DNA of 36,376 bases. It comes from Hyphomicrobiales bacterium. GTDB taxonomy: Bacteria > Pseudomonadota > Alphaproteobacteria > Rhizobiales > Devosiaceae. The position numbers and the translations under genes were made by a program. The DNA is taken from the NCBI GenBank assembly GCA_027066315.1, contig JAMONZ010000059.1:1-36376 (forward strand), read 5' to 3'. The notes under the pieces were generated by a model, which was given only the letters and a program-made list of their open reading frames with translations, was not told where the DNA came from and made no database searches. Shown in pieces: positions 1 to 36,376 of this stretch. Each line of letters begins with the position of its first letter. Position 1 is the first letter of the stretch.

Positions 1-904
1 ATTTTAAAATATTACTTTGTAAATGAGCTTTATTTGGCAAGCCCGTTAATCTGTCAAAAAAGGCTAATTGATGTAGCTTTTTCTCTTGTTCAATACGATC
101 AGATATATTTTGAGCACTAAAAGCTGCTGCATAAACTTTATTGTCTTTATTATACATAGGTGCGGCGGAGATTGAAACGTCAATTAATGAGCCATCTTTG
201 TGTAAACGTTTCCCCTTCGTATCTTGCACGCTCTCACCTTCAAAGGCTTTCTCAAGTATTGATTTGCAATCACGGCTGCTTTTCTTTCCCTTTGGTAAAA
301 GTTTATAAGGTTTGCCTAAAACTTCTTTGGCTTTATAGCCAAATAATGCCTCAGCTGCTTGACTCCAAGAAACAACCACTCTCTTTTTATTAAGCACAAA
401 AATAGCAACTGGTGCAGAATCCATAACTGCTTTTAACGTATCCTTGGCGTTTCTTACACGCTCCTCAGCTTTCTTTTTTTCGCTTATATCACGAATAACA
501 GAAACAGTAATTTTCCCTGACTCTGTTTCCAATGGGGCTAACATTATATCAAGCGGAAAGCGCGTGCCGTCTTTTCTCTCTGCCTCAAACTTTATTCCAG
601 TGCCAATTTCTCGTCCATGCTGAGACTTTAAATGTTCGTGACGTTGACCAACATGTTTGGCACGATATTTTTTTGGCATTAAAACTTCCATGGTTTTACC
701 CACGATTTCAGATTTAGTATATCCAAACATATCCAAAAGCATACGGTTTGAATCTTCAATTCTGCCAGAATCATTCACGATCAAAATTGCATCGGGATAT
801 TGTTCAAACAAAAAATCCCCAGACCACATCTTGCGCATTTCACCAGTCTTGATTTTTGACTTGTGAGCTTTTGATTTTTTAGATTTTTTTTGCATATTTT
901 GCAT
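1..904 (-). CDS. PAS-PAS-GGDEF sensor diguanylate cyclase, 3' end cut by window edge
   Basis: My reverse-strand translation gives 301 open codons from an ATG at 904 to the window edge. A basic N-terminus (Lys-rich, residues 5-19) is followed by two PAS domains, about 30-145 and 155-270, each with the usual PAS features (EQYPDAILIVND, FGYTKSEIVG; DSAPVAIFVL, LFGYKAKEVLG). At 281-292 the sequence AFFDRLTGLPNK appears, which is the conserved opening of GGDEF domains, so the missing part should hold the cyclase domain and perhaps an EAL domain. No membrane segment is visible, so it is probably a cytoplasmic sensor making cyclic di-GMP. The GG(D/E)EF motif itself lies outside the window, so activity cannot be judged. 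The start is uncertain: a second in-frame ATG lies at 895, and neither has a strong ribosome-binding site. Confidence 0.85.
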   Translation of the reverse strand, partial: MQNMQKKSKKSKAHKSKIKTGEMRKMWSGDFLFEQYPDAILIVNDSGRIEDSNRMLLDMFGYTKSEIVGKTMEVLMPKKYRAKHVGQRHEHLKSQHGREIGTGIKFEAERKDGTRFPLDIMLAPLETESGKITVSVIRDISEKKKAEERVRNAKDTLKAVMDSAPVAIFVLNKKRVVVSWSQAAEALFGYKAKEVLGKPYKLLPKGKKSSRDCKSILEKAFEGESVQDTKGKRLHKDGSLIDVSISAAPMYNKDNKVYAAAFSAQNISDRIEQEKKLHQLAFFDRLTGLPNKAHLQSNILK

Positions 905-928
905 AGTGAATAAAATAACCTACTAGTT

Positions 929-948
929 CCCTATATTTTTATATAGGG
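929..948. repeat. Perfect 8-bp inverted repeat in divergent intergenic region
   Basis: The arms CCCTATAT and ATATAGGG are separated by TTTT. The repeat lies about 25 bp upstream of the diguanylate cyclase start and 150 bp upstream of livH. It could be a regulator site or a hairpin in the cyclase leader. There is no direct evidence for either role. Confidence 0.45.
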
Positions 949-1096
949 CATGTAAGTTAATGCTAGTTTAAGTCTGCAAATGAAATAATTATATATATTT
1001 TAAAATTTTTAACTTGGCTTTATGCTCTAAATATGGTTTTTCTCTAAAAAAATAGATGAAAAAACATCTATAAGTAAAAGTTGGGAGGCTTATTAC

Positions 1097-1972
1097 TTGG
1101 ATATACTTCAATTGCTAATTTCTGGCCTTGCAAACGGCTGTGTATATGGTCTGATTGCGCTTGGGTTTGTGTTAATTTATAAGGCTACCGAAGCTGTTAA
1201 TTTCGCTCAAGGCGATTTTATGATGTTTGGGGCATTTATTACAATTTGGCTTACAAATGCTGACTATATGGGTATAAATTTCTACCTTGCAGTGCCTTTG
1301 GCTATTTTAATTATGGGCATTCTTGGCTATTTGCTAGATATGCTTGTAATAAGGAGAATGTTTGGCCAGCCACAAATTGCTGTAGTCATTTTAACAATTG
1401 CTATTGGCTTTATTCTTCGCTTTATTGCAGGGGTTATATGGGGGCATGAGCCTCATTTGCTAGAAACTCCATTTGCTGGAAAAGAATTAAAAATTGGCTC
1501 ATTAGTTTTAGGCTTTGAAGAGATAGCAATAATCATTGTAACGCTTTTACTTACTTTATTTTTATTTTTATTTTTTAGAAAAGCTAAACTTGGCCAAGCA
1601 ATGCAGGCCGCTTCACAAAATCAGCTAGCCGCCTATTATGTTGGCATTCCTGTTAAAAAAGTTCAAAGTTTGATTTGGGCATTAGCAGGAGTTGTTGCCG
1701 CAGTTGCAGGAGCATTATTTGCCTCAAAAGGTGCAATTGACCCCTCTACTGGCCTGCTCGGCATAAAGGCTTTTGCTGCCGCCGTCATTGGTGGTTTTGG
1801 ATCATTGCCAGGGGCATTAATTGGCGGGCTTATCATTGGGGTTGTTGAGCCATTTGCAGCCTATTATTTACCCGCTGGTTATTCACAAGTTGCTCCATAT
1901 GCAATTATGTTATTGGTATTAATTCTTCGACCTGCTGGCCTTTTTTCTCAAATGCAAAACAAGAAGGTTTAA
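1097..1972 (+). CDS. livH: LivH-type ABC transporter inner-membrane permease
   Basis: This 291-residue protein is almost entirely hydrophobic and belongs to the branched-chain amino acid permease family. The opening (SGLANGCVYGLIALGF, then EAVNFAQGDFMM at about residues 33-44) is the LivH hallmark, and the C-terminal GGFGSLPGALIGGLIIG stretch is the conserved cytoplasmic coupling region. The start is a TTG at 1097 with GGGAGG at 1083-1088 as a good ribosome-binding site; there is no better ATG. It is the first gene of a five-gene importer operon that includes an acyl-CoA synthetase. Which substrate the family member carries cannot be read from the permease; the operon context favours an organic acid over an amino acid. 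Confidence 0.93.
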   Translation: MDILQLLISGLANGCVYGLIALGFVLIYKATEAVNFAQGDFMMFGAFITIWLTNADYMGINFYLAVPLAILIMGILGYLLDMLVIRRMFGQPQIAVVILTIAIGFILRFIAGVIWGHEPHLLETPFAGKELKIGSLVLGFEEIAIIIVTLLLTLFLFLFFRKAKLGQAMQAASQNQLAAYYVGIPVKKVQSLIWALAGVVAAVAGALFASKGAIDPSTGLLGIKAFAAAVIGGFGSLPGALIGGLIIGVVEPFAAYYLPAGYSQVAPYAIMLLVLILRPAGLFSQMQNKKV

Positions 1973-1986
1973 AGAGGTGTGACGAA

Positions 1987-3084
1987 ATGAGATTTGTTTT
2001 TAAACGCTCCTATGATGATGACATTAAACTTTTTAAGCATCGCCAGCAAGCCGGCTATTACGTGCTTTTGCTAGTATTAATGATGGCACTTCCTTGGTTG
2101 GTTGATGATTTTTTCTTGGGCGAGGCAACAAATGTTCTAATTTTGGCAATTGCTGGCATGGGTTTAATGTTGCTAACTGGCCAAACAGGGCAGGTCAGCC
2201 TTGGTCATGCTGCCTTTATGGCTCTTGGGTGCTACCTTAATGTAATATTAATGCAAAGAGGTGTCCCCTTTATTATTTCTTTGCCCCTTGCTGGAATTAT
2301 TACTGGTATTGTCGGGGCAATTATTGCAATGCCAATCCTGCGTTTGCATGGCATTTATTTAGCTATTGGAACGCTTGCAATTTCAGTGTTGAGTGAAGAT
2401 ATTATAGTTATATCAAAAAAATGGACAGGCGGCGTAATAGGGCTTGTTGCCGAGCCGATTAATATTTTTGGCCTTGATATTGATCGGTATGGGACACCTA
2501 TTTTATTTTATTTTTTGGTGCTTTTTGTCACTCTTTTTGTTCTGTTAATTTTCCGAAATATTTTACGTGCCCCGCTTGGTCGTGCTTTTGCAGCTATCAG
2601 AGATTCAGAGGTATCGGCTCAGGCTTTAGGAGTGAATGTTACAAAAACTAAAATAACAGCATTTGCACTTTCTTGTGGCATAGTTGGTCTTGCTGGCGGC
2701 TTGCTTGGTCATTTTGCAGGCGCATTTAACCATGAAACATTTAATTTGGTTTTATCAATTCAGCTATTGTTGATGATTGTTATTGGTGGGCTTGGGTCAA
2801 TCCACGGTGCTTTTTTTGGTGCAGTAATTGTTGGCTTTTTACCGCAATTAATTGCTATTTCACGTGATGGTATTTCTTCAATTTTCAACCTTGGCTCATT
2901 ACCACTACCTGGAATTGAAACGGCATCTTTTGCATTCATATTAGTTATTTTTATAATGTTTGAACCAAGGGGAATTTATGGTGTTTGGATAAAAATTCGC
3001 ACCTATTTTGAGCTATTTCCTTTTTATCGTAAAAATATGTTCAAGCGACAAAAATCTTATCTTAAAACGGAGCGCATGAAGTGA
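1987..3084 (+). CDS. livM: LivM-type ABC transporter inner-membrane permease
   Basis: This 365-residue membrane protein is the second permease of a LivHM pair. Residues about 45-75 (NVLILAIAGMGLMLLTGQTGQVSLGHAAFM) carry the LivM motif GQVSLGHA, and the conserved GGLGSIHGAFFGA segment lies near residues 261-273. It starts at an ATG 14 bases after livH, with AGAGGTG upstream. The C-terminal ~35 residues are highly basic and poorly hydrophobic, a cytoplasmic tail longer than in E. coli LivM-like cores. The stop overlaps the GTG start of the next gene, so translation is probably coupled. Confidence 0.93.
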   Translation: MRFVFKRSYDDDIKLFKHRQQAGYYVLLLVLMMALPWLVDDFFLGEATNVLILAIAGMGLMLLTGQTGQVSLGHAAFMALGCYLNVILMQRGVPFIISLPLAGIITGIVGAIIAMPILRLHGIYLAIGTLAISVLSEDIIVISKKWTGGVIGLVAEPINIFGLDIDRYGTPILFYFLVLFVTLFVLLIFRNILRAPLGRAFAAIRDSEVSAQALGVNVTKTKITAFALSCGIVGLAGGLLGHFAGAFNHETFNLVLSIQLLLMIVIGGLGSIHGAFFGAVIVGFLPQLIAISRDGISSIFNLGSLPLPGIETASFAFILVIFIMFEPRGIYGVWIKIRTYFELFPFYRKNMFKRQKSYLKTERMK

Positions 3085-3857
3085 GTTTTATTACCCTTGA
3101 AAATGTCACACTTCGTTTTGGCGGATTGGTTGCTGTAAATGATGTTTCTTTTCATGTTGGAGAGGGCGAGGTATTTGCACTTGTTGGACCAAATGGAGCT
3201 GGCAAATCTACTATTTTTAACCTTATTTCTCGTATTTATAACCCTGCAAGTGGTGATATTCGCTTTAAGGACAAATCAATTTTAAACCTTCGTCCCGATC
3301 AAGTCCCGTTTTTAGGCATTGCTAGAACTTTTCAAAATATTGAATTATTTGAGCAATCAACCGTGTTGCAAAACCTTTTAGTTGGCCGTCATAGACATCG
3401 CAAAAGCAATCTTTTAACTGAGATGTTTTTTGCTCCAAATGTTCGTGATGAGGAACGCCGCCACCGCCAAGTTGTTGAAGAGGTTATCGACTTTTTAGAA
3501 CTGCAAGCCTATCGGGATAAATATATCGCTGGCCTGCCTTATGGTGTGCGAAAAGTTGTTGAGTTAGCTCGTGCTTTGGCCACCGAGCCAAAGGTTTTAT
3601 TGCTAGATGAGCCGGCTTCTGGCCTTTCACTAGAAGAAACCAATGACATGATTTTTTGGATTGAAGACATTAAAAAACAAATGGGCATAACGGTTTTAAT
3701 GGTTGAGCATGATATGAATTTGGTTAGCTCGGTTTCTGATAGGGTGTTAGCACTTGCTGATGGCAAAGAATTGGCCATTGGCACGCCAAGCCAAGTGCAA
3801 TCACACCCAGCAGTTATTGAGGCATATCTTGGCACTGGGCAAAGGATTTCATCTTGA
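3081..3857 (+). CDS. livG: LivG-type ABC transporter ATP-binding protein
   Basis: A 258-residue ABC ATPase with Walker A GPNGAGKST (36-44), Walker B LLLDEP (173-178) and the H-loop in MVEHDMNL. The signature region reads LPYGVRK (152-158) rather than the usual LSYG/LSGG, so the Ser is replaced by Pro; to my knowledge this is a variant of the LivG branch and not a sign of inactivity. The ARTFQNIELF segment is typical of LivG. It begins with GTG at 3081, overlapping the livM stop by four bases (GTGA), with ACGGAG just upstream. It would pair with LivF to power the importer. Confidence 0.93.
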   Translation: MSFITLENVTLRFGGLVAVNDVSFHVGEGEVFALVGPNGAGKSTIFNLISRIYNPASGDIRFKDKSILNLRPDQVPFLGIARTFQNIELFEQSTVLQNLLVGRHRHRKSNLLTEMFFAPNVRDEERRHRQVVEEVIDFLELQAYRDKYIAGLPYGVRKVVELARALATEPKVLLLDEPASGLSLEETNDMIFWIEDIKKQMGITVLMVEHDMNLVSSVSDRVLALADGKELAIGTPSQVQSHPAVIEAYLGTGQRISS

Positions 3858-4630
3858 GCAAAACCCCAGTTTTAAAAATAGAAAATCTTGAGAGTTATTA
3901 CGGTCCAATAATGGCAATTAGAGGCGTAAGCCTTGAGGTGCGAGAGGGGCAGATTGTTACTATCTTGGGAGCAAATGGTGCGGGTAAAACGACCCTTTTA
4001 AAAACTATTTCAGGTGTAATGACCCCAGCCAAAGGCACAATTGAGTTAAATGGTGAAAATATTCAAGGGCAGGATGCCGATAAAATAGTCAAAAAAGGCA
4101 TGGTGCATGTGCCTGAAGGGCGAGAGATTTTTCCACTTTTAAGCGTGAAGCAAAATATTGCTATTGGTGCTTATGTAAGAAAAGATAAAGCCTCAGTTAA
4201 ACGTGATTTAGAGATGGTTTACTCTTATTTCCCAATTCTAAAAGAGCGCAATAATCAGCAAGCAGGAACGCTCTCTGGCGGTCAGCAGCAAATGCTTGCA
4301 ATTGCACGAGGCCTAATGGCAAGTCCAAAAGTCATGTTGCTTGATGAGCCAAGTCTTGGTCTATCTCCCCTTTTAGTACAAGAGATTTTTACAATTTTAA
4401 AACGCTTAAATAAAGAGCAAAAAGTTACCATGTTATTAGTTGAGCAAAATGCAAAAGTTGCGCTTGATGTAGCTGACTATGGCTATGTTATGGAATTGGG
4501 ACGTATTGTGATGGCTGATGATGCTAAAGTTTTAGAAAATTCCAAAGATATTCAGGCTTTTTATCTTGGTGTAAGAGAAGAAAATGAACGTGGACAGCGT
4601 CGCTATAAACAAAGGAAAACTTGGCGATGA
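3854..4630 (+). CDS. livF: LivF-type ABC transporter ATP-binding protein
   Basis: A 258-residue ABC ATPase with Walker A GANGAGKTT (39-47), signature LSGGQQQ (140-146) and Walker B LLDEP (162-166). VPEGREIFPLLSV is the LivF-specific segment. The start is TTG at 3854, overlapping the livG stop (TTGA), with AAAGGA about 8 bases upstream. The C-terminus carries an Arg/Lys-rich extension after the usual end of LivF (from about residue 243), and its 3' end overlaps the acyl-CoA synthetase start. Three of the first four genes here use TTG or GTG starts, most at overlaps, which suggests tightly coupled translation. Confidence 0.93.
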   Translation: MSKTPVLKIENLESYYGPIMAIRGVSLEVREGQIVTILGANGAGKTTLLKTISGVMTPAKGTIELNGENIQGQDADKIVKKGMVHVPEGREIFPLLSVKQNIAIGAYVRKDKASVKRDLEMVYSYFPILKERNNQQAGTLSGGQQQMLAIARGLMASPKVMLLDEPSLGLSPLLVQEIFTILKRLNKEQKVTMLLVEQNAKVALDVADYGYVMELGRIVMADDAKVLENSKDIQAFYLGVREENERGQRRYKQRKTWR

Positions 4631-6519
4631 GTGAGAAAAACGCTAAAATTCCAAACCAGACAATAATCGATGGCGTGTCCTCTAATGAGGATTTATTCAA
4701 TGGGCCATTTTTTGTTGATGGTTGTGATACAATAGTAAAATTATTTGCCGCTCGTTGCAAAGAGCTGAATAAAAAAACTGCGCATCGTGAAAAACATCTT
4801 GGTATTTGGCATGATTATTCATGGCATGATTATTTTAGTCATGCCCAAAAAATTGGTTTGGGGCTTTTATCGCTTGGCCTTAAGCGAGGCGACGTAGTTT
4901 CAATTCTTTCTGAAGATAATAAAGAATGGCTCTATTGCGACATGGGAATTCAATCAGTTGGTGCAATTGCATCTGGTGTCTACACCACAGATTCCCCCTC
5001 TCAATTAGCATATTTAATTACCGATTCTGGTTCAAAATTTTTATTTGTTGAAAATGATGAAATGCTCGATAAATTTATTGAGATAAAAGACCAAGTGCCA
5101 ACAATAGATAAAGTCATTGTTTTTGATCGTGATGGATTGCACGACTTTAAAGATGAAAAAATAATATTTTTAGACGAACTTTATGATATTGGCGAAAAGT
5201 ATCATCAAAATAATCCGTCAGCTTTTGATGATGCAATTGCAAATTCAAAACCTAGTGATATTGCTCTGTTAATTTATACATCTGGCACAACTGGCAAGCC
5301 AAAAGGAGCAATGTTAAGTAGTGAGAATATTATTTTTGCAGTTTCCTCTTCGCTTAGAGTCTTGCCATATTCAGCAGGAGATGAGCAGCTTTGCTTTTTG
5401 CCTCTTTGTCATGTTCTAGAGCGTTCCAGTTCAGTTTATTCTCCCATAGCCAGTAAAACGATTGTAAATTTTGTTGAAAGCACCGAAACAATATTTGACA
5501 ATTTACAAGAAGTAGCACCAGATGTTTTTACTGCTGTTCCAAGGGTTTGGGAAAAGGTTTTCTCTCGTGTCACTCTAATGGCGCAAGATGGTACTAAATT
5601 TGGAAAATGGGCATTTGCTAGTGCAGTTAAACTGGGCTTGAAGCGGGCAGAATATGTAATAAAAAATGAAAAACCTCCCATTCTGATTGAAGCAAAATAC
5701 CGCTTTTGGAATTTTTTTATCTTTACAAATTTACGCCGCATGTTGGGCATGAATAATATAAAGCGTGCTATAACAGGTGCTGCACCAATTTCGCCAGATT
5801 TGCTAAAATGGTATCGTGCAATTGGCGTTAATTTGGTTGAGGGTTTGGGGCAGACAGAAGGGGCGGGCATCACGGCGATTAACACGCTTAGCAATAATAA
5901 AAATGGCACAGTGGGCCCAGCAATTCCAGGCACGCATATTCGCATAGCGAAAGATGGAGAGATCCAATTTAAGGGCGCAAACGTTTTCCCCGGATATTGG
6001 CAAGCACCAGAGAAAACCAAAGAAACTATGACGAGCGATGGTTATTTAAAAACAGGTGATGTTGGCCATTTAGACGAAGATGGATTTTTAACTATCACGG
6101 GTCGCTTAAAAGATATTATCATCACAGCAGGGGGTAAAAATATCACCCCATCAGAATTTGAAAATAAATTAAAGGCCTCAGCCTATATTTCAGATGCGGT
6201 GGTTATTGGTGATAGACGCAAATATCTTACTTGTTTGGTGATGATTGACCAAGAAAATGTAGAAAAATTTGCGCAAGACAAAAAAATACCGTTTAATGAC
6301 TTTGCATCTTTATGTGCGGCAAAACAGGTGCAAGAGCTAATAGGCTCAATTATTGAAAAAACTAATGAAGATTTTGCTCGGGTCGAGCAGATAAAGAATT
6401 TTGCTCTTATTGACATTATTCTAACCGCAGAAGACGATGAGCTAACCGCTACTATGAAGCTAAAACGCTCATTTGTAGAGAAAAAATATAAACCACTAAT
6501 TGATTCATTATATAAATAA
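4627..6519 (+). CDS. AMP-forming long-chain-type acyl-CoA synthetase
   Basis: An ANL-superfamily adenylate-forming enzyme that should activate a carboxylic acid to its CoA thioester using ATP. I choose ATG at 4627 (ATGA overlap with the livF stop, AAGGA 10 bases upstream) over an in-frame TTG at 4621, giving 630 residues. The ATP-binding motif TSGTTGKPKG lies at 218-227; later come VEGLGQTEG, YLKTGDVGHLDEDG, and the hinge/catalytic region GRLKDIIITAGGKNITP. Length and layout match the long-chain acyl-CoA synthetase (FadD15/ACSBG-like) group. Its position inside a Liv-type transporter operon, before the binding-protein gene, strongly suggests that it acts on the imported compound. The acid could be fatty, aromatic or dicarboxylic; the sequence does not decide. 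Confidence 0.9.
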   Translation: MSEKNAKIPNQTIIDGVSSNEDLFNGPFFVDGCDTIVKLFAARCKELNKKTAHREKHLGIWHDYSWHDYFSHAQKIGLGLLSLGLKRGDVVSILSEDNKEWLYCDMGIQSVGAIASGVYTTDSPSQLAYLITDSGSKFLFVENDEMLDKFIEIKDQVPTIDKVIVFDRDGLHDFKDEKIIFLDELYDIGEKYHQNNPSAFDDAIANSKPSDIALLIYTSGTTGKPKGAMLSSENIIFAVSSSLRVLPYSAGDEQLCFLPLCHVLERSSSVYSPIASKTIVNFVESTETIFDNLQEVAPDVFTAVPRVWEKVFSRVTLMAQDGTKFGKWAFASAVKLGLKRAEYVIKNEKPPILIEAKYRFWNFFIFTNLRRMLGMNNIKRAITGAAPISPDLLKWYRAIGVNLVEGLGQTEGAGITAINTLSNNKNGTVGPAIPGTHIRIAKDGEIQFKGANVFPGYWQAPEKTKETMTSDGYLKTGDVGHLDEDGFLTITGRLKDIIITAGGKNITPSEFENKLKASAYISDAVVIGDRRKYLTCLVMIDQENVEKFAQDKKIPFNDFASLCAAKQVQELIGSIIEKTNEDFARVEQIKNFALIDIILTAEDDELTATMKLKRSFVEKKYKPLIDSLYK

Positions 6520-6542
6520 CAAATTCATAAAGGGAGAAAAAT

Positions 6543-7703
6543 ATGAATATTTTGAAAAAACTAACCGCAACATTAGCAATATCTGCTTCAATGATTGCAG
6601 GTGCTTATGCTCAACAAGGTGTCACCGATACCGAAGTTGTCATCGGCTCAAGCACAGATTTATCTGGCATTTTTGCAGCCTTTGGTGCGCCAGCGGCAAA
6701 AGCTGCACAAATGTATTTTGATGATGTAAACGCCAATGGCGGTGTGCATGGTCGCCAAATTAAATTTATTGTTGAAGACCATGGTTATTCACTGCCAAAA
6801 TCTACTCAAACAATAAATAAACTTGTTAATCGTGATAAGGTTTTTGCAACTTTCTTACAAGTTGGCACTCCAATGAATGTTGCAGGTTTTAAACTTACCG
6901 ATTCTAAGGGAATTCCAAATGTTTTCCCACTAACAATGGCAAGACAGATTTTGCAAGACCCACTAAAATATCACTTCTCACCGGGCGTGTCTTATTATGA
7001 GCAAATCAAACAAAGCGTTACCTATTTGAATAAAACAAATGGCGGCACAAACGTTTGCGCAATGTATATTCCATCTGATTTTGGTAAAGAAATTAAAGAA
7101 GGTGCATTTGATCAAGCTGCAGAATTGGGTTTAACCTTTGCAGGCGAAACAACTCATAAACCAGATGATGCTGATTTTGTTGGTGCTTTGAGCAAATTAA
7201 AAGACGCAAATTGCGATATTGTGGCAATGGCTCTTGGTGTGCGCCAAACAATTACAGCTTATGCAACAGCACAAAAAATTGGCATGACAGAGGCTAGCTT
7301 TGTATCATCTGCTGCAGGTTTTCATTCCGTTATGGCAAAAGTTCCAGGTGGAGTAACCGAAGGGCTTTATGCAGCTGCTGTATGGTCTGATATTTTGCCA
7401 CGCCTAAGCAACCCAACAGTTGGTGCATGGTTTAAAGCCTATACTGAAGCAACAGGCGAAAAACTCCCTGGGACAGGCGCAGTACTTGGTCGTGCAGGTG
7501 CTGAAAGTTTGGTTCGTGCGCTTGAAGCTGCAGGTAAAGATTTAACTGCTGATAGTTTCATTGCTGGTATGGAAAGCCTAAATTACATGGATGAAATTCT
7601 TGATACTCAAGTGACTTACTCAAAAGAAGATCACGCAGGTGTTGATGAAGTTGTTATCTCTGTGATTGAAGCTGGAAACTGGAAAGTAGTTTCTAGAGAC
7701 TAG
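6543..7703 (+). CDS. Periplasmic substrate-binding protein of the Liv-type importer
   Basis: A 386-residue type I periplasmic binding protein of the Leu/Ile/Val-binding (Peripla_BP_6) family. Residues 1-23 are a clear signal peptide (MNILKKLTATLAISASMIAG, then AYAQQ) with cleavage expected after AYA. The mature N-terminus has the family sequence GVTDTEVVIGSSTDLSG and then GGVHGRQIKFIVEDHGY. It starts at ATG 6543 behind AAAGGGAGA, a strong ribosome-binding site suiting the higher expression binding proteins need. It ends the operon and is followed by a terminator. Binding specificity is unknown. Confidence 0.92.
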   Translation: MNILKKLTATLAISASMIAGAYAQQGVTDTEVVIGSSTDLSGIFAAFGAPAAKAAQMYFDDVNANGGVHGRQIKFIVEDHGYSLPKSTQTINKLVNRDKVFATFLQVGTPMNVAGFKLTDSKGIPNVFPLTMARQILQDPLKYHFSPGVSYYEQIKQSVTYLNKTNGGTNVCAMYIPSDFGKEIKEGAFDQAAELGLTFAGETTHKPDDADFVGALSKLKDANCDIVAMALGVRQTITAYATAQKIGMTEASFVSSAAGFHSVMAKVPGGVTEGLYAAAVWSDILPRLSNPTVGAWFKAYTEATGEKLPGTGAVLGRAGAESLVRALEAAGKDLTADSFIAGMESLNYMDEILDTQVTYSKEDHAGVDEVVISVIEAGNWKVVSRD

Positions 7704-7727
7704 GCTATTAAAAAACTATAATTAGAC

Positions 7728-7759
7728 AAAAGGCACTTCTCTAAATGGAAGTGCCTTTT
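7728..7759 (+). terminator. Rho-independent terminator of the liv/acyl-CoA synthetase operon
   Basis: The arms AAGGCACTTC (7730-7739) and GAAGTGCCTT (7748-7757) form a perfect 10-bp stem with an 8-base loop, and the right arm runs into a T tract (to 7760). It lies 25 bases after the binding-protein stop. Confidence 0.9.
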
Positions 7760-7851
7760 TATTAAATATCATTACCCACATTAAAAATCCTTAATTATGA
7801 CATTTATCAAAGCTATTATATGCTTTTGATATTCTATGAAGCGGGATAAAA

Positions 7852-9204
7852 ATGACACTCACAAAATCAACATTAAACAATAGATTTGGTTATGGTATAC
7901 AGCCTAATATGACAAATATGTCGTCTGTTTCTAATGTTTTATCAGACCTTGCAAAGCCCGATTTTTTTCAAAAGCAATTTAACCGTCCATCATTCAAGCA
8001 GCGTTTAAACCTTTTCAATAAATTACAAAAAGCAAGAAAAGATGAGCAGCAAAATAAAACAGGCAGCATGCAAAGTGTTAAGGATATTCAAAAAATAATT
8101 CGCACTTGGGTTATCAAAGATGTGCATGCTTTTATCTCAAAAGCGGCTTTGTCTGAAAATGGCTTTAAAGAGCGTTTGGTAGCGTTTTGGAACGATCATT
8201 TCACCGTAAGTGGTAGAAATCAAGAATTAATGCTAGCCCATGGTGCATATATCGATGAAGCTATTAGGCCAAATATTGCGGGTAAATTTTCTGATATTCT
8301 AAAAGCCAGTGCAACCCACCCTGCAATGCTATTATATTTAGATCAACATAACTCAATTGGTCCTAATTCTATTGCAGGCAAAAAACAAAAACGAGGTCTA
8401 AATGAAAATCTTGCCCGTGAAATTTTAGAACTTCATACGCTTGGAGTTGGTGGTTCATACTCACAAAATGACGTGCGCCAATTCGCTGAGTTACTGACGG
8501 GTTTAACCATTGGCAAAGTTGGCTCTCAATTTAATCCTCGCTTTTCAGAGCCGGGTAAAAAAACTATCCTTGGTAATAGTTACGGCACGAATAAGCCAAA
8601 CCTCCAGCCAATATTAGATTTTCTTGATGATCTTAGTATCCATCAAGAAACCGCTCATCATATTGCAAAAAAATTAGCCATTCATTTTGTGTCTGAAAAT
8701 CCCTCAAAAATTTTGGTTAAAGCAATTCGAACCGCTTTTATTAAATCGGGTGGTGAGCTTATGGCATTATATGAGGCTATGCTTAATCACCCCGATAGTG
8801 CTATGCCATTGGGCGACAAAGTAAAATGGCCAATTCAATATGTTATATCATCAATCAGGGCATTAAACTTAAGCCAAGGGTTGAGCAAAGCCAGCGATAA
8901 AGAGCTTATAGATATTCATTCTGCAATGTTGAAAATGGGGCAAGATTTATTTCGCCCCTCTGGTCCAGATGGCTGGTCTGAGGCTGCAAGCTATTGGATA
9001 ACCCCGCCAAATCTTGCCGCACGGATAGAATGGGCAGGAGGTTTAGCAAATGAGCATGGGCAGGGAGTTGATCCACGCATTTTAATAAAACAAGTATTGG
9101 GGGATAGTGCATCTGAGCAGTTAATTTATGCGGTAGGTGATACTGAAAGTAAATGGGAGGGCGTTGCACTTCTGCTCATCTCTCCAGAGTTTAACAGGCA
9201 TTAA
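7852..9204 (+). CDS. DUF1800 domain protein
   Basis: A 450-residue member of the DUF1800 family, whose biochemical role is not established. The diagnostic stretch is NENLAREILELHTLGVGGSYSQNDVRQFAELLTG, near residues 182-215; WNDHFTVSG (about 121-129) and DGWSEAASYWITPPNLAAR (about 370-388) are further family landmarks. No convincing signal peptide is visible at this start. The start is ATG at 7852 behind GCGGGA. It is followed 16 bases later by a DUF1501 gene; these two families commonly occur as an adjacent pair, so they probably act together, perhaps in an exported complex. That role is inference. Confidence 0.85.
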   Translation: MTLTKSTLNNRFGYGIQPNMTNMSSVSNVLSDLAKPDFFQKQFNRPSFKQRLNLFNKLQKARKDEQQNKTGSMQSVKDIQKIIRTWVIKDVHAFISKAALSENGFKERLVAFWNDHFTVSGRNQELMLAHGAYIDEAIRPNIAGKFSDILKASATHPAMLLYLDQHNSIGPNSIAGKKQKRGLNENLAREILELHTLGVGGSYSQNDVRQFAELLTGLTIGKVGSQFNPRFSEPGKKTILGNSYGTNKPNLQPILDFLDDLSIHQETAHHIAKKLAIHFVSENPSKILVKAIRTAFIKSGGELMALYEAMLNHPDSAMPLGDKVKWPIQYVISSIRALNLSQGLSKASDKELIDIHSAMLKMGQDLFRPSGPDGWSEAASYWITPPNLAARIEWAGGLANEHGQGVDPRILIKQVLGDSASEQLIYAVGDTESKWEGVALLLISPEFNRH

Positions 9205-9219
9205 AGGTGAGGATAAAAA

Positions 9220-10395
9220 ATGATTACACGTCGCAAATTACTCAATAATTCCCTCATTCTTGGTTGCAGTGCCGCCGCAAGTCCATTCATCACGCCAATA
9301 TCTTTGCTAGCTGCCCCAACAGATAACCGCTTTGTGGTTATTGTTTTACGGGGTGGAATGGACGGGCTTGATGTTGTTCAACCAATTGGTGATAAAAATT
9401 TTTCTTCTCTTCGCAATAAAATAAAAACAGGCGAAGCAGCAGGGGCGCATGATCTAGATGGCTTTTTTGCCCTACACTCTGCGCTTGGCGATTTAATGCC
9501 ATTATATAAGGCTAACCAGCTTGCTTTTGCCCATGCTTTATCGACTCCATATCGTGATAAACGTTCTCATTTTGATGGGCAGGATTTTTTAGAAAATGGT
9601 GGTTTTGCAACAAATGGTGGCCTAACAAAACAGCGAGATGGTTGGCTTAACCGCTTGTTGTCTTTTATCCCCAACAGCTCAATTTCAACTGCCTTTTCTG
9701 TTGGTCGACAAAGATTAATGATTCTTGATGGTAAGCAACAAACTTCAAGCTGGTCGCCAGATAGTGATCTTGATCTTTCACCACAGGCGCAAATATTGCT
9801 TAAAAAACTATATGAAAATGATAAGTTATTTGCCTCTTCAGCTGATATTGCACTTGATTTATCAGGAAAAATGGACAGCTCAATGGGTGCAGGTCGTGCT
9901 GCAAAAGCAAAGGCACTGGCAGCTTTTGCGGCTGATAGATTAAATGAAGAAACTCGCATTGCTGCTTTTTCAATTGGCGGTTGGGATACGCATAGAAACC
10001 AAAGCGCAACCCTGCCACGAGCATTAAAAGAATTATCTGCTGCAATTTTAACCCTGAAAAATCGCCTTGGTGCAAATTGGGATAGAACCGCCATTTTAGC
10101 AATGACCGAATTTGGCCGAACTGTTAGAGAAAATGGCTCAGCTGGAACAGATCACGGAACGGGCGGTGCAATGTTAATGGCAGGCGGGGCGGTCGCTGGC
10201 GGTAAAATATATGGCGAATGGCCGGGCTTGGCGACAAGTGATCTATATGAAAATCGGGATTTAAACCCAACATCAGATGTTCGATCCTATGCCGCCTCTG
10301 CCATTGCTGATTTATTCTCTATCAAAAAATCAACCCTTGAAACAAGTATTTTCCCGCAACTTGATATGGGTGAAAAAAAGCGGATTATTTTATAA
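9220..10395 (+). CDS. DUF1501 domain protein, probably Tat-exported
   Basis: A 391-residue DUF1501 protein, a family related to alkaline-phosphatase/sulfatase-fold enzymes but largely uncharacterised. The N-terminus (TRRKLLNNS followed by a hydrophobic stretch to about residue 30, ending LLAAP) looks like a twin-arginine signal, suggesting folded export to the periplasm. Family motifs are VLRGGMDGLDVVQP (about 42-55), GWDTHRNQ (about 253-260) and MTEFGRTVRENGSAGTDHGTGG (about 294-315), the latter with the Asp-His cluster expected to bind metal. The preceding DUF1800 gene is its usual partner. Substrate unknown. Confidence 0.85.
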   Translation: MITRRKLLNNSLILGCSAAASPFITPISLLAAPTDNRFVVIVLRGGMDGLDVVQPIGDKNFSSLRNKIKTGEAAGAHDLDGFFALHSALGDLMPLYKANQLAFAHALSTPYRDKRSHFDGQDFLENGGFATNGGLTKQRDGWLNRLLSFIPNSSISTAFSVGRQRLMILDGKQQTSSWSPDSDLDLSPQAQILLKKLYENDKLFASSADIALDLSGKMDSSMGAGRAAKAKALAAFAADRLNEETRIAAFSIGGWDTHRNQSATLPRALKELSAAILTLKNRLGANWDRTAILAMTEFGRTVRENGSAGTDHGTGGAMLMAGGAVAGGKIYGEWPGLATSDLYENRDLNPTSDVRSYAASAIADLFSIKKSTLETSIFPQLDMGEKKRIIL

Positions 10396-10415
10396 GCCTT
10401 ATAATATCAAATGCC

Positions 10416-10444
10416 TTGACAATAATTGTTGGTGTGTTATTGTA
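10416..10444 (+). promoter_or_regulatory. Candidate promoter of the GntR/ABC operon
   Basis: A perfect TTGACA at 10416-10421 is followed after 16-17 bases by TATTGT/ATTGTA (10438-10444) as a weaker -10. It precedes the GntR start at 10473 by a short leader and overlaps the operator-like palindrome. Confidence 0.55.
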
Positions 10445-10458
10445 GTGCTACACTAGCA
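10435..10458. promoter_or_regulatory. Operator-like 24-bp interrupted palindrome
   Basis: The half-sites TGTTATTGTAG and CTACACTAGCA, separated by TG, match as inverted repeats at 9 of 11 positions, and the inner five are perfect. The site covers the -10 region and sits 15 bases upstream of the GntR gene. YtrA-type regulators usually repress their own operon from such a site, so autorepression is the likely role. Confidence 0.55.
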
Positions 10459-10472
10459 AGGTAGCGCACATA

Positions 10473-10829
10473 ATGATATGGAATGATAAACAGCCAATAT
10501 ATATTCAAATTAGACAAAGGATTATTGATTTAATTTTGTCTAATTCAGTAAAAGCTAACGAGGCTTTGCCATCGGTGCGTCAAATTTCAACTGACTTATC
10601 GGTTAATCCTCTTACTATCACAAAAGCCTATCAGTCTTTGGTCGAGCTTGGCATAATTGAAAAAAGGCGTGGGCTTGGCATGTTTTTGGCAAAAAATGCC
10701 CGTAAAGAATTACTTAAACTTGAGCAAGAAAAATTTATCAATCAAGAATGGCCACTTATTACCAAGCAAATCAAAATGCTTGAATTGAATATTGATGATC
10801 TCAAAGACAAAAAGATTAGAGAGAAATAA
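10473..10829 (+). CDS. GntR-family repressor, YtrA subfamily
   Basis: A 118-residue regulator with the GntR winged helix-turn-helix at residues 1-75 (QPIYIQIRQRIIDLILS, then EALPSVRQISTDLSVNPLTITKAYQSLVELG and KRRGLGMFLA). The C-terminal part is only about 40 residues and helical, too short for a FadR or HutC effector domain; this is the YtrA layout. YtrA-type genes usually precede ABC transporter genes, as here. The start is ATG at 10473. The next gene begins immediately after its stop. It probably represses this operon through the palindrome upstream; the inducer is unknown, though homologues in Gram-positives respond to cell-envelope antibiotics. Confidence 0.85.
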   Translation: MIWNDKQPIYIQIRQRIIDLILSNSVKANEALPSVRQISTDLSVNPLTITKAYQSLVELGIIEKRRGLGMFLAKNARKELLKLEQEKFINQEWPLITKQIKMLELNIDDLKDKKIREK

Positions 10830-10830
10830 A

Positions 10831-11715
10831 ATGCAATTAGAAGAGACAATTGTAAAAGTAAAAGGCTTGAGCAAAAAATTTGGCAATAAAGAAATATTGC
10901 ACTCAATTGATTTTAGCATTCCTAAGGGGCGAATTTATGGGTTGATTGGGCATAATGGGGCGGGCAAAACCACTGCAATAAATGCGCTTCTTGGTTTAAC
11001 TTCTTATCAAGGTAATGTGAGTGTGCTTGGGCTTGAGCCATTTAAAAACCGTGCAAAATTAATGCAAAATATTGCCTTTATTTCTGATGTTGCAAGCCTG
11101 CCTCGCTTTCTTAAGGTCAACCAAATATTAGATTTAATGGAAGATGTTCACCCTAAATTTAGCCGTGAAAAAGCTAAACAATTTTTGGCAGAGAGTGACA
11201 TTGTTGGAAATGTAAAAATTAAAAGTCTTTCAAAAGGCATGCTAGCACAACTTCATCTGGCTATTGTTATGGCAATTGATGCTAAACTTTTGGTGCTTGA
11301 CGAGCCAACACTTGGCTTGGATATTACCTTTCGCAAAAAATTCTATAAAAGACTAGTTGAAGACTATATGGACGAAAATCGCTCTATTCTCATCACTACT
11401 CACCAAGTTGACGAAATAGAATATTTACTTACTGATTTAATTTTTTTACGTGATGGAAAAATTGTCTTAGATGCAAATATGGACGAGATTGCAAATAAAT
11501 ATACTCAGGTTTTAGTTTCTCCTGATACGATAAAAAAAGCAAATACCAAGAACCCAATTTTTAAAACAACTCAAATGGGACAGAATATTATGATTTTTGA
11601 GGGTTTAAACATCGAGGAAGCTCAAAATTTAGGACAAATAAGCACCCCCTCTACCAGTGATTTATTTGTAGCATTGATGGAGAATAAGAGTTCAAATATA
11701 GGAGAAATTAAATGA
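10831..11715 (+). CDS. ABC transporter ATP-binding protein (YtrB-like)
   Basis: A 294-residue ABC ATPase. I use ATG at 10831, one base after the GntR stop and behind AGAGAGAA; an upstream in-frame ATG at 10792 would lie inside the regulator gene. Walker A is GHNGAGKTT (40-48), Walker B LLVLDEPTLGLD (153-164), and the signature is a degenerate LSKGM (133-137) rather than LSGGQ, as in many YtrB/BcrA-type exporters. The ~70-residue C-terminal extension is typical of ABC-2 drug or envelope-stress systems. It pairs with the permease that overlaps it. Confidence 0.88.
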   Translation: MQLEETIVKVKGLSKKFGNKEILHSIDFSIPKGRIYGLIGHNGAGKTTAINALLGLTSYQGNVSVLGLEPFKNRAKLMQNIAFISDVASLPRFLKVNQILDLMEDVHPKFSREKAKQFLAESDIVGNVKIKSLSKGMLAQLHLAIVMAIDAKLLVLDEPTLGLDITFRKKFYKRLVEDYMDENRSILITTHQVDEIEYLLTDLIFLRDGKIVLDANMDEIANKYTQVLVSPDTIKKANTKNPIFKTTQMGQNIMIFEGLNIEEAQNLGQISTPSTSDLFVALMENKSSNIGEIK

Positions 11716-12638
11716 GTAATTTCAACCTAAAAACAATCAAAGCTCTCTTAAAAAAAGAATTCATTGAACATAAAGTGGCATTTTTTAATGTCCCTGCAAT
11801 CATTATTAGCATTGTTACGATAACCATTATTTTTGGAATTTTGGTGAATGGAAATGAGTGGCGAGTAAAAACTAAATATATATCAAATATGGATATAAGT
11901 GGTTTTGATCTATTTAATACCATTTATGCTTTTTCAATTATGGGCTGGCTTGTCTTTTTGCTCTTGATGTTATTCTTTTATTTTGCGTCTAGTTTTAGCG
12001 CAGATAGAAAAGATAACGCACTTTTATTTTGGAAGTCATTGCCAATTTCAGACTTGCAAATTATGAGCGTAAAAACATTAGCTGGGTTAATAGTTTTCCC
12101 CCTCACTATTATGCTCTGGTCATTAGTTGCGGCTTTATTTACTTTTATTATTTTTTTGGTTTTAGGTGCTTTTCTTCCTGTAATGAGTGACATTGGATCA
12201 CAAACCAATTTTGTAACTTTATTAAATATACAAGGCTCAGCACTTGTTTTTATTGCCATAACATTATTGTGGTATTTACCCCTATTTGGTGCGGTTGGCT
12301 TGCTTGGAACATTTGTGCGAGGCTGGGCCGTGCCAGCTTTTATTTTATTACTTCTCTTGGGTAAAATTCTAGAATCTATATTTACTTTAAGTAATGGCGG
12401 ATATTTTAGTGATTTAATGAGTGAGCGATTTGGCGCACCTTTTGAAGCCATTTCCAATGTGTTTTCAAGCCCTAATTTTTCTACTAATGTCGATGCTGGT
12501 GGCTTTAGTTTTATAGGTAATTTTGTGCCAGCTTATATTGCGCAAATAAACTGGATTGGCATGGTTTCTGGCTGGCTAGTTGCCGCTATTTTTATATTCA
12601 TAGCAAGTGAATATCGCCGTCGTAGAATTCAGGCTTAA
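11712..12638 (+). CDS. ABC-2 type transporter permease
   Basis: A 308-residue membrane protein with about six predicted transmembrane segments (for example around 25-45, 75-100, 125-165, 180-215, 275-300). The cytoplasmic segment SFSADRKDNALLFWKSLPISDLQIMSVK is the ABC-2 permease motif region that contacts the ATPase. ATG at 11712 overlaps the ATPase stop (ATGA), so translation is coupled. Together with the ATPase and GntR regulator it forms a small regulated export system of unknown substrate. Confidence 0.85.
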   Translation: MSNFNLKTIKALLKKEFIEHKVAFFNVPAIIISIVTITIIFGILVNGNEWRVKTKYISNMDISGFDLFNTIYAFSIMGWLVFLLLMLFFYFASSFSADRKDNALLFWKSLPISDLQIMSVKTLAGLIVFPLTIMLWSLVAALFTFIIFLVLGAFLPVMSDIGSQTNFVTLLNIQGSALVFIAITLLWYLPLFGAVGLLGTFVRGWAVPAFILLLLLGKILESIFTLSNGGYFSDLMSERFGAPFEAISNVFSSPNFSTNVDAGGFSFIGNFVPAYIAQINWIGMVSGWLVAAIFIFIASEYRRRRIQA

Positions 12639-12708
12639 AGGGCAAAATCATAATATCAATAGTTTGGCATCTCAAAGATTTAGTATAGCTGAAAATTTAA
12701 GAGTTAAT

Positions 12709-13833
12709 TTATAGTTTTTTTAAAATAACATTACCAACAGAATAACCAGCGCCAAACGAGCAGATAATGCCTATTTCGCCTGCTTCTAAATCATCACTAT
12801 ATTGAGAAAAAGTGACGATTGAGCCTGCTGATGATGTATTGGCATATTCTTGTAAAATATTTGGCTGTTCTTTTTCGTTTGGAACTCGCCCCAAAACCTT
12901 GCGGCCAATCATATCATTCATTGATTTATTAGCCTGATGCAACCAAAGGCGAGAAAGATTGCTCACTTTTATATTATTATCATTTAAATGCTCTAAGATA
13001 AGATTTGAAACCATTGGCACAACGTCTTTAAAGACTTTTCGCCCATTTTGCATAAATTGCATATCCCGTAGATCTTCCATTCCATTAGGATAAGATCGAC
13101 GCAAAAAGCCTAGATTATTTCTAATATTGTTAGAAAATTCAGTGACGCATTTTGTGGCGATAATCTCAAATTGATTTGAGCTATCTGCTGTTTCACTATC
13201 TTCAATCACCATGGCAGTGCCAACATCACCAAAGATAAAATGACAATCACGATCTCGCCATTCAACATGGCCAGAGCATATCTCAGGGTTCACCATTAAA
13301 ACAGTTTTTGCTGAACCTGATTTAATCATATCTGCCGCCATTTGCAGACCAAAAGTAGCACTAGAGCAAGCAATATTCATATCAAAAGCAAAACCTTTAA
13401 CACCAAGTGCTTTTTGCACTTCAACCGCAATAGCAGGGTAAGCCCGCTCGAAATTTGATGCCGCAACAATTACGCAATCAATATCTTTTGCGTCTTTACC
13501 AGCTTTTTCAAGCGCAATTTTTGCCGCCTTTACTCCCATTTCAGCCATGAGGGAAAGCTCATCATCGCTTCGTTTGTTAAAAATAGGATACATTATTTCT
13601 GGATCAATTATACCAGATTTATTCATCACATGCCGATTTTCAATGCCAGATGCTTTAACAATAAACTCTTCAGATGAATAAGGAATTGGCTCACGCTCCC
13701 CCGAGGCAATTTCTTTAGCAAATTTCTTATTTTGCAAGTCGGCATATTCATTAAATGCTTTCACTAATTCTTGGTTGCTAATTACTTCCTTTGGAGTAAA
13801 AACGCCGCTTCCACTAATCACCACTTTTGACAT
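12709..13833 (-). CDS. Beta-ketoacyl-ACP synthase III family protein
   Basis: A 374-residue thiolase-fold enzyme with the KAS III catalytic triad visible: Cys156 in NIACSSATFG, His299 in LWLHQANKSMN and Asn332 in YANTSSAGS. It is longer than typical FabH (about 320) because of an N-terminal insertion around residues 27-60, which places it in the FabH-like group that includes Pseudomonas PA3286 (an enzyme that feeds medium-chain acyl-CoA into fatty acid synthesis) rather than with housekeeping FabH. That substrate is inference by family. Ribosome-binding site AAGGA precedes the ATG. It lies 26 bases downstream of the phosphofructokinase gene on the same strand, so the two are probably one transcript. 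Confidence 0.85.
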   Translation of the reverse strand: MSKVVISGSGVFTPKEVISNQELVKAFNEYADLQNKKFAKEIASGEREPIPYSSEEFIVKASGIENRHVMNKSGIIDPEIMYPIFNKRSDDELSLMAEMGVKAAKIALEKAGKDAKDIDCVIVAASNFERAYPAIAVEVQKALGVKGFAFDMNIACSSATFGLQMAADMIKSGSAKTVLMVNPEICSGHVEWRDRDCHFIFGDVGTAMVIEDSETADSSNQFEIIATKCVTEFSNNIRNNLGFLRRSYPNGMEDLRDMQFMQNGRKVFKDVVPMVSNLILEHLNDNNIKVSNLSRLWLHQANKSMNDMIGRKVLGRVPNEKEQPNILQEYANTSSAGSIVTFSQYSDDLEAGEIGIICSFGAGYSVGNVILKKL

Positions 13834-13859
13834 TTTATAATCCTTTAATCTTTAAAAAT

Positions 13860-15116
13860 TTAAATCAAAAATTCTTTGAGCTGCTTTGCAAGCAATTGAT
13901 TTTTTAGCGTAACATAATCTGGCAATCCGTTTATATATGGCGGATAATCCTCACCCATAATTAACGGCAATAAATATTGGCGGCAGCTTGGCGTAATATT
14001 AAACCCATCACTCGAGATAAATTCTTTTGGCATCATTTTTTCAACATTTGCAACTTTGCTAAGATCTGCTTTGCCAATCTTCCATTTGTATGGATTATTT
14101 GAAACCCGATCAATAATAGTCATAATTGAACTCTCGCCATCAAGTGCCATTTCAACAGCCGCCTTGCCCACAGCATAGGCCTGTTCAACATCGGTTTTTG
14201 AGGCAATGTGGCGAGCCGAGCGTTGTAAATAATCCGCAACCGCCCAGTGAAATTTATAGCCTAAAGCCTCTTTCACCATGCCTGCAACAACGGGTGCTGC
14301 GCCGCCAAGCTGGGCATGTCCAAAGGCATCTCTTGTGCCTTGTTCAGCCAAGAATTTGCCATCTTCCCATTGCGCACCTTCTGAAACAATGATTGTGCAA
14401 TAACCATGTGATTTTACTTTTTCATCAACAAGTGCCAAGAATTTTTTTTGATTAAAATCAACTTCTGGGAATAAAATTACAACCGGAATGTCGTTTTTTT
14501 CATCTGCCGCAAGCGCACCTGCCGCCGCAATCCATCCAGCATGCCGCCCCATAACTTCTAAAATAAAAACTTTGGTTGAGGTTTTTGCCATTGAGGCAAC
14601 GTCAAATGATGCCTCACGAGCTGAAAGTGCAACATATTTTGCAACCGAGCCAAAGCCAGGGCAGTTATCGGTTATTGGTAAATCATTATCCACAGTTTTA
14701 GGAATATGAATTGCCTGCACAGGAAAACCAAGATTTCTAGAAATTTGCGAAACCTTATAGCAAGTATCAGCACTATCGCCGCCACCATTATAGAAAAAAT
14801 AGCCAATATTGTGAGCCTTAAAAACTTCAATCAGCCTTTCATATTCACGCCTATTTTCGTCAATGCCTTTTAGTTTAAAGCGGCATGAGCCAAACGCTCC
14901 AGATGGAGTATGACGAAGAGCTGCAATATCGTTATCGCTTTCTAGTGAAGTATCAATTAAATCCTCTTGCAGCGCACCAATAATGCCGTTCTTGCCCGCA
15001 AAAACATTACCAATCTTATCATTATGCTTGCGAGCAGTTTCAATCACGCCACAAGCAGAGGCATTAATAACAGAAGTAACGCCGCCAGATTGTGCATAAA
15101 AAGCATTTTTCACCAT
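13860..15116 (-). CDS. pfp: 6-phosphofructokinase, pyrophosphate-dependent type
   Basis: A 418-residue phosphofructokinase. The phosphoryl-donor motif is GGGDS (111-115), with Asp where ATP enzymes have the second Gly of GGDGS, and the next motif is PKTVDND (139-145), with Lys140 where ATP enzymes have Gly. Both substitutions mark PPi-dependent enzymes. MGRHAGW (189-195) is the fructose-6-phosphate binding motif. It should catalyse the reversible PPi + F6P to F1,6BP step, and related enzymes also use sedoheptulose phosphates. The start is ATG 15116 behind AGGGAAA. It is divergent from gapdh and fba, so the local genes cover upper glycolysis/gluconeogenesis. Confidence 0.88.
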   Translation of the reverse strand: MVKNAFYAQSGGVTSVINASACGVIETARKHNDKIGNVFAGKNGIIGALQEDLIDTSLESDNDIAALRHTPSGAFGSCRFKLKGIDENRREYERLIEVFKAHNIGYFFYNGGGDSADTCYKVSQISRNLGFPVQAIHIPKTVDNDLPITDNCPGFGSVAKYVALSAREASFDVASMAKTSTKVFILEVMGRHAGWIAAAGALAADEKNDIPVVILFPEVDFNQKKFLALVDEKVKSHGYCTIIVSEGAQWEDGKFLAEQGTRDAFGHAQLGGAAPVVAGMVKEALGYKFHWAVADYLQRSARHIASKTDVEQAYAVGKAAVEMALDGESSIMTIIDRVSNNPYKWKIGKADLSKVANVEKMMPKEFISSDGFNITPSCRQYLLPLIMGEDYPPYINGLPDYVTLKNQLLAKQLKEFLI

Positions 15117-15320
15117 ATTAAAAAATTTCCCTAAAAAGCGTGTTTCAACTAAACTATCTTAAACAGTTAAAACCCATTTTGGCTAAACTCTCAACATTAA
15201 TGAGTAGTTTTTGTGTTTTTTCTTTTTTTTTGAAAAACTGGTGCTAGACGTGAGGCAAAAAGACACATAAATAGGACAGTTGTTTTTTTAAAGTGAATTA
15301 TTCCCTGAAAGGAAAATATT

Positions 15321-16328
15321 ATGGCAATCCGTGTAGCAATCAATGGTTTTGGGCGTATTGGGCGTTTGGTTTTACGCTCTTATATGGAAGCAGGTCGTAA
15401 AGATCTCGATTTTGTAGCAATTAACGATCTTGGCTCAACAAAAGACAATGCTCATCTGTTAAAATATGACAGTGTGCATGGCCGCTATCCGGGTGAAATT
15501 TCAGCGACTGATGATAGTATCACAGTTGATGGAGATACAATGAAAGTCCTCTCAGAGCGTGATCCATCAAAATTGCCTTGGAAAGAATTAGATATTGATA
15601 TTGTGCTAGAATGCACAGGTATTTTTTCAGCAAAAGAAAAAGCAATGGTGCATATTAATGCAGGTGCAAAACGTGTGCTTGTTTCTGCTCCATCAAATGG
15701 AGCAGATAATACAATTGTCTATGGTGTTAATGATGACACGCTTAAAAGCGATCAAATAATTGTTTCAAACGCTTCTTGTACAACCAATTGCCTAGCTCCT
15801 GTTGCTTCTGTGTTAAATGAAAATGTTGGTCTTGTGCAAGGCTTTATGACTACAATTCATGCATATACTGGCGATCAAAACACGGTTGATACTTTGCACA
15901 ATGACTTATTTCGTGCTCGTGCGGCGGCGGTTAATATGATCCCAACCTCAACAGGCGCAGCAAAAGCGGTTGGCCTTGTTTTGCCAGAATTAGCAGGTAA
16001 GTTAGATGGTGTATCTATTCGTGTGCCAACTCCCAATGTTTCGCTTATTGATCTTACATTTAATGCAAAACGAGCAACTTCAGTTGAAGAGATTAATCAG
16101 TTGATGAAAACTGCAAGTGAAGGCAAGTTAAAAGGTATTCTTGGATATAATGATGAAAAGCTAGTTTCATCTGACTATAATCACTCGAGCCTAAGCTCAA
16201 CATTTGATTCAACTGGCACAAAAGTTATTGATGACACATTTGTTCGAGTTGTTGCTTGGTATGATAACGAATGGGGTTTTTCAAATCGCATGAGCGATAC
16301 TGCAATTAAAATTGGCAACCTTATTTAA
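15321..16328 (+). CDS. gap: Glyceraldehyde-3-phosphate dehydrogenase, type I
   Basis: A 335-residue GAPDH with NAD-binding motif GFGRIGR (9-15), catalytic Cys153 in SNASCTTNCLAP and His180 in MTTIHAYTGDQ, and the C-terminal WYDNEWGFSNRM. ND at 35-36 is consistent with NAD preference, but cofactor choice is not settled by eye. AAAGGA precedes the ATG. It is followed at 25 bases by fba and then rpe, in one likely operon that serves glycolysis/gluconeogenesis and the pentose-phosphate link. Confidence 0.95.
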   Translation: MAIRVAINGFGRIGRLVLRSYMEAGRKDLDFVAINDLGSTKDNAHLLKYDSVHGRYPGEISATDDSITVDGDTMKVLSERDPSKLPWKELDIDIVLECTGIFSAKEKAMVHINAGAKRVLVSAPSNGADNTIVYGVNDDTLKSDQIIVSNASCTTNCLAPVASVLNENVGLVQGFMTTIHAYTGDQNTVDTLHNDLFRARAAAVNMIPTSTGAAKAVGLVLPELAGKLDGVSIRVPTPNVSLIDLTFNAKRATSVEEINQLMKTASEGKLKGILGYNDEKLVSSDYNHSSLSSTFDSTGTKVIDDTFVRVVAWYDNEWGFSNRMSDTAIKIGNLI

Positions 16329-16353
16329 TATTTAAAAAAGTTAGGATTTAACC

Positions 16354-17418
16354 ATGGCTAGAATTTCTTTACGACAATTGCTCGATCATGCTGCCGAAAA
16401 TGACTATGGCATGCCAGCTTTTAATATTAATAATATGGAGCAGGTTATTGCGGTTATGGACGCAGCAAGCCAAACTGGCTCACCAGCGATTATGCAAGCA
16501 TCACGTGGGGCAAGAAATTATGCCAACGATATTATGCTTGAGGCAATGGTGAGTGCGGCTGAAAAAATCTATCCACATATTCCTATTTGCCTTCATCTCG
16601 ATCATGGTAACAACGTTGATACTTGTGTGAGTGCAATTCAGCATAGTTTTTCTTCTGTTATGATGGACGGCTCGCTTGAAGCAGATGGCAAAACTCCAGC
16701 ATCATACGAATATAATATGGAAATTACCAAAAAAGTAACCGAAATTTCTCACATGGTAGGTGTTTCTGTTGAGGGCGAACTTGGCGTTTTAGGCTCGCTC
16801 GAAACGGGAGAGGGTGAAAAAGAAGATGGGCATGGGTTTGAAGGTAAGTTAGATAAAGACATGCTGTTAACTGACCCAGACCAAGCGGCTGATTTTGTTG
16901 CAAAAACAAAATGTGATGCTTTAGCAATCGCCATGGGAACATCGCATGGTGCATATAAATTTACCCGCAAACCGACGGGCGATATTTTGGCAATGGACGT
17001 GGTAGAAAAAATCCATAAGAAGCTACCAAACACCCATTTGGTTATGCATGGCTCAAGCTCTGTGCCACAAGATTTGCTTGAAATTATCAATGCGCATGGC
17101 GGTGAAATTCCAGAAACTTATGGCGTGCCTGTTGAAGAAATTCTAAAAGGCATTAAACATGGTGTTCGTAAAGTCAATATTGATACAGATTTACGCCTAG
17201 CAGCCACTGGTCAAATTCGTACTGTTTTAGACGAAAATAAGGCCGTGTTTGATCCTCGCACTTATCTTAAGCCCGCACGTATTGCGATGCAAAAACTTTG
17301 CGCTGCTCGTTATGAAATGTTTGGCTCAGCCGGTATGGCGCAAAAAATAGTGCCGATTGCTTTAAGCGAAATGGCAAAACGCTATGCTTTGGGTGAGCTT
17401 GACCCCAAATTATCTTAA
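16354..17418 (+). CDS. fba: Class II fructose-bisphosphate aldolase, Calvin-cycle subtype
   Basis: A 354-residue zinc-dependent aldolase that interconverts F1,6BP with GAP and DHAP. The zinc/catalytic motif HLDHGN is at 81-86, [17 protein letters not shown] at about 138-154, and [10 protein letters not shown] near 229-238. Length and sequence match the class IIB (CbbA) form found in Calvin-cycle operons and many heterotrophic alphaproteobacteria. No Rubisco or phosphoribulokinase gene is in the window, so a carbon-fixation role is not supported here. Confidence 0.93.
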
Positions 17419-17429
17419 GAGGTTTTTAA

Positions 17430-18095
17430 GTGACAAAAGAAATTCTAATCGCACCCTCAATCCTTTCTGCCGATTTTGCAAAATTGGGCGAGGAGGTGCA
17501 AGCAATTGATAAAGCAGGGTGCGATTGGGTACATATTGACGTGATGGACGGGCATTTTGTTCCCAATATCACTATCGGGCCAGACGTGGTAAAAGCACTT
17601 CGCCCGCATACAAAAAAAATATTTGATACGCATTTAATGATAGAAAATTGCGATGCTTATATTGAAGCATTTGCAAAAGCAGGATCTGATTATATTTCAG
17701 TGCATGCAGAGGCTTGCACTCATCTTGAGGGTTCAATTCAGCTTATAAGGTCAAATAATGTTAAAGCAGGTGTGGCAATAAATCCGCATACGTCGTTAAA
17801 TGTACTAGAATATTTATTGGATAAGATTGATCTAGTAATAATTATGTCAATAAATCCAGGGTTTGGCGGGCAAAAATTTATTCCACAAACCTTGCAAAAA
17901 TTACGCAATTTAAGCGCAATGATTGGTGAGCGAGATATAAGGGTTGAAATTGACGGTGGTGTAACAGCACTTAACGCAGGTGAAATTGTAAAAGCAGGGG
18001 CAAATGTTCTAGTAGCAGGCACTGCAACTTTTAAAGGCGGTAAATATAAAGAAAATATCGCCGCAATTCGAGCAAGTGCAAACGCAGGAAAATAA
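17430..18095 (+). CDS. rpe: Ribulose-phosphate 3-epimerase
   Basis: A 221-residue TIM-barrel epimerase interconverting ribulose-5-P and xylulose-5-P. Family landmarks are IAPSILSADFAKLG (7-20), VHIDVMDGHFVPNITIG (34-50), the DTHLMI segment (about 66-71), MSINPGFGGQKFI and VEIDGGV. The metal ligands His35, Asp37 and His68 are in place. The start is GTG at 17430 behind AAGAGG, 11 bases after fba, so it is probably co-transcribed with gap and fba. Confidence 0.94.
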   Translation: MTKEILIAPSILSADFAKLGEEVQAIDKAGCDWVHIDVMDGHFVPNITIGPDVVKALRPHTKKIFDTHLMIENCDAYIEAFAKAGSDYISVHAEACTHLEGSIQLIRSNNVKAGVAINPHTSLNVLEYLLDKIDLVIIMSINPGFGGQKFIPQTLQKLRNLSAMIGERDIRVEIDGGVTALNAGEIVKAGANVLVAGTATFKGGKYKENIAAIRASANAGK

Positions 18096-18139
18096 GTGCT
18101 AATTTGAGTATAAATAGATATTGGCTTTAGGGCTATGAA

Positions 18140-18313
18140 ATGAAAAAATCAAATTCAGATATTGCTAAGCAAGCTCTAGAAGAAGCCAAAGCTCGTAATG
18201 AGCAAAAGGCCGCTTCTAAGACAAAGCCAGTAAAAGAAATAATGGGTCATAAAGGGCTTGAGCCTACCCGTTATGGTGATTGGGAGAAAAAAGGCCTTAC
18301 TTCGGATTTTTAG
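18140..18313 (+). CDS. DUF1674 / SDHAF4-type succinate dehydrogenase assembly factor, 57 aa
   Basis: A small gene read directly from the DNA: ATG at 18140 behind AGGG (18129-18132), stop TAG at 18311. The product is 57 residues with a charged helical N-terminal half and the C-terminal motif GLEPTRYGDWEKKGLTSDF (39-57), which is the conserved tail of the DUF1674/SDHAF4 family (consensus close to GPEPTRYGDWE-KG--SDF). In eukaryotes SDHAF4 binds flavinylated SdhA and aids SDH assembly; a similar role here is inferred by family. It lies 44 bases after rpe and may share its transcript. It would be missed by a length cut-off of 60 residues. Confidence 0.85.
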   Translation: MKKSNSDIAKQALEEAKARNEQKAASKTKPVKEIMGHKGLEPTRYGDWEKKGLTSDF

Positions 18314-18332
18314 ACATTATTTTAATAATGTC
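18313..18332. terminator. Inverted repeat between convergent genes, possible terminator
   Basis: The arms GACATTATT and AATAATGTC are separated by TT at the junction of the small DUF1674 gene and the HlyD gene. It overlaps both stop regions. A weak stem and the lack of a long T tract make termination uncertain. Confidence 0.35.
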
Positions 18333-19519
18333 ATTCTATCTACCAACAAGCTACCATCTTCAATCTTATCATTTGGGTGCAACACGACTTGAGTGTTTTC
18401 TTTTATGCCCTCTTTCACCTCAGCAAATTTAGAATCTTGCGCTCCTAATGTTAGGTGCAACAATTTTGCATTTTCCCCCTCAAGGCTAAAAACTGCCCAT
18501 TGGTCTTTGTCACGAAATAATGCTGATGAAGGAACTAATAAGGTATTTTCAACCCTTTGCTCTTCAATGCTAACAAACACCTTATAGAGGTGGCCAAGGT
18601 TTTGCCAAAGCTCAGGTTCGCTTAAAATTTCAAGATGTACCCGCACTCGTTGTTCTTCAATACCAAGGGCTGAAATTTTAGTAAAACCTATCGGCTCAAT
18701 TCTTTTAACTTTTGCTTCTAATTCAATATCTTGCCCCCAGCCACTAAGAATTGCAGGCGCACCAACTTTAATGCGAACCGCATCACTAGATAAAAGCGCA
18801 ACAATCACTTCAAGATTAGCAGGGTCGCCAATGGTTAAAAGATGCGAGCCAGCGGGCAGGCTTCTTGCACTTTCATTGGCAATTTCTAATACTTGCCCCC
18901 CAACAGGTGCTTTGATTTTATAACTTACAGCCCTATCTTTTGATCCGTTAGGTTCAATCAATCTGGCCTGTGCCTGCTCAAGCTGGCGTTTGCGCAATTC
19001 TAATGTGGCTTCAAGTGTAGCTAATAAAACCCCCTGACGCTTTAGTTGGAATAAAGTTTGCTCATATACTTGCTCACTAGCCAAGCCACGATCCATTAAT
19101 TGCTTAGATCTGTTTGCTTCCCCCTGCCAATGCCTAAGCTCGCTTTGCGCACCTGCAACATCGGTTTTTGCAGAAGTAACAGCCGCCTCTGCGGTACGCA
19201 CTCCTGCCTGAGTTTCAAGCAATGTGCGTTCGTCTAAAAATCCACTAAGTTGTGGCTCAATGCTTGCAACAATGGCATTTTTTTCAACATGATCTCCAAT
19301 GATAAATGGTATCCTTTGCACATCACCGCCAATTGGGGTTGATATTTGATAGGTATCTTTTACCCTAACAATCCCCTCATCATCAATTGTGACAACAAGT
19401 GTGCCTTTTTCTACCTTAGCAATATCAACTCCAATTGGCTGTGGTTGAAATGCATAATAAGCCCCAAAAGCACCTGCCCCAACCATTATTGCTATTATGA
19501 AAATTTGCTTCCATTTCAT
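18317..19519 (-). CDS. HlyD-type periplasmic adaptor of an ABC export system
   Basis: A 400-residue membrane fusion protein. Residues 5-24 form a single membrane anchor. A lipoyl/barrel-sandwich half follows (VEKGTLVVTIDDEGIV, then TPIGGDVQRIPFIIGDHVEKN), then a coiled-coil hairpin around 85-195 rich in Ala, Glu, Gln and Arg, the second lipoyl half (YKIKAPVGGQVLEIANES) and a beta-barrel. Start ATG 19519 with AAAGGA upstream. It is the last gene of an ATPase-permease-adaptor operon, which would link inner and outer membranes with an unlinked TolC-type channel. The substrate is unknown. Confidence 0.85.
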   Translation of the reverse strand: MKWKQIFIIAIMVGAGAFGAYYAFQPQPIGVDIAKVEKGTLVVTIDDEGIVRVKDTYQISTPIGGDVQRIPFIIGDHVEKNAIVASIEPQLSGFLDERTLLETQAGVRTAEAAVTSAKTDVAGAQSELRHWQGEANRSKQLMDRGLASEQVYEQTLFQLKRQGVLLATLEATLELRKRQLEQAQARLIEPNGSKDRAVSYKIKAPVGGQVLEIANESARSLPAGSHLLTIGDPANLEVIVALLSSDAVRIKVGAPAILSGWGQDIELEAKVKRIEPIGFTKISALGIEEQRVRVHLEILSEPELWQNLGHLYKVFVSIEEQRVENTLLVPSSALFRDKDQWAVFSLEGENAKLLHLTLGAQDSKFAEVKEGIKENTQVVLHPNDKIEDGSLLVDRMTLLK

Positions 19520-19543
19520 TTCATCAATCCTTTGTTTTGGTCA

Positions 19544-21907
19544 CTAGTCTCTGGTTTTTAACACGGCTATCATATCTAAATTTGCTATGCGACGTTGTAC
19601 GAAATATGCTGATATAATTGTTGCGATAAGCACTATTAATGCAGCAAATACATAAGTTGAATTCTCTATTAATAATGGCATTCTGAATAATTCTGTCTGA
19701 AATCCAGCAATCATTGAAACCGCCATTCCGTATCCCATAAGCCAGCCCAGAGGAATTGCGAATAAAGTTAGAATAGCTAATTCACTTAACAAAATTACTG
19801 AAACTTCGCTTTTTGTAAAACCAAGTACTCGCAAGCTGGCTAATTCTCTTGCCCTTTCAGAAAGTTGAATACGCATTGAATTATAAACAACACCAAACAC
19901 AATGATAACCGCAAGGGCAATATAAACAACACGGCTCATGCCCATGCTTTCACCAATTGTCGCTCTAAGCATTTCAAGTGATTTTCGTTGTAAAATAATT
20001 CCTGCAATGGCAGGGGTATGTTTTATTTTATTAAAAAGACGTTTTTTCTCTAACGTATCAAAGCGAATATGAGCCCCATTGGAGAGAGTGCCTTCCCCCA
20101 TTGCTCTATTAAGAGCCCCAATTTCCATATATGCGCCAAGTCCCATGTATTGTTGAATAATTTGTGATATTGGAAGATGGATTATTTTATCACTTCCATC
20201 AAGTATTTCAATCTCAACAATATCGCCAACTTTTACATCAAGAATATCAGCTAGCATTGTAGATAGGGCAATGCCATGCTTGGGTAGAGTTATTGGCTCA
20301 AGCTCTAAATCAATAACTCGGCTAAGATCAGCATTGGCTGGTTTACCAGTTAATGAGCTACGTTTTTTGTGTAACCCATTTGAGATGCTTACCCCGACTG
20401 AGCGAAAAGGCTCAGCAGAAATAATCCCTGGTAATTGTTTAATGGATTGCATGCCATTTGGAGTGAGGGGGCGTGCCGAGATAATTGTCGCTTGTTGCCT
20501 ATCGGCTCTAAAATATGTTGCATCAATCATATACTCAAGTGAATCTTGGGTGAATAAGCCACCAATTAATAAACCAGTTGAAAGCGAAATTCCAAGCACG
20601 CTAAGAATAGCGCGCACTGGACGGCGAGAGAGATTTCTAATTGCCATTGTAAGCCATTGCGGCATATGACGGGTTAGGCCGATTTTATCAAGAAAAAATC
20701 TTTTATAAGTTGGAGGGGCAGGAGGAGCCATGGCAACGGCTGCAGATAAGTTTATGGTTGATTTTACTGCCTGTAAACTTCCAAGAACAGCAGAAATTAT
20801 TGCCGCCATTCCAGATATAGCATATACATCTGGCCTGTCTTGGAATAATAAAAATGGGAATTTAAAAAACTCTGCATAGATAGTTGCCATGCCCCGTGCT
20901 GCCCATGCACCAAAGCCCCAGCCAAGCAAAGTGCCAACGCTTGCAATCAATAATGAGAGTTTTACATAATGCCAAGCAATTGCCCATTCGCCGTATCCAA
21001 CTGCTTTTAAAAGGCCAATTTGCTCTCGCTCAAGTGCAACTAATCTAGCCAATGTCATATTGACCAAAAAGGCTGCAACCCCTAAAAAAATTGGTGGTAA
21101 AACATAAGACATAGCCTTTAAACCGCTTAATTCTGAATCAAGAAATGCGTGTGATGTCTGCCCGCTCCTATCGTAAGCCCCGCTTGAGCCATAGGGCTTT
21201 AGTAATTTATCTAATTCATCAATTATTGCCGCTTTATTTGCACCTTTTTCAACTTTCACGCTTACAGAGTTAAACGCCCCAACAAGATTAAAAGAAGCCG
21301 CAACATCAAAATAGCGCATCCAAATAATGCCAAATCTTTTATCATCTGGAAAAATATCACCAGGGCGAACCGAATAAATAAATTCAGGCGATAAAGCTAT
21401 GCCAGTGATAGTGAGGGTGCGGTTAACTCCCCCCATGATAGCCGATATATTATCACCAATTTTAAATTCATGCGCCATTGCAAATGCTTGCGAGATAACT
21501 ATTTCGCCCGATGTTTTTCCATCAGGTAACCTGCCCTCTTTTATGAATAGCCTGTTTAATTTTGCCTCGCCAGTGTCAGGAATGGACTGAATAAGTCCAC
21601 TAGCAGGATCATTCATATAAGGGATATTAAGCACTGCAGATTGTACAATCCTAATATCTGCTCTAACAATTCCCTTAATAGAAAGAATGTCCTTTAATTT
21701 GTAATTTGGAGCTCTTGTAATATTTGCAAAAATATCTGCAAAATTATATCGCTCATAATAGGCCTGCTGAGTTTCGCTTAAAGCTCGATATGTGCCTACC
21801 CCAAGCAATAGGGTCATAACTCCAACAGCTGCCACCAGCGCAATTGCGCCAGCTTGCGCCCAAAGTCGTTTAAAATCCCGCAATAGCTTTTTATTGAGTA
21901 TTTTCAC
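19544..21907 (-). CDS. FtsX-type ABC transporter permease (MacB-like superfamily)
   Basis: A 787-residue permease with two FtsX-like units. It has an N-terminal transmembrane helix (about 18-40), a periplasmic region, transmembrane helices around 270-390, then a second N-terminal helix (about 435-455), a second periplasmic region, and a final three-helix bundle around 660-785 containing [18 protein letters not shown], the FtsX coupling motif. I choose GTG at 21907, giving a GTGA overlap with the ATPase stop and a 6-base spacing from GAGGTG, over TTG at 21910. These systems are mechanotransmission-type or export ABC complexes; cargo is not readable here. Confidence 0.85.
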
Positions 21908-22611
21908 CAAGACACCTCAGATGGTCTTACTCGATGCTTGTTAATTTTTTCGTCAATTATCTGCCCATCGGCCATGAATAATACCCGATGTGCAATTCTT
22001 TGAATTTCAACATTATGAGTGATAATAAGCGTTGTTGTGCCAAGTTCATCATTTATATGGGTTAATGCCTCAAGCACCGTAATGCCAGTTTGGCTATCGA
22101 GCGCACCCGTTGGCTCATCGCATAAAAGCACATTTGGCCTTTTTGCAATTGCACGAGCGATAGCAACACGTTGCTGTTCACCGCCTGATAGTTGTGAGGG
22201 GAAATGATCCATTCTTGGAACTAAGCCAACCCTTTCAAGAGCCTCTTCTGGGCGCATAGGGTTTTTAGAAATTTCAGTAACCAAGGCCACATTTTCTCGT
22301 GCAGTAAGACTTGGAACAAGATTATAAAATTGAAAAACAAAACCAACATGATCTCGTCTGTATCTGGTAAGGCCACGCTCTTTAAGCCCAGTTAATTCAA
22401 TATCTTTAAACCATGCCTTGCCCGAACTAGCTCGATCTAAACCGCCAAGAATATTCATCAAAGTAGATTTGCCTGAGCCAGAATGACCAAGCAAAACACT
22501 CATTTCACCACTAGGAAGCGATAAATCAACCCCACGCAACGCATGCACAGCAGTTTCACCTGATCCATAAACCTTAGTAAGTTTCTCACATCTATAGGCA
22601 ATATTGCTCAT
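21904..22611 (-). CDS. LolD/MacB-type ABC transporter ATP-binding protein
   Basis: A 235-residue ATPase with Walker [10 protein letters not shown] (42-50), signature [14 protein letters not shown] and Walker [13 protein letters not shown], the last being characteristic of the LolD/MacB/FtsE group. It is the first gene of the leftward operon and its stop overlaps the permease start. The order ATPase, double-FtsX permease and HlyD adaptor is a MacAB- or DevBCA-like tripartite arrangement rather than LolCDE, since the permease is single and an adaptor is present. Confidence 0.88.
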
Positions 22612-22711
22612 GATTTTATACCTAGCCGATTGAAAGGCATCTAAGCATAAAGGTAAGCAATTGCTATGATTTATGTCAAGGTTAGAGCTAGTTTATAAAA
22701 AAGTGAATAAT

Positions 22712-22797
22712 CGCCAAAATTACCAGCATGCACCGCCCGCAGCAAATTTTAATTTGTGAGGACGTGCCAAGGAAAGTTCCGTTTGGCGGCATTTTTT
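22712..22797 (+). ncRNA. Candidate structured RNA with terminator-like 3' end
   Basis: In an AT-rich gap, this stretch is locally GC-rich and can fold. CGCCAAA near the 5' end can pair with TTTGGCG near the 3' end; alternatively ATGC-AC-CGCC pairs with GGCGGCAT. Inside are an AAATT/AATTT hairpin and GCCAAGGAA/TTCCGTTTGGC. The 3' stem ends in ATTTTTT on the plus strand, which looks like a Rho-independent end. I do not recognise a known RNA family, and the plus-strand promoter is weak (TATAAA at 22694-22699). It could instead be only a terminator remnant. Confidence 0.3.
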
Positions 22798-22809
22798 ATT
22801 TATAAAAAA

Positions 22810-22885
22810 TGGTGGAGCCAGACGGGATCGAACCGACGACCTCTTCACTGCCAGCGAAGCGCTCTCCCAACTGAGCTATGGCCCC
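22810..22885 (-). tRNA. tRNA-Ala(GGC)
   Basis: The reverse strand gives a complete 76-base tRNA with encoded CCA. It begins GGGGCCATAGCTCAG; the anticodon stem is CTTCG/TGAAG with loop CTGGCAG, so the anticodon is GGC, reading GCC/GCU alanine codons. The T arm is GACGGTTCGATCCCGTC and the acceptor stem GGGGCCA pairs with TGGCTCC (one G-T pair). All arms pair well. Confidence 0.95.
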
Positions 22886-22892
22886 ATATATG

Positions 22893-22908
22893 CCGATATA
22901 AATATCGG
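22893..22908. repeat. 7-bp inverted repeat between FYDLN gene and tRNA-Ala
   Basis: The arms CCGATAT and ATATCGG are separated by AA in the 47-base gap between the two leftward genes. It could be a weak terminator for the protein gene or a processing element upstream of the tRNA. No T tract follows. Confidence 0.35.
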
Positions 22909-22932
22909 ACTTATCTAGCCGTTTGAGTAAGT

Positions 22933-23316
22933 CTATTCGTCACCCAAATCCGCAGAAACTCCAAGATCTACCTTAGTGCCATCATCATCTTCTTCTTCCA
23001 AGAATGTATCTTGTTGGTCGGCGTTTACATCATCATCAACTTCAACACCATCAACATCAGGAATGATTTCATCGGCGTTTTCTTCATCTTCAGCCTCATC
23101 TAATGAAATAACATCGGGGTTATCTTCAATATTACTTTCAGCAACTTCTTCTTTTACTTCTGGTTTTTTATTTTCTGTTGTCTTTGCAACAGGTGCTACT
23201 TCAGTAACAAAAACCTCGCCACAACTGGGGCAGACAATTGGATCTTTATTAAGGTCATAAAATTTAATTTCGCAGCTTTGACACTGACGTTTTGTTCCTC
23301 TATCAAAACCAGCCAT
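22933..23316 (-). CDS. TIGR02300-type 'FYDLN' zinc-ribbon acidic protein
   Basis: A 127-residue conserved alphaproteobacterial protein of unknown function. Residues 12-32 form a four-Cys zinc ribbon (Cys12, Cys15, Cys29, Cys32) containing the family motif FYDLNKDP. From about residue 48 on it is extremely acidic (long runs of Asp and Glu), probably disordered. In related genomes it lies divergently next to aroA-cmk-rpsA; here cmk is the neighbour but aroA is absent. The acidic tail makes a nucleic-acid mimic or ribosome-associated role possible, but that is speculation. Confidence 0.88.
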   Translation of the reverse strand: MAGFDRGTKRQCQSCEIKFYDLNKDPIVCPSCGEVFVTEVAPVAKTTENKKPEVKEEVAESNIEDNPDVISLDEAEDEENADEIIPDVDGVEVDDDVNADQQDTFLEEEDDDGTKVDLGVSADLGDE

Positions 23317-23426
23317 TTTATTCCCTTTATAAATTTATTAATTAATTAGATTTTGTTACCAGAAAAAGTGAAAGAGTATTTTTCTAAAACAACTTAAACA
23401 ATTCGGTTAGAGGAGAATACCTTATT

Positions 23427-23486
23427 ATGTCAAATATAAAATGCTTTTTTTGGCTCAATTTTACTATTTTTATGGGCTTAAGCTAA
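23427..23486 (+). CDS. Very small ORF (19 aa) with a good ribosome-binding site, doubtful
   Basis: In the 221-base gap before cmk, TAGAGGAG (23408-23415) is followed by ATG at 23427 and an open frame of 19 hydrophobic and aromatic residues (begins MSNIKCFFW) ending in TAA at 23484. The spacing is slightly long. It may be a leader peptide, a small membrane peptide or chance. The rest of the gap shows nothing else I can name. Confidence 0.25.
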   Translation: MSNIKCFFWLNFTIFMGLS

Positions 23487-23537
23487 AATATTGTTTATGA
23501 TATGAATAATTATCCTCTTTAATAAATGTGAAAAACA

Positions 23538-24173
23538 ATGATTATTGCAATAGATGGTCCTGCTGCTTCGGGGAAAGGTACGATAAGCAAAGGAATTGCC
23601 AACCATTATAATCTTCCCCATCTTGATACTGGGTTGCTTTATCGTGCAGTTGGTTATGCAATGCTTGATAAAGAAAAAAATGAAGATTTTGAACAAGTGG
23701 CACTGGACTTTGCGCTTTCTTTAGATAAATCCAATCTTGATCCCAATATTTTAGGCTCTTTAGAGGTGGCGAACGCAGCAGCCAAGGTTGCAAAAATAGA
23801 AAAAGTTAGGCTAGCCTTGCGTGATTATCAGACAGCTTTTGCAAAGCAACAAGGCGGTGCTATTCTTGATGGCCGTGATATAGGCACAAAAATCTGCCCC
23901 AATGCCGATGTAAAATTATTCATCACAGCAAAGCCGCAAGTTCGAGCAAGGCGGCGTAGCCTGCAACTTTTGGCCAAAGGGGGCGATGTTAGTGAAAGTG
24001 ATATTTTGAGCCAAATAATTGCTCGAGATGAAAGCGATAGAGCAAATAAAGCTGGAAATTTTTATAAAGCTGATGATGCGCACTTGCTAGATACGTCAAA
24101 ATTAGATATAGAAGCGGCACTTCGTGAAGCAATAACGATTGTTGATGAGGTTATGGCAACAAAATCTGAATAG
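23538..24173 (+). CDS. cmk: Cytidylate kinase
   Basis: A 211-residue nucleoside monophosphate kinase phosphorylating CMP and dCMP. The P-loop GPAASGKGT is at 7-15; HLDTGLLYRAVGYAML (about 31-46) and LDGRDIGTKICPNADVKLFITA (about 113-134) are the cmk family motifs, with RRRSLQLL and RDESDRANKAGNFYKADDAHLLDTS further on. Start ATG 23538 without a strong ribosome-binding site. It precedes rpsA, the usual order in proteobacteria. Confidence 0.95.
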   Translation: MIIAIDGPAASGKGTISKGIANHYNLPHLDTGLLYRAVGYAMLDKEKNEDFEQVALDFALSLDKSNLDPNILGSLEVANAAAKVAKIEKVRLALRDYQTAFAKQQGGAILDGRDIGTKICPNADVKLFITAKPQVRARRRSLQLLAKGGDVSESDILSQIIARDESDRANKAGNFYKADDAHLLDTSKLDIEAALREAITIVDEVMATKSE

Positions 24174-24300
24174 TTTTATTTTTAAAAATATTCAAAATCA
24201 AAATTTTGTTGAGGCATAATCAAAGACAATTTACTATTTTAGTCGTAATTCTTTACAAATAAAATCATTAAAATTTATCAAACCTATTTGTCTGGCTTTC

Positions 24301-24383
24301 TTTGCGCTGGGTCGTTTTTTTAAACGCAACCTTTTTAGAATGTTCTGATTTATAGAGATTTTTTCAAACTAGCCCAGCGTAAA
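24301..24383 (+). promoter_or_regulatory. Long-range inverted repeat in the rpsA leader, candidate autoregulatory structure
   Basis: TTTGCGCTGGG (24301-24311) and CCCAGCGTAAA (24373-24383) match as inverted repeats at 10 of 11 positions across a 61-base loop. The right arm ends only a few bases before the ribosome-binding site (GGAG, 24390-24393) of rpsA. Ribosomal protein S1 regulates its own translation in enteric bacteria through a structured leader; a similar role here is inference. The remainder of the 225-base gap is AT-rich. Confidence 0.45.
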
Positions 24384-24398
24384 ATATATGGAGTTTAT

Positions 24399-26102
24399 AT
24401 GACACAGCAAACTGTGAATGTAGAAGATTTTGAAGCCCTTTTGATGGACTCATTCGTTGATAATGAGCCAATTGAGGGTGCGGTTGTAACTGGCACAATT
24501 GTAGCGATTGAAAAAGATCTCGCTATTGTTGATGTAGGACTAAAAACCGAAGGGCGTGTTCCGCTAAAAGAATTTGGTGCTGCTGGCCTTGATGGAACAA
24601 TTAAAGTTGGCTCAAAAGTTGAAGTCTATATTGATCGTGTTGAAAATGCCTATGGTGAAGCAGTGCTTAGCCGTGAGAAAGCGCGCCGTGAAGAAAGCTG
24701 GATACGCCTTGAAAAAATGAGTGAAAAAGGCGAGCGAGTAGAAGGCAAAATCTTTAATGTTGTTAAAGGTGGCTATACTGTTGATCTTGATGGCGCAACG
24801 GCATTTTTGCCCCGCTCACAAGTTGACATTCGTCCAATTCGTGACATTGCACCTCTTATGAATGTTCTTCAGCCTTTTCAAATTCTTAAAATGGATAAAC
24901 ATAGAGGCAATATCGTTGTTTCACGTCGTTCAATCCTAGAAGAAAGCCGAGCAGAGCAAAGAGCAGAAATTGTTCATAAACTCGAAGAAGGTAAAGTTGT
25001 TGAGGGTGTGGTTAAAAACATCACTGATTATGGTGCATTTATTGACCTTGGTGGCATTGACGGCCTGCTTCACGTAACAGACATTGCATGGCGACGAGTT
25101 AATCACCCATCAGAAGCTCTAACAATTGGTGAAACAATTAAGGTGCAAATTGTTCGTGTTAATCAAGAAAGCCATCGTGTTTCATTAGGCATGAAGCAAT
25201 TGCATTCTGACCCTTGGGCAGAAATTGATGCTAAATTCCCAATTAACAACAAGTTCACAGGCAGAGTTACAAATATTACTGATTATGGTGCATTTGTTGA
25301 GCTTGAGCCAGGTATTGAAGGTTTGATTCATATTTCTGAAATGAGCTGGACTAAGAAAAATATCCACCCAGGTAAAATTGTCTCCACTTCGCAAGAAGTT
25401 GAAGTTAAAGTTCTTGAGGTTGATCCTGAGCGTCGTCGTATTTCACTTGGTCTTAAACAATGCATTGATAACCCATGGGATAGCTTTGCTGAAGACTTCC
25501 CTGTTGGCTCAGTCATTGAGGGTGAAGTTAAGAATAAAACCGAATTTGGTCTATTCATTGGCCTTGATGGTGATGTTGATGGCATGGTTCATTTATCTGA
25601 CCTTGATTGGAATCGCCAAGGCGAGGAAGTCTTAGAAGACTATAATCGTGGTGATATGGTTAAAGCAAAAGTGCTTGATGTTGATATTGAAAAAGAGCGT
25701 ATTTCGCTTGGTATCAAACAGCTTGTATCTGATGCAGCAGCTGAACAAGCAGACAGCACTGGCGTTAAAAAAGGTGCAATCGTTACTTGTACAGTTTCAG
25801 CAGTTAACGATGGCGGCATTGATGTTCAAATTGTTGACACAGAAATGAATGCTTTCATTCGTCGTGCTGACCTTTCAAGAGATCGTAACGATCAACGCCC
25901 AGAGCGTTTTGCTGTTGGTGATAAGTTGGACGCTCGTGTAACTCAGTTTGATCGTAAAACTGGTCGCATTGGTCTTTCGATAAAAGCACTTGAAATTGCT
26001 GAAGAAAAAGAAGCAGTGAAACAATATGGCTCATCTGATAGCGGAGCTTCACTTGGAGATATTCTTGGTGCTGCGTTAAAAAAAGATAAAAAAGAAGACT
26101 AA
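24399..26102 (+). CDS. rpsA: 30S ribosomal protein S1
   Basis: A 567-residue protein with six S1 (OB-fold) repeats beginning at about residues 22, 110, 196, 282, 369 and 455. Repeats 3 and 4 are the best conserved (NITDYGAF(I/V)(D/E)L, then LLHVTDIAW and LIHISEMSW), and the sixth is divergent (NDGGIDVQIVDTEMNAFI). Length is normal for alphaproteobacterial S1. It unwinds and binds mRNA during initiation. A clear terminator follows, and the leader carries a long inverted repeat. Confidence 0.97.
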   Translation: MTQQTVNVEDFEALLMDSFVDNEPIEGAVVTGTIVAIEKDLAIVDVGLKTEGRVPLKEFGAAGLDGTIKVGSKVEVYIDRVENAYGEAVLSREKARREESWIRLEKMSEKGERVEGKIFNVVKGGYTVDLDGATAFLPRSQVDIRPIRDIAPLMNVLQPFQILKMDKHRGNIVVSRRSILEESRAEQRAEIVHKLEEGKVVEGVVKNITDYGAFIDLGGIDGLLHVTDIAWRRVNHPSEALTIGETIKVQIVRVNQESHRVSLGMKQLHSDPWAEIDAKFPINNKFTGRVTNITDYGAFVELEPGIEGLIHISEMSWTKKNIHPGKIVSTSQEVEVKVLEVDPERRRISLGLKQCIDNPWDSFAEDFPVGSVIEGEVKNKTEFGLFIGLDGDVDGMVHLSDLDWNRQGEEVLEDYNRGDMVKAKVLDVDIEKERISLGIKQLVSDAAAEQADSTGVKKGAIVTCTVSAVNDGGIDVQIVDTEMNAFIRRADLSRDRNDQRPERFAVGDKLDARVTQFDRKTGRIGLSIKALEIAEEKEAVKQYGSSDSGASLGDILGAALKKDKKED

Positions 26103-26126
26103 GTCTTTTTATTGTTCAACTTTAAG

Positions 26127-26160
26127 ATCCGCATTCTTTTTCAAAGAGTGCGGATTTTTT
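26127..26160 (+). terminator. Rho-independent terminator of rpsA
   Basis: ATCCGCATTCTTT (26127-26139) pairs with AAAGAGTGCGGAT (26143-26155) over 13 positions with one G-T pair and a 3-base loop; a run of Ts follows (26155-26160). It lies 24 bases after the stop. Confidence 0.9.
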
Positions 26161-26194
26161 CTAACTTTTATTTGAAGCGCACTTGTGTTTTTTT

Positions 26195-26222
26195 TTGACA
26201 GGCTTTAAGATTTTTATAAATT
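26195..26222 (+). promoter_or_regulatory. Candidate promoter of sppA-ihfB-lapA-trp block
   Basis: TTGACA at 26195-26200 with TAAATT (26217-26222) at 16 bases, or TATAAA at 14. It lies between the rpsA terminator and the sppA start. Confidence 0.45.
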
Positions 26223-26247
26223 AATTCATAAATGAAGTGATCTAAAA

Positions 26248-27195
26248 TTGCCCCAAACACCACTTTCCTCTGACCCTAAAGCAACTATTCCTGTTGCCTC
26301 AGTTTTACGTAAATCTCGCTGGCGTTGGCGAACAATTGCTATTGCTGCATTGGCGATAGCAATTTTATCTTTGGTGGGGCGGTTTGGTGCAGATAATAAA
26401 AAATTTTCTGAAGATCAAATTGCAAGGATTCTTATTGAAAATGTAATAACTACTGATCCAGATCGACTAAAAATACTAAGCGATTTAGCCGATGATGAAA
26501 ATGTTAAAGCTGTTATTATTTCAATTAACTCACCAGGTGGAACAACCGCTGGTGGAGAAGAGCTTTTTGAAGTTATTTCATTGCTAAGAGAAGAAAAGCC
26601 AGTAGTTGCTGTTGTGCATGAAGTGGGGGCATCTGCGGCTTATATGAGCGCAATTGCAGCAGATCGCATTTTTGCCCGCCGCCTCTCAATTGTTGGCTCA
26701 ATTGGGGTGCTTTATCAGCATATGAATATGGGTAAATTGCTTGACACCGTTGGTATTGATTTTGACAAAGTTCAATCTGGACCTTTAAAAGCCGAGCCTG
26801 ATATTGATGATCCATTATCTGGTCCTGCACGGGTAAGTTTGCAAGAATTGGTTGATGATAGTTTTAATTGGTTCGTTGATATTGTGGCTGAAAGGCGTGA
26901 TCTTTCACGAGGTAAAACCCTTGCTTTGGCTGATGGGCGTATTTTGACTGGCCGTATGGCATTAAAAGAAGGTTTAATTGATGAAATTGGATCGGAAGCT
27001 GAGGCAATTGCTTGGTTAGAAAAAAACAAAGAAATTGAAGAAGATTTATCAATTGTTACAAGGTTTCCTCTTCCTGAAGATGAGCTTGAACAAATATTAC
27101 GCTATGTTGGCACTCAGATTTCTGCTAGTTTAGGTTTAAGCTCAAGATCAAAAAACCTTGATGGCCTTGTTTCTGTATGGCAAGCTGATCTATAG
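26248..27195 (+). CDS. sppA: Signal peptide peptidase SppA, short (36K) type
   Basis: A 315-residue membrane-anchored serine protease of family S49 that degrades cleaved signal peptides. It has a membrane helix at about 29-44 and catalytic Ser129 in GASAAYMSA paired with Lys181 in SGPLKAEP; SPGGTTAGGEEL (95-106) is the oxyanion-loop region. It is the single-domain form, not the double-length E. coli type. The start is TTG at 26248 with only a weak GAAGTGA upstream; no in-frame upstream ATG is better. Its position between rpsA and ihfB is conserved in Rhizobiales. Confidence 0.9.
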   Translation: MPQTPLSSDPKATIPVASVLRKSRWRWRTIAIAALAIAILSLVGRFGADNKKFSEDQIARILIENVITTDPDRLKILSDLADDENVKAVIISINSPGGTTAGGEELFEVISLLREEKPVVAVVHEVGASAAYMSAIAADRIFARRLSIVGSIGVLYQHMNMGKLLDTVGIDFDKVQSGPLKAEPDIDDPLSGPARVSLQELVDDSFNWFVDIVAERRDLSRGKTLALADGRILTGRMALKEGLIDEIGSEAEAIAWLEKNKEIEEDLSIVTRFPLPEDELEQILRYVGTQISASLGLSSRSKNLDGLVSVWQADL

Positions 27196-27269
27196 TGATT
27201 TAATATTTAAATACCCAATCAATGGGTTGGCGTAAAAAACTTTTATTCGAATGAAATGGGGTGGTAGAA

Positions 27270-27548
27270 ATGTTAAAATCCGAATTAGTTCAAAAACTTG
27301 CTGATGAGAATCCGCACCTCTTCCAGCGGGACATAGAAAATATAGTCAACGCAATTTTTGGTGAAATTAGTGATGCCTTGGCTCGTGGTGATCGGGTTGA
27401 ATTGCGTGGTTTTGGTGCATTTTCAGTCAAAAATCGAGATGCACGAATTGGCCGTAATCCTCGCACTGGTGAAAAAGTAAGCGTTGGAAAAAAGTTTGTT
27501 CCTCAGTTTAAAACTGGCAAAGAAATTCGTGACAGGCTCAATAAATAG
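27270..27548 (+). CDS. ihfB: Integration host factor subunit beta
   Basis: A 92-residue DNA-bending protein that forms a heterodimer with IHF-alpha. I choose ATG 27270 ([10 protein letters not shown], aligned with the usual MIKSELV N-terminus) over an in-frame GTG at 27261; GGGGTGG precedes it. The intercalating-proline arm is visible as [41 protein letters not shown] is the IHF-beta helix. Length matches the family. Confidence 0.95.
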
Positions 27549-27578
27549 CCCTTTGATTATTTAGTATGGATTTTATTT

Positions 27579-27935
27579 ATGATTAAGCGATTTATTGGTT
27601 GGTTTATTTTAGTGCCGATTTGTGCAGTTATGATTGTGTTTGCTTTAGCCAATAGACATGTTGTTTCGCTACATTTTGATCCAACTTCGTCGTTAAACCC
27701 AATCATTGCCAATGTTGATATTTCACTTTTTATTATAATTTATGCAATGTTATTCATTGGTATTATTTTGGGCGGAACAGCCGTTTGGTTTACGCAAGGC
27801 AAGCACCGCAAAACTTGTCGTAAGCTATCTAAAAAAACTAAATCGTTAGAGTTTGAGCTGAATGAGATGAAGCAATCTGCAAAAAAACAAATGAGTGATA
27901 GCTCGCTTTTAAGTGTGCAAGATTTATCTGAATGA
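27579..27935 (+). CDS. lapA: LapA-domain (DUF1049) membrane protein
   Basis: A 118-residue inner-membrane protein with two membrane helices (about 5-24 and 47-72), the NRHVVSLHFDP loop between them that is typical of LapA, and a basic, coiled-coil-prone C-terminal tail (80-105). In enterics LapA/LapB act in lipopolysaccharide assembly and LpxC turnover; a similar role is only inferred. Its stop overlaps the trpF start (ATGA), so the two are translationally coupled, a position shared with other Rhizobiales. Confidence 0.82.
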   Translation: MIKRFIGWFILVPICAVMIVFALANRHVVSLHFDPTSSLNPIIANVDISLFIIIYAMLFIGIILGGTAVWFTQGKHRKTCRKLSKKTKSLEFELNEMKQSAKKQMSDSSLLSVQDLSE

Positions 27936-28603
27936 GTTTTAAAGCCTATCAGCCAATTATAAAAATTTGTGGTATTAAAACCCCAAAAATTGCTCAACAT
28001 TGCATTGATGCTGGAGCAGATATGTTGGGGTTTGTTTTTTTTGAAAAAAGCCCCCGTCATCTTGAGCTAAAAGAAATCAAACAGTTAATTGATCTTGTGC
28101 ATAACAGGGCTGAAACGGTGATCTTAAGCGTGAACCCAAGTGATAAGCTAGTTAGGCAAATTGATGCGCTAAAACCGAACTGGCTACAATTGCATGGCAA
28201 TGAAAGTCTTGAGCGAGTAAAAGAAATTCGCTCGCTAACAGATATGAAAATAATCAAGGCTTTGCCAGTTGGCTCAAGTGCTGATGTAAAAAATATCAAA
28301 GCCTTTTATGCTGTAGTTGATAGAATAATTTTAGATGCAAAGCCGCCAAAAAACGCTTCTCGTCCAGGTGGGCTTGGCAAGGCTTTTGATTGGGGTTTGT
28401 TAAAAATGCTTGACCCGTCAATAAAATTCATGCTTTCGGGTGGTTTAAACGATCAAAATGTTAGTGATGCGGTTATAAATGTAAGGCCATTTGGCCTTGA
28501 TGTCTCATCAGGAGTTGAAAAAATTGTTGGCGAAAAAGACGAAAAGAAAATCTTAGACTTTATAAATAATGCTCTTAACGCCGCCAAAAAATTAGAAAAG
28601 TAA
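27932..28603 (+). CDS. trpF: Phosphoribosylanthranilate isomerase
   Basis: A 223-residue TIM-barrel enzyme catalysing the PRA to CdRP step of tryptophan synthesis. KICGIKTPK (10-18) holds the catalytic Cys, [17 protein letters not shown] the second motif, [13 protein letters not shown] the third, and the phosphate-binding LSGGL and [10 protein letters not shown] follow. Asp in ILDAKPP is the likely general acid. It overlaps lapA and precedes trpB by five bases. trpC, trpD and trpE are not here, as usual for split alphaproteobacterial trp operons. Confidence 0.94.
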
Positions 28604-28608
28604 ACATT

Positions 28609-29859
28609 ATGGATAAAAGCAAGCCAAATTCGTTAAAAAACGGCCCAGATGAAAACGGAAATTTTGGTAACTTTGGTGGACGCTTTGTTGCAGAAACGTT
28701 GATGCCGCTTATTTTAGAGCTTGAAAATGAGTATGAAAATGCAAAAAAAGACCCTCTATATAAAGCTGAGCTGGCAAAGTTAAATAAGGATTATACGGGC
28801 AGGCCATCGCCACTTTATTTTGCTGAGCGACTTACAAAAGAGCTTGATGGTGCAAAAATTTATTTCAAGCGTGAGGAGCTAAATCACACTGGCTCGCATA
28901 AGGTCAATAATTGTTTGGGTCAGATTTTACTTGCCAAACGCATGGGTAGAACTCGCATAATTGCCGAAACAGGAGCAGGGCAGCACGGCGTTGCAACTGC
29001 AACAGTTTGTGCAAGATTTGGGCTTGAATGCGTGGTCTATATGGGCGCAACAGATGTTGAACGCCAAGCACCAAATGTTTTTCGCATGAAACTTTTAGGG
29101 GCTAAAGTTATTCCAGTAACCGCAGGGGCTGGCACGCTAAAAGACGCAATGAATGAAGCCTTGCGAGATTGGGTAACAAATGTTGATGATACATATTATC
29201 TAATTGGCACAGCGGCAGGGCCGCATCCATATCCTGCAATGGTGCGTGATTTTCAATCTATAATTGGGGAAGAATTAAGAGAGCAATTCCTAGAAAAAGA
29301 AGAAAATTTACCAGATGCCATAGTTGCCTGCATTGGCGGCGGTTCAAACGCTATTGGAATTTTTCATCCATTTTTAGATGATGTTGAGGTTAAATTATTT
29401 GGCGCAGAGGCCGGCGGTTATGGCATTGAAGTAGAAAATGGCCACGCCGCTTCTATGACGGGGGGTAAACCCGGTGTATTACATGGCAACCGCACATATT
29501 TGCTTCAAGATGATGATGGGCAAATTCTTGAGGGTCATTCTATTTCAGCAGGGCTTGACTACCCCGGAGTTGGGCCAGAGCATTCATTTTTAAAAGACAG
29601 CGGGCGAGTAACTTATGCTCCAATTACTGATAAAGAGGCTTTAGAGGCTTTTCAACTTTGCACAAAATTAGAGGGTATTATTCCAGCCCTAGAAAGTGCG
29701 CATGGCCTTGCACAAGTAATAAAAATTGCCCCGACAATGGATAAAAGCCAAACTATTGTGCTTAACCTTTCAGGTCGAGGTGACAAAGATGTTGAGACGG
29801 TAAGTAAACTTCTAAGCAGCAAGGATTTTGGAGATAAAAATGCTGGGGAGGAGCTTTAA
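28609..29859 (+). CDS. trpB: Tryptophan synthase beta chain
   Basis: A 416-residue PLP enzyme joining indole and serine. The PLP lysine is Lys98 in [26 protein letters not shown] is the conserved N-terminus, [14 protein letters not shown] the serine-binding loop, and [10 protein letters not shown] the phosphate-binding glycine loop. It is the standard TrpB1 type that pairs with TrpA, whose gene begins two bases after the stop. Confidence 0.97.
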
Positions 29860-29861
29860 TT

Positions 29862-30689
29862 ATGAATGATAATAGGATAGAAAATGCTTTTAAAAATTGC
29901 GCCAAGAAAAATAGAGCGGCACTAGTAACATTTATTACCGCAGGTTATCCAAATTTAAAAACCTCACAACAAATTCTTGATACTCTACCAAAAGCTGGAG
30001 CTGATATAATTGAATTGGGCATGCCTTTTTCAGACCCAATGGCAGATGGGCCAACAATTGAAGCAGCAGGACATAAGGCTTTAGCTGGAGGTCATAACAC
30101 TTTAAAAACTCTTGAAATGGTCACGGCGTTTCGAAAAAAAGACAAATCTACGCCAATTATTTTGATGGGCTATTATAATCCGATTTATGTGTTTGGGGTT
30201 GAAAAATTCCTTAAAGCGGCAAAAAAAGCGGGGGTTGATGGTTTAATCATTGTTGATTTACCAAGTGAAGAAGACGATGAATTATGCCTTCCTGCCATAA
30301 AGCATGATATAAATTTCATTCGCCTCACCACCCCAACAACTGATGATAACCGCCTTCCGAAAGTTTTAAAAAACTCTTCAGGCTTTGTTTATTATGTTTC
30401 AATGACGGGCATTACTGGCACTGCAATTTCTAATTTTGAAAAAGTGGGCGATGCAGTTAGGCGTTTAAAATCTCATACAGATTTGCCTATAGCGGTTGGT
30501 TTTGGCATTAAAACAGCAAAAGATGCAGCGCAGGTTGCAAAGTTTGCTGATGGTGTTGTGGTAGGCTCTGCTTTAATAAAGGCACTTGATAATAGCTTGC
30601 AAAATGGCAATATAACTAAAAATAGCATCGGTGCAGTGCATGATTTAGTTAGAGATTTGGCAAAAGGCATTGCATCTATTAAAAAATAG
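29862..30689 (+). CDS. trpA: Tryptophan synthase alpha chain
   Basis: A 275-residue TIM-barrel subunit releasing indole from indole-3-glycerol phosphate. The catalytic pair is Glu51 and Asp62 in [39 protein letters not shown] and [11 protein letters not shown] are conserved loops. It follows trpB immediately and forms the alpha-beta channel complex with it. The 106-base gap afterwards holds a TTGACA (30701-30706), but with no well-spaced -10, so an accD promoter is not certain. Confidence 0.97.
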
Positions 30690-30795
30690 TGGCGTTATAA
30701 TTGACATTGTCCGCAACTTATAAACCTGATAAACTCATTTTTAATTAAATTAAAAAGTTGGCAAAACCCAACGAAACAACAGGTAAAACAGCATT

Positions 30796-31785
30796 ATGAA
30801 CTGGATTAACAAAATTGTTCGCCCAAAAATCCGCTCGCTTCTTAATAAGCGTGAAGTAAGTGAAAACTTATGGGTTAAATGCCCCGATAGCGGCGAGATG
30901 GTTTTTTATAAAGACCTAGAAGCAAACCAATGGGTTGTGCCTTCTTCAGATTATCATATGAAAATTAAGGCCAAAGATCGCATGGCTTCATTTTTTGATG
31001 ATGGCGATTATGACTTGGTCGATTTACCAAAAACGGCGCAAGATCCTTTAAAATTCAAAGATATGAAAAAATATACGGATCGATTAAAAGAACACCGCAA
31101 TAAAACTGGATATGAAGATGCAGTGCAAGTTGCAACTGGCAAACTTTCTGGTCAGGGCGTGGTTGTTGCGGTGCAAGATTTTGACTTTATAGCTGGCTCT
31201 TTAGGTCTAGCATCTGGTGCGGCAATTGTGCGGGGCATAGAAGTTGCAATAAAGAAAAAAATACCGTTTATTATTTTTACAGCCTCGGGTGGCGCACGCA
31301 TGCAAGAGGGTATTTTATCGCTTATGCAATTGCCCAAAACTACCGTTGCAGTAAAACGCTTAAAACGAGCGGGTCTGCCATATATTGTTGTATTAACTAA
31401 TCCAACAACAGGTGGTGTTACGGCTTCTTATGCGATGCTTGGCGATGTTCATATTGCAGAACCAGGGGCATTAATTGGCTTTGCTGGAGCAAGGGTTATT
31501 GAGCAAACAATTCGTGAAAAATTGCCAGAAGGCTTTCAGCGTTCAGATTATTTGCTTGAGCATGGCATGATAGATATGGTTGTACATCGCCATAAATTAC
31601 GTGATGTCATCAGCTCATTAATTTTGATGTTTATGGGCAAGCCAGCAGCAGAAAAATCCACCCAAATTGTTGTTTCACCAAAAGATGAGAGCCAAGACGA
31701 AATAGCAAAGGCCAGTGATTTAGAAATAAAAAATAGTGATGATTCACTAACCAGCCCTCCGCCAGAAGCGGCTCACGCAGAGTAG
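30796..31785 (+). CDS. accD: Acetyl-CoA carboxylase carboxyltransferase subunit beta, zinc-finger residues lost
   Basis: A 329-residue subunit that with AccA transfers CO2 from biotin to acetyl-CoA. The carboxyltransferase core is intact ([55 protein letters not shown]). The N-terminal region keeps the zinc-ribbon fold sequence ([13 protein letters not shown], then [10 protein letters not shown]) but only one of the four cysteines of E. coli AccD. I know the same loss from Rhizobium-type AccD. The C-terminal 40 residues are acidic and polar. folC follows at 8 bases. Confidence 0.94.
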
Positions 31786-31793
31786 AACTTTTC

Positions 31794-33083
31794 ATGCGCA
31801 TAGACGCAATATTAAAACGCTTGCTTGAATTGCACCCAAATAAGCTGATTGACCTCAAGCTAAATCGAATTGAGCGATTGCTAAACGAGCTTGGCAATCC
31901 GCAAGATAATTTGCCTAAAACAATTCATGTTGCAGGGACGAATGGTAAAGGTTCAACCATTGCTTTTCTTCGTGCAATGCTAGAGGCAGCTGGCAAAACA
32001 GTGCATGTTTATACTTCTCCTCACCTTGTAAGGTTTAATGAGCGAATTAGATTATCTGGCGAACTTGTTAGTGATAAAAAATTGCTAGAGGCACTAGAAA
32101 TTTGTGAGAAAGTAAACGCTGGCAGAGCTATCACATATTTTGAAATTACAACTGCTGCGGCTTTTTATCTGTTTTCAAAAGAAAAGGCCGATTATTTATT
32201 GCTAGAGGTTGGGCTTGGTGGGCGGTTTGATGCCACTAATGTGGTTGATAACCCGCTTGGCGTAATCATCACACCAGTTTCAATCGATCATCAAGAGTTT
32301 TTGGGCGAGAATTTGCAAAAAATTGCATTTGAAAAAGCAGGTGTTCTAAAGGCGAACTCTTTGGCAGTAATTGCTCGCCAGCAAGATGAGGCAATGGCCT
32401 CTATACAAACAGAGGCAAAAAAACTTGCTATAAAACCTTTTGTTATGGGTAGAGATTTTGATGGATATCAGCAAAATAGCAGGTTGATTTATCAAGATGA
32501 AAATGGATTATTAGACTTGCCGCCACCAAGCCTTAAGGGTAATTTTCAATATGAAAATGCAAGCACAGCAATTGCTGCAATAACTCATTTCAATTTACCA
32601 GTTAATGAAAATCAAATTGAAAAAGGTCTAAGAAATACTGTCTGGGCAGGGCGTTTTATGCCTATTATTGAGGGTGAGTTGCGAGAATTACTTACCCCAA
32701 ACCATCAATTGTTTTTAGATGGTGGGCATAATGTTGCAGGGGCAAAAGCCATTTCTTCTACATTAAACGGTTTGAATGATAATCGTCCAATTATCCTAAT
32801 AATGGCAGCTTTTGCAAATAAAGATGTGGTAGGTTTTTTAGAGCAGTTTAAGGGCAGAGTGAATAATATTTTCACAATTGAAATGAAAACCGATAGAAAA
32901 ATTTTTAGTGCAGAGAAATTAGCTCAATTGGCGCAAGAGCAAGGTTTTAAGGCTTTTGCTGCTAAATCAATAAAAGCGGCACTGACAAAAGCGGCAAAAA
33001 TTGATGATGCGATTATTGTAATTTGTGGTTCGCTACATCTGGTTGGTGATGTGTTGGCACAAAATAAAACACCGCCCAATTAG
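31794..33083 (+). CDS. folC: Bifunctional folylpolyglutamate / dihydrofolate synthase
   Basis: A 429-residue Mur-ligase-type enzyme adding glutamate to dihydropteroate and folates. The P-loop is HVAGTNGKGST (about 45-55), followed by YTSPHLVRFNERI (77-89), LEVGLGGRFDATN (about 138-150), SIDHQEFLG, and C-terminal LDGGHNVAGA. Its placement after accD is the usual Rhizobiales order; the next genes in that order (trxA, addAB) are not found here, so synteny breaks after folC. The stop lies inside a hairpin that may terminate the opposite operon. Confidence 0.95.
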   Translation: MRIDAILKRLLELHPNKLIDLKLNRIERLLNELGNPQDNLPKTIHVAGTNGKGSTIAFLRAMLEAAGKTVHVYTSPHLVRFNERIRLSGELVSDKKLLEALEICEKVNAGRAITYFEITTAAAFYLFSKEKADYLLLEVGLGGRFDATNVVDNPLGVIITPVSIDHQEFLGENLQKIAFEKAGVLKANSLAVIARQQDEAMASIQTEAKKLAIKPFVMGRDFDGYQQNSRLIYQDENGLLDLPPPSLKGNFQYENASTAIAAITHFNLPVNENQIEKGLRNTVWAGRFMPIIEGELRELLTPNHQLFLDGGHNVAGAKAISSTLNGLNDNRPIILIMAAFANKDVVGFLEQFKGRVNNIFTIEMKTDRKIFSAEKLAQLAQEQGFKAFAAKSIKAALTKAAKIDDAIIVICGSLHLVGDVLAQNKTPPN

Positions 33084-33092
33084 AGGCGGTGT
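33061..33092 (-). terminator. Terminator of the leftward rhodanese operon, inside the folC 3' end
   Basis: ACACCGCC (33069-33076) and GGCGGTGT (33085-33092) form a perfect 8-bp stem. Read on the minus strand it is followed by TTTTATTTT, so it suits termination of the rhodanese transcript. On the plus strand no T tract follows. The loop contains the folC stop codon. Confidence 0.7.
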
Positions 33093-33118
33093 AATAATAG
33101 TTTAAATTTATAAAAAAC

Positions 33119-33505
33119 TTATCTCTGTACAGGGCCGCCTGCACGTACCCATGCTCCTAGTCCACCACTAAGGTTTGCAACATTTTCATATCCCAATTGT
33201 GCCATTTGACGAGCAGCAACACCAGAGCGTGCGCCTGATGCACAAACAATGAAGATGCGCTTTTTCTCAGCAATAGCGGGAAGCGATCCACTACCATCAG
33301 GTTGGGCATGGTTAGACAATTCTTGCAATGGAGCTGCAATTGCACCCTTGATTGTACCGCCGTTAATTTCACCATGAGACCTTACATCGATAAAGATACT
33401 GTCTTCATCACCATGAAATTGCACTGCAGATCCTGCTGAGATATTTTCAAATCCTGCACCATTACCAGCACCGCCAAACATAGACATAATATTTCCAAAT
33501 GACAT
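33119..33505 (-). CDS. Rhodanese-like sulfurtransferase
   Basis: A 128-residue single-domain rhodanese. FIDVRSHGEINGGTIKGAIAAPL (38-60) is the substrate-side motif and the active-site loop is CASGARS starting at Cys88, followed by GYENVANLSGGLGAW. An N-terminal Gly- and Met-rich segment precedes the domain. It lies 27 bases downstream of the metallo-hydrolase on the same strand; in BigR operons of Xylella and Agrobacterium a rhodanese domain is fused to or beside this hydrolase. It probably moves sulfane sulfur between the persulfide pool and the dioxygenase. Confidence 0.9.
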   Translation of the reverse strand: MSFGNIMSMFGGAGNGAGFENISAGSAVQFHGDEDSIFIDVRSHGEINGGTIKGAIAAPLQELSNHAQPDGSGSLPAIAEKKRIFIVCASGARSGVAARQMAQLGYENVANLSGGLGAWVRAGGPVQR

Positions 33506-33532
33506 TTTATTCTCTTTCTTTTTTAAAATTTT

Positions 33533-34423
33533 TTAACTTACGATTTGTTCTTTAAATTGCTTTGCTTTTACCGGAACGCTCAAATAATGAACACCATTTT
33601 GCTCAGCTTTAGGAAAACGGCCAGCACGTATATTGACCTGAATTGATGGAAGTAATAAACGAGGCACAGCCAGTTTTGCATCGCGCTTATCTCGCATAGC
33701 AATGAAATCCTCCTCATTCACATTATCTTTAATATGAATATTATTGCGCTGCTCTTTTACTGTAGTTTCCCACGCATAATTTTCACGCCCCTCAGGTTTA
33801 TAATCATGGCACATATATAGAATTGTTTCGTTAGGCAATTCCAGCAATTTTTGAATTGAAGCATATAATTTTTTGCTATCGCCACCGGGGAAGTCAGCAC
33901 GAGCAGTGCCAAAATCTGGCATGAATAAAGTATCACCAACAAAAACAATATCATTAATTTTAAAGCTAACATCAGCAGGTGTATGCCCAGGGGTGAATAA
34001 AATTTCTATGTTTAATTCGCCAAGCTCAACTATTTGCCCATCGGCTAATAGCATATCAAAGTCAGAGCCATCGGTTTTAAGCTCAAGGTCATTAAAAACA
34101 GGCCTAAAGATTTTTTGAACCTCGTTAATATGCTCACCTATACCAATTTTTGCACCAGTTTTTGCCTTGATATATGGCGCACCAGAAAGATGGTCGGCAT
34201 GTGCATGAGTTTCAAAAGCGTAGATAATATTATAATTATTATCACTAGCAGCTTTTAAGATTTTCTCTACCGAGCGAGTATCAACCTCGCCACCATTTTG
34301 GTCATAGTCAAGCACAGGGTCGATAACTAAAGCCTTCTTGGTTTTAGTATCAGCAACCAGATAGCTTATTGTATTTGTGGCCTCATCAAAAAAAGCCTGT
34401 ATATATGGTTTATTATCACTCAT
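33533..34423 (-). CDS. blh: ETHE1/Blh-like MBL-fold hydrolase, probable persulfide dioxygenase
   Basis: A 296-residue metallo-beta-lactamase-fold protein. I choose ATG 34423 behind GGAG over a TTG at 34435. HAHADHL (73-79) gives the metal ligands; further are TPGHTPADVS, FVGDTLFMPDFGTARADFPGG and MCHDYKPEGRENYAWETTV, which match the Blh/ETHE1 group rather than glyoxalase II. These enzymes oxidise glutathione persulfide to sulfite. The divergent BigR-like gene and the TauE exporter support a sulfide-detoxification role. Whether it is iron-dependent dioxygenase or a hydrolase needs assay. Confidence 0.85.
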   Translation of the reverse strand: MSDNKPYIQAFFDEATNTISYLVADTKTKKALVIDPVLDYDQNGGEVDTRSVEKILKAASDNNYNIIYAFETHAHADHLSGAPYIKAKTGAKIGIGEHINEVQKIFRPVFNDLELKTDGSDFDMLLADGQIVELGELNIEILFTPGHTPADVSFKINDIVFVGDTLFMPDFGTARADFPGGDSKKLYASIQKLLELPNETILYMCHDYKPEGRENYAWETTVKEQRNNIHIKDNVNEEDFIAMRDKRDAKLAVPRLLLPSIQVNIRAGRFPKAEQNGVHYLSVPVKAKQFKEQIVS

Positions 34424-34459
34424 AATCTTCTCCAAGATTTATAATTTATAATTATTTTC

Positions 34460-34488
34460 TTGACCTATATATTAGCATTTACTAATAT
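34460..34488 (+). promoter_or_regulatory. Promoter of bigR-like/tauE operon
   Basis: TTGACC (34460-34465), 17-base spacer, TAATAT (34483-34488). The start at 34520 follows at a normal distance. The palindromic operator covers the spacer and the -10. Confidence 0.6.
34469..34488. promoter_or_regulatory. BigR-type operator, palindrome shared by divergent promoters
   Basis: ATATTAGCA-TT-TACTAATAT is an inverted repeat with 8 of 9 arm positions matching. It overlaps the rightward -10 and, on the minus strand, lies between TTGCAA (34494-34489) and TATATA-like bases. BigR is known to bind an AT-rich palindrome in its own promoter. A single bound repressor could shut both transcripts. Confidence 0.65.
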
Positions 34489-34519
34489 TGCAACAATAAA
34501 TTTAAAGAAAGTTTAATTT

Positions 34520-34879
34520 GTGAATATGATTGAGCAAGAAACTAATAATATAATTGAGCCAGAAAAAATGCGTGATCTTGAGCAAAATGCCGCTCGAGTT
34601 AGCTCTATTCTTAAAGCAATTGGAAATGACAAGAGAATTTTATTACTTTGTAGAATTGTTGAGCATGGCGAAATGACTGCTGGCTCGCTTGTTGGGGTTG
34701 CTGGTCTTTCTCAATCAGCAATGAGTCAGCATTTAAGTAAATTGCGTGATGAGGGTATAATTACATATCGTCGAGATGGGCAGACGCTTTGGTATCGCTT
34801 GGCAGATCAAAATATCAAAGAGCTAATAGTTACATTGCATCGGCTTTATTGTGGAACTTCAAAAGAGTTTTGCAACTAA
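34520..34879 (+). CDS. bigR: ArsR-family persulfide-responsive repressor (BigR/SqrR type)
   Basis: A 119-residue winged-helix repressor. The recognition region is AGLSQSAMSQHLSKLRDEGIITYRRDGQTLWYRL (61-94). Cys44 (LLLCRIVEHG) and Cys111 (HRLYCGTSKE) are 67 residues apart, matching the redox pair Cys42/Cys108 of Xylella BigR and Cys41/Cys107 of SqrR that form a tetrasulfide with persulfides. Metal-type CxC motifs of ArsR/SmtB are absent. The start is GTG 34520, with an ATG two codons later as alternative. It is divergent from the hydrolase and followed by the sulfite exporter. Confidence 0.85.
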   Translation: MNMIEQETNNIIEPEKMRDLEQNAARVSSILKAIGNDKRILLLCRIVEHGEMTAGSLVGVAGLSQSAMSQHLSKLRDEGIITYRRDGQTLWYRLADQNIKELIVTLHRLYCGTSKEFCN

Positions 34880-34907
34880 AATTACTCATAAATAAATAGG
34901 CAAATAA

Positions 34908-35699
34908 ATGCTATCAGATCCAAATCTCTTGTCTGTTTTTTCTGGCTCGCTCGTTGGTTTTATCTTAGCCCTTGTTGGTGGTGGAGGCTCAATTTTGGCG
35001 GTGCCATTATTAATTTATGTGGTTGGCATAAGCTCAACCCATCAAGCATTGGGAACATCTGCCATTGCCGTTTCTCTCACTGCTCTAATAAACCTAATTC
35101 CGCATTGGCGTTTGGGTTATGTAAAATGGCGTTGCGTTAGCTTTTTTGCTTTATTTGGAATTCTTGGGGCGTTTGTTGGCTCAAGCATTGCCAAGATGGT
35201 TGATGGTGAAAAACTCCTATTTCTATTCGGAATATTAATGTTGATAGTTGGGTTTTTTATGTTGTTTAAAAAAAGCTCTGCTGGAAATGCAGAAGTTCTT
35301 TTAACCAAAGACACAGCAAAAACACTTCTCTCTCGGCTTATTCCTGCGGGTTTTGCGGTTGGGCTTTTATCGGGATTTTTTGGTATTGGTGGCGGTTTTT
35401 TAATCGTGCCATCATTGATTTTTGCAACAGGTATGCCGCTTCGTTATGCTATGGGGACTTCTTTGGTGGCGGTTGCCGCATTCGGTGCGACTACGGCCAC
35501 AAATTATGCAATTTCAGGCATGGTAGATTGGAAAATAGCTGGGCTATTTATCTTTGGCGGTGCATTGGGTGGCTTGCTTGGCGTTGGCGCAAGTAAAATT
35601 CTTGGTAAAAGTACAAATGGCCTAAATTATATATTCTCTGCCATAGTGGTTGGGGTTGGTTTTTGGATTATTTATCAAGGTATTTTACAGTTTTTTTAA
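34908..35699 (+). CDS. TauE/SafE family sulfite exporter
   Basis: A 263-residue membrane protein with about eight hydrophobic segments. The TauE repeats are visible: GFILALVGGGGSILAVPLLIY (17-37) and GLLSGFFGIGGGFLIVPSLIF (about 147-167), each followed by a GTS motif (ALGTSAIAVS and AMGTSLVAVA). It probably shares the bigR promoter, 28 bases after bigR. In such modules it exports sulfite made by the persulfide dioxygenase. Family members also carry other sulfur anions, so the substrate is inferred from context. Confidence 0.88.
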   Translation: MLSDPNLLSVFSGSLVGFILALVGGGGSILAVPLLIYVVGISSTHQALGTSAIAVSLTALINLIPHWRLGYVKWRCVSFFALFGILGAFVGSSIAKMVDGEKLLFLFGILMLIVGFFMLFKKSSAGNAEVLLTKDTAKTLLSRLIPAGFAVGLLSGFFGIGGGFLIVPSLIFATGMPLRYAMGTSLVAVAAFGATTATNYAISGMVDWKIAGLFIFGGALGGLLGVGASKILGKSTNGLNYIFSAIVVGVGFWIIYQGILQFF

Positions 35700-35700
35700 A

Positions 35701-36376
35701 TCACAGTCTTTCTAAAAGGCCAATCTTTTCTCGCATTATGAAACGCAATGTTAAAACAATAGCAACAAAACCCAAGCCTGCTGCTAAGCCAAGCCAGACT
35801 CCAACTCCTTCAAAGTCTAAAACAAAAGCCGCATAATAAGCAGTGCCGATGCCAATAACCCAATAGCCAAAAAATGATAAAATCATAGGAATAAATGTAT
35901 CATTTAACCCACGCAAGCTGGCCGCCATAATAACCTGCGCTCCATCAACAAATTGAAATAAAGCTGCAACCCCAAGGTAAGAAACAGCAAGTAAAATAAC
36001 AGGAATATTTTGTTCAATATTTGGGTCAAGAAATAAATGAGCCAGAGTAAAGGGAGCAAAAATAAATAACGCACAAGTAAGTGTCATAAAAAATAATGTT
36101 ATATAATATGAAGTCCAGCCAGCTTTGTTAATGCCATCATAATTTTTTGCCCCAGCAAACAGCCCAACTCTAACCGTTGTTGCTTGCGATAGGCCAAGCG
36201 GAATCATAAAGGCAATAGCAGCACATTGCAGGGCAATGGCATGGGCGGCTACCTCGGTTGTGCCAAGCCAGCCCATCATTATAACTGCAACCCCAAACAT
36301 GCTAACTTCAGACATAATAGTTAAACCTATCGGTGTGCCAATGCGCAAAAGTTCAAAAAACCTTGGCCAGTCAGGT
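35701..36376 (-). CDS. MATE family efflux transporter, N-terminal part beyond window edge
   Basis: On the reverse strand the frame stays open through the right edge, so this is the C-terminal 224 codons of a longer gene, not a short protein; the usual length is about 450. WPRFFELLRIGTPIGLTIMSE is the inter-repeat hinge of MATE/NorM transporters, followed by WLGTTEVAAHAIALQ, IPLGLSQATTVRVG and six hydrophobic segments. It should be a cation-coupled drug or metabolite exporter. It converges on the TauE gene with one base between the stops, and no terminator is evident. Confidence 0.9.
   Translation of the reverse strand, partial: PDWPRFFELLRIGTPIGLTIMSEVSMFGVAVIMMGWLGTTEVAAHAIALQCAAIAFMIPLGLSQATTVRVGLFAGAKNYDGINKAGWTSYYITLFFMTLTCALFIFAPFTLAHLFLDPNIEQNIPVILLAVSYLGVAALFQFVDGAQVIMAASLRGLNDTFIPMILSFFGYWVIGIGTAYYAAFVLDFEGVGVWLGLAAGLGFVAIVLTLRFIMREKIGLLERL

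Follow-up and report, generated by a model that had tools for sequence, protein, structure and literature searches.

The ArsR-type repressor encoded in the window analyzed here, a stretch of 36,376 nucleotides from a Hyphomicrobiales bacterium of the Devosiaceae, is predicted to be a persulfide sensor that switches the two gene pairs beside it, together with a regulon scattered over the genome, through the motif TATATTAG-N6-CTAATATA. We give this reading a probability of about 0.8. The genes, the cysteine pair and fold of the repressor, the conservation of the operator, its recurrence, and the genes behind its sites come from computation. They lead us to propose that the window repressor itself binds the motif, that persulfide may be its signal, that repression would run in both directions, and that the enzymes would act on their predicted substrates. 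If so, a single 22-bp motif predicts persulfide-responsive genes in the family, and what was a suspected operator becomes a regulon hypothesis. An earlier sequence-only reading had seen the parts and the predicted operator correctly, but had made the unit too small and its layout more unusual than it is. The cassette is neither isolated nor oddly arranged, and its layout is common in the lineage.

Anatomy of the locus

The four genes (Table 1) are arranged divergently, as had been described, with rhodanese and dioxygenase running leftward, repressor and TauE rightward in the same direction as each other, and the palindrome between them. A 96-bp spacer (34424-34519) separates the start codons of the dioxygenase and the repressor. 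The range 33119-34423 had been assigned as a whole to a rhodanese. It holds two genes, one of which does encode a free-standing, cytoplasmic rhodanese, downstream of the dioxygenase gene; among 20 loci from relatives, 13 likewise have a rhodanese gene 3′ of the dioxygenase gene.

The other gene encodes the hydrolase, with the metal motif THAHADH, that had been called ETHE1/Blh-like. It corresponds to the dioxygenase part of Blh, scoring 355 bits on the model of that bifunctional sulfurtransferase/dioxygenase (NF040641) and covering positions 139-421 of 423. Membership in Blh was not found, the N-terminal sulfurtransferase domain being absent and the score below the cut-off of 625 bits. Its closest relatives are solved stand-alone dioxygenases: the best PDB match is 4ysk (304 bits), a persulfide dioxygenase of P. 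putida, followed by 9g8t (295 bits), with human ETHE1 at 80 bits. By fold and by match to solved structures, the product belongs with the stand-alone persulfide dioxygenases of the MBL superfamily and is a predicted enzyme of that kind. The TauE protein scores 166.4 bits on its Pfam model against a cut-off of 32.6, which places it in the family, with sulfite as its predicted substrate. Anatomy and conservation both support the suggested role of the locus in persulfide oxidation and sulfite export.

Table 1. Features of the divergent locus (positions in the window)
Feature	Coordinates	Strand	Description
Rhodanese gene	33119-33505	-	ORF, 128 aa; PF00581, 2.6e-14; CASGAR active-site loop
MBL-fold hydrolase, stand-alone persulfide dioxygenase-like	33533-34423	-	PF00753; 296 aa; ATG at 34423
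Rightward sigma-70-like promoter, TTGACC-17-TAATAT	34460-34488	+	9/12 consensus
Candidate leftward promoter, TTGCAA-18-TATAGG	34465-34494	-	Straddles operator; 8/12
Predicted operator, TATATTAG-CATTTA-CTAATATT	34468-34489	.	Perfect core 34469-34488
ArsR-type repressor	34520-34879	+	PF01022; GTG start or ATG at 34526
TauE/SafE-type sulfite exporter candidate	34908-35699	+	PF01925, 1.1e-48; 263 aa

The divergent layout had been taken as unusual. In 14 of 20 loci from relatives, however, dioxygenase and repressor stand back to back within 225 bp, and the arrangement also occurs on plasmids. Among the remaining six loci, one is divergent at about 0.8 kb, four are divergent at about 1 kb, and one has no repressor hit. 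On plasmids of Sphingomonas sp. CL5.1, S. paucimobilis, and Sphingobium sp. TomTYG65, an MBL gene faces ArsR-rhodanese-TauE across a spacer of ∼70 bp (the Sphingobium rhodanese, annotated as hypothetical, was assigned by position). These modules resemble the window locus in their closely spaced, back-to-back dioxygenase and repressor and in having both rhodanese and TauE. They differ in that their rhodanese lies between repressor and TauE and in that just the left operator half is clear in their spacer. Aureimonas sp. AU20 has a co-directional ArsR-YeeE-DUF6691-TauE-MBL series with ATATTAGAATATTCTAAAT before the repressor. A MATE transporter gene (35701-36375, minus strand) adjoins the cassette, as it does in many relatives; in four genomes (G015, G023, G028, and G033) no TauE gene lies between repressor and MATE.

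A dithiol repressor

The repressor is 119 aa long from its GTG start and 117 aa from its ATG, and it scores 37.7 bits on PF01022 against a cut-off of 22. Its closest PDB sequences are HlyU, YgaV, NolR, BigR, and SqrR, and its predicted structure (pLDDT 88.6) has HlyU, SqrR, NolR, YgaV, and BigR as best Foldseek matches; Pfam, the model, and Foldseek agree on the ArsR winged-helix fold. The two spaced cysteines noticed earlier are Cys44 and Cys111 (numbered from the GTG), which align with Cys31 and Cys98 of YgaV, a pair that the available part of PMC9774250 describes as conserved in SqrR/BigR homologues and as needed for sensing in SqrR and BigR. The pair is invariant in an alignment of 25 of the 30 available sequences, the omitted ones including G056, in which one cysteine is missing. 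It is retained in the best hits of 28 of 29 relatives, the exception again being G056, which lacks the second cysteine, and in all six plasmid homologues.

The window repressor thus has in common with SqrR, BigR, YgaV, and HlyU the fold of a small winged-helix protein, a pair of cysteines at matching positions with a spacing of about 67 residues, and an AT-rich palindromic operator (predicted here) over the core promoter. In the excerpts at hand, YgaV occupies the site at which polymerase binds its own gene (PMC9774250), and the HlyU operator is a 17-bp AT-rich imperfect palindrome (PMC4330345). The window repressor differs from the group in its score of 66.9 bits on the curated BigR equivalog NF040642, below the cut-off of 155 bits, and we therefore do not file it as BigR proper. 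It belongs with the SqrR/YgaV/HlyU/BigR group of dithiol ArsR-family regulators and is a predicted persulfide sensor. The cysteine pair and the fold, as matters of anatomy and conservation, support its earlier assignment to the SqrR/BigR type.

A predicted operator between two facing promoters

The 20-bp palindrome ATATTAGCATTTACTAATAT (ATATTAG-CATTTA-CTAATAT) that had been singled out is present exactly, as the perfect core of the predicted operator. It does lie on the rightward −10, its right arm supplying the TAATAT. Its placement inside a leftward promoter holds for position, and the frame is kept in relatives; the consensus is weak here, as a search of the spacer found no minus-strand promoter at 9/12 and a best frame of 8/12, and the strength of the leftward promoter in the window's genome is uncertain. 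In G023 and G028, the same frame reads TTGATA-18-TATAAT (11/12). On the rightward side, TTGAC stands at a constant offset before the operator in 10 of 15 family loci. At the mirror offset, read from the alignment, 12 of the 15 have a TTG hexamer (TTGCAA, TTGATA, TTGCTA, or TTGCTT), with TATANN 18 bp beyond it in most loci. Because these hexamers hold their offsets on both sides, one operator within two face-to-face promoters is a conserved plan. Anatomy and conservation alike suggest that the operator is positioned to switch both halves, as had been proposed.

When 15 loci (relatives and the window) are aligned on the operator, the majority base averages 13.75/15 over the 16 arm positions and 7.2/15 over the 6 spacer positions, in a count that places the operator in each locus by best motif match, which somewhat favors the arms, that includes two poorly matching operators (G013 and G016, 4 mismatches), and that omits G047 with its 0.8-kb spacer. 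With one locus per genus (8 genera), majority identity is 88% in the arms against 42% in the spacer. This comparison replaced an alignment of unequal stretches, which was not relied on. Conserved arms around a free spacer are the hallmark of a dimer site, and the palindrome is a predicted operator.

The motif recurs before sulfur and thiol genes

At up to one mismatch, the 20-mer has 11 sites in the window's genome (1.99 Mb, 98.7% complete), compared with 1 for a reversed control. Its congeners G001-G004 have 7, 11, 11, and 11 sites, with 1, 1, 0, and 1 for the control. The 22-bp form, again at up to one mismatch, has 68 sites in 61 family genomes, whereas its reversed control has 1. Eight such sites occur in the window's genome, and all eight are located 13-75 bp before a start codon. 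The genes behind them encode a PmpA/PmpB-like transporter (Sulf_transp), the transhydrogenase PntAA, a DUF302 protein, the window repressor, a thioredoxin, a 322-aa permease, a rhodanese with a signal-peptide-like start, and a 74-aa membrane protein. Because the operator recurs before about ten other sulfur and thiol genes in the genome, weaker sites included, the window module is part of a larger, predicted persulfide regulon and not, as had been claimed, a compact module under a single shared operator. Literature searches, largely of openly accessible papers, surfaced no operator of this sequence.

Many of these sites recur in the congeners. Those before thioredoxin, before DUF302, and between dioxygenase and repressor are found in all four; the site of the 74-aa protein is found in G002-G004, and those of PmpA, PntA, the permease, and the rhodanese are found in G003. 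In the window's genome, 2-mismatch sites precede a glutaredoxin gene, a divergent GST/second TauE pair, and the gene of a YgaP-like membrane protein. We accepted such sites where congeners support them, namely GST/TauE2 (G002-G004, with 2 mismatches in G003) and the YgaP-like protein (G002 and G004), and marked the glutaredoxin site as weak; among sites with up to 2 mismatches in G001-G003, none precedes a glutaredoxin. Sites with up to 3 mismatches show no enrichment in the window's genome (42 against 38 for the control), and those with 3 were set aside.

Labels for the 68 family sites came from BLAST against the proteins of the window's genome and from Pfam, with manual reading. On these labels, 62 sites precede recurring regulon genes, a figure that includes one single-case Blh-phosphatase-domain protein and three fatty-acid-hydroxylase-like genes, which are not sulfur genes. 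Three more are flanked by an M3 peptidase gene and a response regulator gene, and three are without a clear partner (G004:C19; G023:C157, CMD family; and G023:C274). Several further matches in the window's genome were set aside: a pair with identical bases at two contig ends (C10/C94) and a 3-mismatch site on C15 fall within reading frames and were discarded as noise, and a site on C81 between two genes without a sulfur role was excluded from the count.

Alternative explanations

The palindrome by itself proves nothing, because shuffles of the AT-rich spacer often match its arm length: 726 of 2000 dinucleotide shuffles of the 96-bp spacer yield arms of at least 7 with a gap of at most 12, a result on which we rejected the palindrome as evidence in itself. 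Its arms, however, are conserved across genera around a variable spacer, and the motif recurs genome-wide (68 against 1). The palindrome is therefore real, and the chance that it is a mere accident of AT-rich DNA is vanishingly small. The same recurrence, before thiol and sulfur genes across genome and family, makes it very unlikely that the locus is a self-contained divergent module with an operator unique to it. Such an arrangement would suit what is seen inside the window, where the palindrome has its sole exact copy and scores 24.3 on a position weight matrix (PWM) against 5.2 for the next best place, the former figure being biased upward since the PWM was trained on 26 genus sites that include the window's own.

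A different question is which regulator binds the motif. It stands at the promoter of the window-type repressor in 5 of 5 genus members. Ten family genomes outside the genus have a 20-mer site, and in eight of them (G005, G006, G007, G010, G014, G015, G021, and G022, the exceptions being G008 and G017) such a site lies at an ArsR homologue's promoter. Judged by eye across 37 genomes, site presence and repressor presence are only weakly associated, and we drew nothing from this comparison. These placements count against the notion, which we regard as unlikely, that the motif is bound mainly by another regulator and that the window repressor has a minor or local part. There are five HTH_5 proteins in the genome, and the one serious competitor for the motif is an ArsR paralogue on contig C81, which has cysteines at both sensor positions and outscores the window repressor on the BigR model (97.6 against 66.9 bits). 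The one candidate site in its vicinity, however, has 2 mismatches and lies ∼1.4 kb from it. This paralogue stands with genes for a YeiH-type transporter, a DsrE-like protein, and TusA (L157, G000:C81:1-7263, 1878-4021), with which it probably forms a separate sulfane-sulfur circuit. It also seems improbable to us that the window repressor senses some other thiol stress (peroxide, disulfide stress, or electrophiles) and heads a general thiol-redox response. Such a role would fit thioredoxin, glutaredoxin, transhydrogenase, and GST, whose genes serve thiol-redox functions in general, whereas the dioxygenase, rhodanese, TauE, and Sulf_transp genes are sulfur-specific, and the related HlyU reacts with persulfide but not with peroxide in the accessible portion of PMC10509353.

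Proposed mechanism

In the persulfide-sensing mechanism that we favor, the reduced repressor dimer would bind TATATTAG-N6-CTAATATA. From a site inside two overlapping, face-to-face promoters, one bound dimer could therefore shut both pairs, silencing dioxygenase and rhodanese to the left and the repressor gene and TauE to the right. Sulfide would be oxidized to persulfide by a sulfide:quinone reductase (SQR) encoded elsewhere; persulfide would then form a sulfur bridge between Cys44 and Cys111, and the dimer would leave the DNA. The dioxygenase would convert glutathione persulfide to sulfite, the rhodanese would shuttle sulfane sulfur among carriers, and TauE would export the sulfite. The repressor would also hold down the PmpAB transporter, thioredoxin, the second rhodanese, PntAA, DUF302, the 74-aa membrane protein, and the orphan permease, with GST/second TauE, the YgaP-like membrane protein, and glutaredoxin as possible members with weaker sites.

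The sequence-only reading had noted that the window has no SQR and had placed the source of persulfide elsewhere, and both points stand. None of the 26 Pyr_redox_2 matches in the genome is on the window's contig, and contig C9 encodes a sulfide:quinone reductase (best PDB match 3sz0, 493 bits). A protein on C89 is the flavin subunit (FccB) of flavocytochrome c sulfide dehydrogenase (5n1t, 369 bits), and the organism probably oxidizes sulfide by two routes. The operator is absent from the SQR and FccB regions, where the best PWM score is 2.4, compared with at least 20.6 for the training sites, whose own scores are biased upward. Thus, the persulfide source is not co-regulated by the motif, and we rejected SQR and FccB as members of the regulon. 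In its region (L198, G000:C89, 4318-7298), the FccB gene adjoins two genes read by eye as soxY and soxZ.

More broadly, we lean toward a family-wide regulon in which an SqrR-like sensor couples the oxidation and export of sulfur with a reducing arm of transhydrogenase, thioredoxin, and perhaps glutaredoxin. Such an arm is sensible because, in the available text of PMC6831875, OxyR raises thioredoxin 2 and glutaredoxin 1 of E. coli in the presence of sulfane sulfur, which both proteins are known to reduce. The predicted regulon would tie sulfide detoxification to NADPH supply and thiol reduction. It would also offer a first clue to the function of several unnamed membrane proteins, since membership, if true, would mean a role in persulfide stress for the DUF302 protein, the YgaP-like protein, the 74-aa membrane protein, and the 322-aa permease.

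Relation to known systems

In Rhodobacter, SqrR reportedly exerts broad control and is spoken of as a "master regulator." The cst locus of S. aureus has a divergent layout. It is also like the window locus in its persulfide-controlled dioxygenase, sulfurtransferase, and TauE, as described in the part of PMC5480029 consulted, and unlike it in having a CsoR-family repressor, in including sqr, and in the fusion of its dioxygenase to a sulfurtransferase. Its regulator CstR, of another family, is thought to directly control one operon (same excerpt of PMC5480029), and A. baumannii BigR is described in excerpts of PMC7315123 as controlling a handful of operons, whereas the window-type operator stands at 8 or more scattered promoters. 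In the bigR operon of Xylella/Agrobacterium, according to the available sections of PMC5823870, the repressor governs a dioxygenase domain, a sulfurtransferase, and a TauE exporter. The window locus likewise has repressor, dioxygenase, sulfurtransferase, and TauE. In the bigR operon, however, DUF442 sulfurtransferase and dioxygenase make up a single fusion protein, encoded together with the other genes in one operon; in the window, dioxygenase and rhodanese each have their own gene, and both genes run opposite to that of the repressor. Serratia PigS, as far as its partial description goes, is likewise a sensor of the ArsR type whose divergent operons contain sulfur transporters, but it is tied to prodigiosin control. 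The type of regulon predicted here is not new, because sulfane-sulfur-responsive ArsR regulators are reported, in the portion of PMC12423496 at hand, to act on sqr, sox, pdo, rhodanese, TauE, and YeeE genes.

Genes beside the recurring sites

Several genes next to operator-like sites deserve separate mention. The GST and second TauE genes (L156 2273-3921, G000:C29) repeat the plan of the window locus, diverging from one operator-like site that lies between them. The 322-aa permease-like membrane protein (L152 4071-5039, G000:C76; relatives at L178, L213, L238, and L243) has no Pfam or NCBIfam match, and its structure prediction, with a mean pLDDT of 38.4, is too poor to be informative. It is present in 4 of the 61 genomes searched and also in G062, and the operator precedes it in all five cases located with upstream DNA (G000, G003, G023, G033 with 2 mismatches, and G062). 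The 74-aa membrane protein (L154 3935-4159, G000:C94; L171, L189, L237, L250, and L265), with no Pfam match, has the operator before it in six genomes (G000, G002, G003, G004, G005, and G023).

A fatty-acid-hydroxylase gene (weakly OlsE-like; L182 885-1742, L167, L255, and L259) starts no more than about 10 bp from an operator-like site in G001 (2 mismatches), G002, G004, and G065. Finally, the site beside the M3 peptidase seems to have changed neighbors between genomes: its other neighbor is a response regulator in G001, G002, and G004 (L165, L183, and L262) and pntA in the window's genome (L149).
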